Shown here piece by piece: positions 1 to 64,000 of a DNA stretch of 64,000 nt. The position numbers and the translations under genes are program-made. The stretch comes from Candidatus Aminicenantota bacterium. Its GTDB lineage: Bacteria; Acidobacteriota; Aminicenantia; Aminicenantales; UBA4085. Every line of letters starts with the position of its first letter. The first letter of the stretch is position 1. Under the pieces are notes generated by a model, which saw only the letters and a list, made by a program, of their open reading frames with translations, was not told the DNA's origin and did not search any database. The stretch is from positions 132,514-196,513 of the forward strand of contig PLMN01000007.1 in assembly GCA_003141555.1 (NCBI GenBank), given 5' to 3'.

Positions 1-217
1 CCCCGATGCCGTCCTCTTCGAGGTTCAGAGCGATCCCCGAGAGGCCGTGCGGGAACTCGAGCAGCTCGTTGTACATGACCCGATCAAGCCCGTAGATGCG
101 GGCGATGCCGTCCCCGACCGAGACCACCATCCCGACTTCCCTGATGTCGACGCCGGTCTCGAAGCCCTCGATCCGGCTCTGGATGATCTTGCTGATTTCG
201 TCGGCTTTCATCGGCAT
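1..217 (-). CDS. atpA: ATP synthase F1 subunit alpha, N-terminal part (cut by window edge)
   Basis: Minus-strand reading from 217 gives [15 protein letters not shown]..., followed by the typical alpha-subunit N-terminal stretch with [12 protein letters not shown] and [13 protein letters not shown]. Only about the first 72 residues are present, so the Walker motifs lie outside the window. In the F1 head, alpha carries non-catalytic nucleotide sites and pairs with beta. Two in-frame starts exist (217 and 211); 217 is preferred because an AAAGG-like ribosome site lies about nine bases upstream. The gene begins 6 bp after the atpH stop, so it is the next member of the same minus-strand atp operon. 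Confidence 0.95.
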
Positions 218-223
218 GGCGTG

Positions 224-766
224 CTACCTTTCTCGGATGATTTCCTTCAGCCGCTCGAGCTGGCCCTTGAGGGAAACGTCGTAGATCATGTTCCCCTTCC
301 GGACGAGGAGACCGCCCACGATCGAAGGATCGAGGGCGTAGGCGCAGGACACGGGCCGCCGCTCGAGGGACCGGAGCGTCTCTTCGAGCCGCACCCGCTG
401 GCCCTCCTTCAGGGGGACGACCGACCGGACCTCGAACGTCACGACCCCCTGCCGCTCGTTCCAAAGCGCGGGGAGCGCCCGGACGATATCGCCCAGGATA
501 TCGAGTCGCCCGTGTTCGGCGAGGAGGAGGATGAGGCGCCGTGTCTTGTCTTGGTAGCCCTGGCGGGCGAGGATGTCCTCAAGGACCTCGGTCTTGCGAG
601 CCGCCGGCACGAACGGCTGGAGCATCGTCGCTCGGAGCAGGTCGTGCGATTCGAGGAGGCCGGCGAATTCGCCGAGCTCGACCGAAACGGCCTTGTATTC
701 CTCCTCCGTCCGGAGCGCGCCGGCCAGGCCCTCGGCGTAGCGGTTAATCAGGACGTCGTTCTTCAT
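224..766 (-). CDS. atpH: ATP synthase F1 subunit delta
   Basis: 180 aa, normal length for the delta/OSCP subunit that ties the F1 head to the peripheral stalk. It starts with MKNDVLINRYAEGL, has the helical N-terminal domain of the family, and ends with the conserved C-terminal pattern around DPSIVGGLLVRKGN. Its start lies inside the 3' end of atpF (23-base overlap), suggesting translational coupling. The order b' - b - delta - alpha on the minus strand is the classical F-type arrangement, with the remaining atp genes presumably to the left of the window. Confidence 0.96.
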   Translation of the reverse strand: MKNDVLINRYAEGLAGALRTEEEYKAVSVELGEFAGLLESHDLLRATMLQPFVPAARKTEVLEDILARQGYQDKTRRLILLLAEHGRLDILGDIVRALPALWNERQGVVTFEVRSVVPLKEGQRVRLEETLRSLERRPVSCAYALDPSIVGGLLVRKGNMIYDVSLKGQLERLKEIIRER

Positions 767-1325
767 GGAGCTTCGTCAGGTCGGTGATGGATTTGTCGAT
801 CAGGCCGGACTGGTCTTCGGGTGTGAGCCGGAGCTTCATCCGGCCCTCGGCCAGGCTGGCCGCCAGTCCGGCGGTGTATTCCTTCAATTCCTGGATCCCG
901 GCTTTGAGCTGGAGATCGATCTCCTGCTGGGTGAACGACTGGATGCGCTGGGCTTCCTTTTCGGCGAGGGCCTTAATCTGCTCCGTCTCCGCCCGCCCTT
1001 CGGCCTCGGCCTCGACCCGGAGCCGGCCCATGTCGTCTTCGAGGGCCGCGAGCTTGGCCCGGGCCTCCTCGAGCTTGGCCTCGGCCCGGAGCCGGCCCTC
1101 CCGGGCCTCGTCGAGCGAGAGCTGGATGTCGCGGGTGCGCTTCGCCAGGAAATTCCGGGCGGGCTTGTAGAGGACGAAGGCCAGGGCGCCGAACAGGACG
1201 ACGAAGTTGATGACCTTGCCCAGCATGCCGCCCGACCCCGACGCATGCGGTTCGCCTTCGGCGGACATGAAAAGAAGGAACGGGACGGAGAGCAGGACGG
1301 CCCGGGCAACTTTGCGGTCGGACAT
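744..1325 (-). CDS. atpF: ATP synthase F0 subunit b
   Basis: 193 aa. A hydrophobic N-terminal segment (about residues 8-22) precedes a second membrane segment around GKVINFVVLFGALAFVLY (about 35-55), followed by a long charged coiled coil rich in EAR/EAK/LEE heptads, as in peripheral-stalk b subunits. The first hydrophobic stretch looks like a cleavable signal or extra helix, a variation also seen in other phyla. It overlaps the upstream b'-like gene by a single base and the downstream atpH by 23 bases. With the neighbouring 138-aa subunit it would form a b/b' heterodimeric stalk. Confidence 0.93.
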   Translation of the reverse strand: MSDRKVARAVLLSVPFLLFMSAEGEPHASGSGGMLGKVINFVVLFGALAFVLYKPARNFLAKRTRDIQLSLDEAREGRLRAEAKLEEARAKLAALEDDMGRLRVEAEAEGRAETEQIKALAEKEAQRIQSFTQQEIDLQLKAGIQELKEYTAGLAASLAEGRMKLRLTPEDQSGLIDKSITDLTKLHEERRPD

Positions 1326-1741
1326 CAGTCGAGCAGCCTCTTCTCGATGTCGCCCGCCAGCCGTTCGGCCTCGACGGCGAGCTCGGAGCGCAGGCGGGCG
1401 ATCTCGTCCCGGACCTGGGCCCTGGCTTTTTCGAGCCGATCCTTCGACACGGCGCCGGTTTCAGCCAGCAGGCGCGACTTCCCGCGCAGGGCGTCGGCTT
1501 CGATGTCATCACGGGCTTTGTCCGCGGCTGCCCTGGCCGTCTTCATGGCCGCGGCGACGTCCTGGAGGGATTTCTCATAAGCCTCGCCCCCCCGGCGCGA
1601 AGCCTCGCGGTCCGCGGCAAGGAGCGCATCGCGCTCGCCCGTGATCCGGCTCATGGGCTTCCAAAATACCTTGGACAGGACGAAAACGAGGATCCAGACC
1701 ACAAAAAAGGTCACCAAAAGGGACGCGTCGATCTGAAGCAT
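1325..1741 (-). CDS. ATP synthase F0 subunit b' (second b-type subunit)
   Basis: 138 aa. One N-terminal membrane helix (SLLVTFFVVWILVFVLSKVF, about residues 8-28) is followed by KPMSRI and a long amphipathic coiled coil. This is the b/b' architecture: a membrane anchor plus a stalk helix. Two b-type genes in tandem indicate a heterodimeric stalk, as known from photosynthetic bacteria and some other lineages. It is the first atp gene in this window, 71 bp after the folC stop. That gap contains a palindrome and a weak promoter-like pair, so an internal promoter for the atp genes is possible. Confidence 0.88.
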   Translation of the reverse strand: MLQIDASLLVTFFVVWILVFVLSKVFWKPMSRITGERDALLAADREASRRGGEAYEKSLQDVAAAMKTARAAADKARDDIEADALRGKSRLLAETGAVSKDRLEKARAQVRDEIARLRSELAVEAERLAGDIEKRLLD

Positions 1742-1758
1742 GGGACTTTTTGGTCAGC

Positions 1759-1799
1759 CTCGTTTTAACGAGATAAAGTAGCATTTTCGGGCCGAAAAT
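1759..1799. promoter_or_regulatory. Inverted repeats ahead of the atp genes
   Basis: The folC-atp gap holds two short inverted repeats: CTCGTT-TT-AACGAG (1759-1772) and ATTTTCGG-G-CCGAAAAT (1783-1799). On the minus strand a weak TTGAAT / TACTTT pair with 17-bp spacing overlaps the second palindrome. The second repeat could be an operator, or a structure separating folC from atp expression; no U-tract supports a terminator. Confidence 0.35.
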
Positions 1800-1812
1800 T
1801 CAAGGACGGGGC

Positions 1813-3111
1813 TTAGGAAATCAGGCGCGAGCCCAGCTTTTTGGCGGCGCCCACGAGGAAGAGTGAGCCGGTGACGACCACGACGCCCCGGGGCCCGGCC
1901 TCGGCCCGGGCGAGGGCGACGGCTTTTCTCAGGGACGGCTCGACGAGAATCTTCTCCCGGTAGGGGCGGACTCGGCGGAGGATGTCCTCGGGGGCGGCCG
2001 CCCGCGCGTAGGGGATGGTCGTCAGGATGATTCTCCGGGCGAGGGGAAAGAGTCGGCCGGCCACCCGGCCGATGGCCTTATCCTTCATCATCGTAAACAC
2101 GAGGACGAGGCGCCGGGAACGGAGGCCCTCGAGATACGCCCCCAGGGCGGCGGCCCCGGCCTCGTTGTGGGCGCCGTCGAGGAGGACGAGCGGACGGCGG
2201 CCGACCGGCTCGAGCCTTCCCTCCCAGCGCGTGCGGGCGATGCCCCGGACGATGGCCGCGGCGGGGATGGGCCGCCATGTCCGGTCGAGGACGAGGGCGG
2301 CCGACGCGGCGATGGCCGCGTTCCGGCCCTGATGCGCCCCGAGGAGCCCCGGAGAGAGCCGGAGGGCCGAGCCGTCGATCTCATAGCGGAACGCTGGCCG
2401 CCGGCCCGGGGTCACGGCCGCGAGCCGGCGCGTCCGGCCGAAGACATCCGTTACGGGAGAGCCCCGCTCCGCAGCCCGGGCCCGGATGACCCGGGCCGCG
2501 GTCTTCGATTCCGCGCCGCAGACCACGGGCACGCCCGGCTTGATGATCCCGGCCTTTTCGAACGCGATCCGGGCGAGTGTGCCGCCCAGGTGCTCCTGGT
2601 GATCCCGGGAAATACTCGTGATGACCGACACGAGCGGGAGGACGACGTTCGTGGCGTCGAAGCGGCCGCCCATCCCCGTCTCGATCACGGCGATATCGAC
2701 CCCCGCCTCGCGGAAGTGCAGGAAGGCGATGAGAGTCAGGACCTCGAAAAACGTGGGCTGGGCCTCGAGCTCCCCGCTTGCGAGCAGGCGGTCGATCCGG
2801 GCCTTGACCGTGCCCGCCAGGCGGAGGAAGTCGCGGGCCGGAATCAGCCGGCCGCCCACCCGAATCCGCTCCTCGACCCGGACGAGATGGGGCGAGGTGT
2901 AGAGCCCGGCCTTCAGGCCGCTCGCCGCGAGGATTTCGGCCAGCATGGCGCAGACCGAGCCCTTCCCGTTCGTGCCCGCGACGTGGACGGTGGGGTAAGC
3001 GCGGTGGGGGTCGCCGAACGAGGCCAGCACGATCCGCATGGTCTCGAGGCCGAGCTTGATGCCGAAGGTCTGGAGGTCCCGGAGATAGGCCCGGCACCGC
3101 GAGGAAGTCAT
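1813..3111 (-). CDS. folC: Bifunctional folylpolyglutamate synthase / dihydrofolate synthase
   Basis: 432 aa, usual length for FolC, a Mur-ligase-family cytosolic enzyme that adds glutamate to dihydropteroate and folates using ATP. The P-loop AGTNGKGS lies near residues 45-52, and the Mur-type central region shows TNVVLPLVSVITSISRDHQEHLG, quoted here as TNVVLPLVSVITS then SRDHQEHLG. The C-terminal domain carries LLDGAHNEAGA. It overlaps the accD stop by 4 bases (ATGA-type junction). accD-folC adjacency is common in bacteria and supports the call. Confidence 0.95.
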   Translation of the reverse strand: MTSSRCRAYLRDLQTFGIKLGLETMRIVLASFGDPHRAYPTVHVAGTNGKGSVCAMLAEILAASGLKAGLYTSPHLVRVEERIRVGGRLIPARDFLRLAGTVKARIDRLLASGELEAQPTFFEVLTLIAFLHFREAGVDIAVIETGMGGRFDATNVVLPLVSVITSISRDHQEHLGGTLARIAFEKAGIIKPGVPVVCGAESKTAARVIRARAAERGSPVTDVFGRTRRLAAVTPGRRPAFRYEIDGSALRLSPGLLGAHQGRNAAIAASAALVLDRTWRPIPAAAIVRGIARTRWEGRLEPVGRRPLVLLDGAHNEAGAAALGAYLEGLRSRRLVLVFTMMKDKAIGRVAGRLFPLARRIILTTIPYARAAAPEDILRRVRPYREKILVEPSLRKAVALARAEAGPRGVVVVTGSLFLVGAAKKLGSRLIS

Positions 3112-3902
3112 TGCGGACGGTTGAGGAGGAGGCGCAGGGCGCGGATCAGGTAAGCCCGCAGATTTTTCCGCGGGACGACATCGTCCACCATCCCGTGGCT
3201 GAGGAGGAACTCCGAGCGCTGGAACCCCTTGGGCAGCTTCTCCCGGATCGTTTGCTCGATCACCCGGGGACCGGCGAAGCCGATGAGGGCGTTGGGCTCG
3301 GCGATATTGAGGTCGCCCAGCATGGCGAAGCTGGCCGAGACGCCGCCCGTCGTTGGATCGGCCAACACCGAGATATAGGGAATCGCGGCCTCGTCGAGGC
3401 GGGCCAGGGCGCCGCTCGTCTTGGCCATCTGCATGAGCGAGAGGATGCCTTCCTGCATCCGGGCGCCGCCCGAGACCGAGACGATGATCAGGGGAATGCG
3501 CTCCCGGAGAGCCCGCTCCGCCGCCCGAGTGATTTTCTCGCCGACCACCGAGCCCATGCTGCCGCCCATGAAGGCGAAATCGAGGGCCGAGATCACGACC
3601 CTGATTCCGCCCATCGACCCGACGGCGTTGACGACGGCCTCGGGAAGCGATGTCTTCTTTCGTCCGGTCTCGAGGCGGACCGTATAGCTCTGGCTGTCGA
3701 CGAATTTCAAGGGGTCGAGTGGGAGCAACCCATGGTCCACGACGTCGAACGGGCCCTCGTCGAAGAGCATGGTCAGGCGTTCCACTCCCGAGAGGCGGAA
3801 ATGGAAGCCGCAGGCCGGGCAGACGGAGTGATTCTCGAGGATGTCCTCCTTGTAGAGGATCCTTTGGCAGTTGTTACAGCGGGTCCATAGATTATCGGCC
3901 AT
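3108..3902 (-). CDS. accD: Acetyl-CoA carboxylase carboxyltransferase subunit beta
   Basis: 264 aa from the ATG at 3902. The N-terminal zinc ribbon has C9, C12, C28 and C31 (CNNC ... CPAC). The crotonase-like carboxyltransferase core includes GGSMGSVVGEK and SVSGGARMQEG, the conserved CoA/biotin-binding region. With the alpha subunit (not in the window) it transfers carboxyl from biotin-BCCP to acetyl-CoA, the first step of fatty-acid synthesis. An in-frame TTG at 3926 was rejected as start because it lies inside the spacer of a good minus-strand promoter (TTGACA-17-TTAGAC, 3915-3943). That promoter puts the 3902 ATG about 12 bases after the -10 box. Confidence 0.95.
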   Translation of the reverse strand: MADNLWTRCNNCQRILYKEDILENHSVCPACGFHFRLSGVERLTMLFDEGPFDVVDHGLLPLDPLKFVDSQSYTVRLETGRKKTSLPEAVVNAVGSMGGIRVVISALDFAFMGGSMGSVVGEKITRAAERALRERIPLIIVSVSGGARMQEGILSLMQMAKTSGALARLDEAAIPYISVLADPTTGGVSASFAMLGDLNIAEPNALIGFAGPRVIEQTIREKLPKGFQRSEFLLSHGMVDDVVPRKNLRAYLIRALRLLLNRPQ

Positions 3903-3914
3903 GAGTGCCCAAAA

Positions 3915-3943
3915 GTCTAACAGCAATCCGCCGGGGCTGTCAA
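3915..3943 (-). promoter_or_regulatory. Sigma-70-like promoter of accD-folC
   Basis: Minus-strand TTGACA (3938-3943), 17-bp spacer, TTAGAC (3915-3920). The accD ATG follows after 12 bases, so the predicted leader is only about 5 nt, with no Shine-Dalgarno site. Confidence 0.65.
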
Positions 3944-4014
3944 CAAAGGGAGCGTTTCCCGGCTTAGAGGGCCATCATCGACGATGAGGGTTTTGCGGCC
4001 GGTCGTCGGCTCTA

Positions 4015-6342
4015 TTAAACGGCTTTTGCGACCGCGACGTAAGCCGGCGAGCCTTCCCGGTTCTTGGCGTCGACGGCGCAGATAGAGAAGCGATAAGACG
4101 TGTCGCGCCGGACCTTCTTGTAGATGAAGGCCCCCGCGCCGGGTTTGACTTCGCCGATCGTGGTCCGGCCGCCCTTGTCGTCGACCTGGGACAGGCGCAG
4201 CTTTACGGTCGCCACCGCCAGGCGGCTCTCCTTCCAGCCGAAGCGGATCGCGTCGCCGCCGGCCAGCGCGTAAACGCCTCCGAGGCGCACGGCCTTGAAA
4301 TCGTTCGGAGGCGGAAGCGGCGCGTCCTGGACGACGAGCTGGACGGGAACGAGAAACGGGGAATTGGCGGCGGAGGGGCATTCGATGCTGATCGCCCCAT
4401 CGTAGGTGCCGACGCCCAGGTCTTTCGAGGAGAGGGAGATCGCGAGGTCCACCGCCCCGCCCGCCGAGGTCCCGCTTGAGGGCGAGACGCTGAGCCAGCT
4501 CTGGACGGGCTTGGCCGTGAACTTGAGGCTGCCGCCGCCCACGTTGCGGACCCGGATCGTCTCGCCCGGGACGGACGGGGTCATCGTCCCCGCCTCGAAG
4601 ACAAACGAGGTCTTGTCCACGCCGATGAGCGGGGCGGGATTGGCCAGGACGACGCTCGCCAGGACGGTGTTGAACGGCGCCGCGGCGGGAACATTCGTGT
4701 CAGCGGCCCGGAAGGTCGGGATGAAATCGTATTTGGCCTGGTCCTTAGTGACGGTCAGCCGGGTGTAGCCCGACGGCCCATAGAAATCCGGAGGCGTCCT
4801 GGTGTAGCTGCCGTAGTGTTTCTGCCAGTAGGCGCCCTGCCACCAGGATACTTCAGCCAAGGCTTTGGGGGATCCGGCGCAGACGCCTTGGAGGTCATAG
4901 AGCGTCTTTCCGTCGCCGATCCGGGTTGCCTTGAAAACGTGGTCGTGGCCGTAGATGATGCCCCGCAGGCGCCTCGTCCGGGCGAGCTCGGTCAGCTGGA
5001 TCTGCTCGATCTTCGTGACATCCCCGTACCCCGTATAATCCTTGGCCGTGAACAGGTTGCCCCGCCCATAAGTGATCGACCGGGGATCAGTTTCCTCGGG
5101 CGCGGCCGGCCACCCCCCGAGGACATGGTGCTGGCAGGCGAAGCTCCACTCGTGCGTATCGTCCGTGAGGACGCCCTCGAGCCATTGCCGCTGGTCCGGA
5201 CCGAGCGTCCAATCCTCGACTTTCTGCGGCATGGCTTTCATGGCGCCCATCACATCGAGGATGATGAACTGGACGCCGTCGCGGTTTTTCTCGTCGGCGC
5301 CCAGGGTCAAGGCGTAATAGTTGCCGGTGGGAGACCCGCCCTCGGGATAAGTGGAGGGGTCGGGCTGCTGGAACACTTTCTGGCGCCAGCTCTGGGCGTA
5401 TGTTTGGGCCTGGTTATAGCCTTCCTCGCCGTCGTGGTTGCCGAGGGCGATCAGCGTAGGCATATTCGGCGTGAGCCCGGAGTAGGCCTTCCGCATCCGG
5501 TACCAGAGCGTGCGGGCGATGTAATCGTAGGTGGCGGCCGTGGGGTTATTGAAGGGCAGGCCCCAGCTCTGCCACCGGTACTCGGCCCCGATCCCCGTCG
5601 AGTCGCCGAGGTTGATGGCCACGTCGGGGTCTTCCGCCGCGAGGATCTGGCGGATGGATTTGCTCAGGGACAGGGCGTTGGTCAGGTTCGCCAGGTTGTT
5701 CGAGGGCAGCCAGGAGGCGTTGGACTTCAGGTTCCGGAGGAAATCGCAGAAAAAGTCGCCCGTGATCTTCGTAGCTTTGAGATCGGCCGAGACGACGGCG
5801 TCGGCGTCGTCGAACGCGTGGTCGTCGCCGATGAAGACGGCCTGGATCTGGCCGCCGCTCTGGAGCCGGGCGTTCGGGAGCTTGAAGTTCCGGGGCGGGA
5901 GCGCCTTCCAGGCGCCGCCGCCCTCCCGGTACTGGACCTGATAATACAGCCGCGGCGCGTCGAAGCCGTGCACCACCGCCTCGAGCGCGCCCTGGGCTCC
6001 GGTGAAGGACAGGGTCTCGCGCGGGTTGGCCAGGCCCTCCCGCGTATCGGCCACGGCGACATTGACGTCGATGGTCTTTCCGCTCTTGATGAGGAGGTTC
6101 AGGTTGGTGAGCCATGACTTGGAATCGACGGCGCTGCGGCGGATGTTGTAGATCCGCTCGGAACACTCAAAGACCGCCTCGTCATAGGGGAACGGGAATT
6201 CATCGGAGGCCAGCTGCTCATAGAACGGAGATTGAGGATTCAGGCTGGAGGGGGTGGCGGCGAAGAATCTCTGGGGGTCGAGGCTCGCGAGAAGAATCCC
6301 CGCGCCCCCGATTTTAATGAATTCTCGCCGCCGTATCTGCAT
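4015..6342 (-). CDS. Tat-exported purple-acid-phosphatase-like metallophosphoesterase with BACON-like and FN3-like tail
   Basis: 775 aa from the ATG at 6342. The N-terminus MQIRRREFIKIGGAGILLAS is a twin-arginine signal. The calcineurin-type metal-binding blocks occur in order: VFIGDDHAFDD, INLGDSTGIG, ALGNHDGEEG, CQHHVLGG and YGHDHVFK, so a dinuclear metal phosphoesterase is expected outside the cytoplasm. After about residue 600 comes a BACON/Ig-like domain (WLSVSPSSGTSAGG) and then a fibronectin-III-like module. It is monocistronic with its own promoter (6354-6382), preceded by helically phased repeats. The substrate is unknown; phosphomonoester or phosphodiester hydrolysis is the family expectation. 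Upstream in-frame codons (to 6363) were rejected because they overlap the -10 region. Confidence 0.88.
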   Translation of the reverse strand: MQIRRREFIKIGGAGILLASLDPQRFFAATPSSLNPQSPFYEQLASDEFPFPYDEAVFECSERIYNIRRSAVDSKSWLTNLNLLIKSGKTIDVNVAVADTREGLANPRETLSFTGAQGALEAVVHGFDAPRLYYQVQYREGGGAWKALPPRNFKLPNARLQSGGQIQAVFIGDDHAFDDADAVVSADLKATKITGDFFCDFLRNLKSNASWLPSNNLANLTNALSLSKSIRQILAAEDPDVAINLGDSTGIGAEYRWQSWGLPFNNPTAATYDYIARTLWYRMRKAYSGLTPNMPTLIALGNHDGEEGYNQAQTYAQSWRQKVFQQPDPSTYPEGGSPTGNYYALTLGADEKNRDGVQFIILDVMGAMKAMPQKVEDWTLGPDQRQWLEGVLTDDTHEWSFACQHHVLGGWPAAPEETDPRSITYGRGNLFTAKDYTGYGDVTKIEQIQLTELARTRRLRGIIYGHDHVFKATRIGDGKTLYDLQGVCAGSPKALAEVSWWQGAYWQKHYGSYTRTPPDFYGPSGYTRLTVTKDQAKYDFIPTFRAADTNVPAAAPFNTVLASVVLANPAPLIGVDKTSFVFEAGTMTPSVPGETIRVRNVGGGSLKFTAKPVQSWLSVSPSSGTSAGGAVDLAISLSSKDLGVGTYDGAISIECPSAANSPFLVPVQLVVQDAPLPPPNDFKAVRLGGVYALAGGDAIRFGWKESRLAVATVKLRLSQVDDKGGRTTIGEVKPGAGAFIYKKVRRDTSYRFSICAVDAKNREGSPAYVAVAKAV

Positions 6343-6353
6343 TATTGAGGCGC

Positions 6354-6382
6354 ATCCTAACAAAATCGGCCCACTCTGTCAA
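6354..6382 (-). promoter_or_regulatory. Promoter of the Tat metallophosphoesterase
   Basis: Minus-strand TTGACA (6377-6382), 17-bp spacer, TAGGAT (6354-6359); ATG at 6342 is 11 bases after the -10 box, giving a predicted leader of about 5 nt. Confidence 0.7.
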
Positions 6383-6420
6383 TGTCGTTTTTTGTCGTGT
6401 TGTGTCGTGTAGTGTTCTGG
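6383..6420 (-). promoter_or_regulatory. Ten-bp phased direct repeats abutting the -35 box
   Basis: On the plus strand the motif TGTCGTKT begins at 6383, 6393 and 6403, with a degenerate fourth unit (TGTTCTGG) at 6413. The period is exactly 10 bp, so all copies face the same side of the helix, and the array ends directly against the -35 hexamer of the phosphoesterase promoter. This is the geometry of an activator site; the protein that binds is unknown. Confidence 0.55.
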
Positions 6421-6477
6421 ATGGAATCCCGCAGGCCAAGGGGGGAAGACTCTCTGCAAGTTTCCCAGCCCGCCGTC

Positions 6478-7365
6478 TCAATCCGTCCGGCGAGCGACGA
6501 CGACGAGCTCGTCCTGGCGCCGGGAGAGTCCGGCCGCGACGAGGATCGCTCCCAGGGCGACCTTCGCCGCGAGCAGCGCCGGCCCCCGCAGAGGGACATA
6601 ATCCATTCTCCGCTTCAAGGACTTCACATCGAAGCTGGGCTCGGAGCGGACGGCCTCGACCGCGAACCCGTTGTCCTCGAGGAGGCGGACGATCGTCCGC
6701 CGTTCGAAGCCGTAGAGGTGCTTGTAATGCCAATCGAGTTGGTAAAGGATGCGGAGGGGCATGTCCAGCCGGCCGAAGGACAGCCGCCATCCGGCAAGCG
6801 AGATCGCCGGGAGAAGTCCCCGGACATCCGGAACGCGGAGGGCGAGGACGCCGCCAGGAGCGAGGAGACCGCGGACTTCGGCTAGGACCGCAGCCGGCGC
6901 CGGCACGTGCTCCAGGACCGACCAGAGCGTCGCAACCGAGAACGCTCCCTCCTTGAACCTGACCTGGCCGAACTCGCCGCGGACGACCGGATGTCGTCTC
7001 CCGGCGATCTCCGAGGCTCTCCGCGAAGGCTCGAGGCCGTAGGCCTGGAATCCGACCCGGGCGGCCACGTCGAGGAACTCGCCCATCCCGCAGCCGATAT
7101 CGAGCAGCCGGCCTCCCGCTGCGCTCGCCCGGATGAGCGCCAGATCGCGCTCGTATTGGGGGCAACGGAACTCGACAATGAATTTCGCGTAGGTTTCGAG
7201 ATCGAATCCCTCGTAGTCCTCGCCGGGCTCCTCCGGCACGGGAAGGGGGTTCATCTGGACGAGGCCGCAGGAGCGGCATTCGAGATAGCGGTCCGGGCCG
7301 ACGGCGAACAAGACCCGGGTCAAGGGCGCGCCGCACAGCACGCAACGGAACGCGGGATTAATCAT
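6478..7365 (-). CDS. Class I SAM-dependent methyltransferase with N-terminal zinc ribbon
   Basis: 295 aa from the ATG at 7365. The N-terminus carries CVLCGAPL ... CRSCGLVQMNPLP, a four-cysteine ribbon typical of methyltransferases in sugar and exopolysaccharide clusters. The SAM site follows as LLDIGCGMGEFLDVA near residue 90. A later VLEHVPAPAAVLAEV stretch is the usual methyltransf_11/23 post-core motif. The chosen start overlaps the stop of the upstream GT39 gene by 8 bases, indicating coupling; longer in-frame starts inside that gene are unlikely. It ends the minus-strand glycan block. The methyl acceptor is unknown, probably a sugar or lipid-linked glycan. Confidence 0.85.
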   Translation of the reverse strand: MINPAFRCVLCGAPLTRVLFAVGPDRYLECRSCGLVQMNPLPVPEEPGEDYEGFDLETYAKFIVEFRCPQYERDLALIRASAAGGRLLDIGCGMGEFLDVAARVGFQAYGLEPSRRASEIAGRRHPVVRGEFGQVRFKEGAFSVATLWSVLEHVPAPAAVLAEVRGLLAPGGVLALRVPDVRGLLPAISLAGWRLSFGRLDMPLRILYQLDWHYKHLYGFERRTIVRLLEDNGFAVEAVRSEPSFDVKSLKRRMDYVPLRGPALLAAKVALGAILVAAGLSRRQDELVVVARRTD

Positions 7366-10180
7366 GGGGCGCCCCCGGGAGGTCCTTGAGCATAGCATAG
7401 CGCTCAAGGAGGAACGGCTTGAGATCGGGGATGATCCGGAGGCGGTCGAACGCCGCCCCGGCGCCCCGGTCAAGCCGCAGGCGAAGCCGGACCGTCGTCC
7501 GGAACGATTCCGGCTTGAAGCTCAAGACGCAGGTCGAGCCCCCCCCCTCGCCCGGCTTGGGAAGGTCGATTGGGAAGACGAGGGTCTTGTCGACCCCGTC
7601 CGTCCTGGTCACGGCCTCGGCCGTGCCGACGGGCCCGCCCGTCCCCGAAGGGTCGAAGAAATCGAGCTCGAAGCGATAGGCCTGTGGGACGAGCCGGAGC
7701 TCGGCCGAAAGGCCCGAACACGGACCGGCGGCGGGATCCGGCGACGCCTTTCGGGCCGTCTTGTTCGCCAGGGAAGGCGCCGTGACCGCGACCGCGTTCT
7801 CAAAGGCGAACGCATCGTCCTCGAGAAGGATGGTCTGGGTGGTTTCGAACAGGCGGACACCGAGGCCCGCATATCTTTCGAAGGGGCGCTCCCAAGCGCG
7901 GCCGCTCGTGAGGGCCGCATAGAACGGCCCGAACAAGGCCGCGACCGCCGGGTCGGCGGCGAAGCGCGACCTCAGCTCCTCCACCGCGCCGGCCCTCCCC
8001 GTCCTCTTTTCGCAGGCAGCGAGGTAGAGAGGGATTTCAGAGGCGAGGACGCCCGGCCTGGCCGCGGCCGCGGCCCGCCGGAAGAAGTCCGCCGCGAGGG
8101 CGTACTCGCCGGAGCGGAGGAGCTCGACGCCGATCTCGAAGTCGTCGGCCGAAACCTTGACGAAGCTTGCCGGGAGCCCGGCTGAGGCGCTCAGGTCGAC
8201 CTTGTAGAAATAGGCATAGAACGGGAACGCGCGGGCCGGCTCGATGAGGGCGAACGCGTCCCCTCCCTTGCGAACGGGGATCGTCGCCCGCCGCAGGCCG
8301 CTCCGGACGACGATTTCGCCGTCGCCCGCCGCCCCGCGGACGAAGACGGCCACCCGGTCGATCTTCGTCCGGCTGATGAACAGCCGCTCCACCGGCCGGC
8401 CGTCACCGGCCAGCCAGAAGGCGCCGACGTCCTTGCCGTAGGGCGAACCGTCGGCGATGACGAACTCGCGGGCGGGGGCGTCGGGGGCGGCCGCGGCCGG
8501 AAGGGCGAGGCGCTGTTTCGGCCGCCGAGGGATTTTCCCGCTGTAAAGCCGGACTTCGGGATTCTTGTACTCGATGTCCCGGAAGAAGAAGTCCTTCAGG
8601 AGCTCGTGTTCGGCGTCGAGCCGGGTATAGACGCCGAGCTGGACGGGGTAGTATTTCGCGTGCCGGTAGAAGAACCCGCCCTGAACGCTCGAGCTCTCGA
8701 TGTAGTCGAAAACCGGGAACGCCGGGAAGTCGCCGTAGATCAGGAACGGCCGAGTGAAGAAGAGGGCCGGGTAGGAAGGATCCGTGATTTCGGGCGTGAA
8801 CAGCTCGCGGCCGAAGATCCCGCCGGCGGGGAGGTTCCGCCGGATCCAGCGCTCGGCGATCTGGGTCGTGTCGTCCTCGGCCAGGTAATAGACCCGACCC
8901 ACGCAACGCGCCCCGAGGACGGCGATGATCAGGCCGGCAAGGACCGCGAACGCCGCCCGGCCGCGCCGGCCCCGCCCGAGGATCTCGCCGAGGAAAGACA
9001 GGCCGCAGGCGGCGAACGTGGCGTAAAAGAGGGCGAGCGTGCTCAGGTCGCGGAAACGGGAAAAGCCCATGAAGCCCAGCGCGCCCAGGAAATAGACGAG
9101 AGCGGACAGGGAGAGGAACGCCCCCTCGCGCGTCCGGCGGCCCTCTGGGGCCTGTCCCCCCCGCAGCTCTCTTGAGCTTGTCCCCCCCGCGTTTCGCGCG
9201 CCGGGCGCTTCGCGCGTCGGGCGGCGAAGGACCCAAGCCAGGCCGAGGAGGATAAGGGCGAAGAAGACAACGCCTTCCGCGGAGACGATGTTCACCAGAC
9301 CCTTGACGTAATTGCTCTCCCAGATCTTTTCGAGGAGGGCCTGGGGCTTGATGAGCATCAGGTACCATTCGGTGTCGTGGACGAGGCTCGCCAGTTTTTT
9401 CGTAGCCCGGATGAAGGACGGGAACCACAGGAAGGCGTACGGGTGGCCGGCGAAGAAGCTCAGGACGCTCACCGCCCCCGCGGCCACGAGCTTGCGGTCG
9501 ACGAGGATCCGGAGGACGTTCTTCCGCGTCTCCCGGCTTTTCCAGAAATGGGCGAGGACGATCGAGGCCGTGACGAACACCGCGTCGTACTTGGTCGCGA
9601 CCGCGATCCCGGCGAAGAAAGCCGCCAGGAGATAGTCGGACCACCTTCCGGTCCGGAGGATCCGGACGCAGAAATAGAGCGCGATCGCATAGAAGAGCGT
9701 CATCGGGACGTCGAGCACGATCTGGCGGCTGTAGAGGATGGGCACGAAGGAGAGGGCAAAGAAGGCGGCAGCGGCCAGGGCCGTCATCTCCGAGAAAAGG
9801 CGTTTCCCGATCTTGAATACGACCAGGATGGTCAAGGTCCCCATCGCCGCCGACGCGAGCCGGGCGACGAGGAGGACCTGGTCGAGCGTGAATTCGTAAA
9901 GGCCGGGCGACGGGTTCCGGCCGAGCAGGCCGAGGAGCGCCGATCCCAGCTTGAGGAGGATGCCGACGATGTAATTGAAGAAGATGGGATAGAAAAGGAG
10001 GGGATCGGGGCTCCAATTGCCCTGGTAGATCGCGTAAATCTGCCGCGCCGCGGGAATATCCTCGATCCGCTGGTAGACCGCCGAAACGCCCCAGACGCGC
10101 AGGGCGAAGCCGCCCAGGACGAGCGCGGCCAGGGCGAGGCCGATCCTGTGGCCGGCGATCCAAGACGAGAGCTTTTTCAT
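7358..10180 (-). CDS. GT39/ArnT-like integral membrane glycosyltransferase
   Basis: 940 aa from the ATG at 10180. It starts MKKLSSWIAGHRIGLAL and has about ten hydrophobic segments in the first 450 residues. An acidic-rich first loop contains RIEDIPAARQIYAIYQGNW, as in dolichyl-phosphate-mannose mannosyltransferases, and VLDVPMTLFYAIAL follows. The C-terminal half is soluble, with beta-sandwich-like, probably periplasmic segments. Such enzymes transfer sugar from a polyprenyl-phosphate donor in the outer leaflet. The 10240 start was rejected because it would run into the upstream FemAB gene; 10180 has a GGGGACCGGGG purine stretch ahead. The polyprenyl-phosphate GT2 genes nearby could make its donor (inference). 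Confidence 0.82.
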   Translation of the reverse strand: MKKLSSWIAGHRIGLALAALVLGGFALRVWGVSAVYQRIEDIPAARQIYAIYQGNWSPDPLLFYPIFFNYIVGILLKLGSALLGLLGRNPSPGLYEFTLDQVLLVARLASAAMGTLTILVVFKIGKRLFSEMTALAAAAFFALSFVPILYSRQIVLDVPMTLFYAIALYFCVRILRTGRWSDYLLAAFFAGIAVATKYDAVFVTASIVLAHFWKSRETRKNVLRILVDRKLVAAGAVSVLSFFAGHPYAFLWFPSFIRATKKLASLVHDTEWYLMLIKPQALLEKIWESNYVKGLVNIVSAEGVVFFALILLGLAWVLRRPTREAPGARNAGGTSSRELRGGQAPEGRRTREGAFLSLSALVYFLGALGFMGFSRFRDLSTLALFYATFAACGLSFLGEILGRGRRGRAAFAVLAGLIIAVLGARCVGRVYYLAEDDTTQIAERWIRRNLPAGGIFGRELFTPEITDPSYPALFFTRPFLIYGDFPAFPVFDYIESSSVQGGFFYRHAKYYPVQLGVYTRLDAEHELLKDFFFRDIEYKNPEVRLYSGKIPRRPKQRLALPAAAAPDAPAREFVIADGSPYGKDVGAFWLAGDGRPVERLFISRTKIDRVAVFVRGAAGDGEIVVRSGLRRATIPVRKGGDAFALIEPARAFPFYAYFYKVDLSASAGLPASFVKVSADDFEIGVELLRSGEYALAADFFRRAAAAARPGVLASEIPLYLAACEKRTGRAGAVEELRSRFAADPAVAALFGPFYAALTSGRAWERPFERYAGLGVRLFETTQTILLEDDAFAFENAVAVTAPSLANKTARKASPDPAAGPCSGLSAELRLVPQAYRFELDFFDPSGTGGPVGTAEAVTRTDGVDKTLVFPIDLPKPGEGGGSTCVLSFKPESFRTTVRLRLRLDRGAGAAFDRLRIIPDLKPFLLERYAMLKDLPGAPHD

Positions 10181-10202
10181 CGCGGCCCCCGGTCCCCGCC
10201 CA

Positions 10203-11273
10203 TCACAGCCCCACTTCCCGGCGGAAAAATCTCCCGACAAGCCGGGTCAGCCCGAGCGGCAGGAGCGCTCGCCAGACCGCCGGCGCCGCGGCCATGAGCC
10301 CTCCCCCGCCGGAGAAGGTGTTCCGGATGCCGTCGGGCCGGCCGGTGACGTAGGCATAGGAGTAATCCGACAGCTCCATCCGCCATTTCTTCTTGAAGAT
10401 CTCCTGGCCGCGATAGCGGACGGGCCCGAAATCGAAGGTTTCGTATCCCGCCTCGCGCGCCCAGCCCATAAATTCCCAGACGGCGAAGTCGTTCGGCTTC
10501 AGGAAGAAGGCCGCCCGGTCCGAGCACATGTCCGTGACGTGGATGGTCGACCCGACCGCCCAGGCGACCAGAGCGGCCACGGGGCGCCCCCGGAACCGGA
10601 CAATGAAGACTTTCATCGCCCCTCCCAGGCCGCGCGACAGCCGGAGGAAGAACACCAGGGGGTGGGGCGGCGTGCCCAGGCGCTTCATGGTCTCGAGGTA
10701 GAGCGGGTAGAACGCGCGGCGGAGCGCCGTCTCGCCCGGCTCCTCGGCGAACATGAGCCCATAGCCGCGGGCTTTCTGAATCACGTTCCTGTCCTTGGGG
10801 TCGAGCCCTTTCCACATCGCCTCGGGAGCGTCGAGCCTTCGGACGGCGCGCTTGAAGATCGGCGCGCCATGGAACCGACGGGCCTCGTCGGCGGTCAGGC
10901 CGAGGGGCGAACGCATCTCCAGGTGGGCGAAGCCCTTGACGGCGAGGGCCCGCTTCGCCGACGCCTCGAATTCGTCCAGGACCGCGGCCCGCTCCGCGGC
11001 CGGCGCCGTGGAAGCCAGGAGGATGCCCCCGTATTCCGAGAAGGGCTGGGACAGGATCTTGCGGCCGTAGAGGCGGCTCGCGTGGAAGAACCCCGGGAAC
11101 ACGGCCCGGACCTCGCCGCCCGATTCGCACATCCGGTAGAAAGGCTCGAGGCCGTAGGTCGCCTCGACGGCCGGCTTGTATCCCGAGAGATGGACCATCC
11201 TCCCGCCGGGCTGGGCCCGGACGAACGCGTCCCAGGCGGGGGCCGCGGATTCTTCGAATAGGTGCCAGCTCAT
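10203..11273 (-). CDS. FemAB/GNAT-like acyl- or aminoacyltransferase
   Basis: 356 aa. It has the GNAT-like FemAB organisation often found in exopolysaccharide and PEP-CTERM/exosortase loci: an N-terminal half with SQPFSEYGGILLAS and RSPLGLTADEARRFHG, then the acyltransferase half with DRNVIQKARGYGL, FIVRFRGRPVAALVAWAVGS and FDFGPVRYRGQEIFKKKW. Start at 11273 (MSWHLFEE) follows an AGGAGAA site. It sits 22 bp ahead of the GT39 gene and 24 bp after the DUF2304 gene, clearly in one transcription unit. The acceptor is unknown; acylation or aminoacylation of a glycan or peptidoglycan is the family expectation. Confidence 0.78.
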   Translation of the reverse strand: MSWHLFEESAAPAWDAFVRAQPGGRMVHLSGYKPAVEATYGLEPFYRMCESGGEVRAVFPGFFHASRLYGRKILSQPFSEYGGILLASTAPAAERAAVLDEFEASAKRALAVKGFAHLEMRSPLGLTADEARRFHGAPIFKRAVRRLDAPEAMWKGLDPKDRNVIQKARGYGLMFAEEPGETALRRAFYPLYLETMKRLGTPPHPLVFFLRLSRGLGGAMKVFIVRFRGRPVAALVAWAVGSTIHVTDMCSDRAAFFLKPNDFAVWEFMGWAREAGYETFDFGPVRYRGQEIFKKKWRMELSDYSYAYVTGRPDGIRNTFSGGGGLMAAAPAVWRALLPLGLTRLVGRFFRREVGL

Positions 11274-11297
11274 CGGTCGGAAGATTCTCCTGCCGGC

Positions 11298-11705
11298 TCA
11301 GCCCGCCTTCGGCCCGCCGGGGAGGCCGTACGCGCGAAGCGCGGGGGCGGCTGGCGAATGAGCGCCGCCGGCCTTCAGCAGGCCGATTTCCTGGACGAGC
11401 TTTTTCTGCGTCTCCTTGAGCTCGGAGATGGCGGTCGAGAAATGGATGAGAATGAGCATCAGCCCCATAATGAGGATGAGGAACAGGGCGGCGGGCGGGT
11501 ATCCGATGCCGATGAAGTAGGAGAACTTGTCGAGCAGTCCGCGGAAGAGGGACAGGACGAGGAAGACGACGCCCATGGCCAGCCACAGGATCGAGAACTC
11601 CTCGCGCAGGCGCCTGCGCCGGATGAGCTCGAGGATGAAGAAGATCAGGAGGACGCTGCCGATGACGGCCAGAATCTGGATGCGGATGATTTGGACGTTG
11701 TCCAT
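11298..11705 (-). CDS. DUF2304-family small membrane protein
   Basis: 135 aa. Three hydrophobic helices are visible (ILAVIGSVLLIFFILELI, FSILWLAMGVVFLVLSLF, ALFLILIMGLMLILIHF), separated by the charged RRRRLREEF motif. A C-terminal coiled-coil tail contains ISELKETQKKLVQEIGLL. This matches the DUF2304 family, which is usually encoded directly beside polyprenyl-phosphate GT2 enzymes, as here (the GT2 stop is 11 bases upstream). GAGGAGAG precedes the start. Probably an accessory or partner of the GT2 at the membrane; its biochemical role is not established. Confidence 0.8.
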   Translation of the reverse strand: MDNVQIIRIQILAVIGSVLLIFFILELIRRRRLREEFSILWLAMGVVFLVLSLFRGLLDKFSYFIGIGYPPAALFLILIMGLMLILIHFSTAISELKETQKKLVQEIGLLKAGGAHSPAAPALRAYGLPGGPKAG

Positions 11706-11716
11706 ACTCGCTCTCC

Positions 11717-12424
11717 TCAGCCGGCCCGGTCGTCCCGGCGCAGGAGCAGGACGAAAATGGCCAGGCAGACCTTGACCATGTAATAAAGGGAATGCCCGAA
11801 CCCGATCGAGGACCGGCCCGCGGCCCGGCCGGCCATATCCACGGGGACCTCGACGATGGTCAGGCCCCGCCTGCGGAGAATGTAGATCGCCTCCGGCTCG
11901 GGATAGTCGTCCGGATAGGTCCGGCTCAGGATGTCGATCGCCCGCCGGTTGAAGGCCCGGAAGCCCGAGGTGCTATCCGTGATGCGCTGGCCGAGCAGGA
12001 CGGCGTTCAAGGCCTGGAACACCCAAATTCCCGCCCGCCGGAAGGCGCTCCCCCGGAATTTCGCCTTCTCGATGAAGCGAGATCCGATCACCGCGTCGGC
12101 CGTCCCGGCCAGGACGGGGGCCGCGATCTTGGGGATCTCGGACGGCACGTGCTGGCCGTCGCCGTCCACCTGGACGGCCAGGCCATAGCCGCCTTCGCGG
12201 GCGTAGAGGAAGCCCGTCTGGACGGCCCCGCCGATGCCGATGTTCTCGGGGAGATCGATCACCCGCACGCCGGCGAACGCCCGGGCGGCCGCCGACGTGC
12301 CGTCCGTCGAGCCGTCGTTGACCACCACGACGTCGAAATCCGGGGCGTCGGCCCGCAGGGCGCGCAGGACGGCGGGCAGGGATTTCTCCTCATTATAGGC
12401 CGGGACGATCGCGATTTTTTCCAT
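11717..12424 (-). CDS. Family 2 glycosyltransferase (polyprenyl-phosphate mannosyl/glucosyltransferase type)
   Basis: 235 aa from the ATG at 12424. GT-A signatures are VPAYNEEKSLP, VVVNDGSTDGT, AVQVDGDGQHVP (the metal-binding DxD-type block) and RITDSTSGFRAFNR. The C-terminal SIGFGHSLYYMVKVCLAIFV suggests membrane association. The family charges undecaprenyl/dolichyl phosphate with a sugar at the inner face of the membrane. It is first gene of the minus-strand glycan block (GT2 - DUF2304 - FemAB - GT39 - methyltransferase), driven by the promoter at 12438-12466. The ORF extends to 12466 but those codons overlap the promoter. Confidence 0.88.
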   Translation of the reverse strand: MEKIAIVPAYNEEKSLPAVLRALRADAPDFDVVVVNDGSTDGTSAAARAFAGVRVIDLPENIGIGGAVQTGFLYAREGGYGLAVQVDGDGQHVPSEIPKIAAPVLAGTADAVIGSRFIEKAKFRGSAFRRAGIWVFQALNAVLLGQRITDSTSGFRAFNRRAIDILSRTYPDDYPEPEAIYILRRRGLTIVEVPVDMAGRAAGRSSIGFGHSLYYMVKVCLAIFVLLLRRDDRAG

Positions 12425-12437
12425 GACGAGTGAAAGA

Positions 12438-12466
12438 ATCATACAAGAATTCGGAGGGGGACACAA
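12438..12466 (-). promoter_or_regulatory. Promoter of the minus-strand glycan operon
   Basis: Minus-strand TTGTGT (12461-12466), 17-bp spacer, TATGAT (12438-12443); the ATG follows 13 bases later. Confidence 0.6.
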
Positions 12467-12514
12467 CCAAGCCGGCCGCCCGTTCCGGGCCCGGACACCG
12501 CCGGCGGCGGCCTT

Positions 12515-12543
12515 TTGACTTGGTCCCGGGATTCGCCCATAAT
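12515..12543 (+). promoter_or_regulatory. Promoter of the alkaline-phosphatase-superfamily lipoprotein gene
   Basis: TTGACT (12515-12520), 17-bp spacer, CATAAT (12538-12543). Its predicted leader of about 48 nt is longer than at the neighbours. It diverges from the minus-strand promoter at 12438-12466. Confidence 0.65.
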
Positions 12544-12597
12544 GGACTTCGCCCCGGGCGAGCCGGACACGACCGGCGTCCCCGGGGCGGACCCGAA

Positions 12598-14202
12598 ATG
12601 AAGCCGAATCGAGCCGTCGTTGGCCTGGCCGCCGCCCTCGCCGGCGTCTTTTTCGCCGCCGGCTGCGGCCGGGAATCCCGCCCGCGGAACTTCATCCTCG
12701 TCACCCTGGACACGACCCGGGCCGACCATATCGGCGCCTCGGGCCGGGGGCGGGCGGCGACCCCCAACCTCGACGCCCTGGCCGCCCGGGGGATGTATTT
12801 CAAGAACGCCTACGCCTTGACACCCGTGACCCTGCCCTCCCACGCCGTGATGTTTTTTTCCGAGCCGCCGGCCGAGCTCAAGCTCTACAACAACGGCCAG
12901 ACGTTCCGGAACCCCCGGTCCCTCCCCTCGCTCGCCGCCCTTTTCAAGAAGGCCGGGTTCGCGACGGCCGCCTTCGTCTCCCTCGGCGTCCTCCAGCCCG
13001 TCTTCGGACTCAACCAGGGCTTCGACACCTATGCGGCCGATTTCCCGGCCGACCGCTGGTACCTGCGCGCCGGCGAGGTAAACGCCCGGGTCTTCCCCTG
13101 GCTCGAAGCGCACCGCGGTACGCCCTTCTTCCTCTGGGTCCACTATTCCGACCCGCACGAGCCCTATGCCCCGCCCGGCGCCCCGGACGACCTGACGATC
13201 TACGTCAACGACAAACGCCTCGGCTCCTACTGCCTGAGCAACTATACGCTGAACGCCGCCGACCTCGTCCTGGCCCCGGGCATGAACGAAATCCGGTTCG
13301 AGGTCAAGAACGACTCGGACGCGTTCCCCTTCCACGCCCGGTTCGACGTGTTCAAGCTCGAGGGCGAGGACGAATCCGGCCTGAAGATCAAAAGGTACCG
13401 GGACTGGATCTTCAACAAGGACGACGGGACCTACTTCTTCAAGAGGACGTCCGCGGTCCTGGTCGAGAACGCGGGCCGGCCCCGCGCTGTCCGGATGACG
13501 TTCCGGGGAAAGCTGATCCTCCCCATCGACACCACTCTCCGGGCCGACTACCGGCGCGAGGTCGAATATATGGACGGGGAATTCGGCCGCCTCGCGGCGA
13601 AGCTCGGCGAGCTGGGGCTCGCCGGCGACACCGCGATCCTGGCCGCCGGCGACCACGGCGAAGGCCTGGGCGAATACAACGACGAGGCCGGCGTCCGGTA
13701 CGTGGGGCACATCCACTTTCTCCAGGACGTCTACATGAAAGTCCCCCTGATCCTCGCCGACCCGAACCGTCCCGGGCCGCCCGCGGTCCGCGGGGACTTC
13801 GTCTCGCTCCTCGACGTGGCCCCGACCGCGGCCGGGCTCATGGGCCTCGGAAGGCCTTCGCATTTCCGGGGCCGGGACCTTCGCCGGACGGCCGGCACGG
13901 CGGCGCCCGAGATCTTCCAGGAAACCTACAAGCCCGAGGCTGTGCGGGACAGGTTCGGGATATTGGCCTTTCCCTGGCACCTGATCTTCACCCCGGAGCT
14001 GCGAAGGCTCGAAGCCTATGACCAGGGAACGGACCCGGACGAGATGCGAGACCTGGCGGCGAAGGGGCCGCTGCCGGATGACGTCGAGGCTCTCCGGCGG
14101 AAGCTCGAGGCCCGGGCGCGCGAGGTCCTGGCGGGGAAAGAGACCGTCAAGGTCGAAAAAAGCGCCGAGGACATGCTCCGGGCCCTGGGCTACATCAAGT
14201 AA
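12598..14202 (+). CDS. Sulfatase-fold (alkaline phosphatase superfamily) lipoprotein lacking the formylglycine motif
   Basis: 534 aa from the ATG at 12598. A lipobox FAAGC puts Cys23 as the lipid anchor. The sulfatase fold shows LVTLDTTRADHIG (D38 metal ligand), TPNLDALAARG, DHGEGLGEYNDEAG and GHIHFLQDVYMKVPL. The normal C/S-x-P-x-R site is replaced by T78-L-P-S-H, so a threonine nucleophile is likely, as in phosphoglycerol transferases. A region of roughly 120 residues (about 190-310) with a jelly-roll-like pattern interrupts the domain after HYSDPHEPYAPP. Probably an extracytoplasmic phospho- or phosphoglycerol transferase/hydrolase acting on glycans; substrate unknown. Codons upstream to 12430 overlap the promoter and were rejected. 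Confidence 0.82.
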   Translation: MKPNRAVVGLAAALAGVFFAAGCGRESRPRNFILVTLDTTRADHIGASGRGRAATPNLDALAARGMYFKNAYALTPVTLPSHAVMFFSEPPAELKLYNNGQTFRNPRSLPSLAALFKKAGFATAAFVSLGVLQPVFGLNQGFDTYAADFPADRWYLRAGEVNARVFPWLEAHRGTPFFLWVHYSDPHEPYAPPGAPDDLTIYVNDKRLGSYCLSNYTLNAADLVLAPGMNEIRFEVKNDSDAFPFHARFDVFKLEGEDESGLKIKRYRDWIFNKDDGTYFFKRTSAVLVENAGRPRAVRMTFRGKLILPIDTTLRADYRREVEYMDGEFGRLAAKLGELGLAGDTAILAAGDHGEGLGEYNDEAGVRYVGHIHFLQDVYMKVPLILADPNRPGPPAVRGDFVSLLDVAPTAAGLMGLGRPSHFRGRDLRRTAGTAAPEIFQETYKPEAVRDRFGILAFPWHLIFTPELRRLEAYDQGTDPDEMRDLAAKGPLPDDVEALRRKLEARAREVLAGKETVKVEKSAEDMLRALGYIK

Positions 14203-14221
14203 TTATCCAAGCCCCCCGCCG

Positions 14222-14251
14222 TTGATGCCCATTTTCTATTTGTGTTATAGT
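14222..14251 (+). promoter_or_regulatory. Promoter of GT2 at 14259 (leaderless geometry)
   Basis: TTGATG (14222-14227), 18-bp spacer, TATAGT (14246-14251). Exactly 7 bases separate the -10 box from the ATG, so transcription should begin at or next to the start codon. Confidence 0.6.
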
Positions 14252-14258
14252 GACCGCG

Positions 14259-15236
14259 ATGTCGACTCTCCCGCAAACCGGCGTATCCTTCGTTATCCCG
14301 ATCTACAACGAGGAGGGCAGCCTCCCCGAGCTCCGCCGCCAGCTCGTGGCCGCCGGCGAGAAGCTGGGCGAGACGTTCGAGATCATCCTGATCGACGACG
14401 GCAGCACGGACGGGTCTTTCCCCGCCCTCAAGAAGATGCAGGCCGAAGATCCCCGGATCAAGGTCATCCGCCTCCGGAAGAACTTCGGGCAGACGGCCGC
14501 CCTGTCGGCCGGCTTCGATTACGCCCGGGGCGAGATCGTCATCACCCTTGACGCCGACCTTCAGAACGACCCGGCCGACGCCGCGATCCTCGTTTCCAAG
14601 CTCCGCGAGGGCTATGACATCGTCAGCGGCTGGCGCCAGAAGCGCAAGGACAAGTTCCTGACCAAGCGGCTGCCGTCCAAGATGGCCAACTGGCTCATCA
14701 GCCGCATCACCCGGGTCCGCCTGCGCGACTACGGCTGCACGCTCAAGGCCTACCGCCGCGATGTCCTCCGGAGCATCAAGCTCTACGGCGAGATGCACCG
14801 TTTCATCCCGGCCATCGCCAGCCAGATCGGAGTGGCGATCGCCGAAGTGCCCGTGAACCACCGCCCCCGCCTCTACGGCGAGTCGAAATACAAGCTGACC
14901 AAGTCCGTCCGCGTCTTCCTCGACCTCCTGACCGTCAAGTTCCTCCTGAGCTACTCCACCCGGCCGCTCCAGATCTTCGGCCTGTTCGGCCTGATCTCGG
15001 GAGGCGTCGGCGGCGTCCTGGCCCTCGTCCTCTCCTACCAGAGGCTGTTCCTGAAACAGAGCATCGCCAACCGCCCGCTCCTCCTCCTGGCCATTCTCTT
15101 GATGGTGATCGGCTTCCAGTTCGTGTCGATGGGCCTGCTCGGCGAGATCATGGTCCGGACCTACCACGAGGCGGTCGAGAAGCACATCTACGCGGTCCGC
15201 GAAGTCCTCGATTCGGAGCCCGGCGCAGCCCTTTGA
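14259..15236 (+). CDS. GT2 polyprenyl-phosphate sugar transferase with two C-terminal membrane helices (GtrB/ArnC-like)
   Basis: 325 aa. The GT-A domain carries IPIYNEEGSLPELRRQL, ILIDDGSTDGS, LRKNFGQTAALSAGFDYA, ITLDADLQNDPAD and DYGCTLKAYRR, the full set of the ArnC/GtrB type. Two hydrophobic helices follow (IFGLFGLISGGVGGVLALVL and LLLLAILLMVIGFQFVSMGL). It makes a lipid-linked monosaccharide at the inner membrane, possibly for the GT39 enzymes here. A GTG at 14250 is in frame, but it is part of the -10 region, so the ATG at 14259 is chosen. The downstream GT4-like gene starts 11 bases after the stop. Confidence 0.92.
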   Translation: MSTLPQTGVSFVIPIYNEEGSLPELRRQLVAAGEKLGETFEIILIDDGSTDGSFPALKKMQAEDPRIKVIRLRKNFGQTAALSAGFDYARGEIVITLDADLQNDPADAAILVSKLREGYDIVSGWRQKRKDKFLTKRLPSKMANWLISRITRVRLRDYGCTLKAYRRDVLRSIKLYGEMHRFIPAIASQIGVAIAEVPVNHRPRLYGESKYKLTKSVRVFLDLLTVKFLLSYSTRPLQIFGLFGLISGGVGGVLALVLSYQRLFLKQSIANRPLLLLAILLMVIGFQFVSMGLLGEIMVRTYHEAVEKHIYAVREVLDSEPGAAL

Positions 15237-15247
15237 GCGGACGGCCG

Positions 15248-16414
15248 ATGAACGTCCTCATGCTCGCCCCCGAGCCGTTTTTCCAGCCGCGGGGCACGCC
15301 GATCAGCATCCACTTCCGGATCAAGGCCCTGGCCGACCTGGGCCACCGGACCGACCTCATCACCTATCCTCTCGGCGAGGACCTGGCTTTCCCGAACTTC
15401 ACGATCTTCCGCGTCCCCAACCTTCTCCGCCTGCGCCGGATCAAGATCGGCCCGTCCGCGGCCAAGCTGCCCCTCGACGGGCTGATGGTCGTCAAGACCC
15501 TGTCCGCCCTGCTCCGGCGCCGCTACGATGTCATCTTCTCCCACGAGGAGGCCGGCTGGTTCGGGGCGTTTTTCGGCAGGCTCTTCCGCATCCCCCACAT
15601 CTACGACATGCACTCCAGCCTGCCCCAGCAGCTCGAGAACTTCAATTTCTCCCGGTCGCGCGCCCTGAAGGGGATCTTCGACGCCCTCGAAAGGTATGTC
15701 CTCCGCAACTCGAAGGCCGTCATCGTCATCTGCCGGGACCTGCTGGACTACGTCAAGGACCAGGGATTCGCCGGAAAGGCGGTGTTTCTCGAGAACTTCA
15801 TGGACTTCGCCGATTTCGCCGCCGCGCCGCCCTCGCCCGAGGAAGTGGCCGGGATTCGGGCGACGGTCGCCCCGGGAGGGGAAAAGATCGTCCTCTACGC
15901 GGGGAACTTCGAGCCCTACCAAGGCATTCCGCTCCTTATCGAGGCGTTCGCCCAGGTCCGGTCGCGGGCCGTGCTGCTCATCGTGGGCGGGGTCAAGGCC
16001 GAGCACGACGCGGCCCGGAAGATGGCCGAGAAGCTGGGGGCCGGCGGCCGGATCGCGTTTGTCGAGAAGGTCGCCCCCCGGAAGGTACCGCTCTATGTGG
16101 CGGCGAGCGACGTTCTCGTCTCGCCTCGCGTAAGCGGGACGAATACGCCGCTCAAGATCTACTCGTTCCTCAAGGCGGGGAAGCCGTTCGTGGCGACCCG
16201 GCTATGGACGCACACCCAGGTCCTCGACGACTCCGTAGCCGTCCTGGCCGACCCGAACCCGGAGAGCTTCGCCGCCGGGCTGACGGACGCCCTGGAAACG
16301 GAGGAAGCGCAGACCCGGGCCCGCGAAGCGAAACGGCGGGCCGACCGGGACTACATCTATCCCCGCTACCTGGAAAAGATCACGGAAGCCTTGAACAAGG
16401 CAACCGGCCGCTGA
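15248..16414 (+). CDS. GT-B glycosyltransferase (GT4-like)
   Basis: 388 aa. The N-terminal acceptor domain shows APEPFFQPRGTPISIHFR, a glycine/proline loop typical of GT4, and HEEAGWFGAFFGRLF. The C-terminal donor domain shows IVLYAGNFEPYQGIPLLIEA, LLIVGGVKAEHD, VAASDVLVSPRVSGTNTPLK and YSFLKAGKPFVATR. The usual E-x7-E motif is modified to a SGTNTPLK form, which occurs in some GT4 subfamilies. Cytosolic and membrane-associated, adding a nucleotide-sugar-derived residue to a growing glycan. ATG at 15248 was preferred over a TTG at 15233, which overlaps the preceding stop. Confidence 0.88.
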   Translation: MNVLMLAPEPFFQPRGTPISIHFRIKALADLGHRTDLITYPLGEDLAFPNFTIFRVPNLLRLRRIKIGPSAAKLPLDGLMVVKTLSALLRRRYDVIFSHEEAGWFGAFFGRLFRIPHIYDMHSSLPQQLENFNFSRSRALKGIFDALERYVLRNSKAVIVICRDLLDYVKDQGFAGKAVFLENFMDFADFAAAPPSPEEVAGIRATVAPGGEKIVLYAGNFEPYQGIPLLIEAFAQVRSRAVLLIVGGVKAEHDAARKMAEKLGAGGRIAFVEKVAPRKVPLYVAASDVLVSPRVSGTNTPLKIYSFLKAGKPFVATRLWTHTQVLDDSVAVLADPNPESFAAGLTDALETEEAQTRAREAKRRADRDYIYPRYLEKITEALNKATGR

Positions 16415-16418
16415 AGAA

Positions 16419-17387
16419 ATGCGCGCATTCATCACGGGAGCCTCGGGATTCGTCGGGAGCCATCTGGCCGCCCGCCTGGTCCGCGACGGGTGGCAAGTGA
16501 GCGCTTTGGTTCACAGCCGTGCGGTCGATTCGGCGGAGGGGATCGAGCGCGTCGAGGGCGACATCCGCGACGCCGCCCTGCTCGCCGCGGCGATGAAGGG
16601 CGCGGACGTTCTCTTCCATCTGGCCTCCGCGCTCGGCGCCTCGCGCCTCGGCGAGGAGGGGTTCCGGGCGATTAACGCCGGCGGGACGCGGGCCGCACTC
16701 GCCGCCGCCGGAGAAGCGGGCGTGAAGCGGGTCGTCCACTTCAGCTCCGCGGGCGTCTTGGGACACGTCGCCGAGCGGCGCGCCGCCGCCGAGGACCACG
16801 CGCCGGATCCCCGCGACGCGTATGACCGGACCAAGCTCGAGGGCGAGCGGATCGCACTCGAATTCTCAGGGAAGGGCATGGACGTCGTCGTCCTCCGGCC
16901 CGGCTGGATCTATGGGCCCGGCGACCGCCGCACGCTCAAGCTGTTCCGGGCGGCCGCCCGCAGGCGTATTCCCGTGGTGGGCCGCGGCCGCACGCTTCAG
17001 ACGCCGGTCTACATCGACGACCTGATCGACGGGACGCTCCGGGCCGCGGACAGGGGCCGGGCCGGGGAAATCTACAACCTGGCCGGGACGGAAGTCCTGT
17101 CCGTCAGGGAGATCGTGGCGATCGCCGCCGAAGCCGCGGGCGCAAAACCGATCCGGTTCGGCGTCCCGGCGCTCCCGACCAAAGCCGCGGCCTGGATCCT
17201 GGGCGGGGCGTTCTCGCTCATTGGCCGGGAAGCGCCGCTCAATCTCTCGCGACTGGCCTTCTTCGTCCACCCCAAGCCGCTCGACATCCGCAAGGCCGCG
17301 GCCGAGCTGGGCTATGCGCCCGCTTGGGACTTCCGCCGCGGCGCCGCCGCGACCGTGGCCTGGTACCGGGCGCAGGAGTGGATGTGA
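16419..17387 (+). CDS. NAD(P)-dependent sugar epimerase/dehydratase (extended SDR)
   Basis: 322 aa. The Rossmann motif TGASGFVGSHLAA at the N-terminus, the LFHLASALGAS segment and the Y-x3-K pair in YDRTKLEGE identify an extended short-chain dehydrogenase of the NDP-sugar epimerase/dehydratase group. GWIYGPGDRRTLK and TPVYIDDLIDGTLRA support the substrate-binding half. It starts 4 bases after the previous stop and is cotranscribed with the glycosyltransferases. The exact reaction (4-epimerase, reductase or dehydratase) cannot be told from sequence alone. Confidence 0.88.
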   Translation: MRAFITGASGFVGSHLAARLVRDGWQVSALVHSRAVDSAEGIERVEGDIRDAALLAAAMKGADVLFHLASALGASRLGEEGFRAINAGGTRAALAAAGEAGVKRVVHFSSAGVLGHVAERRAAAEDHAPDPRDAYDRTKLEGERIALEFSGKGMDVVVLRPGWIYGPGDRRTLKLFRAAARRRIPVVGRGRTLQTPVYIDDLIDGTLRAADRGRAGEIYNLAGTEVLSVREIVAIAAEAAGAKPIRFGVPALPTKAAAWILGGAFSLIGREAPLNLSRLAFFVHPKPLDIRKAAAELGYAPAWDFRRGAAATVAWYRAQEWM

Positions 17388-17409
17388 AAAAAAGCTCATG
17401 GCGAAGGGG

Positions 17410-17494
17410 AAATTAGAGACACAATACCTATTACCCTATTTAACCGCCGTATTAGCCGACGAGAATAGGGAAACAGGTATTGTGTCTCCAATTT
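17410..17494. repeat. REP/RAYT-type imperfect inverted repeat (MITE-like)
   Basis: Left arm AAATTAGAGACACAATACCT (17410-17429) and right arm, read as complement, AAATTGGAGACACAATACCT (ending 17494) match at 19 of 20 bases; pairing continues with ATTACCCTATT versus GTTTCCCTATT. The AAATTGGAGACACAATACC end is the kind seen on REP elements mobilised by Y1 (RAYT) transposases. No transposase gene is in the window. Confidence 0.75.
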
Positions 17495-17508
17495 ACGTGT
17501 GCTAGATT
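17480..17508 (+). promoter_or_regulatory. Hybrid promoter: -35 inside the REP element
   Basis: TTGTGT (17480-17485) lies in the right arm of the inverted repeat; after 17 bp comes TAGATT (17503-17508), then 8 bases to the acyltransferase ATG. The same TTGTGT -35 is used at 12461-12466. Confidence 0.45.
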
Positions 17509-17516
17509 ACAAACAA

Positions 17517-18272
17517 ATGGCCCAGGACTTTCCCGGCAGTACCCAGAAGGAGCTTCTCGACGGCGGTCGGTCCCTGTCCTTGAAATATCGCCGTCTGTTT
17601 GTCGGGCGGAAGGGCTTATGGTTCCTGTTCAAGTATGAGCTCGTCAATCTTTTCGTGGCGCCCATGCCGGGGGCGCTCGGCCTGGCCCTTCGTAAAATCT
17701 TCTTCCCCCGGATCCTGAAAAAGGTCGGCCGGGGCGTCATCTTCGGGCGGAACATCACCCTCCGGCATCCGCACAAGATCTCGATCGGGGACAACGTCAC
17801 CATCGACGACAACTCCGTTCTGGACGCCAAGGGCGAGGCGAACGAAGGCCTGACCTTGGGCTCCAACGTCTACGTCGGCCGGAACACGTCCCTGAGCTGC
17901 AAGGAGGGGTCGATCGCAATCGGCGACTACGCCAACATTTCGGCCGACTGCAGCTTCCTAAGCGAGACGAAGATCGCCCTCGGCCGCTATTGCTTCCTCG
18001 CCGGCGGCTGCTACCTCGTCGCCGGAGGCAACCACCCCGTGACCGACACCTCGAAGCCGATCATGTTCCAGCCCTCCGAAGTCAAAGGCGGGATCGCGAT
18101 CGGCGAGGACGTCTGGCTCGGGGCGGGGGTCATCGTCCTCGACGGCGTCACGATCGGCCGCGGGGCCGTGGTCGGCGCGGGGACGGTGGTCGCGGCCTCG
18201 CTCCCCGAATATGCGACGGCGGTCGGCAGCCGCGCCCTCAGGATCGGGGACCGGCGCGGGCTCGGCAAGTGA
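17517..18272 (+). CDS. Left-handed beta-helix acyltransferase (WcaF/maltose O-acetyltransferase-like)
   Basis: 251 aa from the ATG at 17517 (a GTG at 17499 would add six residues). Hexapeptide-repeat turns are visible as HKISIGDNVTIDDNSVLD, LGSNVYVGRNTSLSC, SIAIGDYANISADC and GIAIGEDVWLGAGVIVLDG, then GRGAVVGAGTVVA. The catalytic-type histidine is probably in AGGNHPVTD. It transfers an acetyl or other acyl group from CoA or ACP to a sugar hydroxyl or amine. It belongs by position to the glycan block, although a REP-type repeat now separates it from the epimerase gene. No Shine-Dalgarno is present, consistent with a leaderless start. Confidence 0.87.
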   Translation: MAQDFPGSTQKELLDGGRSLSLKYRRLFVGRKGLWFLFKYELVNLFVAPMPGALGLALRKIFFPRILKKVGRGVIFGRNITLRHPHKISIGDNVTIDDNSVLDAKGEANEGLTLGSNVYVGRNTSLSCKEGSIAIGDYANISADCSFLSETKIALGRYCFLAGGCYLVAGGNHPVTDTSKPIMFQPSEVKGGIAIGEDVWLGAGVIVLDGVTIGRGAVVGAGTVVAASLPEYATAVGSRALRIGDRRGLGK

Positions 18273-18283
18273 TGGGTTTCCCG

Positions 18284-18312
18284 TCATCCCGAGTTTTGCG
18301 AGGGATCCCCCT
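18284..18312. repeat. Dispersed repeat fragment (GTCATCCCGAG...GCGAGGGATCC type), copy A
   Basis: The 29-bp stretch begins GTCATCCCGAG and ends GCGAGGGATCC. A second diverged copy lies at 38748-38774. It resembles a short repeat scattered in intergenic regions of many bacterial genomes. Confidence 0.5.
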
Positions 18313-18320
18313 GCGGCCTA

Positions 18321-18398
18321 GGAATTCGGTGAGACGATGGGCGGGAATCGGTGACACGAACCCAATTCCAGAGAATTGGGATCGCGTCACCGAATCCC
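18321..18398 (-). repeat. 56-bp palindromic repeat, copy 1 (inverted orientation) with a partial arm
   Basis: The 42-bp core 18350-18391 is the exact reverse complement of the core of copy 4 (36636-36677). A solitary partial arm, GGAATTCGGTGA, sits just upstream at 18321-18332, as in BIME-type arrangements. The repeat lies in the 234-bp gap between the acyltransferase and S8 protease genes. Confidence 0.85.
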
Positions 18399-18506
18399 GG
18401 CGGTTCGTTGGGTTCGCATCACCTACGTCCGCATGTCATCGGATTCAGCCAACCGACTAACCTTTTTCCTGCCTCCATGATAATTAAGTCATGGAGAACA
18501 TTCGGC

Positions 18507-19763
18507 ATGAAAAACCAGTATAAAATATTTTCCGTCCTCCTCGCCGCAGCGCTCGTGTTCGCCGCCGCCTCCCGGCCCCCCGCCCCGCTCGACGCCGGCC
18601 AGGCCGCGCCGCCGCGCATCATTCCCAACGATCCGTTCTTCAAATATCAGGTGAGCTTCCTGAATCCCGGCGGGAAGATCGTCATCGAGCGGACGTCGAC
18701 CAAACCCTCGCCGGTGACATTCGACGCCGTCGCCGGGATCGACGCCGACATCACCCGAGCCTGGACGATTTCAACCGGCAGCAAAAAGATCGTCGTGGCC
18801 CTTTTGGACGACGGCTTCTTCTACGATCACGAAGACCTGACCGGCAACATCTGGGCCAACCCCGGCGAATCCGGGTTGGACGCCTCCGGGCATCCTAAGG
18901 AAACCAACGGGATCGACGACGACGGCAACGGCTATGTCGACGACGTGATGGGCTGGGACTTCGCCTTCGACGACCCCGATCCGGATTGCTACATTTTCGA
19001 CGGAAGGCGAACGGACCGCATCCAGCCCTACTGGCACAGCATATCCGCGCTGGGCATCATCGGAGCCCGCGGGAACAACGGAATCGGCGTCGCCGGCATC
19101 AACTGGGACGTGTCGATGATGCTCCTCAAGATCGGCGCCCAAGGAGGAGCCGAATCGCAAAAGGAGCGCCCCGGACGCGCGGCCCGGGCCATCCGCTACG
19201 CGGCGGACAACGGCGCCCGGGTCATCAATTGGAGCGGATTCGTCAACGATCCAACGCCCGCGGCCCTGGCCGAGCTCAAGACGGCGATCGAGTATGCCGG
19301 ACGCAAGAACGTGCTGCTCGTCGTAGGCGCGGGGAATTCCGGACTGGACATCGACCGCCCCGAGAACGCAACGTATCCGGCCAGCTTTCCCGACGATAAC
19401 ATTCTGACCGTGGCCATGATCGATTTCCGGGGCGATCTCGTCCGCTACACGGCCGGGGATCGGGTCTTGGGATCGAACTTCGGCGCGCGGAACGTCGACA
19501 TCGCCGCCCTCGACGAGAATTTCTCGACGTTCCTCCAGGACGGGCGGAGCGCCTACCGTTTGGCGGAAGGGACGTCGAACAGCGCTCCGGTCGTCACCGG
19601 CATCGCCGCCTTGACCCTCTCGGTCCGGCCCGATTTGAGCGCCACGGCCCTGAAAAAGATTCTGTTGGACAGCGCGACGCGCCTGCCCACGCTCGAGGGC
19701 AAAGTCGCTTGTGGGGGGATGGTCAACGCTTATGCGGCGTTGCGGGCGGCCGGAAATCGGTGA
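18507..19763 (+). CDS. Secreted subtilisin-like (S8) serine protease
   Basis: 418 aa from the ATG at 18507, 10 bases after GGAG. The signal peptide is MKNQYKIFSVLLAAALVFAA. The catalytic triad is visible: Asp in VALLDDGFFYDHEDL, His in YWHSISALGIIGARGNNG, and Ser in EGTSNSAPVVTGIAAL, with the oxyanion Asn region in VVGAGNSG. NGIDDDGNGYVDD inserted after the Asp motif looks like a Ca-binding loop. It is predicted to be exported and to degrade extracellular protein. The stop codon lies inside palindromic repeat copy 2, so the repeat defines the C-terminus. In-frame starts upstream (to 18351) fall in repeat copy 1 and were rejected. Confidence 0.9.
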   Translation: MKNQYKIFSVLLAAALVFAAASRPPAPLDAGQAAPPRIIPNDPFFKYQVSFLNPGGKIVIERTSTKPSPVTFDAVAGIDADITRAWTISTGSKKIVVALLDDGFFYDHEDLTGNIWANPGESGLDASGHPKETNGIDDDGNGYVDDVMGWDFAFDDPDPDCYIFDGRRTDRIQPYWHSISALGIIGARGNNGIGVAGINWDVSMMLLKIGAQGGAESQKERPGRAARAIRYAADNGARVINWSGFVNDPTPAALAELKTAIEYAGRKNVLLVVGAGNSGLDIDRPENATYPASFPDDNILTVAMIDFRGDLVRYTAGDRVLGSNFGARNVDIAALDENFSTFLQDGRSAYRLAEGTSNSAPVVTGIAALTLSVRPDLSATALKKILLDSATRLPTLEGKVACGGMVNAYAALRAAGNR

Positions 19764-19809
19764 CGCGATCCCAATTCTCTTGATTTGGGTTCGTGCCACC
19801 GATTTCCGG
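19750..19809 (+). repeat. 56-bp palindromic repeat, copy 2 (overlaps S8 protease stop)
   Basis: Perfect outer arms CCGGAAATCGGTG and CACCGATTTCCGG flank a core related to copies 3 and 4. The TGA stop of the upstream protease (19761-19763) is formed by the GGTGAC motif of the left arm. Confidence 0.85.
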
Positions 19810-19833
19810 TCCATCGAACGCTTTTGCCTCATC

Positions 19834-19851
19834 GCCCCGCGTTCGCGGGGC
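19834..19851. terminator. Hairpin between convergent genes
   Basis: GCCCCGC-GTTC-GCGGGGC is a perfect 7-bp stem with a 4-base loop between the S8 protease (+) and kinase (-) stops. Only a weak T-run follows (CTTCTCG), so it is at best a modest terminator. Confidence 0.45.
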
Positions 19852-19868
19852 TTCTCGCAACGGCACTT

Positions 19869-22601
19869 TTACCGCGCGACGGGTGTCACCAGAAAAATGT
19901 TCCCCGTGATTTCGTCGACCGTGAACACGATCTTGTCCGCGGCCACGTCGATAAATCCGCCGCCCTTGGGAAAATTCAGGTTGGTGTGCTCACCCCGCGA
20001 AAAGAAAACCGCCTGGGCATCGCCTAAGGGCTTTTTGGCCTGAGGATCGAACTTCTGGGCATAGAGGCCGCAGCGTCCGCTTTTTTCGGACAGATAATAG
20101 ACGTAGCGCCCGTTGGGAGACCAGCGGGGATTGCTGAGATAGTGGTCGCTTTGGATCAGCGGGATGACGGCCGAAGCCTGTCCCGCGCCGATCGGAACGA
20201 CTGAGATCGCCACCCTCCCGTCAGGCAGACCCGTGCGAATCACGGCCCAGCGGTTGTCGGCCGACAGGCTGCCATCATTCAGAAATCCGGCGGGAAGAGC
20301 GAGAAGAAGGGCGTTTTCCCCCGTCTTGAGGTTCCGTTTGGCCAGCTCGGTGGATTTCGCCTGGACGAGCACAAAATTGGGATCGAAAAAGAAATCCAGC
20401 ACCCGGCCGATTTCGCCCACGTCCGTTCCGGCGGTCGATCCCGCCGGAACGACGAACGTCCGCCATTTGCCCGCGACCATTTCCCGATAGGCGAGGAAGG
20501 CCCCGTCGGGGCTCAGCCGGGGATTCTGGCCGAAATTGACGTTCAGTCCCTGAAGGGGTAGGATCGTCTCCCGTCCGCTCGACAAATCCCGCCAGCGGAG
20601 TTCGAGCCGCCCCCCCTGCAGGCCGCCGAAGGCGGTGAACGCCAGCTTGGTCCCATCGCGGGAGATGGAGGGATTGAACTTCTGCATGGTATCCTGGGTG
20701 ATCTTGCGGAAGTCCGTCGAGACGAACGCCTCGTCGGGCCGGGCCGCGACGCTCCAGGCGTCGATCGCCGCGTTGGCCAGCATGTAGGCGATGCGGCCGT
20801 CCCTCGTCGCGGACAGCATGATTTTCATCCCGGGTCCGCCGGTCACGGCCGCAACCGGCCCCGTGATCTGCCGGGATTTCGGGTCGATCGATGCCCGGAA
20901 GACATTCACGCCTTCGATCGTCGTCCCCGAGACATAATAAATGTCATTCCCCAGCCAGACGCTGGGATACCGCACGGCGGGCGCTAGAGCCAGATTGGCC
21001 ACGGCCCTCGTCCTCACGGGTTCTCCCCCCTCGATCGGAAGGACCCACCAATCCGCGGAGGCCGGGTCGGCGTCGAGCGCCCCGTCGAACAGCAGAGCCT
21101 TTCCGTCCGGAGACCAGACCGGCGCCGCCCCCTGGCTGACAAAACCCGTCCTGAACTCCGGATGGAACGGGCGCGGCGCCCCGCCTTTGGCCGGGACCAA
21201 GTAAAGGTCGAAAAGCCGGGACTCGAGAGAAGCGGGAATGACGACATAGGCGATCTGCGACCCGTCCGGAGAAAAACGAGGCGCGGTCCCGGCATCGGCG
21301 ATCCGCCGGGCATCGCCTCCCAGGACATCGATCATGTAGATCCCACCGCCGTTGCGCTCGGACCGGAAGACGATTTTCGTCCCGTCGGGCGAAAAGTCCG
21401 GGTACCAGTCGTTGCCCGGAGAATTGGTCAGACGGAGCGGCTTGCCCCCCGAGACCTGCTGCACCCACAGGTCGAGGGTCCCGTCTCCCTCCCGGTCCGA
21501 AGCATAGGCCACCATTTTCCCGTCCGGCGATAGCGCCGGCGTCGTCGTCATGCCCGGGTCGAAGGTCAGTCGGGTGCTTTCGAAAGCAGCTTCCTTCTTC
21601 GACGGTTTGAAGACAAAAACGCGGAGCAGGCTGGCCGCGGCCGCAAGACCGAGAACCGCTCCCGCGATGCCGAGAGCGAGGGCGGCATGACGCTTTTTAC
21701 CGCGCGCCGCGGGCCCGGCCGCCGGGAGCTTCCCCGATTCGGAATCCTCCTTCATATCTTGAAGAGCGACCTTAAGATCGGAGATCGTCTGCCAGCGCCG
21801 CTGGGGGTCCTTCCGCAGGCAGCGGGCCAGGAGGCGCTCGGCTTCGGCCGGGATGGCCTCGTTGATGTCCGAAGCGGGGCGCGGGTCGTCGTTGAGGACG
21901 GCGGCCAGCGTCTTCATCCGGCTCTCCCGCTGAAAGGCGCGCTGGCCGGTGAGCATCTCGTAGAGGAGGACGCCGAACGAGAAGATGTCGGAGCGGGCGT
22001 CGACCGCCCCGCCCTCGGCCTGCTCGGGCGACATATAGGCCGCGGTGCCGACGGCGAAACCCTCCTCGGTCCGCGGCTTTTCGGCCTGGGCGAGGGTCAT
22101 GGTCTGCGGGCTCGCCGCGGCGAGGGACGGTTCGGCCAGCTTGGCCAGCCCGAAATCGAGGATCTTGACCAGCCCCCCCGAGGTGACCATGACGTTGGTC
22201 GGCTTGAGATCGCGGTGGACGATCCCCGCGGCGTGGGCCTTGGCCAAGCCGTCGGCAATCTGGATCGCGTAGCCGAGGGCCGGGCCGAGCTTCATCCCGC
22301 GGCGGCCGATGAGGTGGTCGAGGGACGGACCGTCCACATGCTCCATAACGATGAAATCGACGCCCCGGTCCGAGGCGATGTCGTGGATGACGACGATGTT
22401 GGGGTGATGGAGGGCGGAAGCGGCCTTGGCCTCGAGGACGAAGCGCCGCTTCCGCTCGGGGTCCGCAATCTTATCGGCCGGCAGGATCTTGATGGCCACG
22501 GGGCGGTCGAGATGGGTGTCGACGGCTTTGTAGACAACGCCCATCCCACCCTCGCCGATCTTTTCGACGATGCGGTAGTGCAGGAGAGTCTGGCCGATCA
22601 T
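19869..22601 (-). CDS. Membrane Ser/Thr protein kinase with C-terminal PD40/TolB-like beta-propeller
   Basis: 910 aa from the ATG at 22601 (a GTG at 22607 would overlap the upstream stop). The Hanks kinase domain spans about residues 9-275: IGEGGMGVVYKA, catalytic lysine in VAIKIL, HRDLKPTN, DFGLAK and SPEQAEGGAVD. A basic juxtamembrane stretch and one membrane helix (LALGIAGAVLGLAAAASLL) follow. An extracytoplasmic region then holds repeated TolB-like blades such as PALSPDGKMVAYASDREG, FSPDGTKIVFRSERNG and RWSPNGRYVYYLSEKSG. This fusion is very common in Acidobacteriota-type genomes. Likely a sensor kinase whose propeller binds an unknown ligand; targets unknown. Confidence 0.93.
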   Translation of the reverse strand: MIGQTLLHYRIVEKIGEGGMGVVYKAVDTHLDRPVAIKILPADKIADPERKRRFVLEAKAASALHHPNIVVIHDIASDRGVDFIVMEHVDGPSLDHLIGRRGMKLGPALGYAIQIADGLAKAHAAGIVHRDLKPTNVMVTSGGLVKILDFGLAKLAEPSLAAASPQTMTLAQAEKPRTEEGFAVGTAAYMSPEQAEGGAVDARSDIFSFGVLLYEMLTGQRAFQRESRMKTLAAVLNDDPRPASDINEAIPAEAERLLARCLRKDPQRRWQTISDLKVALQDMKEDSESGKLPAAGPAARGKKRHAALALGIAGAVLGLAAAASLLRVFVFKPSKKEAAFESTRLTFDPGMTTTPALSPDGKMVAYASDREGDGTLDLWVQQVSGGKPLRLTNSPGNDWYPDFSPDGTKIVFRSERNGGGIYMIDVLGGDARRIADAGTAPRFSPDGSQIAYVVIPASLESRLFDLYLVPAKGGAPRPFHPEFRTGFVSQGAAPVWSPDGKALLFDGALDADPASADWWVLPIEGGEPVRTRAVANLALAPAVRYPSVWLGNDIYYVSGTTIEGVNVFRASIDPKSRQITGPVAAVTGGPGMKIMLSATRDGRIAYMLANAAIDAWSVAARPDEAFVSTDFRKITQDTMQKFNPSISRDGTKLAFTAFGGLQGGRLELRWRDLSSGRETILPLQGLNVNFGQNPRLSPDGAFLAYREMVAGKWRTFVVPAGSTAGTDVGEIGRVLDFFFDPNFVLVQAKSTELAKRNLKTGENALLLALPAGFLNDGSLSADNRWAVIRTGLPDGRVAISVVPIGAGQASAVIPLIQSDHYLSNPRWSPNGRYVYYLSEKSGRCGLYAQKFDPQAKKPLGDAQAVFFSRGEHTNLNFPKGGGFIDVAADKIVFTVDEITGNIFLVTPVAR

Positions 22602-22603
22602 GG

Positions 22604-23020
22604 TCACGGACGCTTTTCCCCCCTGAGACTCTTATAAGCCGGGGCGGCGGGGGAAGTCAATATGAGCGCGTCCTTGCGCGGCCGGCTCAAGGATTTGACC
22701 GCGCACTCGCGCGTCAGGGCCTGGGACCGGCTCCCGCACTCTTCGCGATAAACCAGGGCGACGGGGCGGCGGGTGCGCGTATAGCGCGAGGCTTTCCCTT
22801 TCTGATGGGCGAGGAACCGGCGGTCGATGTCGTTGGTCACGCCGGTGTAAAGGGACCCATCGCCGCATTTCAGGATGTAAAGGGACCAGACTGGTGCGGG
22901 AACGGGGATTGTTTTAGCCTTGGCCTTGGCACGGGATTTGGTCCCGGTCGCGCTTAAATACGATGCATGCTCCTCTTTTACCTTCATCCCTCGGAGCATG
23001 CGGCGGTACTTTGGCTTCAT
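22604..23020 (-). CDS. GIY-YIG family nuclease-like protein (YhbQ/UPF0213-like) with basic N-terminal tail
   Basis: 138 aa from the ATG at 23020 (MKPKYRRMLRG...). The GIY-YIG core is LYILKCGDGSLYTG, followed by TNDIDRRFLAHQKGKASRYTR and REECGSRSQALTRECAVKSL. Arg and Glu positions match small stand-alone UPF0213 nucleases. A lysine-rich stretch of about 50 residues (SRAKAKAKTIPVPAP) precedes the core and is unusual for the family. The stop overlaps a possible GTG start of the kinase gene. An alternative start at 23071 would extend into palindromic repeat copy 3 and was not used. The biological role of these proteins is poorly defined. Confidence 0.83.
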   Translation of the reverse strand: MKPKYRRMLRGMKVKEEHASYLSATGTKSRAKAKAKTIPVPAPVWSLYILKCGDGSLYTGVTNDIDRRFLAHQKGKASRYTRTRRPVALVYREECGSRSQALTRECAVKSLSRPRKDALILTSPAAPAYKSLRGEKRP

Positions 23021-23046
23021 GGAACCAAAATTATCGCCCGGAGCGC

Positions 23047-23106
23047 GGGGAATTTGGTGACGCGATCGCAATTCTCTTGAATTGCGTTCGTGTCACCGAT
23101 TTCCCC
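23047..23106 (+). repeat. 56-bp palindromic repeat, copy 3 (compensatory inner pair)
   Basis: Outer arms GGGGAATTTGGTGAC / GTCACCGATTTCCCC. The inner stem is GCAATTC / GAATTGC instead of CCAATTC / GAATTGG, a paired change that preserves the hairpin. It fills most of the gap between the GIY-YIG start and the DUF2779 stop. Confidence 0.85.
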
Positions 23107-23119
23107 CTGGTTATGCAGA

Positions 23120-24595
23120 TCAGCAAATCTTCCCCAACTCCTCAACAATCCTTATCATCCCCATCGTGTCCAGCCCGCAATACTCTTCGAGCTGTTTGCG
23201 GACGCGCGCCCGCTCCGCCTCATCGGCGCCGCCGAACGTCACCCGGAGGTATTCGCGGCTAGCCGTCTCGCCGTCGGCGATGTCGAGCGATTCGTAGCCC
23301 GCACCGGTCAGGGCGGGCAGGACCGCCTTGAGCGAGGCACTCCCGGATTGAGACGGATGGTAGAAAGCGAACGCGCGGAACGGCGCCAGCAAGTCGACGA
23401 ACCGAAGCTGCGCGCCATTCCACCAATCCGCATACTCGGGGCAGGCTTCCACGGCCAGGTTCAAGACGCTCTTTTCGAAGGCCGCGTTATAGGCGACGAT
23501 GGAGCCCGAATCGCCGAGCTTGTCCTTCAAGAGCCTTAGGACCTCGGGATTCGGATTGCTCCGGCCCTCGGACAGATACGAGTGATGGACGGGGGCCGCC
23601 CCCAGCGCCGGAACGATATCGAGCGAGAACTGGAATGGGACTTTCTGATAGGGCCGGACGTCGTCGAAGAGGGGGATCGCCGTCTGGAACGTCTCGAAAT
23701 CGAGGAAATGAAGAGGATAGGCCAGTGTATCGAGAAACGCCCGGATCGCTTCCGGATCGACATGCCGGCTTCCCGACCGCACAGCCTCGAGCTGGATCTT
23801 CTGCTTCTCGTTCAAGCCGGCCGTATCCGGGACGTCCGCGATTTTCAAGATCCCCTGATGGATCATTTCGAACGCTTTTTCCTTGTTGAATCCGGCGAGC
23901 GTCAGAGGATTATCCTCGGGAAGAAAGCCCCAGCACATCTCCTGGAGGATGCACGCGTAAGGGTCGTCGCACTGCGGGCCGATGGCGATGTCCGGCATCT
24001 GTTTTTGGCGGATCACGCTCACGAGCTCGGCCAAGTTCGGCTCGACGCAGGGCGAAAGGGAGGCGACTCGTTCGGTCACGTCTTCCTGTTCGAAGAGCTT
24101 GCCGACCTCGATCTTCCCCCGGCGGACATATTCCGTATTGATATGCATCAGGATGCACTTCCGGATACGGAGGCCCGAACCCTCCACGACGTATTTCTGC
24201 AGGGCCAGGTCTTCGATATGAACGGGTTTGACATCGGTCGAGCTCTTGACCTCGATGAGGTCCCACGTCCCATCCTCGACGGGGTTGATGATGTCGGTCC
24301 GGGCAAAGCCGTTTCCGAAGCTGAAGGCCGCCTCGTACAAAGGGACTCTCTTCTTCAGGGCTTCGCCCGTTCGATCGAGCAGGAGGGCGTATTTCCAGGG
24401 ATCACCCTCGATCTCGATCCCGTCGGGAAAGAGACTCTTCGCCAGGTGCCCGACCTCGTGGCCCTGGTCGAAGATCGCCTGGGTCGAGGCGTCATAGGGC
24501 GGGACTTTAGCCTTGTCGTTGTAAAGGACCCAAATGAGCTTATGGCACTGCAACCCGTTCAAATATTTGGATTTGGAGACCGATTGCAAACGCAT
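23120..24595 (-). CDS. DUF2779-type protein: Cas4/RecB-like nuclease domain plus DnaQ-like exonuclease domain
   Basis: 491 aa. The N-terminal half has a RecB/Cas4-like PD-(D/E)XK site (D101, then LIEVKSS with E115 and K117). It also has a cysteine set resembling a 4Fe-4S nuclease: C17 near the N-terminus and three cysteines spaced C-x5-C-x5-C in CDDPYACILQEMC. The C-terminal half looks like an RNase H-fold 3'-5' exonuclease: HFLDFETF, SIVAYNAAFEKSVL and YCGLDTMGMIRIV supply the acidic residues. The architecture matches DUF2779, found sporadically, often in accessory regions. Probably DNA repair or defence; no substrate is known. Base composition is closer to the host than the AT-rich genes beside it. 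Confidence 0.78.
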   Translation of the reverse strand: MRLQSVSKSKYLNGLQCHKLIWVLYNDKAKVPPYDASTQAIFDQGHEVGHLAKSLFPDGIEIEGDPWKYALLLDRTGEALKKRVPLYEAAFSFGNGFARTDIINPVEDGTWDLIEVKSSTDVKPVHIEDLALQKYVVEGSGLRIRKCILMHINTEYVRRGKIEVGKLFEQEDVTERVASLSPCVEPNLAELVSVIRQKQMPDIAIGPQCDDPYACILQEMCWGFLPEDNPLTLAGFNKEKAFEMIHQGILKIADVPDTAGLNEKQKIQLEAVRSGSRHVDPEAIRAFLDTLAYPLHFLDFETFQTAIPLFDDVRPYQKVPFQFSLDIVPALGAAPVHHSYLSEGRSNPNPEVLRLLKDKLGDSGSIVAYNAAFEKSVLNLAVEACPEYADWWNGAQLRFVDLLAPFRAFAFYHPSQSGSASLKAVLPALTGAGYESLDIADGETASREYLRVTFGGADEAERARVRKQLEEYCGLDTMGMIRIVEELGKIC

Positions 24596-24868
24596 AGTTC
24601 GCTATTTATTGCCAAAATCATATACACATAGAATGTCGAACAGGTCCCTGGGTAGGCGAAGAAGAGCATTGAGCCTTAAAACTCTTTGCAACTTCGTATC
24701 CAATGCAACTTATTACGAATAAGCTAAGCGAACTTGGTTTCCACATTTACCCATTGTTCTATTTCTGTTATCAGATCCTTATCATAATAAAAATAATATT
24801 GAAATCCGCCTGAACACTGATTTCGCATCAGCCCTTTCACCGTAATTACAATATTGGAGGATATCCGC
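24596..24868. other. AT-rich gap between DUF2779 and the RRM protein
   Basis: The base composition switches here from GC-rich to AT-rich. No confident gene is visible apart from a doubtful 62-aa minus-strand ORF (24724-24912). This is the left boundary of the AT-rich segment. No att-like direct repeat or tRNA was recognised. Confidence 0.5.
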
Positions 24869-24912
24869 TCATTTAGGCTCAGCCGGACGTGCGACAATTT
24901 TTCGCCCTTCAA
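24724..24912 (-). CDS. Possible small 62-aa protein overlapping the end of the RRM gene
   Basis: From a TTG at 24912 the frame encodes 62 aa with a plausible composition (GGFQYYFYYDKDLITEIEQW). It overlaps the last 44 bases of the 889-aa gene in another frame. It could be a coupled small gene, a remnant of a longer C-terminus lost by frameshift, or chance in AT-rich DNA. No family was recognised and no ribosome site is clear. Confidence 0.25.
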   Translation of the reverse strand: MKGEKLSHVRLSLNERISSNIVITVKGLMRNQCSGGFQYYFYYDKDLITEIEQWVNVETKFA

Positions 24913-27538
24913 TATTAAGCTTATTGATTTTTCTTAGCTCCGTATCCATATCAACATCATTAGGAATCTTTATAAAAGCGTACCCTTTTGATCTTTTCCC
25001 TTCTAAAGGGAAAAAAATGGAAATTACTCGGATCTCGATCTTCTTTAACATTATTTCTAAATCTTCTTGCGCCATATTAAATGGCAAATTTCCTATATAT
25101 ATCTTCCCGCTTTCTTTAGCGCGAATCACCTTCTGTGAATAATAATCAATTTCGCCTTTTATTTTATCAAAACAATGTAAATCTTCAGAAGTTTCACTTT
25201 CTAGGTAATTCGACGGATCACACAGTTCTTCATTCTTCTTTTTTTCTAGATAATAATAAAAAGCGTTAGCATTTTCGTACGTTGTTCCCGTTGAATATTG
25301 AGAATATTTATTTTTCCCGATTCTTTCGGCGATTCCAGTTCGGACATCACTATCATCAATAAAGGTTTCTTCGGAGCATGCCGCTAAATAATCAATGTTT
25401 TCTAATATATCCAAATGTATCATACCTGATGAACTAATCGCGGCTAAATCATCCTCAGATATTTCATCGGTTTTCAAATGCTCAGCTACAATACATTTAT
25501 TCTTAAGCAAATAGATTAATTCACTTTTGGATCTCTCATATGAATGACCAAATGTGATCAGTTTCTGAAACATATCACCGACGCGATGAAAACTCATTAA
25601 TCCAGACGGCCCAATTGTTCTCACCCGATTATCGAGATATCGCAATATTGCGATCCGAATAAAGTGATCTGGTTTTGAATCCGCAGGATCGCATTGAAAT
25701 AGGTTTTTTAAAAAGGATATATTACCGTCATAAAACCTCCTATTCATTCGAAGAAGCACTCTTGTCACTATTGGAAGGGGGAGGACATAATCACCTTTTG
25801 CACCTCGAATTTTCAATATTTCAGCTTCATTAATATGCCCGCTACGACAAAATTCTAAAAACATCTCGATGGCCTTTCTAATATCTCGTCCTGCAAGGCC
25901 AGTTAATAATCGCCTAAGAAAACGATCGTATTCAAAAAGTGATTTCAATATCGATGCAAGATATACTCCTTGATCTGAAGCGGGATAAGTAACTCGAACT
26001 CCATTTTTTAAGAAATACTCCAATTCGCGACTTTCGCCTTTCTTTTCCATTTCCTTTAAAGCCAGAAAGAATCTTCCTCTTAAGACTTCAGTGAATTGAG
26101 GAGGTTCAATTCGGAAAATAAGATCTTTCTGGGCAGTATCAAGAGGAGGCTCATTTCTATGGTTTTCATATGTAACATCGCGAATCGGGAGGACAACGGC
26201 AGCATTTATTTCCGATTGAGTCCAATTTGCGAGCTGAAACATTAGTAATTGGTCATCTCTATTTCGTTTATCACAATTATCAAGTACAACAACCAATAAG
26301 CGGCCGCGATCAGAACATAAATATCGAGCGAGCGATTTAGCAGTTAATATTTCATCTTTTTGCATATAAAGTAATTCTTCCGCGAGTTTTGACTTATATT
26401 CTGATGTTCCTTCGCCTAACAATGATAAAGCCCCCTTTTTTAAATTTCGTATTTCGGGGGCATAAACACGAAATAATGTATTTATATCTTCAAAATCAAT
26501 TCCAGGATCAGACAATTTCAGTTCTTTTATAATCGATTTTATTAGCCATCCATTTGCCGAAGACATATCGATGGGAGCATTGTTCAAATCTATCCTTAAC
26601 CAGACTGTTTTAGACATTGATTCGGCAGAGAGTGCAACGTTGACCAAATAATCAATAAATGTCGATTTCCCAGAGCCGACACTCCCTACTAGCAATAGTA
26701 TCTGATGTTCCAAAGATCTGCCTGGCCTGATGACATCTAATAATTCAACGGGAACTGAAGTGTCTTCTATATTCCTAAGGGAACGAATTCCAGGAGTAAC
26801 AATTTGGCGAATAAATCGGTCGATCGGTTCGACATATCGCTGTCGTCTTTGCGATTTAACGTACGCGTTTTTTACTAAATATGCTCTATCAGCTAAAGTC
26901 GAAGGGCTAAAAATATGCCGAAAATCGAGCGCGACAGAAGATCCGAAGGTATTTGGTTCCATTTCTTCATTCCGGACAGCCGAACCCCCAACAAGAGAAA
27001 TCGCCTGAGCATATGGGCGCGTATGCACTTTTTTAAATATATCATTTGCATACTTAGATAAGGTGGCCCGACAAATTAGATTGTTTATTTCCGCATAAAT
27101 CGCATCGCCCACATTAATATCTTCAATCGGAACCGATTTCGTAAAATCATAAGAGTCCCATTTTGATAAAGTAAGCACCTTCCCATTCGATGAAAGCACC
27201 CATTTACATGGATTAACATCTGCCGAAAAAAGCTTATTTAACTGAGCCGCGTACATGCGAGCTTCATCGAGACCTTCTGTTAAATCATCGGTCTCTGGAG
27301 ATTTAGCTTCACCGACCAAAACAGGAAGTCCAGAAAGAATAATTAAATAATCAGGATAATAGAGGTGACGAGCCCCGCCCTTTCCTATTCCTAACCTTTT
27401 TATTGAGAATTTAGTTAGGATTTCTGAATTCGAGTATCCGAGCCCTAGTGGACAAGGCATTGAAAACAAGGGCATAAGTACCTTTTGTTCAACATCGCTC
27501 TCGTTATGAATGGAATCGACCTTAATAAATGTAGACAT
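24869..27538 (-). CDS. PD-(D/E)XK nuclease-like - STAND/KAP-like P-loop NTPase - RRM fusion (candidate defence protein)
   Basis: 889 aa in AT-rich DNA. Residues about 1-170 resemble an HsdR-N/PD-(D/E)XK domain: E17, D63 in YYPDYLIIL, and E77/K79 in VGEAKSP. A P-loop NTPase follows, with Walker A GSVGSGKS (285-292) and Walker B LLVVVLDNCD (ending D423), then the sensor-like VVLPIRDV, as in STAND/KAP ATPases. A long helical region (about 480-800) has winged-helix-like stretches. The C-terminus (about 811-889) is a canonical RNA recognition motif: RNP2 IYIGNL and RNP1 KGYAFIKI. A strong ribosome site (GGAGGGGG) precedes the ATG. Nuclease plus STAND-type switch resembles Avs-like antiphage proteins, but the RRM in sensor position is unusual. 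Function is inferred, not shown. Confidence 0.8.
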   Translation of the reverse strand: MSTFIKVDSIHNESDVEQKVLMPLFSMPCPLGLGYSNSEILTKFSIKRLGIGKGGARHLYYPDYLIILSGLPVLVGEAKSPETDDLTEGLDEARMYAAQLNKLFSADVNPCKWVLSSNGKVLTLSKWDSYDFTKSVPIEDINVGDAIYAEINNLICRATLSKYANDIFKKVHTRPYAQAISLVGGSAVRNEEMEPNTFGSSVALDFRHIFSPSTLADRAYLVKNAYVKSQRRQRYVEPIDRFIRQIVTPGIRSLRNIEDTSVPVELLDVIRPGRSLEHQILLLVGSVGSGKSTFIDYLVNVALSAESMSKTVWLRIDLNNAPIDMSSANGWLIKSIIKELKLSDPGIDFEDINTLFRVYAPEIRNLKKGALSLLGEGTSEYKSKLAEELLYMQKDEILTAKSLARYLCSDRGRLLVVVLDNCDKRNRDDQLLMFQLANWTQSEINAAVVLPIRDVTYENHRNEPPLDTAQKDLIFRIEPPQFTEVLRGRFFLALKEMEKKGESRELEYFLKNGVRVTYPASDQGVYLASILKSLFEYDRFLRRLLTGLAGRDIRKAIEMFLEFCRSGHINEAEILKIRGAKGDYVLPLPIVTRVLLRMNRRFYDGNISFLKNLFQCDPADSKPDHFIRIAILRYLDNRVRTIGPSGLMSFHRVGDMFQKLITFGHSYERSKSELIYLLKNKCIVAEHLKTDEISEDDLAAISSSGMIHLDILENIDYLAACSEETFIDDSDVRTGIAERIGKNKYSQYSTGTTYENANAFYYYLEKKKNEELCDPSNYLESETSEDLHCFDKIKGEIDYYSQKVIRAKESGKIYIGNLPFNMAQEDLEIMLKKIEIRVISIFFPLEGKRSKGYAFIKIPNDVDMDTELRKINKLNIEGRKIVARPAEPK

Positions 27539-27917
27539 TCCCCCCTCCGTTATTTTTGTTCAATTAAAAAAATTACTTTACGCGTAATTAGAAAGTGATT
27601 ATTGGGGCTTGGCCTATTCGCCATATGAGCATCCATCTCTAGCTCTCGTTAGCCATCAACCACAGGAAGGGATAGGCTTTATTACATTATTCCAAAGCCA
27701 TTATGAGACATCTTTGAAAAAAGCGCTAATATAATTAATCAGGAAATCTTTATCAACGGGAGCTCTACCCAAATTCGCGGACCGCGTCAACTGACGTTCG
27801 CAAAATGGGGGCCATCATAGCCCCCTTCAGTTCGTCGCTTATTTACGCTGCGACTGCCCAATGAGAATATTTCTGCAATGAAACGTCTATTATCATGATT
27901 CTGATATAATTGAGTCA
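27539..27917. other. Divergent intergenic region of the AT-rich segment
   Basis: No gene is seen in these 379 bases. They hold the ribosome site of the RRM protein, a palindrome TTACGCGTAA (27578-27587) nested in AATTAC...GTAATT, a small inverted repeat CGTCA-AC-TGACG (27787-27798), a GGGGGC...GCCCCC hairpin near 27816-27835, and the extended -10 promoter of the DUF488 gene. The TTACGCGTAA palindrome lies 40 bases from the RRM-gene start and could be an operator. Confidence 0.5.
27902..27910 (+). promoter_or_regulatory. Extended -10 promoter of DUF488 (leaderless geometry)
   Basis: TGATATAAT is a perfect extended -10 (TGn-TATAAT). Exactly 7 bases separate TATAAT from the ATG at 27918, predicting a leaderless transcript. 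No good -35 is seen, as expected for extended -10 promoters. Confidence 0.65.
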
Positions 27918-28361
27918 ATGAATTCCCAGGAGTTGTTTACGGTAGGCTACGAAGGTCGATCGATCGACGAATTTGTTGTTTATCTCAAGGCCCACGGAAT
28001 CCGTCGATTGATCGATATTAGAGAAATCCCGATTTCTCGAAAACGCGGATTCTCGAAATCTAGCCTTAAAACGCGTCTTGAAGCTGAGAGGATCGAATAT
28101 TTGCATATTCGTTCGCTCGGAAGCCCTTCGGCGATCAGAAATAAATTAAAAATCGATCATGATTTTGAAGAGTTTTTTAATTCTTACTCTGTCTATTTGT
28201 CGATGCAAACCGCAGTTCTTCAGGAAGTAATTCGATTGGCCCAGGATGGACTGAATTGTTTGCTCTGTTTTGAGCGGGAAGCCGAGAATTGCCATAGATC
28301 GGCCGTAGCGAAACGGATGATGGAAATCAGCAACAGCCCTTTTCATGTTCACCACATTTGA
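27918..28361 (+). CDS. DUF488 family protein
   Basis: 147 aa. It shows the family hallmarks: VGYEGRSIDEFV near the N-terminus, LIDIREIPISRKRGFSK in the middle, and LLCFEREAENCHRSAVA near the C-terminus, with the conserved C-x-E and C-H-R residues. The catalytic role of DUF488 is not established; members often sit in mobile or conflict-related gene sets. It is AT-rich like its neighbours, and its stop overlaps the start of the 265-aa gene (TTGA junction), so the two are translationally coupled. It is transcribed away from the RRM protein, sharing one intergenic region with it. Confidence 0.85.
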   Translation: MNSQELFTVGYEGRSIDEFVVYLKAHGIRRLIDIREIPISRKRGFSKSSLKTRLEAERIEYLHIRSLGSPSAIRNKLKIDHDFEEFFNSYSVYLSMQTAVLQEVIRLAQDGLNCLLCFEREAENCHRSAVAKRMMEISNSPFHVHHI

Positions 28362-29155
28362 AAACAATAGGATTCCACGAAAAAAGAATTTTAATCACGG
28401 TCAAAGCTTACCCGGTCGCGAGTATTTCGTACGGGGAAACGGTTTGTTGCGCTGGAATCGACATCGATGACCGGAGCTGGATCCGGCTTTACCCCGTCCC
28501 TTTCCGCGATTTGGAACCAGACAAACAATTTAACAAATATGACATCATCCAAGCGAAATGCGCGAAAGCTACCGATGACCACCGTCCTGAAAGCTGCAGA
28601 ATACAAGCAGCGTCGATAGAAATAATCGGTCATCTCGGAACGAAAGATAATTGGGCGGAACGCAAAAATTATGTTTTAGCCGCACCGATCAGTTCTTTTT
28701 GCGAAATTTTAGGGAATCAAAACGAATCGGCGCCTTCTTTTGGCTTGATAAAACCCAAAGATGTCAAGTTCGTAATCGAAAAACGGCGAGCTGCAAATTC
28801 AGAAAAAAGGAAAAAAGCATATTCCAAGCCGACCCTTTTTGATAAGCCCAAGGAGATGATTGAAGAAGTGCCATTTCAATTCTTCTATTCCTTCTATTGC
28901 TCGAATTTCCCCACTTGCCCAGGACATAGACTCTCGATCACAGACTGGGAAATAAACCAAGCCTATAGAAAATGGCGATATCAATACTCCGATCCAGCAA
29001 TACTATTGCGCAACATTGAAAAAAAATGGCTGGAGATCATCGATCAGCGAAAAAAAGATGCATTCTTTTTTGTCGGCAATCTTCATCGTTTCCGGGATGA
29101 ATTCGTCATCCTAGGAATTTTTTCTCCTCCTATTTCAACTCCACAGTCTTCGTGA
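28358..29155 (+). CDS. Unknown protein coupled to DUF488
   Basis: 265 aa, TTG start overlapping the DUF488 stop. No family is recognised with certainty. The N-terminal part (KRILITVKAYPVASISYGE ... SWIRLYPVPFRDL ... NKYDIIQAKC) looks like a compact beta-barrel domain. The C-terminal part has a conserved-looking C-x4-C-x-G-H motif in FYCSNFPTCPGHRLSITDWE, followed by YRKWRYQ, and ends with a possible catalytic or binding segment FVGNLHRFRDEFVILG. No signal peptide or membrane helix. The last 26 bases overlap the 3' end of the convergent M14 peptidase gene, so the segment's right junction abuts host coding DNA. Probably works with DUF488; nucleic-acid binding is only a guess. Confidence 0.7.
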   Translation: MKTIGFHEKRILITVKAYPVASISYGETVCCAGIDIDDRSWIRLYPVPFRDLEPDKQFNKYDIIQAKCAKATDDHRPESCRIQAASIEIIGHLGTKDNWAERKNYVLAAPISSFCEILGNQNESAPSFGLIKPKDVKFVIEKRRAANSEKRKKAYSKPTLFDKPKEMIEEVPFQFFYSFYCSNFPTCPGHRLSITDWEINQAYRKWRYQYSDPAILLRNIEKKWLEIIDQRKKDAFFFVGNLHRFRDEFVILGIFSPPISTPQSS

Positions 29156-30929
29156 TCTTCCCCGCGTGCCGCGAGTCGTAAGAAACCGTGATCGTCCCCT
29201 TGCCCTCGACTAAGAACTGGTGCTCGACCTTGCCGAAGCCCGGCACGGACGTGAATTGAAGCTCGGGCCGGTATTTCTTATAAGCGATGAGATCGAGATA
29301 CGGATCGTTGATCAGGCCGCCCTCTAAAACCTTGGCGCTATCGCCCGTCACCTTGAGCATGTCCTTGGGATAGATGTTGTTCTTCTGGGCCAAGGCGCTC
29401 ATGGAAGGAATGGCCTTGGAGTTCGCCAGCCGGGTCCGCACTCTATATAAATTCCTGCCCAGCGCCTTGACGTCCGTCACTTCGAGGCTGACCGCGGGGG
29501 CGTTCTTGGCCGTGAAGATCACGCTCATGGCGTTCCGGTGAACCAGATCCTTGAGCATGAACGGCGCGGACAGGCGGGAGCTCATCTTGACCCAGCCGCC
29601 GATCTCGATATCGCCGTAAGCCGGATGCTTGAAAGGCTTCCAGGGCTTGTAGAGCTCGCCCATGGCCAGATAGTCGTTGAACTTGAGGCGATCGCGCTCG
29701 GAGATCCCTCCCGACAGCATGGCCCCCAGGCCGGGTTCGCCGGCCGGCGCTTCGGGCTTTTCCGACGCGCCGCGGAACGCTTCGGACTCGGCCGGGAACA
29801 CCTCGGCCACGAAGCCGTAAGCGCCCTGGGTCTGGGTCAGCCACTCCAGGGAATCGCCGTAGGTCGTGTAGAGGTCCTTCCAGGTGATGAGGTAGCGATA
29901 GCCCGGGACGATCCGTTCGGCCTGCTTGCCGAGATAGTCATAGACGGCGACGTCCGGGGCGGGGAACTCGCCGACCGCTTTGCGGCTGGGCCCGCGCAGG
30001 ATCATCCCGCCGTTATTGTGGAAGGTCCAGCCGATGACGATATTGGTCTTCGTGGCCGTCCATTCGGCCAGGGCCTTGAGTCCGATCCCGCGGAAGGGAT
30101 ATTCGCCCGATCCGGACTGGACATAGGGGGGGGCCCAATCGAACCCCCAGTTGCGGTTGGGATCGACATAGCCCGGGCCGTCCTCGTTGATCTTGCCGTC
30201 GCCGTCGTTGTCGATGCCCTCCTCGCCGAGGATCGTCCATTCGCCCTTCTCCCCCGGCTTGACCGGGACCATCGGGCGCGGGTCCTCGGGATCGGTCTTG
30301 TAGGCCCCGAAGGGATCGCGCTTCCTCATCATGCAGATGTTGCCGTCGCCGTCGAGATCGTCGGGACCGTCCTCGTCGATCAAGCCGTCATGGTCGTCGT
30401 CGGTCGGGATGCGAAGGCCGCGGTTGGAGCTGGGGTCGTTGGGATCCGCGAAGAAATGATAGCGGCCGTCCACGTTGACCACGGGCACAACGTAGAACGA
30501 GGTCCGGTCGACGAGGGCGGTGACCTCCTCGTTCTTGCCGTAATTCCCGAGCAGGTAATCGAGCAGATAGAGCGCGATCTCGCCGCCCTGGATCTCGTTG
30601 CCGTGGATGTTGCCGTCCACGTAGACGCCGGGCTTGCCGAGCGCGGGGCCGGTCTTGGGGTTGTTGACGGTCATGGCCATGAGGGGCCGGCCCTCGTCGC
30701 TCTTGCCGACTTCTTCGAGGGTCGTCAGGGCCGGGTAGGTTTTGTTCAGTAGGCGGAGCGCTTCGTAAACTTGGTCGAGCGGATAATAATGGTCGAACCG
30801 CAGAGGCAGGGGCGGAAGCGGGGTTTGAGGCGAAACCGCGCCGGCGCCGGCGTTCATATCGGCTTTTTGCGCGGGCAGGGAAAACGCCAGGAGGGCGAGG
30901 AGGAGGACGAGGCCGATGAGCTTCTTCAT
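29130..30929 (-). CDS. Secreted M14 zinc carboxypeptidase with Ca-binding Asp-rich insert
   Basis: 599 aa with signal peptide MKKLIGLVLLLALLAFSLPAQ. The M14 zinc site is H109-x2-E112 in GNIHGNEIQGGE, with the third ligand probably His in WTFHNNGG. VVPVVNVDGR and DPNRNWGFDW are typical substrate-site segments. Between them are Asp-rich loops (DDDHDGLIDEDGPDDLDGDG and EGIDNDGDGKINEDG) like thrombospondin-3/dockerin Ca sites. It should be exported and remove C-terminal residues from peptides or cross-links. A downstream beta-sandwich (about 460-599) resembles C-terminal accessory domains. It overlaps the stop of the degenerate paralogue by 4 bases, so the two are cotranscribed. Confidence 0.9.
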   Translation of the reverse strand: MKKLIGLVLLLALLAFSLPAQKADMNAGAGAVSPQTPLPPLPLRFDHYYPLDQVYEALRLLNKTYPALTTLEEVGKSDEGRPLMAMTVNNPKTGPALGKPGVYVDGNIHGNEIQGGEIALYLLDYLLGNYGKNEEVTALVDRTSFYVVPVVNVDGRYHFFADPNDPSSNRGLRIPTDDDHDGLIDEDGPDDLDGDGNICMMRKRDPFGAYKTDPEDPRPMVPVKPGEKGEWTILGEEGIDNDGDGKINEDGPGYVDPNRNWGFDWAPPYVQSGSGEYPFRGIGLKALAEWTATKTNIVIGWTFHNNGGMILRGPSRKAVGEFPAPDVAVYDYLGKQAERIVPGYRYLITWKDLYTTYGDSLEWLTQTQGAYGFVAEVFPAESEAFRGASEKPEAPAGEPGLGAMLSGGISERDRLKFNDYLAMGELYKPWKPFKHPAYGDIEIGGWVKMSSRLSAPFMLKDLVHRNAMSVIFTAKNAPAVSLEVTDVKALGRNLYRVRTRLANSKAIPSMSALAQKNNIYPKDMLKVTGDSAKVLEGGLINDPYLDLIAYKKYRPELQFTSVPGFGKVEHQFLVEGKGTITVSYDSRHAGKITKTVELK

Positions 30930-33094
30930 TTCACACCTCCAAGTTCCAATGTGCGGGCATCGCGCCAGGCGATCTGGGTTTCGGCCTTCACCTCGACCTT
31001 GACGGGCTTGTCCGACTGGATGATCCAGGTCGCGGTCTGGGTCGCGAAACCCGGAATCGCGGGGATGAGCGTCCGCTTCTTCCCGTCCACGATCTTGATG
31101 CCCGGGCCCTCCAAGGTGACGATGACGGGCAGGATCCGCTCGTTGCGGCGGGCCATGGCCGTGGGATACGGGAGCGCGCCCGTGTTCTCGACGCGGACCT
31201 TGATTTCGTAGACGCCCTGGCCGATGGATTTGGCCTCGACCGAGGCGATCTTGATGCGGGGCATTTTCTTGGCCACCTCGAAAACCCAGGGGACCTGGCC
31301 CTTGAGCAGGCCCTCGATCATGGCCGGGGGCGGCGTGTTATCGGCGTAGGGCACGGGCCCGCCGATTTCGATGTCGCCCAATTGGGGGTGCTTGAAGGGC
31401 TTCCAATCGACGAAGCCCTTGCCCCCGAGCTCCTTGTCGCTCCAGGCGAGCAGGGCTTTCTCCTTGGGGTCGGCGCCTTCCGCGCTCGGCGGCTTGGGCA
31501 TCTGTTTCATCATCTCGGCCATCTTCTTGGGGTCGAGCTGGCCGCCCTTGACCATCTCGATCACCTGCTTGGCCTTGAACTGCTCGGGCGCGCCGGCGGC
31601 CTTGAGAAAGGCGTCGATCTTCTCCTCGCCCAGGGCCAGGAACTCGTCCTTGGTCATCTTCTCAAGCTGGTCGGCGGTGATGGCCTCCGGCGCTTTCTCT
31701 TCTTTCACCTCGGGCAGGGTCCAGAAGTCCAGGGCGAAGGATGGCAGGCCGAGATGATAATAGGACCACAGCTCGAACGAGCCGTCCTTGTCGGGAGGCG
31801 GGTCGAGGCGCTTGCCGTCGAGCTTGTTCGTCTTGAGGAATTCCTTGAACTTCTCGGACAGCTCCTTGTAAAACTTCAGGTCGTCGTCGAGGGGATTGAC
31901 GACCGCGCCCAGCTCCAGGAAGCCGGCGATCATCGATTCGGTGACGTCCATCCCGGGGGGGATGAGCGGCTTGACCATCTCCATGATCTCGGCCATGGTG
32001 TAGGTCCGGGCGGGGTCGGCGCCGAAGGCCGAGGCGATCCGTTCGGGGATTTTGATCTGGTTGAGGTCGGCCTGTCCTTTGCGGCCGCCGCGCGGCGGGT
32101 TCAGGCAGAAGTTCGTTTCGCCGAAGACGAAGGTCAGCCCGACCTCGCGATGCTCGTCCATGAACTTCATCAGGCTGAAGCTCTCCGCCTCGGAGCCGGG
32201 CCAGGCGCCGGAGTCGGGGCCGAAGAACTTGAACAGGTGCGGGAAGTTCGTCCCGACGTTCACGCCGCCGAGGCCGTCTTCGTTGTAGAGGCCGTCGCCG
32301 TCGTTGTCGATGCCTTCACTATAGAGCTTATAAATGCCCTTTTCGCCCTTGGCCCAGTCGGCGCGCTTCAAGAGGCGCGGCTGGCCGGGGACGGGCATCC
32401 ACTCGCCCTCGGGATCCTTGACCCGCATCGTGCTGATGATGCCGTCGCCGTTGAGGTCCTCGGGGCCGTCCTCGTCGACCTGGTCGTCCATGTCGTCGTT
32501 GTGCGGCTTGAAGTTGCGCGGGTCCTGGCGAAGCGGCTTGGTGAAGAAGAGGGAGTCGGCGTCGGGATTGCCGCAGGGCAGGATGTACCAGGTCCGGTCG
32601 GACCGGAGCTCGGGCTTCTGGAGGATGAGGCGGGCCAGGTAGAGCGCCGCTTCGCTGGAAAGAGGGACGGTCCCTTCCATGTTGGCCGCGATGAATACGG
32701 CGGGGAGGGATTTAGCGGATGCGGCGATCTGCTCGGCGTTTGCGAGGTTGGTGGGTTGGGGGGAATGCGCGGTCTTCCCGATCTCGGGGCCGATTTCGAG
32801 GAGGAGGAGCTCGCGGCCGCCGGGGGATTTGGCGAGGGACTGGGCGCGGACGAAGCCGGGATTGGCGCGGGCCATATCGAGGAGGGCGGCGTTCAGTTCG
32901 GCGGGTGCGTGGTAGCGGTCGAAGGAAAGGGAGGAGGGGGAAGCCGGGGGTTGCGGGGCGGGCGCCGGTTTTTGGGCTGCCGAGGCTTGGGCGGCTGCGG
33001 CCGGCTGGGAAGCGTCTGAAAACTGAAGGGTCAGGGACAAGAGGCAAATAAGCGCCAGGCGTCCGGGCGTAAGAACGCGTTGAGAATGATTCAC
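30926..33094 (-). CDS. Degenerate M14-like secreted protein (paralogue lacking zinc ligands)
   Basis: 722 aa from a GTG at 33094 behind GGAGGTAA. A signal peptide is followed by an Ala/Pro-rich linker. The body aligns with the downstream M14 peptidase: FDRYHAPAELNAALLDMARA, NMEGTVPLSSEAALYL, LPCGNPDAD, DDMDDQVDEDGPEDLNGDG and EGIDNDGDGLYNEDG. Where the active enzyme has HGNE this protein has EGTV, and the third ligand region WTFHNNGG has become FVFGETN. All three zinc ligands are therefore missing, and a pseudo-peptidase (binding or regulatory partner) is likely. It carries an extra helical insert of about 200 residues rich in Lys/Glu. Translationally coupled to the active paralogue. Confidence 0.85.
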   Translation of the reverse strand: MNHSQRVLTPGRLALICLLSLTLQFSDASQPAAAAQASAAQKPAPAPQPPASPSSLSFDRYHAPAELNAALLDMARANPGFVRAQSLAKSPGGRELLLLEIGPEIGKTAHSPQPTNLANAEQIAASAKSLPAVFIAANMEGTVPLSSEAALYLARLILQKPELRSDRTWYILPCGNPDADSLFFTKPLRQDPRNFKPHNDDMDDQVDEDGPEDLNGDGIISTMRVKDPEGEWMPVPGQPRLLKRADWAKGEKGIYKLYSEGIDNDGDGLYNEDGLGGVNVGTNFPHLFKFFGPDSGAWPGSEAESFSLMKFMDEHREVGLTFVFGETNFCLNPPRGGRKGQADLNQIKIPERIASAFGADPARTYTMAEIMEMVKPLIPPGMDVTESMIAGFLELGAVVNPLDDDLKFYKELSEKFKEFLKTNKLDGKRLDPPPDKDGSFELWSYYHLGLPSFALDFWTLPEVKEEKAPEAITADQLEKMTKDEFLALGEEKIDAFLKAAGAPEQFKAKQVIEMVKGGQLDPKKMAEMMKQMPKPPSAEGADPKEKALLAWSDKELGGKGFVDWKPFKHPQLGDIEIGGPVPYADNTPPPAMIEGLLKGQVPWVFEVAKKMPRIKIASVEAKSIGQGVYEIKVRVENTGALPYPTAMARRNERILPVIVTLEGPGIKIVDGKKRTLIPAIPGFATQTATWIIQSDKPVKVEVKAETQIAWRDARTLELGGVK

Positions 33095-33169
33095 GTGTCG
33101 TTACCTCCGTTCAACGAAATCGGGAACGAATAAGGAAATGGATATCGCGTCGCCTAATTTCATGTCGCC

Positions 33170-36100
33170 TTATTTCTTGATCGGGTACGGCGGGGCGGGC
33201 GGGATCGTCTTCTCTTTCGTCTTCAACGTTTCGAGGATGACCTCGATTCCCTTTTTGAGCTGCTGGTCGATTCCGGCGTACTCCTGGGCCGGGTCGTTAT
33301 CCACGACGATGTCGGGCTCGACGCCATGGCCCTCGATGATCCAATTCTTCCCGTCCGGGCTGTAGGGAGCGAACTCGGGCTTGTTGAGGGTCCCGCCGTC
33401 GAGCAGCGGGAGCGTGCCGCGGATCCCGACGACCCCGCCCCAGGTCCGCTTGCCGATGACCGGGCCGAGCTTGAGCGTCTTGAACCGGTACGGGAAAATG
33501 TCGCCATCCGACGCCGAAAATTCGTTGCACAGGCAGACGAGCGGGCCGAGTACGGCCGCTCCGGGGTCCGGATTGGGGGCCCCGTTTCGTCCGACCTCGA
33601 TCATCACCATCTCCCGCATCAGGCGCTCGGCGATCATAGGCGAGACGTTGCCCCCGCCGTTGCCCCGGACATCGATGATCAGAGCCTTCTTGCGGAGCTG
33701 CGGATAGAAATACTTGACGAACTCATTGAGGCCCGCGGCCCCCATGTCGGGGATATGGAGGTAGCCCACCCGGCCGTTCGTCGCCTTGGCGACCTTCTCG
33801 ATATTGTCCTGGACCCAGCTGAAGTAATACAGCTCGTTCTCATTCGCGACCGGGACGACGACGACTTCCCGGCTTCCGGCTCCGTCCGCGGCCGGGCCGA
33901 GCTTCAGGGTGACTTGCCGGCCGACCGTATTGTAGAGGGCCTCGTACATATCGACCATCCCCGCGGTCGGGCGGCCGTTGATCGCCAAGAGATATTCGCC
34001 GTCCTTGGCGTTAATCCCTAGCTCGGTCAGCGGCGAGCGAAGGGACCTGTCCCAGTTCTGGCCGCGAAGGATTTTTTTGATTCGATAGACTCCGGTCTTC
34101 GACTCGCGCTCGAACTGGGCGCCGAGCATCCCGACCGGGATCCGGCGGGGCGCCGGAAGGGCGCCGCCGCCGACATAGGTATGGCCGCTGCTGAGCTCGC
34201 CGATGAGCTCGCCGATGACATAGGTCAGGTCGGCCCGATGGTTGGCCGCCTTGGCCAAAGGCTCATATCGCGCCTTCAGGGCGTCCCAATCCACCCCATG
34301 CATGTTCGGGGCGTAGAAGAAATACTTCATCTGGCGCCAGCATTCGGTGAAGATCTGGGCCCATTCCTGCTTGAGGTCGAGATTGACCTCCATTCCGGAG
34401 AGGTTGAGCGGCTTCTCCATGGAAATCGGGCCCTTCGGCAGATCGATAATCGCATAGGCGCCACCCCGCACAACCAGCATTTTCTTCAGATCAGCCGAAA
34501 TCTCGTAACCCTGCGCCTCGCCCAGGTCGGTCTCCTTGCGTTCGCCGAAGTCGTAGAGCTTGAGGCTCGGGGAGCGGTCCCGGTCGCCGAGTTTCCGGTA
34601 GTACAGGGTGTTTCCCACGGACGCGATATGCTCGTAGCGGGCGACCTCGATCGGCAGGGCCACGATGCGGTCCATGAGCCCTTCGGCGTCGACCTTGACG
34701 GTGACGACTGCCGCAGGCGCGGGCGTCTCGGACTTAGCATCAGGCTTGGCCCCGGGCGCCGCTACCGCCGCGCCCTTCTCGCCTGGCTTCGCCTCGGCTT
34801 TCTTCTCCGGTTCCTTCTTGTCGTCGGCCTTGATCGCCACCTCGTCGCTCTTGGGTTCGAAGGGCGACTTGGTCTCCTTGACCAGGGTCACGAAATAGAT
34901 CCGGGACATGGACAGATAGACGTGGTTGAACTCGGCCGAGCCGTAAACGGGATTGAAGTCGCGGTCGGACACGAAGAACAGGTATTTGCCGTCCGCGCTG
35001 AAGGCCGGGTCGTCGGAATTGTACCAGCCGTCCGTAACGGCCACGGTTTTCTTCGATTCGAGCGAGTAGAGATAGACCCGGTTCATGCCCTCGACTTCGG
35101 GTTTGCCGTAGGCGATCCAGCGGCTGTCGGGCGACCAGGCATAGCTCGGGATTTCCCATTCGACGGCCTGGACGACTTCGGTGACCTGCTTGGAATCGAC
35201 GTCGACGAAGCTTAGGCGCTGTTTCTTGTCGCTCCATAGGATCTTCTTTCCATCGGGCGACCAGAAGATCTGATATTTGTACGTATCGGCCCCGCGGGTG
35301 AGCTGTTTGGCCTCCCCCGTGCCATCCTGGTTCTTGATGTAGATTTCGTCCTCGCCGCTCTGGTCCGAGATGTAGGCGATCCAGCGGCCGTCCGGCGACC
35401 ATTTCGAATTCCGTTCGTGGACGCCGGGCGTGCGGGTCAGGTTCCGCGTGTTGCCGTATTGGACGGGCACGGTGAAGATGTCGCCCCGGGCGCCGAACAG
35501 GGCCCGCTTGCCGTCGGGCGAGATCTCGTAATTCGTGACGCTGTTCGCGACCGAAACGAGCTTGCTCCGGCTGGAGAGCATGTCGTCGGCGATGAGGATC
35601 GGAACCTTCTCCGTCTTCTCGGACGCGAGGTCGAATTTGTAAATATACCCGCCGTTTTCGAAGACGATGTGCTTGGGGCCGAGGGAGGGGAACTTGACGT
35701 CAAAGTCCGTGAAGCTCGTCAATGGACGCGTCTGCTTGGTTTTGAGGTCGTAGACATAGAGGTTCAGCCGCTGGGCGTCGTCCCGGTCGGAAAGGAAATA
35801 AATCCGGTCGCCGCTCCACATGGGGATGATGTCGAGGGCCGGGTTGTTCGTGATGTTCTCGGTTTTCTTGGTGGCGAAATCGTAGATCCAGATGTCGTCG
35901 GCCATCCCCCCCCGATACCGCTTCCAGGTCCGGAACTCGCGGAAGACGCGGTTGTAAGCCATCTTGGAATCATCGGGAGAAAAGGAGCAGAACCCGCCGC
36001 GCGGCAGGGGCAGCTGCTCCGGCGTCCCGCCTTCGGGCGAGGCGTAGTAGAGCTGGCCGAGGAAGTCGTTCCATTCGCGCATCCGGGAGCGGAAGACGAT

Positions 36101-36499
36101 TCGCTTGCCGTCGTGCGTCCAGCCCATGACGATGTTGTTCGGCCCCATGCGGTCGGAAATATCGTCCCGGCCGAGCGTGGGAGTGTAGGTCAGGCGCTTC
36201 GGGACGCCGCCCTCGGCGGGAATCAGGAAGACCTCCCGGTTGCCATCATATTCGCCGGTAAAGGCGATGGTCTTGCCGTCCGGGGAAAACCGGGCAAAGG
36301 CCTCGTAGCCTTCGTGGCTCGTGAGCTTGCGCGCGATCCCGCCGCCGAGAGGGACGGTGTACAGGTCCCCGGCCGACGAGAAGACGATCTGGTCCGCCGA
36401 GACGGCCGGAAACCGGAGAAGCCGGCCCTCGGTCGGGGCGAAAGCGGCGGACGCGGCCAAGACGAGGAAGAGGGCGCACAGGGCAAGACGCTTTTTCAT
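33170..36499 (-). CDS. Tricorn-protease-like S41 peptidase, secreted
   Basis: 1109 aa, close to archaeal tricorn length, but with a signal peptide (MKKRLALCALFLVLAASAAFA). Two propeller regions contain FSPDGKTIAFTGEYDG, WSPDGRWIAYISDQSG and similar blades. A Lys/Glu/Ala/Pro-rich linker of about 45 residues (near 560) joins to the catalytic part: ELSSGHTYVGGG carries the His, a PDZ-like stretch follows, then IIDVRGNGGGNVS and FSASDGDIFPYRF with the nucleophilic Ser. RTWGGVVGIRGTLPLLDGG completes the S41 core. Predicted to cleave peptides outside the cytoplasm, perhaps feeding the M14 enzymes next door. An AAGGAG site precedes the ATG at 36499. Confidence 0.92.
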   Translation of the reverse strand: MKKRLALCALFLVLAASAAFAPTEGRLLRFPAVSADQIVFSSAGDLYTVPLGGGIARKLTSHEGYEAFARFSPDGKTIAFTGEYDGNREVFLIPAEGGVPKRLTYTPTLGRDDISDRMGPNNIVMGWTHDGKRIVFRSRMREWNDFLGQLYYASPEGGTPEQLPLPRGGFCSFSPDDSKMAYNRVFREFRTWKRYRGGMADDIWIYDFATKKTENITNNPALDIIPMWSGDRIYFLSDRDDAQRLNLYVYDLKTKQTRPLTSFTDFDVKFPSLGPKHIVFENGGYIYKFDLASEKTEKVPILIADDMLSSRSKLVSVANSVTNYEISPDGKRALFGARGDIFTVPVQYGNTRNLTRTPGVHERNSKWSPDGRWIAYISDQSGEDEIYIKNQDGTGEAKQLTRGADTYKYQIFWSPDGKKILWSDKKQRLSFVDVDSKQVTEVVQAVEWEIPSYAWSPDSRWIAYGKPEVEGMNRVYLYSLESKKTVAVTDGWYNSDDPAFSADGKYLFFVSDRDFNPVYGSAEFNHVYLSMSRIYFVTLVKETKSPFEPKSDEVAIKADDKKEPEKKAEAKPGEKGAAVAAPGAKPDAKSETPAPAAVVTVKVDAEGLMDRIVALPIEVARYEHIASVGNTLYYRKLGDRDRSPSLKLYDFGERKETDLGEAQGYEISADLKKMLVVRGGAYAIIDLPKGPISMEKPLNLSGMEVNLDLKQEWAQIFTECWRQMKYFFYAPNMHGVDWDALKARYEPLAKAANHRADLTYVIGELIGELSSGHTYVGGGALPAPRRIPVGMLGAQFERESKTGVYRIKKILRGQNWDRSLRSPLTELGINAKDGEYLLAINGRPTAGMVDMYEALYNTVGRQVTLKLGPAADGAGSREVVVVPVANENELYYFSWVQDNIEKVAKATNGRVGYLHIPDMGAAGLNEFVKYFYPQLRKKALIIDVRGNGGGNVSPMIAERLMREMVMIEVGRNGAPNPDPGAAVLGPLVCLCNEFSASDGDIFPYRFKTLKLGPVIGKRTWGGVVGIRGTLPLLDGGTLNKPEFAPYSPDGKNWIIEGHGVEPDIVVDNDPAQEYAGIDQQLKKGIEVILETLKTKEKTIPPAPPYPIKK

Positions 36500-36612
36500 G
36501 GGGTCTCCTTGTCAGGGGAAAAAATATAGCACAGGGCCGGTGCGGAATCCATCATGGTGTTAGACGGCCCGGCGGACGAAAAGGTTTCCAAGAAATCAGG
36601 AGACATGCCCCG

Positions 36613-36686
36613 CGGAATTCGGCGACATGAGGAATTCGGTGACGCGATCCCAATTCTCTGGAATTGGGTTCGTGTCACCGAATTCC
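36613..36686 (+). repeat. 56-bp palindromic repeat, copy 4, with a partial arm
   Basis: The full copy runs 36631-36686 with perfect terminal arms GGAATTCGGTGAC / GTCACCGAATTCC. A partial, diverged arm (GGAATTCGGCGACATGA) lies just upstream at 36614-36630. The core is identical, in opposite orientation, to copy 1. Confidence 0.88.
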
Positions 36687-36699
36687 GTACGTATATATG

Positions 36700-36705
36700 T
36701 ATAAT
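36700..36705 (+). promoter_or_regulatory. -10 box of the EF-hand hydrolase gene
   Basis: TATAAT sits 14 bases after the end of repeat copy 4, within an AT-rich TACGTATATATG stretch. No good -35 is seen at 17-18 bp; the repeat itself occupies that position. AGGAG precedes the ATG at 36726. Confidence 0.5.
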
Positions 36706-36725
36706 AAGGTCCGCAGGAGCCGCAT

Positions 36726-37865
36726 ATGAAAAAATTCCCGATTATCCTCACGTTGGCGATGCTGGCGCTCATGGCGTCCGCGCTGCATGCATCCGAAATC
36801 GTGAAGATTCAATTGTCCGACGGCGAGACGATGACCGGCAAGCTGGACCTGCCGCCGGGCGGCGGGGACGTCCGCGCGCTGGTCATGTTCATCGCCGGGA
36901 CGGGGCCGAACACCTATATCAACCATCGCAAGCTGGCCGGTGCCGAATTCAACTACTTCGATCTGTTCGTGGACGAATTCAACAAGCGCGGGGTCGGCTT
37001 TTTCGCCTACAACCGGCGAGGCGTCGAAATCGGGAACACGCCGCCCTATTACGACACGGTCGACAAGGAGAAGTACAAGAAATACCTGCCCGGCATCGAA
37101 GTGAAGGACATCGGGACAGCCATCGCCCATTTGAGAAACGCGCCCCGGTTGAAAACCGCCAAGGTCATCCTCCTCGGCTGGAGCGAGGGAACCATCCTGG
37201 CGGCCATGGCCGCCGAAAACGCGGACAACAAAATCGCCGCCCTGTTCCTCGCCGGCTACGCCCACGAGAACATGTCCGACATCATCAAATGGCAGCTCTC
37301 CGGCGAGCCGTCGATGATCAACATCCGCAAGTACTTCGACGTCGACAAGGACAACAGCATCGTCCGAAGCGAATACGAGGCCGCGACCCCCGGCGCTACC
37401 TATATGCGGACGAACGTCTTCAAGAACGCCAAGTTCGAGGACCTTGATGTCAACAAGGACGGGAAGATCGACGCCGCCGATTTCAAGATTATCAACAGCG
37501 GGAGATTGCAGGGGGTGCTCAACGCCATCGAGAAAGGCGACGACGCCTGGATCTGGGCCAATTATTTTCGGATTACGACGGCCTGGCTCAAGGAATATTT
37601 CGCCCTCGAGCCGAACAAGACCCGGCTCCTGCGGATCGAAATCCCCATCTATATTTTCCATGGCGAAGACGACGCCAACGTCTCGGTGGCCGGGGTTATT
37701 GACCTTCAAAACCGGTTCGCCCAAAAGAACAAGACAAACCTTCATGCCTTTGTTTTCAAAGGCCACGACCACGATTTGAATTACATGCTCTGGCCGCTCA
37801 AGAAGACCATTTCCGAGGGAATTCAGAAGATCTTCGACGTGGCCGGAGAAATCAACGGCCGATAG
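36726..37865 (+). CDS. Secreted alpha/beta hydrolase with two EF-hands inserted in the cap
   Basis: 379 aa with signal peptide MKKFPIILTLAMLALMASALHA. The alpha/beta-hydrolase elements are the oxyanion strand FIAGTGPN, the nucleophile elbow GWSEG (S153), the acid in FHGEDDANVS and the His in GHDHDLNY. Between nucleophile and acid lie two canonical EF-hand loops: D205-V-D-K-D-N-S...E216 and D241-V-N-K-D-G-K-I-D...D252. EF-hands in the cap domain are unusual and suggest calcium-gated or calcium-stabilised activity. Substrate unknown; it could be an acyl or peptide hydrolase. It is monocistronic, preceded by palindromic repeat copy 4. Confidence 0.88.
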   Translation: MKKFPIILTLAMLALMASALHASEIVKIQLSDGETMTGKLDLPPGGGDVRALVMFIAGTGPNTYINHRKLAGAEFNYFDLFVDEFNKRGVGFFAYNRRGVEIGNTPPYYDTVDKEKYKKYLPGIEVKDIGTAIAHLRNAPRLKTAKVILLGWSEGTILAAMAAENADNKIAALFLAGYAHENMSDIIKWQLSGEPSMINIRKYFDVDKDNSIVRSEYEAATPGATYMRTNVFKNAKFEDLDVNKDGKIDAADFKIINSGRLQGVLNAIEKGDDAWIWANYFRITTAWLKEYFALEPNKTRLLRIEIPIYIFHGEDDANVSVAGVIDLQNRFAQKNKTNLHAFVFKGHDHDLNYMLWPLKKTISEGIQKIFDVAGEINGR

Positions 37866-37893
37866 CCGGCGGAAACGGCGCGGCCCGGGGCCG

Positions 37894-38661
37894 CTAGGCC
37901 GGCTTTCGGGCCTTGAAGATGAAGTTCGACGAGCTGTCGAACCGGCCCGAGTGGGCCAGGTAGTTCTCGACCGCGAACCCCTTCCCTTCCAGGAACGTCC
38001 GGATCTCGCCGGGCGTGTAGTAGTGGCGGATGGGGACGAAATACCAGTCGAGGATGAGCTCGGAGAGCTTCTCGCCCTTGCGCGATTTCTCGCGCTTCTT
38101 GAAGAAGAAGACGACGGGCGCCAGGAAGAAGGCCATGAGCCTGGCCAGGACATTCCAAGACCAGCGGGGCGTCCGGATGAGGGTCCTCCGGATCGCCTCG
38201 TGGATCCAGGTGACCTTGGTTTTCTTGTAGATGGCCAGGAGGATCGCCCCGCCGGGTTTGAGCACGCGGAAAAGCTCGGTCATCGCCCCGAACGGGTCGA
38301 TGGTGTGGTGGACCGTGCCCCAGGCCCAGACGATGTCGAACGCGGCGTCGGGATAGGGCAGGTGGAGCATGTCCCGGCGCTCGAACCGGGCGTTGGCCAG
38401 GCCGAATTTCTCCTTGAGCCCGGTGGCCGTCTCGAGGCTCCCGGGGCTGATGTCGATCCCCGTGACGGACGCGGCCCCGTTGCGGGCGAAAATGATGCTG
38501 AAGATCCCGGTCCCGCACCCCGCGTCGAGGACGGCCTTGCCCGCGACTTCGGCCGGCGAAAAGAACAGGGCCCAGTGCTTTTCCGAGGCTTCATACTCCG
38601 GGACGTATTCCGTCCAGACGACGTCGTAGAACGTCCCGACTCTTTCCTTGTCCATGGGCAT
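37894..38661 (-). CDS. Class I SAM-dependent methyltransferase
   Basis: 255 aa from the ATG at 38661, which has GGAG about nine bases upstream. SAM-binding motif I is AVLDAGCGTGIFSIIFA near residue 44, and motif II is TGIDISPGS. The post-motifs are DMLHLPYPDAAFDIVWAWG and FRVLKPGGAILLAIY. A hydrophobic stretch LMAFFLAPVVFFF near residue 170 suggests membrane association or a ubiquinone/lipid-type acceptor. It resembles methyltransferases of glycan and lipid clusters; acceptor unknown. Its promoter (38686-38715) sits beside a perfect 33-base hairpin. Confidence 0.85.
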   Translation of the reverse strand: MPMDKERVGTFYDVVWTEYVPEYEASEKHWALFFSPAEVAGKAVLDAGCGTGIFSIIFARNGAASVTGIDISPGSLETATGLKEKFGLANARFERRDMLHLPYPDAAFDIVWAWGTVHHTIDPFGAMTELFRVLKPGGAILLAIYKKTKVTWIHEAIRRTLIRTPRWSWNVLARLMAFFLAPVVFFFKKREKSRKGEKLSELILDWYFVPIRHYYTPGEIRTFLEGKGFAVENYLAHSGRFDSSSNFIFKARKPA

Positions 38662-38685
38662 GGCGTGTTCTCCAAAAGCCCCGCT

Positions 38686-38715
38686 AGTGTAACCGCCCTC
38701 GGGCCGCTGAGTCAA
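38686..38715 (-). promoter_or_regulatory. Promoter of the methyltransferase at 38661
   Basis: Minus-strand TTGACT (38710-38715), 18-bp spacer, TACACT (38686-38691). The -35 abuts a perfect inverted repeat (38717-38749). Confidence 0.5.
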
Positions 38716-38716
38716 T

Positions 38717-38749
38717 CGATGGACGGTCCGGTATCCGGACCGTCCATCG
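38717..38749. repeat. Perfect inverted repeat, 15-bp arms
   Basis: CGATGGACGGTCCGG, a TAT loop, then CCGGACCGTCCATCG. It lies one base from the methyltransferase -35 box, 49 bases downstream of the stop of the secreted protein gene at 38798. It could be an operator, a terminator without U-tract, or part of the dispersed repeat that continues at 38748-38774. Confidence 0.7.
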
Positions 38750-38774
38750 TCCCGAGCCCGGCGAGGGACCCCCT
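38748..38774. repeat. Dispersed repeat fragment, copy B
   Basis: TCGTCCCGAG...GCGAGGGACCCCC, similar to copy A at 18284-18312, joined directly to the perfect inverted repeat. Confidence 0.45.
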
Positions 38775-38797
38775 CTTCTCACAAAGCGGTCGAGCGG

Positions 38798-39598
38798 CTA
38801 GTCCAGCAGCTCGACTCCCGAGTACACGTCCTCGGTCACCTGGCGGATGCGCTTGATGAACAGGAACCCGGCGTTGATCCGGATCCGGGCACTCTTCAGC
38901 ATCAGGGTCCGGCCACCGACGACCTCAAGCGCGATCAGGGCTTCGAGCTCCTTGACGAACCGAGGCGCCTCGGACGGCCGGGCCTCGGCCAAGAGGGGAT
39001 CCAGGGTCACGGGGTCGAAATAGACGCGGCCTTCCCAATTCTTGTCGCTCTTGACCTTGGCCGCGACGTCGAGGGCGACCGCCGGCCGGCCGGCGAGGGT
39101 TGCGTTCTCATCGAGCCGGAAGGAAAAGAGCGGACGGCGGGCCGCGGAGAAGGGCGTGTAGTCTTCGATCGAGGCGCCCAGGCCGCGCCGCCGCGGGGGC
39201 GAGCCGGAGGTCCGGTCCTTGTCGGGCGGCCGCGGACGGCGGTACTTCTCGCGGGCTTTCCGGTCCTCCTCGATGTATTTCTGGGTGATGTCCCTGGTGA
39301 CGCCGTCCAGGGTCTCGAGCGCCGACCGGATCTCGTCGGAGCGCAGGCCGTCGGCTACGGTCACGGCCTTGGTCACGACGATGACGGACTCGGGCGTCCA
39401 ATGGCGGTCCATCTTGGTGATCGTCGAGGTGAGGGTCGCCCGCCAGTTTCTCGCCTCCTGGAAGGCCGCGATTTTGGCCTCGATCTTGTCCAGGAAGGCG
39501 TCCAGGGCCGATTGGGGCGTCTGGACGGAAGCGGCCAAGGCCGCCGCCAGGACGGCCGGCAAGGCGAGGCGGGAGAGAAGGGCACGACGAGCGATCAT
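38798..39598 (-). CDS. Secreted protein of unknown function
   Basis: 266 aa with signal peptide MIARRALLSRLALPAVLAAALAA. The mature part has DAFLDKIEAKIAAFQEARNW, then KYRRPRPPDKDRTSGSPP (a charged, proline-rich linker), then FSFRLDENATLAGRPAVALDV and WEGRVYFDPVTLDPL. This last part is reminiscent of LolA/outer-membrane lipoprotein-sorting-like beta sheets, but no family can be assigned with confidence. Start at 39598 is supported by CGGAG upstream. It has its own promoter (39628-39656) and is transcribed toward the methyltransferase. Confidence 0.75.
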   Translation of the reverse strand: MIARRALLSRLALPAVLAAALAASVQTPQSALDAFLDKIEAKIAAFQEARNWRATLTSTITKMDRHWTPESVIVVTKAVTVADGLRSDEIRSALETLDGVTRDITQKYIEEDRKAREKYRRPRPPDKDRTSGSPPRRRGLGASIEDYTPFSAARRPLFSFRLDENATLAGRPAVALDVAAKVKSDKNWEGRVYFDPVTLDPLLAEARPSEAPRFVKELEALIALEVVGGRTLMLKSARIRINAGFLFIKRIRQVTEDVYSGVELLD

Positions 39599-39627
39599 CG
39601 TTTCTCCGTTCGGCTGTTGACGCCGCT

Positions 39628-39656
39628 ATCCTAGCCGAAAACGGACGCCTCGACAA
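39628..39656 (-). promoter_or_regulatory. Promoter of the secreted protein gene at 39598
   Basis: Minus-strand TTGTCG (39651-39656), 17-bp spacer, TAGGAT (39628-39633). Confidence 0.55.
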
Positions 39657-39787
39657 TGCCCTCGCGATCAGAGCCGACAAACCGCCCGGCGGGGCTGGTC
39701 GGCGGCAGGACCCGCCGGGCTTATCTTGCCTTTTCATGGAGATGGCGCAACGGCTTCGCCCCCACGCCGCGGCCGTCCTCGGCGGCC

Positions 39788-39816
39788 TTGACAATCGCCG
39801 GAGGGGTGTTTATAAT
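39788..39816 (+). promoter_or_regulatory. Perfect-consensus sigma-70 promoter
   Basis: TTGACA (39788-39793), exactly 17 bp, TATAAT (39811-39816). It is the only perfect consensus promoter seen in the window. It drives the 54-aa membrane protein gene at 39899 through a leader of about 75 nt that contains an 8-codon ORF. Confidence 0.85.
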
Positions 39817-39820
39817 GGCC

Positions 39821-39847
39821 ATGTCCTACTGTTCCTATGGTTTCTAG
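39821..39847 (+). CDS. Possible leader micro-ORF (8 codons)
   Basis: ATG at 39821 is 4 bases after the -10 box and opens MSYCSYGF followed by a stop. It lies at or just before the expected transcript start, so whether it is transcribed whole is uncertain. If it is, it could act as a leader peptide for the 54-aa gene. Codons for Tyr, Cys and Phe are prominent. Confidence 0.2.
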   Translation: MSYCSYGF

Positions 39848-39898
39848 GTAATTGATAGGGATTAAGCGGGACGCGGTGTCAAAGGAGGACCGAACGTC

Positions 39899-40063
39899 AT
39901 GTCGACATTGCTGATCGTCATCCTGGCCGTCATCGGCTTTCTCGCGCTCGTCGTCGGCGGGCTGATCATCCTTTTCTTCCACCAGGGTGGGTGCTGCGTC
40001 CGCCGGATGAAGGCCAAGATCACCCGCAAGGACTACGCCGCCCCGGTTTTGAAACATAGCTGA
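39899..40063 (+). CDS. Small single-pass membrane protein, 54 aa
   Basis: The frame reads MSTLLIVILAVIGFLALVVG, continues GLIILFFHQGGCCVRRMKAK and ends ITRKDYAAPVLKHS. One membrane helix (about residues 3-27) is followed by a Gly-Gly-Cys-Cys-Val-Arg-Arg junction and a basic cytosolic tail. A near-perfect ribosome site AAAGGAGG (39881-39888) lies 10 bases before the ATG, and a perfect-consensus promoter lies upstream, so strong expression is predicted. The Cys pair next to the membrane could be acylated or bind metal. No family recognised. Confidence 0.78.
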   Translation: MSTLLIVILAVIGFLALVVGGLIILFFHQGGCCVRRMKAKITRKDYAAPVLKHS

Positions 40064-40106
40064 GCGCCGCCGGCGGCGCACCGCGGGGCCGCTCGCGCGC
40101 CCCGTG
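40063..40106 (+). terminator. Hairpins after the small membrane protein
   Basis: A GCGCCGCCGGCGGCGC palindrome just after the stop is followed by GGGGC...GCCCC and GTGTTT. It may act as a terminator; the T-run is short. Confidence 0.35.
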
Positions 40107-40135
40107 TTTACAATCCCTTTCGTTTGGCGGATAAT
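40107..40135 (+). promoter_or_regulatory. Promoter of the PP-loop ATPase gene
   Basis: TTTACA (40107-40112), 17-bp spacer, GATAAT (40130-40135). The start codon at 40165 has TAAGGAG upstream. Confidence 0.65.
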
Positions 40136-40164
40136 GGCCTCCGCCGTTTCTTAAGGAGTCTTGG

Positions 40165-41019
40165 ATGGAACCCGTGAAAAACGAAGTCGCGGTCATGTTT
40201 TCGGGCGGGATCGACTCGCTCCTGGCCTCGGTCCTTCTCCAGCAAAAATATGACAAGGTCCACCTCCTCACCTTCGACAAGGGCTACCTCGAGTTCGGGG
40301 TCAAGAACAACCTGCCCAACGTCGACCGGCTGAAGGCGACCTACGGCCCGGATCGGATCACCCACGAAGTCGTCGACCTCAAGGACGTCGTCAAGAAGAT
40401 CGCCGTCAAGAAGATCTTCAAGGACCGCAAAAAATACAACATGGAGATTCGGTGGTGCGTCGGCTGCCGGATGGGCATGAACATCGGCGGGCTCCTCTAC
40501 GCCCTGGAACACAATCTCATCGGTTACGCCGACGGCTCGAACCGGGAGCAGATCCCCTCGGACGCCAACCTGACCGGGACGGCCGAGAACTTCCCAAGCA
40601 TCGTCAACCGCCACAAAAATTTCGCCATGGAATACGCGGTCCACTTCATGACCCCGACCTACGAGTACGGCAGCCGCGAGGACCGCCGGACCAAGCTCAA
40701 AGAGCTCGGCTTCGATATCGACTTTCTCAGTCTGGACACCACCAAGAAGCTCTCGGGCCTGATGACGAAACAAGCCAGGAAGCGCAGCCAGCCCATGTGC
40801 TTCTCGGGCTGGATCATCCACTGGAAGCGCAACATCCTCGGCAAGCCCGTCGAGCAGAACGAGACCATGACCGTCGACTACATCGCCCGGAAGCAGGCGG
40901 GTGTCGTCCAGGACGTCATCAAGAACTATTTCGCCGAGAAAGGCGTGGCCGTCGATGAGCTCGTCGCCGCCCGCCAAAAGGACATCGCCCGGATTCGGGA
41001 CGGTTTCGCCCTCGTCTGA
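40165..41019 (+). CDS. PP-loop ATPase of the QueC/ThiI/TtcA-like fold, specific role unknown
   Basis: 284 aa. The N-terminal PP-loop is FSGGIDSLLAS (S13-S18), which binds ATP in enzymes that adenylate a carbonyl or tRNA base. A C-x2-C pair in RWCVGCRMGMN and another Cys in QPMCFSGW could bind metal or carry sulfur. DGSNREQIPSDANLTG is a likely substrate loop. It is not a standard QueC: the family's C-terminal cysteine-rich zinc site is absent, and no queuosine genes are near. The downstream methyltransferase has its own promoter, but both are on plus. May act in sulfur transfer or amide/nitrile formation; undetermined. Confidence 0.72.
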   Translation: MEPVKNEVAVMFSGGIDSLLASVLLQQKYDKVHLLTFDKGYLEFGVKNNLPNVDRLKATYGPDRITHEVVDLKDVVKKIAVKKIFKDRKKYNMEIRWCVGCRMGMNIGGLLYALEHNLIGYADGSNREQIPSDANLTGTAENFPSIVNRHKNFAMEYAVHFMTPTYEYGSREDRRTKLKELGFDIDFLSLDTTKKLSGLMTKQARKRSQPMCFSGWIIHWKRNILGKPVEQNETMTVDYIARKQAGVVQDVIKNYFAEKGVAVDELVAARQKDIARIRDGFALV

Positions 41020-41070
41020 GGCGCCGGCGCCCTGCCGCCCGGACCTCAAAATCCGCCGGGCCGGCCTGAT

Positions 41071-41100
41071 TTGATTATCCGCGGGTGAGTGGCATATAGT
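41071..41100 (+). promoter_or_regulatory. Promoter of the methyltransferase at 41116
   Basis: TTGATT (41071-41076), 18-bp spacer, TATAGT (41095-41100); ATG 15 bases after the -10. Confidence 0.55.
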
Positions 41101-41115
41101 GATCGCGCCCGAACC

Positions 41116-41874
41116 ATGACACCCGACGAACCGCGCCCCGCGCTTCCCCGCTCGCCCGTCCCCGCCGCGGCCGGGGACGCGGACTCCCGGGATTATTTCA
41201 GGAAGATCCACGAGACCTACCAGAAATCGGCCGAGCGCGGCGACATCCTCGGCGTCCACGAAAGAATCAAAAAAGCGATCGGGCCCCAATTGGGCGGGCT
41301 CGTCCTGGACATCGGCTCGAGCGGCGTTCCGGACTTCCAGACGGACGCGACGCGGACGGTGATCTCCTTCGATTATGTCTTCGAATCGCTCCGCGACTCC
41401 CCCGCGAAGGCGGTCTGGAGCGTGGCGGGCGACATGCACGCCCTCCCCTTCGCCGCCGGCTGCCTCGACCGGATCATCATCCAGTACGTCATTCACTATG
41501 TGACCGAAAAGCGCTTCGGCGAAAGCCTGCGCGGCGTCCGGACGATCATGGCCGAGATGTCCCGGGCCCTCAAGAAGGGAGGGAGCATCCACCTCGTGGA
41601 CTCGACGACCTTCCCCATCCTTGAAATCGCCCAGCGCGCCCTTTATGGTCTCTCCTTCACGTCGCTGAAAGCCCTGGACAAACCCATGGTCTATATCTTC
41701 TCCGCGAAAACCCTCTGCCGCCTTCTGGCCGACCAGGGTCTCGCGCCCCGGAGCATCCGGACGGTCGAATGGGGAGAGATGCGCGTCGCCGGACAATCCG
41801 TTTTCCCCGGCCTGCGGTTTCCCTTGAAATATACGCCCGTCCGTTGCAGAATCATTACGGCCGTCAAGTCATGA
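41116..41874 (+). CDS. Class I methyltransferase-like protein
   Basis: 252 aa from the ATG at 41116 (a GTG start at 41089 would lie inside the promoter). LVLDIGSSGVPDFQTD is a modified SAM motif I, FDYVFESLRD stands at motif II, and GDMHALPFAAGCLDRIIIQYV and MSRALKKGGSIHLVDS are methyltransf_11 post-motifs. The GSSG replaces the usual GCGxG, so activity is likely but somewhat altered. An N-terminal proline-rich tail precedes the domain. Acceptor unknown; it sits between a PP-loop ATPase and a polysaccharide deacetylase. Confidence 0.78.
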   Translation: MTPDEPRPALPRSPVPAAAGDADSRDYFRKIHETYQKSAERGDILGVHERIKKAIGPQLGGLVLDIGSSGVPDFQTDATRTVISFDYVFESLRDSPAKAVWSVAGDMHALPFAAGCLDRIIIQYVIHYVTEKRFGESLRGVRTIMAEMSRALKKGGSIHLVDSTTFPILEIAQRALYGLSFTSLKALDKPMVYIFSAKTLCRLLADQGLAPRSIRTVEWGEMRVAGQSVFPGLRFPLKYTPVRCRIITAVKS

Positions 41875-41887
41875 CGGCGGCCCGCTG

Positions 41888-41983
41888 ATGATCGGATTCA
41901 TGTCTCGTCGGACGACGGCCAGGGCGTTCGCGACCTCCCTGTTCTCCGGCTTCGAGCGGGCCCTCTTCCCCGACTGGCGCTGA
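41888..41983 (+). CDS. Possible small basic peptide ORF (31 aa)
   Basis: The frame opens MIGFMSRRTTARAF and ends ERALFPDWR, just 15 bases before the deacetylase start. No ribosome site is obvious. It may be a remnant or chance frame. Confidence 0.2.
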   Translation: MIGFMSRRTTARAFATSLFSGFERALFPDWR

Positions 41984-41998
41984 GCGAAGGAGCGGACC

Positions 41999-42829
41999 AT
42001 GGAAGGAATCTACCTGTTCAGCATCGACCTCGAGGATGTCCGCTTCCAGATGGCGGACGGGCGGCGCTACCCGGAGCGGGTGCCGGTGAACGCCCGCCGC
42101 TACCTCGCCTGGCTGAAGGCCCGGGATTTCCGCTGCACGTTTTTCGCCGCCGGGGACGTGGCCGAGGCCTATCCGGACCTCATCCGGGAGATCCTGGGCG
42201 AAGGCCACGAGGTCGGCTGCCACACGTCGCGGCACGTGCCCCTCGACCGGCGAACGCCGGGCGAATTCCGCGACGACCTCGCGGCGAACATGGACGCCCT
42301 GCGCCGCGCCGGGGCGAAGGAGATCCGGGGTTTCCGGGCGCCCATCTTCTCCCTGACGGCGGCCACCGCCTGGGCCTACCCCGTCCTTCGCGAGCTCGGC
42401 TTCTCCTATTCGAGCTCGGTCCTTCCGGCCAAGAACCCGTTCTACGGCTGGCCGGGCTTCGGCCCCGGGCCCAAATACATGGAGGGGATCTGGGAGCTGC
42501 CCATGTCCGTCGCCCGGTTCGGGCCTTATGTCGTCCCGCCCGCGGGCGGCGTCTATTTCCGCGTCCTCCCCCGGCCGTTCGTCCTGCGCGCCGCGGCGAA
42601 GCGGCGCGGGGAGGGACGCCCGCTCCTCGGCTACTGCCATCCCTACGACATCGACACGGAACAGGAGCGGTTCATGCACCCCGACATCGACGACAGCCGG
42701 TTTTACAACTTCCTGATGTACTACAACCGGGGGGCCGTATTTTCGCGGCTCGAGGCCGTGCTGAAAAAGGGATTCAGGATCGTCACCTACGCCGAATACG
42801 TCGCGACGCTGACTATTCCATCCGCTTGA
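41999..42829 (+). CDS. Polysaccharide deacetylase (NodB homology domain)
   Basis: 276 aa. The NodB blocks are FSIDLEDV (catalytic Asp), GHEVGCHTSRHVPL (metal His motif H-x3-H), IRGFRAPIFSLT (RAP motif), LGFSYSSSVLP and LLGYCHPYDID. This is the exopolysaccharide-associated deacetylase type found beside FemAB and GT genes. It removes N-acetyl (or O-acetyl) groups from glycans or lipid-linked sugars in the cytosol or periplasm; no signal peptide is visible. It ends 17 bases into the convergent radical SAM gene. Confidence 0.9.
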   Translation: MEGIYLFSIDLEDVRFQMADGRRYPERVPVNARRYLAWLKARDFRCTFFAAGDVAEAYPDLIREILGEGHEVGCHTSRHVPLDRRTPGEFRDDLAANMDALRRAGAKEIRGFRAPIFSLTAATAWAYPVLRELGFSYSSSVLPAKNPFYGWPGFGPGPKYMEGIWELPMSVARFGPYVVPPAGGVYFRVLPRPFVLRAAAKRRGEGRPLLGYCHPYDIDTEQERFMHPDIDDSRFYNFLMYYNRGAVFSRLEAVLKKGFRIVTYAEYVATLTIPSA

Positions 42830-43790
42830 GGAGGGCGCGGCCCAGGTATTCCCGGGGGATGCCGAGGATTTGCTTCCGCCACAGGCGGTCGCACCGGCCG
42901 CAGGTTTCCAGATCCTCGATGTCGCCCTTGAGGATCTTCTCCCGCAGGGCGACCATCCGGTCGTTGTTCCAGATCGCGGCGATCGAGGTCTCCCGCGCGT
43001 TCCCGAGCGTATAATATCCGAAAAAATCCTGGGTGCAGGGGAGAACCGATCCATCCCAGAAGACGATCAGGGCGTGCCAGAGGAACGTGCACGGGGAATA
43101 CGCTTCCCGGCGCGCGATTCCGCCGGCTTCGCCGGCCCAGTTGTGGTACTCCTTGACGACGATCCGGTCGAGGGGCAGGCCCCGGAACCGGGCTTCGAAG
43201 GCCGCCCGGGACCGCGCCGCGCTCTCGCCCAGGCCGGGCATGTCGATCAGCTCGATGAGCGTCACGGGCTTGCGGGCGCCGAGCTCTTTCTTGATTTCCA
43301 GGAAGCGGACGATGTTTCCCACCGTCGTCTCGAATTCGGCGTTGACCCGGGTCTTCTCATAGGTTTCGGCGTCGAAGCCGTCGAACGAGAAGGCGAACTG
43401 GTCGATCCCCGAGGCGATCAGGCGCCGGGCCTTGTCCTCGTCGAGCAGGGTCCCGTTCGTATGGAACCGGGTGACGAGGCCGGCGGCGTGGGCGTACGCG
43501 ACCATGTCGAAGAACTCGGGATGGAGCAGGGATTCGCCGCGGTGGAGGAGATGGACGTCGAAGGCGAAGTCCTTGACCTCGTCGACGATCTTCCGGAACA
43601 GGGCGAAGTCCATGAAGCCCTTCTGGGCTTTGGTCAGCTCCTTGTTGGGGCACATGACGCAGCGCAGGTTGCAGACGCTCGTCGGCTCGATCCAGAGCCG
43701 CGTGGGAAGATAGGGCAGGCGGGTCCTCTTCCGCTTGTAATTCCAGAAGATGGCCGCCAGGCGGCGATAATAGGACATCCGGGTTTTCAT
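42813..43790 (-). CDS. Radical SAM/SPASM-type enzyme
   Basis: 325 aa from the ATG at 43790. The radical SAM cluster motif C-x3-C-x2-C is in TSVCNLRCVMCPNK, preceded by LWIEPT. A C-terminal SPASM-like cysteine set is visible in GSVLPCTQDFFGYYTLGNA and DLETCGRCDRLW, suggesting a second Fe-S cluster. Such enzymes modify peptides, sugars or lipids; adjacent glycan genes favour a sugar or lipid substrate. The ORF extends to 44318, but the true start is set by the promoter at 43805-43833. It overlaps the deacetylase 3' end. Confidence 0.88.
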   Translation of the reverse strand: MKTRMSYYRRLAAIFWNYKRKRTRLPYLPTRLWIEPTSVCNLRCVMCPNKELTKAQKGFMDFALFRKIVDEVKDFAFDVHLLHRGESLLHPEFFDMVAYAHAAGLVTRFHTNGTLLDEDKARRLIASGIDQFAFSFDGFDAETYEKTRVNAEFETTVGNIVRFLEIKKELGARKPVTLIELIDMPGLGESAARSRAAFEARFRGLPLDRIVVKEYHNWAGEAGGIARREAYSPCTFLWHALIVFWDGSVLPCTQDFFGYYTLGNARETSIAAIWNNDRMVALREKILKGDIEDLETCGRCDRLWRKQILGIPREYLGRALLKRME

Positions 43791-43804
43791 GGTCAGACCG
43801 GGCC

Positions 43805-43833
43805 ATTTTAGCCGGAAACGCGAATTGTGTCCA
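43805..43833 (-). promoter_or_regulatory. Promoter of the radical SAM gene
   Basis: Minus-strand TGGACA (43828-43833), 17-bp spacer, TAAAAT (43805-43810); ATG 14 bases after the -10. It is divergent from the promoter at 43855-43883. Confidence 0.65.
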
Positions 43834-43854
43834 CGGCGGCGCCCCTCCTTCGCC

Positions 43855-43883
43855 TTGAAACAACCCCGGTCTTGAGATATCAT
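43855..43883 (+). promoter_or_regulatory. Promoter of the GT39 gene at 43902
   Basis: TTGAAA (43855-43860), 17-bp spacer, TATCAT (43878-43883); ATG 18 bases after the -10. Confidence 0.65.
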
Positions 43884-43901
43884 CGGCCCGCAAAATCGAT
43901 C

Positions 43902-46277
43902 ATGACGGACCTTCAAAGCCGGGCGACGACACGGGACCTGAGGACGATCCAGGTCATTTCCTACATCTTCCTCGTCCTCCTCTGGTTCAAGGGCAACTAC
44001 CCGCTGATGAAGGGGATTCCGGTTTCCCCTCTGATTCCCCTGCTCACCCTCATCGCCGCCACGGCCGTCCGGGCCTGGATCCGCTGGAAGGCCACCCCGC
44101 GGCCGAAGATGAGGCTCAAGCTCACCCGGGATTGGACGATCATCGCCCTCATCATCGTCCTGGCCGCGGCCGTCCACGTCCCCTATTTCGTCCACAGCTT
44201 CGGCCTCATGGACAGCGACGAGGCCATCCCCGCCCTCCAGGGAAAGCATATCGCCGAAGGGAAGCTTCCGACCGTCTTCTATTACGGCGCCCTCTTCCAG
44301 GGCAGCCTGCCCCAGCATCTATATGCCTTGTTTTTCAGGATCTTCGGCTATTCCGTGTTCATGACGAAGCTGGCGGCCTTCCTGGCCTTTGCCGCCTTTC
44401 TCGCCGTCCAATATCTGCTCCTGAAGAGGATCTTTTCGCAGGGATTCGCCCTGATCGTAGCCCTGTTTTATATGCTGCCGTTCCATGACCTCATCCTGGC
44501 CAGCTTCGACGTCGGCTCGGGATTCGCCGTCGTCTTCCTCTTGGGCGGCGTGATCTTCACCCTGACCGAGCGCATCTGCGCGGAGGGAAAGGACGATCTC
44601 CTGGCGACGCTCGGCTTCCTCCTTGGCCTGACCTTCTGGACCCACCAGATCACGATCATCTTCATCCTCACGGCCGGCGTCTTTCTCCTCCTGCGCTACA
44701 AATTCCGGATCAAGGCCTATCTCAAGCTCGCCGGCTACTTCATCCTCGGCTTCCTCCCCGCCCTGGTGAGCGAAATCTATTGGAATTTCCCCATCGTCCG
44801 CGCGCTGCTCCAGGGGGATTCGACGGGGAAGCTGAGCCAGGCCAAGCTGGCCAACGGGACCGCGCTCGCGCTTGATCTCTTTTCCTCGGGCCCGAAGCCG
44901 GCCAGCATCATCTATCTCCTCGTCCTCGGCCTGGGCCTCGTCCTCCTCGCGGCCCGGGCGGTCCGGGCGAAGAAGTTCGCGAGCCAGGGATTGTTCGTCG
45001 TCTACACTCTGGCCTACGCGGCGGTCTACTTCATTTCGGGCTTCAGCTCCTCGAACATCATCCGCTATCTCTTCATCCTCTATATCGTGCTGCCCGTCCT
45101 GTTCGCCGGGGCCTTCCTCTGGATCAAGCCCGAAAAGCTCCGGCTGGCGGCGACGGCGGCGTTCATCCTGGTCATGTTCCTGGCCAGCCAGGCCGGGGCC
45201 AGCCTGGTCCATTACCGGTCGATTGTAGACCACGACGCGGACCTCCGGAGCGTCCTGGCCGCGGTGGACGCGACCGGCGAGAAATACTGGAAGGGCAACT
45301 ACTGGCACTCCTACCTGCTCAATGCCGTCTCGAAGGAGCGGATCATTGTCGCCTCGACGACCGTGGAGCGCTATCAGTACTACCAGCTCCTCTACGACAC
45401 GGAATCAACGCACGCCAATCGGATCTTCCTCAGGGATGTCCCCCAGCAAGTCCAAAAGGCGCTGGACTTCACCGAGCTCCTGCGCCGGCTGGGAAAGACG
45501 TTCGAAACGAAAGCGATCGGGGACTGGCTCCTCGTCTATGGCGTCAAGGGCGAGGTCTTTGATAAGAACCTGCTCTTCCCGCCCGACAACGTCCCGGAAG
45601 TGACGCTGGCCGGCATCGCGGCGGATCCTTACAGCCTCGTGCTCGACTTCTCCGCAAAGGCACCTATCGCGGTCGGCGGCTACCGGGTGAACGTCTCGAT
45701 CCCGGGCTTCTGCGCGCTGTTCACCCCCCTGGAGCCGGGCAGCCGCTTCAAGGTCCGGATCCCCTTTCCCCCGGACCGGCACGTCCGCCTGCGGTACTAT
45801 CTGGACTATGAAGGCCTCGTCCTCGATCCCACGGCCCGGGAGATCGATTGCGACCTGCCGGCGCCTCCGCCGGGGGCGATACGCAACGATCTCGAATTCC
45901 TTTCGGGATTCGGGCCACGGGAGCGGGCCACGGGCAACGACTGGCAGTCCCTCGAGCGCGACGTCCGCTTCCGGATCAACCGTCCCCTGGACGGGACGGC
46001 GAAGATCACCCTGGGCCTGTTCTCGCCGTTCATGTTCGAGGACGTCTGGTGGCACGGCGATTTCGCCCAGAAGGTGGAGATCCTCGTCGACGGCCGGACG
46101 TACGCCCGCAAGACCCTGAAGGACGGATTCAATACCCTGACGATCGAGGGCCGCTTTCCGCCCGGGCCGGACGGTTCGGTCCCGGTCGAGCTGAAATTCC
46201 GCTATCAACTCCTGGTCTCGCTCGCCCGGGACCACTGGAAGACGGCCGCTTACCTGGCTTCGCTGACGCTCGACTGA
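43902..46277 (+). CDS. GT39/PMT-like integral membrane glycosyltransferase
   Basis: 791 aa from the ATG at 43902. Several N-terminal membrane helices precede the first extracytoplasmic loop with FGLMDSDEAIPALQGKH, where the acidic DE pair is typical of ArnT/PMT enzymes. About ten helices run to residue 450 (LVLGLGLVLLAARAV, FILYIVLPVLFAGAF). The C-terminal third is soluble with two beta-rich modules. It transfers sugar from a polyprenyl-phosphate donor to lipid or protein in the periplasm. Its 3' end overlaps the convergent GT2 gene by 28 bases. Confidence 0.8.
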   Translation: MTDLQSRATTRDLRTIQVISYIFLVLLWFKGNYPLMKGIPVSPLIPLLTLIAATAVRAWIRWKATPRPKMRLKLTRDWTIIALIIVLAAAVHVPYFVHSFGLMDSDEAIPALQGKHIAEGKLPTVFYYGALFQGSLPQHLYALFFRIFGYSVFMTKLAAFLAFAAFLAVQYLLLKRIFSQGFALIVALFYMLPFHDLILASFDVGSGFAVVFLLGGVIFTLTERICAEGKDDLLATLGFLLGLTFWTHQITIIFILTAGVFLLLRYKFRIKAYLKLAGYFILGFLPALVSEIYWNFPIVRALLQGDSTGKLSQAKLANGTALALDLFSSGPKPASIIYLLVLGLGLVLLAARAVRAKKFASQGLFVVYTLAYAAVYFISGFSSSNIIRYLFILYIVLPVLFAGAFLWIKPEKLRLAATAAFILVMFLASQAGASLVHYRSIVDHDADLRSVLAAVDATGEKYWKGNYWHSYLLNAVSKERIIVASTTVERYQYYQLLYDTESTHANRIFLRDVPQQVQKALDFTELLRRLGKTFETKAIGDWLLVYGVKGEVFDKNLLFPPDNVPEVTLAGIAADPYSLVLDFSAKAPIAVGGYRVNVSIPGFCALFTPLEPGSRFKVRIPFPPDRHVRLRYYLDYEGLVLDPTAREIDCDLPAPPPGAIRNDLEFLSGFGPRERATGNDWQSLERDVRFRINRPLDGTAKITLGLFSPFMFEDVWWHGDFAQKVEILVDGRTYARKTLKDGFNTLTIEGRFPPGPDGSVPVELKFRYQLLVSLARDHWKTAAYLASLTLD

Positions 46278-47008
46278 AGCGCATACCGCCCCCGGCGAAG
46301 CGCCTTCCGGATTCTCAGGATCCCGGTGAATTCCTCCCAGGCGTCCCGCAGGAGCTTGACCGACGTGGCATAGGCCTCGTGCCGCTCGTTCCAGTCGATC
46401 GGGATCTCGGCGATCGCGAGGCCGTTGGCCCGGGCGATGGTCAACGCCTCCATATCCCAGGACCAGCGGTCTTCCCGGCTGACCGCCGAGATCGCCGCGA
46501 GCGCTCCCAGGTCGAACCCCTTGAATCCCGCGTCGGGGTCCTTCACCTTGAGCCGGGGCAGCAGCAGCCGGACGGCCAGGTGGTGGAGCTTCCCCATGAG
46601 GTCGCGCCGCCGGAGGCGCTTGACCCGCGAGGCGCGGAGGAAACGCGAACCGACGACGATCGGGACGGCCGCGAGGCGGTCCGCCATGTCCCGGATGCGG
46701 GACAGATCCGTCGTCTGGGGAAGGTCGAGGTCGGCGAAGATGAGGGCCCCGCCCGCCGCGCAGGCCGCGGCGGCGAACCGGACGGCGTAGCCCCGCCCCC
46801 GGTTGGGGGCATAGCCGATCACCCGGATCTCGGGCACGCCCCCGGCCAGCCGCTCCGCGGCCGCCCGCGAGCCGTCCGTGCTCCCGTCGTCGCAGAGGAC
46901 GATCTCGAAATCGCCCGGCCGGTCCCGTTCCAGGAAGGCCCGGAGGGCGAGGATATTCCCGGGGAGCTGTCCCCCGCTGTTATAAAACGGGACGACGAAA
47001 TGGAGCAC
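46250..47008 (-). CDS. Family 2 glycosyltransferase
   Basis: 252 aa. GT-A motifs are VVPFYNSGGQLPGNI, VLCDDGSTDGSRAA, IFADLDLPQTTDL and VKDPDAGFKGFDL. The C-terminus lacks membrane helices. This is the glycan-building or dolichyl-phosphoglucose-synthase-like type. Starts one base before the stop of the upstream epimerase gene, so the two are in one operon. Confidence 0.88.
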   Translation of the reverse strand: MLHFVVPFYNSGGQLPGNILALRAFLERDRPGDFEIVLCDDGSTDGSRAAAERLAGGVPEIRVIGYAPNRGRGYAVRFAAAACAAGGALIFADLDLPQTTDLSRIRDMADRLAAVPIVVGSRFLRASRVKRLRRRDLMGKLHHLAVRLLLPRLKVKDPDAGFKGFDLGALAAISAVSREDRWSWDMEALTIARANGLAIAEIPIDWNERHEAYATSVKLLRDAWEEFTGILRIRKALRRGRYALQSSVSEAR

Positions 47009-47929
47009 TCAACACCAGTACTCTTCGAGCTTCTGCTCGTCGGTCAGCGTCCGCCACCAGTCGGCGCAGAGCTTGATGCCCTCCTCGAGCGTCGTCTTCG
47101 ACACCCAGCCGAGCTCGTTCTCGGCCAGCCAATTGTGGACGCGCTTGATCTTGGGCTCGACCCGGGCCTGGGGGATGTAATCGATCTTGGCCGGGAAGTG
47201 CTTGACGACTTCCTTGGCGATCTCCTCGATCGTGATCGGACGGCCGCCGGTCAGGTTGTAGATCTTGTTTTCGGCGACGGGCTTGAGGGCCTGGACCTGG
47301 CCCTCGGCCAGATCGCCGACGTACATGAACTCCCGGAACTGTTTGCCGTCGCCCATGATGCTCAGCATCTTCATCTTCTCCGCCATCTCCATGAACGCCC
47401 GGACGACCAGGCCGCGCCACATCCGCTCGCCGTACGGGATTCCGTAGCGGAAGACCGTGTAACGGGGGCCCTTGTATTCGCTGAAGAAGGAGAAGCAGAG
47501 CATCTCCTGGCTGATCTTGCTCGCCCCGTAGATGGTGTTGATTTGCTCGAGGTTGAAAGGGCTCTTCTCGTTGACCATGTCCCCTTCCTGGGCCCCGGCG
47601 ACCCAGGTGCTCGAGGCGAGCATGACCCGCTCGACGTCGGCCTTCAGGACCGCGTTGAGGACGTTGAGGGTGCCTTTGACGTTCATGTCGAAGCAGAGGC
47701 GGGGCGATTCCGAGCACTTGCGGGCGTTGGCCACGGCGGCCAGGTGGTAGACGACGTTGTAGCTCTCGAAGCTGTTGCCGAGGTCCTCGCGGACGTCCTT
47801 CTGGATCCAGGGCACGTCCTGGACGGGGGGCCGCAGGTCGAGCACGGAGACGTCGTAGCCCCTGTCGAGGAGCTTCTGGACGAGATGGCTGCCGATGAAA
47901 CCGGAGCCGCCGGTGACGAGGATTTTCAT
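47009..47929 (-). CDS. NAD-dependent nucleotide-sugar epimerase (GalE-like)
   Basis: 306 aa. TGGSGFIGSHLVQKL is the Rossmann NAD site, VYHLAAVANARKC the second signature, and YGASKISQE the Y-x3-K catalytic pair. GDLAEGQVQALKP and YNLTGGRPITIEEIAKEV are conserved in UDP-glucose/UDP-GlcNAc 4-epimerase-like proteins. It makes a nucleotide sugar for the adjacent transferases; the exact epimer cannot be told. Confidence 0.9.
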   Translation of the reverse strand: MKILVTGGSGFIGSHLVQKLLDRGYDVSVLDLRPPVQDVPWIQKDVREDLGNSFESYNVVYHLAAVANARKCSESPRLCFDMNVKGTLNVLNAVLKADVERVMLASSTWVAGAQEGDMVNEKSPFNLEQINTIYGASKISQEMLCFSFFSEYKGPRYTVFRYGIPYGERMWRGLVVRAFMEMAEKMKMLSIMGDGKQFREFMYVGDLAEGQVQALKPVAENKIYNLTGGRPITIEEIAKEVVKHFPAKIDYIPQARVEPKIKRVHNWLAENELGWVSKTTLEEGIKLCADWWRTLTDEQKLEEYWC

Positions 47930-47981
47930 GGTCGAACCTCCTGAGTTCGGGTCCTTCCGGGCCCGCTCGGGGCGATCTTCC

Positions 47982-49457
47982 TCACCGCGTCCTCATGAAG
48001 AATCCCCGGCTGGGCAGGAACCTTTTCATCTTGTAAACGAAGTTTATGATACCTTCCCGGGCCGCCCGAATCAACGGGGGGAGATGGTAGGACGTCTTGG
48101 GCATGAGCTGGTACAGTCCGCGCGCGGCGTGGACCAGGGGATAAAAGGCCCGCGGCAGCCGGACATAGTAGTCGAAGAATCCCTGATAGCCGAAGAGCGT
48201 CCGTCCGGGAATCGTCGGGTGCTTGATGGTGATATTGGTGTAATAGATCTCGGCGTCGTCGATCGGGTGCTCGAGCCAGCCGTCGGCGATGCACTCCTCG
48301 CCGAGCCTGGTCCCGTGGAAGGGCATGTAGACCGTGCACATGATCCGGTCGGGCTGGAGGCGCCCGTTGAGGGCGATGGTCTCGCGGACCGTGGCCAGCG
48401 TCTCGCCCGGCAGGCCGATCATGTTGAAGCTCCCCGTCCGGATGCCGCCCTTACGGGCCTCGGTGAAAGCCCCGATGATCTGGTCGGTGGAGATGTTCCG
48501 TTGCAGGACGGCGTTCCGGATCTCGGGATTGCCGGCCTCGATGGCCATGTTCATGAAGTCGCAGCCGCCGTCGCGGAGGACCTTGACGGTCTCGGCGTCG
48601 ACCAGGTCGGGCCGGGTCTGGCAGAGGAACGGGATGGAATAGCGCTTCGCGTAGCGCTCGCAGAACTCCTTCAGCCGCTTCTTGTTCAGGGTGAACGACT
48701 CGTCCGAGAACGAGATGCGGGAGGGCTTGAACCGGGCGATGACCTCGTCGATCTCGGCGAAGACGCTCTCGATCGACCGGTAGCGGACGAACCGCCCCAG
48801 GCCCGAATAGATGTCCATGAGGAACTCGTTCTGGCAGTATGAGCAGGGGAATGGGCAGCCCCGCGAGGTGAGCATGTTGATGCCGTAGAGCTCGGCTTGG
48901 AGGCGGCCGGGAGCCATGATCGCCCGATCCGGGAACGGCAGGGTGTCGATCTCCTGGAGCAGCGGCCGCATGGGATTGCGGCGCGTCTCCCCGCCGCGCT
49001 TGACCCACAGGCCGGGGATGCCGCCGTAGTCCGAGCCCGCATCGAGGGCGGCCAGGAGATCGGTCATCGCCCCCTCGCCCTCGCCTCTGCAGAGGATGTC
49101 GACGCGCGGGTCGGCGATCGTGTCCTCGGGAGCGATCGTCGGATGGATGCCGCCGAAGACCGTCAGCGCGGCCGGCGCCTTGGCCCGGACCACCTCGGCC
49201 AGGACCGCCGAGATCGTGTAATTGACCGACATGACCGAGAACCCGACGACATCCGGGCGGAACGCCTCGAGCTTGGCCCCGAAGGCGGCCTTCATCACCC
49301 GGAACGGGTCGCCGGTGAGCGGCCGCTTGCGGAAGGGCGTGACCTCGAAGAACGCGGTCGCGTGGCCCGCGGCCTTGACCGCCGCGGCGATATACAGGAT
49401 GTTGAGCGGCTGTTCGCGGACGATATAGCCGGGGTAGACGAGGAGGACCCTTTTCAT
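47982..49457 (-). CDS. B12-binding-domain radical SAM enzyme
   Basis: 491 aa. An N-terminal cobalamin-binding Rossmann-like domain (RVLLVYPGYIVREQPLN, VVGFSVMSVNYT, VFGGIHPTIAPED) precedes the radical SAM domain with C-x3-C-x2-C in SRGCPFPCSYCQNEF. DFMNMAIEAGNPEIRNAVLQ and FNMIGLPGETLATVRE are family features. These enzymes often methylate or rearrange lipids and sugars. Overlaps the downstream-strand GT2 stop by 4 bases, so it is in the same minus-strand operon as GT9 and GT2. Confidence 0.9.
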   Translation of the reverse strand: MKRVLLVYPGYIVREQPLNILYIAAAVKAAGHATAFFEVTPFRKRPLTGDPFRVMKAAFGAKLEAFRPDVVGFSVMSVNYTISAVLAEVVRAKAPAALTVFGGIHPTIAPEDTIADPRVDILCRGEGEGAMTDLLAALDAGSDYGGIPGLWVKRGGETRRNPMRPLLQEIDTLPFPDRAIMAPGRLQAELYGINMLTSRGCPFPCSYCQNEFLMDIYSGLGRFVRYRSIESVFAEIDEVIARFKPSRISFSDESFTLNKKRLKEFCERYAKRYSIPFLCQTRPDLVDAETVKVLRDGGCDFMNMAIEAGNPEIRNAVLQRNISTDQIIGAFTEARKGGIRTGSFNMIGLPGETLATVRETIALNGRLQPDRIMCTVYMPFHGTRLGEECIADGWLEHPIDDAEIYYTNITIKHPTIPGRTLFGYQGFFDYYVRLPRAFYPLVHAARGLYQLMPKTSYHLPPLIRAAREGIINFVYKMKRFLPSRGFFMRTR

Positions 49458-50245
49458 GACGTCCGTCTCGCCAGCGGGACGGGCCCGTAGAATTTCGGAA
49501 ATTTGACGGCCATGAGCAGCGTCTCGAGGAGGGTCAGGGCGCTGAGCTTCGTCGTCCCGGCCCGCCGGTTGACGAACTCGATAGGCACTTCGACGACTTT
49601 CGCCCGGAGGAGCTGCATCTTGTAGAGGATCTCGAGGACGATCGACGGGCCCACGGAAATGAGGTCGTCGAGGTCGACGCGCTCCAGAATCTCGCGGCGG
49701 AACAGCCGGAATCCGGAGGAAACGTCGCGGACCGGCGTGTGGAAGCGGCGGCGGATGAAGCGGCGGACGCCCCAGGTGATCGCCCGCCGGACGATGCTCC
49801 GGTCCGAGTCCGATCCGCCAGCGACGAAGCGCGAGCCGATCGCCGCGTCCGCGACGTCTGCGACGACCAGGCCGTCCTTGACGGCCGAGTCGCCGGCTAC
49901 GGCGGCCAGAAGAGCGGGGATGAACCGGGGTTGGTGCGAGAAATCGGCGTCCATCTCGACCACGTAATCGGCCCCGAGGGCCAAGGCGGCCTTGAAGCCG
50001 TCGATCCCGGCCGCTCCCCGGCCGCGCCGCTTCGTCCGGATGAGGGCATGGACGCGCGGGTCGACGGCCGCGATCGCCTGGACCAAACGGCCGGTGCCGT
50101 CCGGGGAATTGTCGTCGGCGACGAGGACGTGGACGTCCGCCGGGACGGTGAGGGCCAGGATCTCGCGGATAAGAGCCTCGATGTTCCCGGCTTCGTTGTA
50201 AGTCGGAAGCAGGGCCACGAGGAGAGGGCGGCGCGGGTCGGTCAT
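49454..50245 (-). CDS. Polyprenyl-phosphate mannosyltransferase (DPM1-like GT2)
   Basis: 263 aa. LLPTYNEAGNIEALIREIL, LVADDNSPDGTGRLVQ, VVEMDADFSHQPRFIPALL and DVSSGFRLFRREILERV are the GT2 dolichol-phosphate-mannose synthase set. A C-terminal EFVNRRAGTTKLS segment matches too. It charges a polyprenyl phosphate with mannose or a related sugar, which fits the GT39 users in this window. Translationally coupled to the B12 radical SAM gene. Confidence 0.92.
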   Translation of the reverse strand: MTDPRRPLLVALLPTYNEAGNIEALIREILALTVPADVHVLVADDNSPDGTGRLVQAIAAVDPRVHALIRTKRRGRGAAGIDGFKAALALGADYVVEMDADFSHQPRFIPALLAAVAGDSAVKDGLVVADVADAAIGSRFVAGGSDSDRSIVRRAITWGVRRFIRRRFHTPVRDVSSGFRLFRREILERVDLDDLISVGPSIVLEILYKMQLLRAKVVEVPIEFVNRRAGTTKLSALTLLETLLMAVKFPKFYGPVPLARRTS

Positions 50246-50252
50246 GGATGGG

Positions 50253-51344
50253 TTAAAGCGCCTTCCGGACCTCGGCGAAGACCTGGGCGGGCGTGATGTC
50301 GCTCATGCAGGCCATGTCGGCGCAGGTCTGCTTGTAGCAGGGCGAGCAGGGCACGCCGGCGAAGAGCTTGGCTCCTCGCCCGTAGAGCGTAATCTCCTGG
50401 GGACAGGTCGGCCCGAACAAGGCGACGACGGGCTTCGCCAGGGCGATGGCGATGTGCATCCCCAGGGTGTCCGAGCTCACGACGAGGTCCATGGCCTCCA
50501 CGAAGCCGGCGAATTGCCGGAGAGAATGGTCGTTGCCGGTATTGAAAACGCGGCCGGCCGCGGCCTTTTCGAGGGATTTGTTCAGGGCGCGCTCCCGGCC
50601 GCCCCCCAGGAGGTAAACGTCGGCCCCGAGGTCGCGGACAAGCGACCGGATGAGCTTCCGGTAGTGGGCCGCAGGCCATTGCTTGGTTTCGAACTTGGAG
50701 CCGGCGCCCGTGTTGAGCCCGATCCGCGGGCGCTTGGCGCCGCGCCGCTTCCGGAAGAACTCCGTCGCCTCCCGCCGATCGGCGTCCGTGAGAGTGAAGA
50801 TGTACGGATCGTCCCGGTAGCCGACCTCGGCCGCTTCGGCAATGATCTCCTGGTAGGTTTTCGTATTCCGGCGGAATTTCAGGTCGTCGTCGATTCCCAG
50901 GCGAAGGGCATACTCCGCAGCCGGGTTGAGGACGACGAGATTGCCGTGCTCGTTCATCCCGAAGCCGAACTTCGCGCGCGCCTCAACGTTCGCCGCCAGG
51001 GCGGTGGCCCCGCGGTCCTTGTCGAGGCAGATCAGGGCCTCGAACCGCTCAGCCGCGAGCTGCAGGAGGTGTTCCGCGGTGAACGGAATGATCCTGTCGA
51101 CCAGGGGGTTCGTCCGGAGGAGGTCGACGCTTTCCTCGTCGACGACCCAGAAGATCGAGCCGTCCGGGTACTTCCTCTTGAGGCCGGGCAGGAGGGCCGT
51201 GGTCCGCAGGACGTCCCCCATGGCCGCCCGCTTGATCAGGAGGATCTTCCGTCCGAAAGGGCGGACGTGAGGGCAGCCGTCGCACAGGCGCTTGAAGGCG
51301 CAGGGCGTTTCCCCTTTAAAATGAACGCAATCGGAGCGGATCAT
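50253..51344 (-). CDS. GT9 heptosyltransferase-like glycosyltransferase with flanking Cys clusters
   Basis: 363 aa. ILLIKRAAMGDVLRTTALLP is the GT9 N-terminal signature (quoted to 20 residues). The C-terminal half has GLNTGAGSKFETKQWP, VYLLGGGRER and VVSSDTLGMHIAIALAKPVV, the donor domain of ADP-heptose transferases. An unusual N-terminal cysteine set (CVHFKGETPCAFKRLCDGC) and a C-terminal CSPCYKQTCADMAC cluster may bind metal. Typically adds heptose to lipid A-core; whether heptose is the donor here is unknown. First gene of the minus operon reading down to 46250. Confidence 0.9.
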   Translation of the reverse strand: MIRSDCVHFKGETPCAFKRLCDGCPHVRPFGRKILLIKRAAMGDVLRTTALLPGLKRKYPDGSIFWVVDEESVDLLRTNPLVDRIIPFTAEHLLQLAAERFEALICLDKDRGATALAANVEARAKFGFGMNEHGNLVVLNPAAEYALRLGIDDDLKFRRNTKTYQEIIAEAAEVGYRDDPYIFTLTDADRREATEFFRKRRGAKRPRIGLNTGAGSKFETKQWPAAHYRKLIRSLVRDLGADVYLLGGGRERALNKSLEKAAAGRVFNTGNDHSLRQFAGFVEAMDLVVSSDTLGMHIAIALAKPVVALFGPTCPQEITLYGRGAKLFAGVPCSPCYKQTCADMACMSDITPAQVFAEVRKAL

Positions 51345-51373
51345 AACCGGTGGTCTCTGAAAACGAGGCCCTA

Positions 51374-51402
51374 TTTATGCCACAAATCGGGGGCGAAGGC
51401 AA
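51374..51402 (-). promoter_or_regulatory. Promoter of the GT9 operon
   Basis: Minus-strand TTGCCT (51397-51402), 17-bp spacer, CATAAA (51374-51379). The leader would be about 23 nt. Confidence 0.5.
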
Positions 51403-51472
51403 TGCGAGGGGCTCGGGGGGAGAGGGCCGGAGGCACGCCAGCTCGAGGAAGCGGGGCCTGTCGGCGTTGGGG

Positions 51473-51494
51473 CCCCCAGGCTTTGGCCTGGGGG
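51473..51494. repeat. Perfect hairpin, 9-bp arms
   Basis: CCCCCAGGC-TTTG-GCCTGGGGG lies between the GT9 start and the stop of the propeller/FN3 gene, both on minus. Possibly a terminator for the latter; no T-run. Confidence 0.6.
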
Positions 51495-51509
51495 TCATGA
51501 TACGCCTGT

Positions 51510-51539
51510 ACTTGACCGCGTATAAGATCGCGGTCAAGT
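51510..51539. repeat. Perfect hairpin, 11-bp arms
   Basis: ACTTGACCGCG-TATAAGAT-CGCGGTCAAGT, 15 bases from the previous hairpin. The two together may form a terminator or processing site between the propeller/FN3 and GT9 genes. The loop holds a TATAAG-like box. Confidence 0.6.
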
Positions 51540-51571
51540 GCGCCGGGGCGCCCCGGCCGGCGCCACCCGCT

Positions 51572-53989
51572 CTATTTTAGGGCTACGACCGCAGCGCTTT
51601 CCGTCCCGTCGGCGTCCACGGCGGTGATCCGATAGTCGAACGCGGCGCCGGTCGCGAGCTTGCGGTCCCTGTACTCGAACTCCGAGCTGAGCACCCAGGC
51701 GATCTTCTTGTACAAGGAGTCGTCCTGGCCGGTGCTCTTGCGGTAGATGTTGTACCGGACGACGGACACCGGGCCATTGAGAGGATTGTCCTGCCAGGAG
51801 ACGACGTTCAGGAGCTCCTTCCTGAACAGGGAGCTGTTGACGATCGACGTGACCGCGGCCCCGAGAGGCGGGAAGACCTCGATCTCGATCGCGTACTCCG
51901 AGAGGTCGCTGTCGCCTCCGGTCCGGCCGGAGGCGGTCATGACGTAGGTGAATTTCGTGGACAGGGGCAGGTTCGCGTCCTGGTAGGCGTGCGTCTGGGG
52001 AGAGACCGTGGCGACGAGGGCGAATTGCGAATCCGCGGCGTCCGCCGGCTTGCGGTAGATCTTGTAGCTCAGGAGCGTGATGGCGGCGTTGTTGGGATTG
52101 TCGTACCAGCTCAGGGTATTAATCTTGGCCGCCCCGCTGTCCGCAAGGCTCGTGCTCAGGCTAAGGCCCAAGGGCGGGGCGGCCCGGGGCGGGGCCGAGA
52201 TCGTGAACACGGCGTCGCTCGTATCCGTCGGGGTGCCGGTCGAGGCCTGGCTGATCCGCACGCCGCAAGCCGAGCTCGGGGAGTTCGGGACCACCAAGCC
52301 CAGGTAGCCGGTGTTGTCCGTCGAGGCGATGATGTCCGACCAGCTCGCTCCCGCGTTCGTCGTCAGCTCGATGTGGACCGGGCCGACCGTTCCCTGCGTC
52401 GACCAGACGATGTTCTGGGTCGTGAGGGCCTGCCAAACCTCGCCGCCGTTCGGGACCACGACCGTGATCTTTGTCGTGGGCGTCGCGTTCGCGATCGAAA
52501 AGAAGGCGTCGCTCACGTCGCTCAGGCCCGAGGTTCCGGTGTCGCTGACCCGGACGAGGCAGGTCGTGCTGAGGGAATTGGGCACGGTCCAGGAATAGAC
52601 GCCGGTGTTGGGAGCGGAGGCGGCGAGGGTCGACCAGGTCGATCCCCCGTTCGTCGAGAGCTCGATCTTGACGGACGAGATCGTCACTCCCGACGACGTC
52701 CAGGCGATGCTCTGGGTCGATCCCGGCGCCCAGCTCTCGCCGCCGTTCGGGGAGGCCATGCGGAGGCCGGGCGTCACCGGCCCCGAGGAGACCTTGACGT
52801 AGAAGATCTGGCTCAGGCTTCCGGATTGCTGGGCGTAGACGAGATGGACGGCTCCCGACGCATCCACGGCCAGGAAGGGCATGCCGGAGGCCGAGGACGA
52901 GTTCGTCAGGTTTTGCGGGCCCAGCCAGCTCCCATTGTACATGTTGAAGTAGATGTCGCCGTTCTCGACCCAGGCGACGTAGACGTTGCCGTTGCTCTGG
53001 TCGACTGCCAGGGTGGGGTCGGTCGAAGACGCCGCCGAATTGGAGACGTCGACTTCAGTGCCCAGCGTCCCGTCGGCCGCGATCTTGACGACGAAGATCT
53101 CGTCGTTGCCCCGCGTCCCGTCCATCCAGGCGACCCAGGCGTTGCCGGAATTGTCGGCCGCGACCTTCGGATAGCTCCAGTCCTCGCCCACGTCCCATTT
53201 TATGAGGGTCGGCGAGGTCCATCCGGACGCGGTCTGGGGAGTCCTGTTCCGCGAATACCAGACCGTCGTCCCCCAACCCGTCCCCCAGGCCATGTGCGCC
53301 GTTCCCGAGCCGTCGATCGCGATCTTCGGCATGTATCCGCCGTTCACCGGCAGGATCTGGCTCGAGCCCCAGGACCCAGAAGCGCTGCAGGTCCGGCCGT
53401 CGATATCCCAGCCCAAAGATCGGCCCGTGCCGTCCTGCCAGACGACGGTCGCGGAGTTGTCGACGGGATTGACGGCCACGCCGCCGTAGCAGGAGCCGCC
53501 TTCGTTGGACGAAACATTCACGGCCGCGCCCCAGCCGTTGTTATAAGCGAGATGATAGATGTCGTAGGACGCTTCGCGGCCGTCCTGAAAGATCAGGTGG
53601 CCGATGCCGGAGGAAGACACTGCGAGCCAGGGGTAGCCCGCTTCCTGGACGTCATAATACAGCTTCTCGAATTGGTAGGGGGTCGACCAGGCGCCGCTCT
53701 TGTTCGTGGCGAAATAGAACTGCCGGCCTGGCGTGTATTCAAACCAGACCGCGTAGGCGTTTCCGCTGCCGTCCACGCCCACGAGAGGCGTGTTGCAGGG
53801 CGAGGAGGCGTGGGAAATGTTCACGGGGGTCGCGAGGGCGGCGGACGTCTTCGCCGTCCGGGAGCCCCCATCCTGCTGGCCGGCCGGGGCGAGGAGGGCC
53901 AGCGCCGCCAACGCCCCGAGAGCCGGGAGGAAACCCAGCGCCGCCGTTCGCCGCCGCGTCCGTCCGGGCATGCCCGAATGCCTCATCAT
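51572..53989 (-). CDS. Secreted beta-propeller / KNH-like / FN3 protein A
   Basis: 805 aa with an N-terminal basic and hydrophobic export signal. A propeller-like region spans about residues 45-400, with repeated VDGSGNAYAVWFE, VNPVDNSATVVWQDG, IDGSGTAHMAWG and VDQSNGNVYVAWV blades. Two Ser/Thr-rich KNH-like modules follow (SPNGGESWAPGSTQSIAW; VPNGGEVWQALTTQNIVW). Two FN3-like modules end it (NTLSWYDNPNNAAITLLSYK; NVVSWQDNPLNGPVSVVRYN). Probably a surface or secreted carbohydrate/protein-binding protein. Coupled by 4-base overlap to its paralogue. Confidence 0.82.
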   Translation of the reverse strand: MMRHSGMPGRTRRRTAALGFLPALGALAALALLAPAGQQDGGSRTAKTSAALATPVNISHASSPCNTPLVGVDGSGNAYAVWFEYTPGRQFYFATNKSGAWSTPYQFEKLYYDVQEAGYPWLAVSSSGIGHLIFQDGREASYDIYHLAYNNGWGAAVNVSSNEGGSCYGGVAVNPVDNSATVVWQDGTGRSLGWDIDGRTCSASGSWGSSQILPVNGGYMPKIAIDGSGTAHMAWGTGWGTTVWYSRNRTPQTASGWTSPTLIKWDVGEDWSYPKVAADNSGNAWVAWMDGTRGNDEIFVVKIAADGTLGTEVDVSNSAASSTDPTLAVDQSNGNVYVAWVENGDIYFNMYNGSWLGPQNLTNSSSASGMPFLAVDASGAVHLVYAQQSGSLSQIFYVKVSSGPVTPGLRMASPNGGESWAPGSTQSIAWTSSGVTISSVKIELSTNGGSTWSTLAASAPNTGVYSWTVPNSLSTTCLVRVSDTGTSGLSDVSDAFFSIANATPTTKITVVVPNGGEVWQALTTQNIVWSTQGTVGPVHIELTTNAGASWSDIIASTDNTGYLGLVVPNSPSSACGVRISQASTGTPTDTSDAVFTISAPPRAAPPLGLSLSTSLADSGAAKINTLSWYDNPNNAAITLLSYKIYRKPADAADSQFALVATVSPQTHAYQDANLPLSTKFTYVMTASGRTGGDSDLSEYAIEIEVFPPLGAAVTSIVNSSLFRKELLNVVSWQDNPLNGPVSVVRYNIYRKSTGQDDSLYKKIAWVLSSEFEYRDRKLATGAAFDYRITAVDADGTESAAVVALK

Positions 53990-55791
53990 GTCCCCTCCTT
54001 GACGACGAGCGATGGCCGGCTCTCTTTGTTGCTCGTGTCAACCGTGGTGATGTAGTACGAGAACGAATCGGTGAACGACAGCATGCGATCCATATATTCG
54101 AGGATGCCCGCCCCGACGGAGGCAATGCTCTGATATAGGGAATCGTCCTGGGTCAAGAGCTTCCGGTAGATGTTGTATTGCAGGACGGTGACGGCGTTGT
54201 TCAGCGGGTTCTTGGCCCAGGTGACGACGTTGATCTTCTCCCGCCGGAACAGGGCGCTGTTCGTCACGGTTTCGAGGGACGGGCTCAGGGGCGGGAACGT
54301 CGCGGCCTCGGCCGCGGCGTCGGACAGGTCGCTTTCCTGGCCGGCCGACGAGAAGGCGGTGAGGGCGTAAGAAAATTTCTGGGTCAGGGAGAGCCCGGCG
54401 TCCTGATAGGCGAAGAGGCTCCCAGATACCGTAGCCAGAAGGGAGAAGTCCTGACTGCCGGTCTTCCGGTAGATCTTGTAGCTATGGATGTCGAGGCTCG
54501 CGTTGGCCGGATTCTGCGTCCAAGTCAGGGTGTTGGTCTTGAGGGTCTGCGTCGCGTCGAGGGCCGTGTTCACAGCCAGGCCGAGCGGGGGCGAGGGCTT
54601 GGCCGAGGGCGGCGGAGCGACAGCACCGGCCGAGCCGAGGTACAGGACGTCCCAGGCTGCGCCCACCATCTCCGCGTAGGCCAGGTGGATGTTCCCCGAG
54701 CCGTCGACGGCGATGCTCGGCTGGGTGTCGTTCGCCGCGGAGCTGGTCAAGTTCTGGGGGCCCGACCAGCTCGTCCCGAAGCTGTTGAGGAAGACGTCGC
54801 CGTTCTGGACCCAGGCCACATAGGCGACGCCGGTCGTCTTGTTGACGGCGATCGCGCCGTCCGAAGCCGTCGCGCCCGCGGTCGACACGACCGCTTTGTC
54901 CGAAAGGACCCCGGCGGCCGTGATCTTGCGGAACATGATCGCGTCCGCGCCCTGATAGGTTCCGAGCCAGAGGAAATACGCGTTGCCGGCTTTGTCGGCC
55001 GCGATCTTCGGCAGGCTCCAGTCCTGGCCGGTATCGGCCTCGATGGCGAGCGGCTGGGTCCAGCCGCTCGGGTTCTGGGGTGTGACGTTTTTCATGTACC
55101 AGACGGCCGACGTCCCCGACGCCCGGGTCGTCCAGGTGAGATGGGCCGTGCCCGTCCCGTCAAACGCGATCTTGGGCATGTAGCCCATCCCCCCGGGGAG
55201 GGTCTGCATCGGCGCCCAAACGCCCGTCGCGCTCCGGTACCTCAGCATGATGTTCCAGCCCGCATCCAGGCCGGTACCGTCCATCCAGACCACGTAGGCG
55301 GCGTTGTCGACGGGGTTGACGGCGATGCCCGAATAGGCGGAGCCGCCGATGTTCGCGTCCGAAACATTGGTCGTCGCACCCCAGCCGTTGTCGTAGGCGA
55401 TGTGGAAGATGTCGTAGGACGTCACCCGGCCGTCCTGCCAGCTCATATGGCATTGGCCGCCAGCGGTGACGGCGAAATCCGGGAATCCGGCTTCCGAGGA
55501 GACATATTCGACCTGTTCGAAGCTCACGGGCGTCGACCAGGCCCCGGACTTGTTCGTGGCAAAAGCGAACGTCCGGGTCGTCAGATACTCCAGCCAGACG
55601 ACATAAGCCGCGTTGTTGGCGTCCACGCCGACGAGAGGATAAGCCGAATCGCTGGTCGAATGGGAGATGTTGACCGGCGTCGATCCCGCAAAATCGATGG
55701 CGGGCGGCGCCGCATCGCGGGACCTCTGCAGGGGGAAGATCGAGACGGCCGCGAGGAGCAGGACGGCAAGGAACGGCATTCTCTTGATCAT
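53986..55791 (-). CDS. Secreted beta-propeller / FN3 protein B (paralogue of A)
   Basis: 601 aa from the ATG at 55791 (MIKRMPFLAVLLLAAVSIFP signal). The propeller blades (VDANNAAYVVWLE, VNPVDNAAYVVWMDG, FDGTGTAHLTWTT, VNKTTGVAYVAWV) closely parallel protein A. It lacks the KNH modules and has two FN3-like domains (NTLTWTQNPANASLDIHSYK; NVVTWAKNPLNNAVTVLQYN). The start is fixed by a TTGACA-17-CATAAT promoter whose -10 ends 7 bases before this ATG. Function unknown, probably extracellular binding. Confidence 0.82.
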   Translation of the reverse strand: MIKRMPFLAVLLLAAVSIFPLQRSRDAAPPAIDFAGSTPVNISHSTSDSAYPLVGVDANNAAYVVWLEYLTTRTFAFATNKSGAWSTPVSFEQVEYVSSEAGFPDFAVTAGGQCHMSWQDGRVTSYDIFHIAYDNGWGATTNVSDANIGGSAYSGIAVNPVDNAAYVVWMDGTGLDAGWNIMLRYRSATGVWAPMQTLPGGMGYMPKIAFDGTGTAHLTWTTRASGTSAVWYMKNVTPQNPSGWTQPLAIEADTGQDWSLPKIAADKAGNAYFLWLGTYQGADAIMFRKITAAGVLSDKAVVSTAGATASDGAIAVNKTTGVAYVAWVQNGDVFLNSFGTSWSGPQNLTSSAANDTQPSIAVDGSGNIHLAYAEMVGAAWDVLYLGSAGAVAPPPSAKPSPPLGLAVNTALDATQTLKTNTLTWTQNPANASLDIHSYKIYRKTGSQDFSLLATVSGSLFAYQDAGLSLTQKFSYALTAFSSAGQESDLSDAAAEAATFPPLSPSLETVTNSALFRREKINVVTWAKNPLNNAVTVLQYNIYRKLLTQDDSLYQSIASVGAGILEYMDRMLSFTDSFSYYITTVDTSNKESRPSLVVKEGT

Positions 55792-55798
55792 CGGGCTC

Positions 55799-55827
55799 AT
55801 TATGGGAGGGACTCGCCGAATTGTCAA
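55799..55827 (-). promoter_or_regulatory. Promoter of propeller proteins B and A (leaderless geometry)
   Basis: Minus-strand TTGACA (55822-55827), 17-bp spacer, CATAAT (55799-55804). Exactly 7 bases separate the -10 from the ATG. Confidence 0.75.
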
Positions 55828-55863
55828 TTAAGGGCTGACCCTTCCGGGCCCTTCCGGGCCGGA

Positions 55864-55892
55864 TTGCATTCACCTTGACATCATGCTATATT
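55864..55892 (+). promoter_or_regulatory. Promoter of the SGNH hydrolase gene
   Basis: TTGCAT (55864-55869), 17-bp spacer, TATATT (55887-55892); ATG 12 bases after the -10. Back-to-back with the propeller promoter at 55799-55827. Confidence 0.65.
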
Positions 55893-55904
55893 GGCCCGGA
55901 TAAA

Positions 55905-57953
55905 ATGTTAAAACCCGGGCGCGGTGCCATTTTTCTCATAGAAACCGCTCTCTCAATCTGCATCCTGAGCGCCGCCGAACAGCGCCGCGACGTCGCCGGG
56001 ACGTCGGCGTATCCTCTCGTCCGGGCCGACGGCGGGCTCACCCTCGTCTATCGGAGCTCGCCGGGCGGCGTTCTCGCCAGCTCGGCGCAGGCCCTTCCCG
56101 GCGGACCGCTCCAAGAGCAGATCCTGGGCTCGTCTCCGTCGATCGGCGCGCCGGTCGTCAAAAGGGACGCGCGGGGCGGAGCCGGGATGGTCTGGGCGGA
56201 GCACGACGGCCGCGACATCGAAATCCTCTACGGGCGCATCGACGGCGACGCGATCTCATCCATCCGGATGGTCGCCCGGGGCGCCGATCTGGCGATGTCC
56301 TGCGACCTCGATTTCGACGCCGCGTCGAACCCCTGGATCGCCTGGGTGCGCGTCGCGGGCGGGAGGTCGTCCGTCAGCGTGACGGGGCTCGCGGAAGATC
56401 GGACCTGGATCGTCAACGGCCGGATGACGGCATCCGCTCTCCAGCCCCGGATCGTAGCGACTCCGGCCCAGGGGATATGGGTCTTCTGGACCGGCCGCGA
56501 CGGGGATCGCGACGAAATCTTCGCCGCCGTCCGCCGGGCCGGCGCCTGGTCGGAGCCGATGCACCTCGACGTCGACAAAACCGTGCCTCACTTCGGAGCC
56601 TCCGCGGCGCTCGACGCCGATGGATTTCCCTGGGTCGTCTGGTCCGAATATGACGGCTCCGCTTATCGAATCTTCACGTCCTCCTGGGACGGCGCGTCCT
56701 GGTCCGCGCCGGCGAAGCTGTCGGTGGGCGGAGGGTCGGATATTTCTCCGGCCGCGGCCCGTACGTCGGGAGGCGCCGCCATTGTAGTCTGGAGCCGGGC
56801 CGAGGCGGGGACGGCCGGGCTCGTCGCCAGGTATCGATCCGGAACCGCCTGGTCGCCCGAAATCCGGATCACCGGAGACGCCGAGGCGGCGGCCCGCTCG
56901 CCGCGGATCTCCGTTTCCGGAGAAACCATCGGCCTCGCCTGGGACGCGGGCGAGAGCGCCCGATCCCTGGTCCTGACGCTGCCGGAGCTGGCCGCCAAGA
57001 CGCCCTCGGCCGCCCAACCGCAATCGCCTCCCCCCGTCCTCGATCCGAACCGCGACGAGAACCAGTACACCTGCTTCGGGGACAGCATCACGTACGCCAA
57101 TGGAGACCAGGGGTACGAGCCCCGATTGCAGCCCATGCTCGTCCAGAAGTACGGCGGGGCGACGCTTTGGAACGAAGGGATCGGCGGCGAGTCGACGATC
57201 GACGGCCTGGCCCGGTTCGACCAGACGCTGGCGGCGCACGCCTCGCGCTTCCTGATGCTCATGGAAGGGACGAACGACATCATCTTCGACCAGTTCTCCA
57301 TGGACACGAGCGCCTACAACCTGGACCAAATGGTCCAGAAGTCCGTGACCGCGGGCGTGCTTCCCCTGATCGCCACGATCATCCCCCGGAAGGACTGGCA
57401 CTGGTCGGACCCGTTTTACCAGAACCGGATCTTCGACCTCAACACCAGGATCCGGGCCGTCGCCGCCGGCCGGAAAATCCCGCTTGTTGACCAATTCAAT
57501 GTTTTCTATTACTATTCTTCGGCCGACGGCGGCTGGCAGTCCCTGATCCTGGACGACGGCGTGCATCCGAACCCCAAGGGGTTCGACATCATGGCTGCGA
57601 CTTGGTTCGACGGGATCACGATCCTGCCTTTCGCCCCGGTGGGGCTCCGCCTGACTCGGGAAAGCGATCGGATTCTGTTCGCCGAGCGCCTCTACGACGT
57701 CCTGCGCTGGCAGAACAGCCCGAAAAGCGCGGCGGGCCAGATCGTCGGATTCCGGATCTACCGCAAGGAGCGGGCGGACAGCGTCCAGGCCTTCGCCCTA
57801 GTGACGACAATCGCGTATCTGGACGCCGCGACGGACTATCGGTATCTCGACGGACAGATCGTCAAGGACCGGGCGTATGCCTACCTCATCACCGCCTTGC
57901 GCAAGGACGGCGTGGAAGGACCCGCCTCGGCTTTGATCGTAGATATTCCTTAA
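55905..57953 (+). CDS. Secreted propeller - SGNH hydrolase - FN3 protein
   Basis: 682 aa. A signal peptide (GAIFLIETALSICILSAAEQ) precedes a propeller-like region related to proteins A and B (PWIAWVRVAGG, PWVVWSEYDGSAYRIF). Residues about 385-600 are an SGNH/GDSL hydrolase: CFGDSITYAN with catalytic Ser near 394, GIGGEST, EGTNDIIF and DDGVHPN with the Asp-His pair. An FN3-like module ends it (LYDVLRWQNSPKSAAGQ). Predicted extracellular esterase/acetylesterase acting on glycans. Followed after 13 bases by the AMIN gene with a strong ribosome site, so the two are cotranscribed. Confidence 0.87.
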   Translation: MLKPGRGAIFLIETALSICILSAAEQRRDVAGTSAYPLVRADGGLTLVYRSSPGGVLASSAQALPGGPLQEQILGSSPSIGAPVVKRDARGGAGMVWAEHDGRDIEILYGRIDGDAISSIRMVARGADLAMSCDLDFDAASNPWIAWVRVAGGRSSVSVTGLAEDRTWIVNGRMTASALQPRIVATPAQGIWVFWTGRDGDRDEIFAAVRRAGAWSEPMHLDVDKTVPHFGASAALDADGFPWVVWSEYDGSAYRIFTSSWDGASWSAPAKLSVGGGSDISPAAARTSGGAAIVVWSRAEAGTAGLVARYRSGTAWSPEIRITGDAEAAARSPRISVSGETIGLAWDAGESARSLVLTLPELAAKTPSAAQPQSPPPVLDPNRDENQYTCFGDSITYANGDQGYEPRLQPMLVQKYGGATLWNEGIGGESTIDGLARFDQTLAAHASRFLMLMEGTNDIIFDQFSMDTSAYNLDQMVQKSVTAGVLPLIATIIPRKDWHWSDPFYQNRIFDLNTRIRAVAAGRKIPLVDQFNVFYYYSSADGGWQSLILDDGVHPNPKGFDIMAATWFDGITILPFAPVGLRLTRESDRILFAERLYDVLRWQNSPKSAAGQIVGFRIYRKERADSVQAFALVTTIAYLDAATDYRYLDGQIVKDRAYAYLITALRKDGVEGPASALIVDIP

Positions 57954-57966
57954 GGAGGAATCGTTC

Positions 57967-59040
57967 ATGCATAAAAGAATCCTGACGCTCATCGCCGTGA
58001 TCGCGATCTTCGCGGCCGCGACGGCGGTCCCCGCCGCCGCCCAGGCCGTCAACTCCCTCAAGGCCGTCTCGTTCCAGAAGACGGACAAGGGCGTGGACGT
58101 CACGATCGCCATCGACGGCGAATTCCTGTATCAGGCCCTGCCCCTGTCCAACCCGACCCGGCTGGCGATCGACATTTCGCCCCTCGCCCGGATCGACGCC
58201 CAGCCCTTCCTCGAGATCAATCAGGCGGGGGTGGCCAGCGTCCGGACCGGCCAGTACTCGCCGATGATCGTCCGGGTGGTCCTCGATTTCAGCGGAGCCC
58301 TGCCCGGCTATGAGATCGCCAAGACCGACGCGGGGCTCCTCGTCCACATCTCGACGGAAGCCAAGCCCGCCGAGAAGCCGGCCGTCGTCGCGCCTCCCGT
58401 GCGGGAACAGCCCGTCCGGGTGCAGCCCGTGGTTCAGGAGAAGCCGGCCGAGAGCATCGCCGAAACCGGGACGGGCGAAGGCCGCACGGGCTTCGCCAAC
58501 ACAATGATCGGGATCGACACGAGCAGCTACCAGATCCCCGATTCCAATTTCACCCGGATTTACGGCACCGACGTCCCCATGATCTTCGGGTTCAGCCTCT
58601 CCCGGAAGTTGATCCAGGTCGAAGGCTTCTCGCTCGACGTCGAGGGCAGCCTCCGGTTCTATTCCAAGACGGGCGCCTCGACGCTCTCCCAGGAAGCGAC
58701 GACGTTCAAGATTAACCCGATGTGGTCCCTCGCCGGCCGGCTGAACTACGAATGGAAGTACTTCCAATTCTTCGCCGGCGGCGGCATCGACTGGTACAGC
58801 TACTCGGAGACGAGTACGATCGCGAACACGACCGGCAAAGCCAACGGCTCTCACTTCACGGCGGGGATCTACCTGATCCCGCCGGTGCTCGACTCCATGC
58901 TCCGGGTGAAGATTTACTACAAATTCACCAAGGTGACCGCCCTGTCGAACGGGATCAGCGTCGAGCTCGGCGGCAACGAGTACGGCGTCGGCCTGAGCTT
59001 CGGGTTCAATTTCTTAAAACAGGGCGTCCTGTCGTTCTAA
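57967..59040 (+). CDS. AMIN-domain / outer-membrane beta-barrel protein
   Basis: 357 aa with signal peptide MHKRILTLIAVIAIFAAATA. An AMIN domain (about residues 28-118: VNSLKAVSFQKTDKGVDVTI ... GQYSPMIVRVVLDFSG) binds peptidoglycan or localises to the envelope. A proline-rich linker is followed by a barrel-like region of alternating strands (WSLAGRLNYEWKYFQFFAGG, YGVGLSFGFNFLKQGVLSF) ending in Phe, as expected for outer-membrane porin-type proteins. A diderm envelope is therefore implied. AAGGAGGAA precedes the ATG. Probably anchors the barrel to peptidoglycan; cargo unknown. Confidence 0.82.
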   Translation: MHKRILTLIAVIAIFAAATAVPAAAQAVNSLKAVSFQKTDKGVDVTIAIDGEFLYQALPLSNPTRLAIDISPLARIDAQPFLEINQAGVASVRTGQYSPMIVRVVLDFSGALPGYEIAKTDAGLLVHISTEAKPAEKPAVVAPPVREQPVRVQPVVQEKPAESIAETGTGEGRTGFANTMIGIDTSSYQIPDSNFTRIYGTDVPMIFGFSLSRKLIQVEGFSLDVEGSLRFYSKTGASTLSQEATTFKINPMWSLAGRLNYEWKYFQFFAGGGIDWYSYSETSTIANTTGKANGSHFTAGIYLIPPVLDSMLRVKIYYKFTKVTALSNGISVELGGNEYGVGLSFGFNFLKQGVLSF

Positions 59041-59188
59041 CCCGTCCGGAACGCGTGCCCTCCGCCCGACGCGACGGAAACGGGCAAAAGAAATGCGCCG
59101 CGCCGGGTCCTGACGGCGCGACCGGCCTGAGCCAGGCTTCCCTTGATGCCCACCGTTCCGAGCGAGGAACCGCGGAATCCATACGTCC

Positions 59189-60649
59189 ATGAGGAAATCT
59201 CGAGAGAGTGCCGTCCCTGAAGCGGCCGGAGTCCGCCCGGACGCGGCTTTCATCAACCCCAAGTTCGCCTATCCCATCATCAAGGACAAGGGCGTTTTCT
59301 ATACGAAGAAATGGCCGAACCTGTCCCTGGCGTACTGCGCCGCGCTGATGGAACGGAGCGGTCGCCGGGTCGCGATCGTCGACGCCCACGCCGAGCGCCT
59401 CGAACCCGCCCAAGTCGCTGAGAAAGTCCGGGGCGTTCCAGATATCTTCATCTCCACGAGCCCCCTCGACCGTTGGCAATGCCCGGTGAACCGGATCGAC
59501 AACGTCTACGAGGTCATCGAAGCCGTTCGGGCCGCGTCGGCCGGCTCCCGCATCTTCCTCATGGGGCCCCACGCAACCACCCTGCCCGAAAAGATCCTGA
59601 CCGAGACCCCGGCCGACGTCGCCATCCTGGGCGAGCCCGAGCTGACGGTCCGGGAGCTCGGCACCGGCAAGCGTCCCGAGGAAATCGAGGGGGTAGCCTA
59701 CCGGGAAGGGGGCTCGATCATCGTCAAGCCCCCGACGGCCTTTATTGACCTGGACGACTTGCCGCTCCCGGCGCTCCATCTCCTGCCCATGGACCGCTAT
59801 TTCTTCGACTTCCTCGGCCGGAGATTTACCGTCCTCGAAGGCACGCGCGGCTGCCCGTTCCGCTGCACATTCTGTTACAAGGACATGTATGGTCCCTTCC
59901 GGGCGAAGTCGAGCATCCGGCTCATCGCCGAGATCGAACAGGCCTACGAAAAGTTCGGCGTCCGGAACGCGTATTTCGCCGACCTGACGTTCACGATCGA
60001 CACGGCGCTCGTCCGGGACATGTGCGACGCGATCGTCGCCCGCGGCTACAAGCTCCGCTGGGCCTGCCAGACGAGGCTTGACCGGATCGACGGCGAAATC
60101 CTCGAAAAGATGCGCGACGCGGGCTGCCGCCTGATCGAGGTCGGAGTCGAGTCGGGAACCGAGGCGATCGTCCGCGGCACGAACAAGTACATTCCACCGA
60201 AAACGATCACGGACGGCCTGCGCCAGATCCGCCGCCTCGGCATGGAGAGCGCGGCTTTCATGCTGCTCGGCCTGCCCGGCGAGACCCCCGAAGACATGGG
60301 CCGCAGCATCCGGGCGGTCCGGAAGATGGCCCCAACGTATGTTGCTTTCAACGTGGTCGTGCCTTACACCGAGGTGGGCAACGCGGAGCTTTTCGATCCC
60401 TCGGCCGAGCGGGCCGTGTTCTTCCCCGCCCGCTGGCCCGGCCACTCCGAAAAGGAGCTCGACGCCATGCTCCGCCGGGGGATGGTCTCGTTCTATGCCC
60501 GGCCGCGGACCCTGATGACCCTCCTCAGGAATCCCCGGGCCTTTTTGAGGAAGATCGGCCTGTTCTTCGCCGCGATCCGGGCCGGCCGGCGTCGCCCGCC
60601 CTCGGACCGCGGGCCCGGCGAAGTTGACGGGAAAAACCGTTCCTTATAA
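59189..60649 (+). CDS. B12-binding-domain radical SAM enzyme
   Basis: 486 aa. The N-terminal cobalamin-binding half has VAIVDAHAERLEP and IFLMGPHATTLPEKIL. The radical SAM motif C-x3-C-x2-C is in GTRGCPFRCTFCYKDMYG. RLIEVGVESGTEAIVRG and FMLLGLPGETPEDMGRSI complete the core. It resembles enzymes of the hopanoid/lipid and glycan loci. No ribosome site is clear and the 148-base upstream gap shows no obvious promoter. It ends 1 base before the GT39 start, so both are cotranscribed. Confidence 0.9.
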   Translation: MRKSRESAVPEAAGVRPDAAFINPKFAYPIIKDKGVFYTKKWPNLSLAYCAALMERSGRRVAIVDAHAERLEPAQVAEKVRGVPDIFISTSPLDRWQCPVNRIDNVYEVIEAVRAASAGSRIFLMGPHATTLPEKILTETPADVAILGEPELTVRELGTGKRPEEIEGVAYREGGSIIVKPPTAFIDLDDLPLPALHLLPMDRYFFDFLGRRFTVLEGTRGCPFRCTFCYKDMYGPFRAKSSIRLIAEIEQAYEKFGVRNAYFADLTFTIDTALVRDMCDAIVARGYKLRWACQTRLDRIDGEILEKMRDAGCRLIEVGVESGTEAIVRGTNKYIPPKTITDGLRQIRRLGMESAAFMLLGLPGETPEDMGRSIRAVRKMAPTYVAFNVVVPYTEVGNAELFDPSAERAVFFPARWPGHSEKELDAMLRRGMVSFYARPRTLMTLLRNPRAFLRKIGLFFAAIRAGRRRPPSDRGPGEVDGKNRSL

Positions 60650-60650
60650 G

Positions 60651-62813
60651 ATGGGCTCGATCGGTCCGCCGATCCTGAGGCAGGCGAGAAAGACCATTTC
60701 CTCCCAAAAAGCGCACTTCCGGACGGGCCTGGCTGTCGCCCTGCTGTTCGCCCTTTTCTTCGGTGCCCGCCTCATCCACTTGTCGTCGGATCCTCCCGAC
60801 AACCTGAGCATCGACAGCGCCAGCGAATACGGCGACCCGGGCAATTACGCGTTCAACGCCCGGGCTAAGGTCGTCGTCGGCGACTGGAAGATCGACGAGT
60901 TGGGCGCGGCGGCTTTTTCGCCGATCCCGCATGCCCTGACCTATCTCATCTTCAGCTTATGGGGGACGGGGATTTGGCAGATGAACCTTGTCCCCCTCAT
61001 CTTCGCCATGCTCCTCTGGCTGGCCCTCGATCGCCTGGCGAAGGTCCGCTTTCCCGACGCCCGGCTCCTCTTCTTCGCTCTCCTGGCCGCGAATTACGCC
61101 TTCGGCAGCTTCAGCCGGATCAACGATCAAGTCATGCCCATGACGCTGTTTGCGGTGGTCGCCCTGATCTTCTTTCTCAAGGCCTGGGACAAGCCCCGGG
61201 ATTTCTTCTGGACGGCCTTTTTCCTCGGGTTGTCCTTCCTCTCCAAGAGCAAGATGATCTATTTCTCGGCGGGCGTCATCCCCCTCGCCTTCGTCCTGAT
61301 CACGATCCAGCGGGGCGAGCTCAAGCAGGTCCGGCGGCACCTCGTCCGCCTCGCCTGGGCCCTGGCCGGAATCCTGGTCGTCTTCGTCCCCTGGTATCTC
61401 CTGATCTTCGCCCCCCATCCGAAAGTCTTCGGCAACATCGCCGCCCTCAATAGCGCCGCCGCCGTCCCGCCCGGCATCGGCGGCCTGATCAAGAATTGGA
61501 TCGTCCGGCCGGCCTTCACGTTCTTTCCGGCCAACGCGGCCCTAGCCCTGCCGCTGTTTTTCTATTTCTTCGGCCTCCTGGCGGCGGCCGCCAAACGCCG
61601 GCGGTTGCGCTGGTCGCCCCTGGAAATCGTCTGCGCCCTGTGGTTCGTCATCGGCGTCGGGATCAATTCGTTCATCGGCTACCGGCCCGTCCGGCATTAC
61701 ATCGAATGCACGATCCCCCTCCTCATCCTCGTCAGCCTCTTTCTCCGGCGCTTCCTGCGGGGGATCCACGCGACCATCCCGAGCCAAGGGTGGGTCGGCC
61801 TGGTCGCCGGGTCGTTCGCCCTGTTCTGGATCGCCCTCTCTGCCAGCAAGCACGGAGTTTTTGCCTGGGGGCTGATCGATCACGATCCCATCACGGTCCT
61901 TGAGGCCTCCCTCGTCTTGGCCGCCGTCCTGACCGTCCTTTCCGGACTTGTTCTCGGACTGGGGAGAGGGAAAGCCATCGCCATTCCCCGCACCGCGACC
62001 GTCGTCCTGACCGTCCTCCTCCTCGGCGTCTATGCCTACGACAATGCGTCCGACTACGCGGCTTGGGTCCGTTCGCCGACCTACAACCTCAAGACGATCG
62101 GACGGGACTTGGGCCGGGCCTTCCCGGAAGGCGTCTTCTCCGGGCTCCTCGTTCCCACGCTGTCGCTCGAAAACAGGAACCCGGCCCATACCATGTACCC
62201 GCACTATGCCAACGACGACCCGGGCTTCCTCGATCGCGAACACGTGACCCATCTCTTCCTGGGGGCTTTCAACAACGAGCGGCGGCACTACGACAAGCTG
62301 TTTCCCGAGGTCATGGAGCAAGCCCGGCTTCTCGTCTCCTACCGGATGTGGCGGAGCTGGTGGCTCCTGTACGACATCCGGGCCGGCCTCCCGCCCGAGG
62401 ACACGGCGGTCTATGAGGCCGAGGCCATGGAACGGAACGTCGGGATGCCCGTCTTCGACCCGCAGGCAAGCGGGAGATTCGCCGTCCGCGTGGAGTCGGC
62501 GGACTGGGGGACGATCGGTCGTGAACGGATCCCGCTCACGACCGTCGGCCCGACCCGCGGCGCGGTTGTGATCAAACCGGAAGGGGACGGCCCCCTGGAC
62601 GTGAGCCTCTCTCTCAGGCTGTCGCTGAAGGGACGGACCGTGCTCAAGAAGAGGATTGTCCTCCCGAAGACGGGCGGCGGCGGAGATTACATCACTCTGC
62701 CGTTCGAGGCCTGGATCGATGCGCCCGGGAACTACGTTCTCGAGATCAAGGCGGTGGGGACGGGGGCGTTTCTCTTCGACCGCGTCGAGCTCCGGCCGAA
62801 ATCCTCCTCCTGA
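60651..62813 (+). CDS. GT39/ArnT-like integral membrane glycosyltransferase
   Basis: 720 aa from the ATG at 60651; a TTG at 60624 would overlap the preceding gene. Membrane segments include AVALLFALFFGARLI, LVPLIFAMLLWLAL, AGVIPLAFVLITI and LAGILVVFVPWYLLIFA. The first extracytoplasmic loop has DSASEYGDPGNYAFNARAK, an acidic motif like other GT39 members. A soluble C-terminal module of about 160 residues is probably periplasmic. Transfers lipid-linked sugar to an unknown acceptor. Its stop and that of the convergent gene lie in one hairpin. Confidence 0.8.
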   Translation: MGSIGPPILRQARKTISSQKAHFRTGLAVALLFALFFGARLIHLSSDPPDNLSIDSASEYGDPGNYAFNARAKVVVGDWKIDELGAAAFSPIPHALTYLIFSLWGTGIWQMNLVPLIFAMLLWLALDRLAKVRFPDARLLFFALLAANYAFGSFSRINDQVMPMTLFAVVALIFFLKAWDKPRDFFWTAFFLGLSFLSKSKMIYFSAGVIPLAFVLITIQRGELKQVRRHLVRLAWALAGILVVFVPWYLLIFAPHPKVFGNIAALNSAAAVPPGIGGLIKNWIVRPAFTFFPANAALALPLFFYFFGLLAAAAKRRRLRWSPLEIVCALWFVIGVGINSFIGYRPVRHYIECTIPLLILVSLFLRRFLRGIHATIPSQGWVGLVAGSFALFWIALSASKHGVFAWGLIDHDPITVLEASLVLAAVLTVLSGLVLGLGRGKAIAIPRTATVVLTVLLLGVYAYDNASDYAAWVRSPTYNLKTIGRDLGRAFPEGVFSGLLVPTLSLENRNPAHTMYPHYANDDPGFLDREHVTHLFLGAFNNERRHYDKLFPEVMEQARLLVSYRMWRSWWLLYDIRAGLPPEDTAVYEAEAMERNVGMPVFDPQASGRFAVRVESADWGTIGRERIPLTTVGPTRGAVVIKPEGDGPLDVSLSLRLSLKGRTVLKKRIVLPKTGGGGDYITLPFEAWIDAPGNYVLEIKAVGTGAFLFDRVELRPKSSS

Positions 62814-62827
62814 CGCAACCGCGTCAG
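62810..62827. terminator. Hairpin spanning two convergent stop codons
   Basis: CTGACGC-AACC-GCGTCAG, a perfect 7-bp stem with 4-base loop. The TGA of the plus gene and the TGA of the minus gene lie symmetrically in the two arms. It lacks a T-run but could act as a bidirectional barrier. Confidence 0.4.
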
Positions 62828-63699
62828 AACTTCAGAATCGATTTCGCCACCGAGAAGGTGTGGTACGCCTCGGGGACCGAGCCGATGCCGACCACGACCG
62901 CATCGATCTTCTTGTCGAGAAGATAGGGGAAGGCCTCCTCGGGCGTGAGCCGCCCGCCGGCGAGGACCTTCTTGGCGAGGATCTGATAGCCCGACTCCGC
63001 CACGAGCTTCTCGCACTCCTCGCGGGAGGGCTTCATCATGAAGCCCTTGGAATTCATGGCGGCCATGATCGGGATCTTGATCTTCCACTCCATCAGCTGG
63101 GGCACGAGGGAGCCGAAATTGTGCGTGGCCAGGATGGGCTCCTGGCCGAACTGGTCGCGGATAACCTCCTGGAAGATGCCCAGGATGTCGGGATTGTGCG
63201 ACGACAGGGCGAGGTCCGTGACCTGGCCGTGGAGGATGACGCCGCCCAGCTTGAGCTTCTCGAAGCTCATCAGCTCGAAGTTGAGGAGCTCGAGGAGGAG
63301 GTCCATCACGTCCTTGGTCAGGACGCTCTTGATCTTGGTCAGGGCCCGCAGCCCGAGCTTAAGCTTCTGGTACATGCTGAAGCCCTTGGCCTTGGACAGG
63401 ACCGCCCCCAGCACGCCCTTCTCCGAGGCCTCCATGGCATATTCGTAGGCGTTGGGGATGACCGGGAAGATCGACATCTCCGGGGTATGGGAAAACTTCT
63501 GAAGGGCCTCCATGACGCTCGGAGTGTTCGAGCAGGTAAAGGCCCGGACGCCGGTGTTGTAGGCCGCGTCGAGGACGGCGACGACGTTGTCGGCCTTGGC
63601 GAAGTGCTCTAGGTAGTGGGCCGACTGCGAGCGGGCGATGTAGCTCACCCCCTCGAAGGCGTTGGCCCCGATGATCAGCTTGGGCAGTTGAACGCTCAC
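62824..63699 (-). CDS. TIM-barrel-like protein of unknown function
   Basis: 291 aa, GTG start at 63699 overlapping the upstream stop (GTGA junction). It begins VQLPKLIIGANAFEGVSYIA, and has AVLDAAYNTGVRAFTCSNTP, LGGVILHGQVTDLALSSHNP, EPILATHNFGSLVPQLME and DAVVVGIGSVPEAYHTFSVA. Alternating strand and helix pattern suggests a TIM barrel, related at a distance to aldo/keto reductase-like or dihydropicolinate-like folds. No catalytic residue is certain. Coupled with a Gfo/Idh/MocA oxidoreductase, so sugar or inositol metabolism is plausible. Confidence 0.7.
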   Translation of the reverse strand: MSVQLPKLIIGANAFEGVSYIARSQSAHYLEHFAKADNVVAVLDAAYNTGVRAFTCSNTPSVMEALQKFSHTPEMSIFPVIPNAYEYAMEASEKGVLGAVLSKAKGFSMYQKLKLGLRALTKIKSVLTKDVMDLLLELLNFELMSFEKLKLGGVILHGQVTDLALSSHNPDILGIFQEVIRDQFGQEPILATHNFGSLVPQLMEWKIKIPIMAAMNSKGFMMKPSREECEKLVAESGYQILAKKVLAGGRLTPEEAFPYLLDKKIDAVVVGIGSVPEAYHTFSVAKSILKF

Positions 63700-64000
63700 G
63701 CGATGTCTCCTAAATTCACCGCCGCGCCTTTGGCAGCGGACCGGTAGATCGCCTCGATGAGGCGTTGGACGGCATAGCCGTCCGCCCACGAAACAGCGGG
63801 GCTCCGCCGGTCGAGGCAGCGGTCGAAAAAGTCCTGGCCCTCCTCGTACAGGCCCTCGGCCCCGATTTCGAAGCGCGACGTGGATCCCAGGTCGATCTTG
63901 TGGATCGTGGTCCAATCCTTGGGGAAGCCCTGGACGGCCCTGTAGAGATGGAGCTTGATGGCGTCGTTGGTCAGGGTCATCATCCCGTTCTCGGCCTCGA
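63696..64000 (-). CDS. Gfo/Idh/MocA-family oxidoreductase, C-terminal end (cut by window edge)
   Basis: The minus frame stays open to the window edge (EAENGMMTLTNDAIKLHLYR before the tail). The visible end has TSRFEIGAEGLYEEGQDFF, SWADGYAVQRLIEAIYRSA and KGAAVNLGDIA, typical of the C-terminal beta-sheet domain and last helix of the family. The NAD-binding Rossmann domain lies outside the window. Acts on sugars or inositol, probably in a pathway with the coupled 291-aa gene. Confidence 0.85.
   Translation of the reverse strand, partial: EAENGMMTLTNDAIKLHLYRAVQGFPKDWTTIHKIDLGSTSRFEIGAEGLYEEGQDFFDRCLDRRSPAVSWADGYAVQRLIEAIYRSAAKGAAVNLGDIA

Follow-up and report, generated by a model that had tools for sequence, protein, structure and literature searches.

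The gene and its island

A single intact open reading frame of 889 codons, encoding a protein with nuclease, NTPase, and RNA recognition motif (RRM) regions, was identified in the window, which here means the whole 64-kb stretch of DNA that was analyzed. The positions of its domains and of the surrounding AT-rich island are listed in Table 1. The GC content of the gene is 37.7%, and that of the neighboring DUF488 and dual-OB (DuOB) genes is 43%, against 60 to 63% for the genes flanking the island. At the island borders, neither a flanking direct repeat nor a tRNA was found in the 64-kb window. In the one congener compared, contigs end beside both of the genes that flank the island here. A genome sample search found the core of the protein in 1 of 142 genomes of the class, which argues for horizontal acquisition of the gene.

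TABLE 1 Features of the nuclease-NTPase-RRM gene and its island, in positions of the window
Feature	Position	Strand	Basis
889-aa ORF: HsdR-type nuclease, ORC/STAND-type AAA+ NTPase, winged helix, helical linker, RRM	24869..27538 (including stop)	-	Single frame; relatives 31 to 49% identical over core
Predicted PD-(D/E)XK nuclease domain, aa 8-172; catalytic D63/E77/K79, helix-1 E17	27023..27517	-	Alignment, HSDR_N, fold model
Predicted AAA+ NTPase and lid, aa 197-610; Walker B 416-423, invariant R453	25709..26950	-	Alignment, fold model
Winged-helix-like region, aa 627-701	25436..25660	-	Model secondary structure; ORC/Cdc6 and CED-4 matches reach over region
Predicted helical linker, aa 703-809; no long repeat array predicted	25112..25432	-	Model
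Predicted RRM, aa 811-885; RNP2 813-818, RNP1 851-858; S1 position of most relatives	24884..25108	-	Profile, motifs
AT-rich island: nuclease-NTPase-RRM gene and divergent DUF488-DuOB pair	about 24600..29200		GC

Two other features were observed at the island. The gene next to it (23120 to 24595, minus strand) encodes a DUF2779 protein, which matches Cas4-like nucleases weakly, and the congener has a close homolog of this gene. The DUF488 gene overlaps the DuOB gene (27918 to 29155, plus strand), and the pair strongly matches the PADLOC candidate system PDC-M19A/B. The pair was considered as a partner of the RRM protein and rejected, as homologs were present in none of the other loci (163 loci, 1.85 Mb). 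Because it is missing from all other loci examined, we regard it as a separate cassette.

An HsdR-type nuclease and an ORC/STAND-type NTPase

The N-terminal region was compared with known nucleases by profile and by structure. The HSDR_N profile matched all 62 aligned relatives (best E value, 1.3e-15), and its match to the RRM member itself (E = 7e-5) was under the Pfam cut-off. A profile of the N-termini retrieved EcoR124I HsdR, with D63, E77, and K79 aligned to D151, E165, and K167, and E17 was invariant in the 62 aligned N-termini. A separate structure model of residues 1 to 195 (mean pLDDT, 90) matched HsdR 3h1t with a Z score of 11.6 (133 residues, 4.3 Å), and other matches were DrdV (10.3), BpuSI (9.3), and EcoR124I HsdR (8.1). 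Judged by its modeled fold and its aligned catalytic D, E, and K, the N-terminus is an HsdR-type PD-(D/E)XK nuclease domain. The fold and these residues are shared with HsdR of type I restriction systems, but the RRM protein has an AAA+ NTPase rather than the SF2 helicase motor, and it is encoded by a single gene with no HsdM or HsdS gene found around it in the window. The RefSeq name of the E. coli relative, "type I restriction enzyme HsdR N-terminal domain-containing protein," describes only one domain.

The central region carries Walker A (GSVGSGKS, residues 285 to 292) and Walker B (VVVLDNCD). The full-length structure model (mean pLDDT, 87; pTM, 0.83) was closest to archaeal and eukaryotic ORC/Cdc6 (Z scores of about 13), followed by TnsC (11.2), CED-4 (10.9), the plant NLR ZAR1 resistosome (10.7), and the RADAR ATPase RdrA (10.6). 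A BFVD fold search returned generic AAA matches only. Beyond the NTPase, the model contains a winged-helix-like region, a helical stretch of about 100 residues, and a small domain, and no long repeats were predicted. The middle of the protein, as modeled, is an ORC/Cdc6-STAND-type AAA+ NTPase with a winged helix. The curated STAND profiles (nSTAND5, nSTAND3, and AAA_16) matched only below threshold, so the NTPase is assigned here to the combined ORC/STAND group and to neither of its branches.

S1, RRM, and cold-shock domains at one C-terminal position

The RRM_1 profile (PF00076) matched the whole protein with an E value of 2.3e-8 (34.2 bits, the curated cut-off being 20.7) and the C-terminal 111 residues alone with an E value of 9.8e-10. 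Both RNP2 (IYIGNL) and RNP1 (KGYAFIKI) are present, and the aromatic residues in them that are typical of RNA contact (Y814, Y853, and F855) are kept. By profile and motif, the C-terminus is a canonical RRM. Its confidence in the full-length model was low because the alignment consisted mostly of proteins with S1 at this position.

These results confirm what the sequence-only reading had observed and support its interpretation in part. It had described a PD-(D/E)XK-like domain with E17, D63, E77, and K79, a STAND-like P-loop NTPase, and a C-terminal RRM with both RNP motifs. The residue and motif positions that it gave were right for all three, none of the motifs is a chance occurrence, and the structural and profile matches above agree with it. 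The order that it proposed, effector, NTPase, and sensor, was also recovered as nuclease, NTPase, and C-terminal nucleic-acid-binding domain. Its placing of an RRM at the C-terminal position was borne out for this protein and not for the family, in which S1 is the usual C-terminal domain (40 of 58 relatives) and the RRM is the exception (3 of 58). Two of the relatives, one from Acidobacteriota (L028) and one from Syntrophaceae (L031), carry two RRMs each. In addition, two distant sisters on Rhodobacterales plasmids (L141:3335-6208 and L142:3821-6742) combine an HSDR_N-type region and an AAA region with two C-terminal cold-shock domains each.

A tree of the core placed the three RRM members and the S1-type relative L029 in a group of four with a support of 98, within which the RRM trio was weakly supported (66). 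The fewest changes on this tree were one for the RRM and two for absence of the domain, so that the RRM is most simply explained as one replacement of S1. S1, cold-shock, and RRM folds can bind ssDNA as well as ssRNA. That three different folds recur at this position, all of them able to bind RNA or other single-stranded nucleic acid, is the main argument that the position serves to bind RNA or ssDNA.

No added C-terminal domain was present in 5 of 66 aligned relatives (L041, L043, L049, L079, and L082), which suggests that sensing may be done partly elsewhere. Two large genes of about 1,190 and 940 codons are conserved as the flanking genes of three of these tail-less relatives, all from Verrucomicrobiota (L041, L043, and L049). 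These are possibly a multigene version with the sensor on another protein.

Distribution of the family

Relatives were sought by a search of the phylum and in about 85,000 species genomes and IMG/VR. About 80 full-length relatives of 880 to 990 residues (typically 880 to 895) were found, with 31 to 49% identity over residues 9 to 790. Their hosts include Acidobacteriota, Planctomycetota, Pseudomonadota, Bacteroidota, Verrucomicrobiota, Bacillota, Melainabacteria, and others, and relatives also occur on plasmids and prophages. D63, E77, K79, G285, G288, G290, K291, D420, N421, D423, and R453 were invariant in the 66 aligned relatives. Further RRM-type members were found neither in an additional viral scan nor in sampled genomes of three phyla. 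More distant plasmid relatives, at 20 to 25% identity, were observed in Klebsiella, Enterobacter, Serratia, and Kosakonia, where they are annotated as hypothetical or as P-loop NTPase fold proteins.

The RRM protein matched PHROG 14719 with an E value of 3.2e-123 over residues 9 to 773, that is, over the nuclease-NTPase core and stopping before the RRM, and a P2-borne S1 relative matched it with an E value of 2e-159. By these profile matches, the nuclease-NTPase family is PHROG 14719, a phage protein family without an assigned function. Neither RRM-type nor S1-type relatives were found among INPHARED phages. The family has no PADLOC model, and none matched the RRM protein at an E value of <1e-3. 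No published description of the family was found in the main text of the papers searched.

Location of relatives at an anti-phage hotspot

Next, the genomic neighborhoods of the relatives were examined. The nuclease-NTPase gene stands alone, with no conserved partner gene among the loci. In 11 P2-like viral contigs, it adjoins a gpA-type replication nickase gene, a portal gene, or both. An S1-type relative, of which WP_001678413.1 from a P2-like prophage is an example, was present in 109 of 5,426 complete E. coli genomes, and in the three E. coli regions inspected it lies between the replication endonuclease gene gpA and the portal gene gpQ. Between its replication endonuclease and portal genes, P2 has a hotspot occupied by old, tin, and numerous anti-phage systems (Rousset et al. 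2022, PMC9122126). The defense setting that the sequence-only reading had anticipated for homologs was therefore found at the P2 old/tin hotspot, in both the viral contigs and the three E. coli regions. This evidence comes from S1-type relatives; the other two RRM members are on metagenome-assembled contigs without a clear hotspot.

Chromosomal relatives have neighbors that include Hma, DISARM-type, Gabija helicase, type I RM, and retron/DRT genes, as well as integrases. The enrichment of defense genes among these neighbors is only suggestive, because the window control was dominated by one kinase and was thus an unfair background. Several single loci showed further features. The gene is split into two ORFs in E. 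coli FCI55, and a KAP-family NTPase gene (L138:10751-12595) was observed in the same P2 hotspot in the E. coli strains inspected. In addition, the first 1.2 kb of L004/L023 (the same as L037) contains a CRISPR-like repeat array immediately upstream of an S1-type relative from Acidobacteria, and an integrase-like gene is found downstream.

Proposed function and alternative explanations

Relatives lie in an anti-phage hotspot and carry three unrelated kinds of RNA-binding tail at one position, so the probable role of the protein is to sense phage through RNA or another single-stranded nucleic acid. From location and architecture, we strongly infer an anti-phage defense role for the family, and we infer defense activity for the RRM member itself. 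Our main reading, with a probability of about 0.5, is that the gene was acquired horizontally and encodes, by itself, an anti-phage nuclease switch in which the C-terminal domain is the sensor of RNA or ssDNA. The N-terminal HsdR-type nuclease would be held inactive at rest, and the C-terminal domain, an RRM here and S1 in most relatives, would recognize RNA or ssDNA made or exposed in phage infection. Ligand binding would lead to nucleotide exchange in the NTPase and probably to oligomerization. The nuclease domains would thereby be brought together to cut DNA, the presumed substrate, either of the phage or of the whole cell in an abortive response. That RNA triggers the nuclease is at most plausible. 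A wider proposal is more tentative: the proteins may form an undescribed, widespread family of single-gene NLR-like receptors that detect phage RNA through interchangeable S1, RRM, or cold-shock domains and respond with a DNA nuclease.

The main rival explanation is targeting rather than triggering by the C-terminal domain. While phage DNA replicates, this domain would hold the protein on its ssDNA, R-loops, or nascent transcripts, and a phage protein or DNA end at the NTPase or winged helix would be the trigger. The ability of all three folds to bind ssDNA is consistent with targeting, as are the DNA-cutting HsdR type of the nuclease, the closeness of the NTPase to DNA-bound ORC/Cdc6 and TnsC, and the five relatives without a C-terminal domain. 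However, the C-terminus usually senses in related effector-NTPase-sensor systems, and the folds recruited repeatedly at this position are those best known for RNA. We consider targeting a serious but somewhat unlikely explanation.

A less probable explanation is that phage nucleic acid is not what the RRM or S1 domain senses; its target would instead be a phage protein or a host state (the ribosome, stalled translation, tmRNA, or RNA polymerase). S1 and RRM domains are also found on ribosomes and as protein-binding modules, and the phmmer matches of the RRM protein include chloroplast ribosomal RRM proteins. Contacts with the translation apparatus have, moreover, been predicted for domains of the CoCoNuT defense systems (PMC11090510). 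The RNP1 and RNP2 aromatics typical of RNA contact are retained in the RRM protein, which argues against this explanation. A non-defense function of a mobile element, in transposition or replication control by a TnsA/TnsC-like pairing of nuclease and AAA+ protein, would fit the TnsC match (Z score, 11.2) and the integrases near some loci but is very improbable given that the gene stands alone, that neither a transposase partner nor element ends were found, that it recurs at the P2 anti-phage hotspot, and that its distribution is patchy.

If the C-terminal domain is the sensor, as in our main reading, bacterial STAND-type receptors would include ones that read RNA or ssDNA instead of phage proteins, and bacteria would have a counterpart of the RNA sensing known from animal immunity. 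Reading of phage RNA would contrast with the characterized Avs receptors, which recognize phage proteins. The natural exchange of S1, RRM, and cold-shock domains on one conserved nuclease-NTPase chassis makes the trigger ligand directly testable by mutation and domain exchange, and the S1-type version in complete E. coli genomes makes laboratory tests easy.

Comparison with known defense systems

The sequence-only reading had likened the protein to Avs/STAND defense proteins. The likeness holds for the arrangement, since Avs (AVAST) and other STAND anti-phage receptors also have an N-terminal effector (a nuclease in several), a central STAND-type NTPase, and a C-terminal recognition part. It does not extend to the sequence: Avs profile models gave no match to the RRM protein at E values up to 1 and none to nine relatives at up to 0.1. 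In Avs proteins, C-terminal repeats bind phage terminase or portal, whereas the RRM protein has no such long array and ends in a compact RNA-binding fold that follows a winged helix.

CoCoNuT type IV restriction systems likewise bring together an NTPase, a nuclease, and RNA-related OB/CSD domains in defense (PMC11090510). In contrast, their NTPase is a McrB-type GTPase of an unrelated branch, and they are multigene operons with coiled coils (PMC11090510). The nearest published idea is that of the BREX-related DUF499 ATPases, which share the ORC/Cdc6-STAND AAA+ ATPase, winged helices, and a C-terminal RRM fold, the last proposed to bind invader nucleic acid (PMC12839542). The DUF499 systems differ in being multigene, with a methyltransferase and a helicase, in having no fused HsdR-type nuclease (HEPN in some), and in their hypervariable RRM fold (PMC12839542), whereas the nuclease-NTPase-RRM protein is encoded by one gene and carries a canonical RNP1/RNP2 RRM in place of S1.
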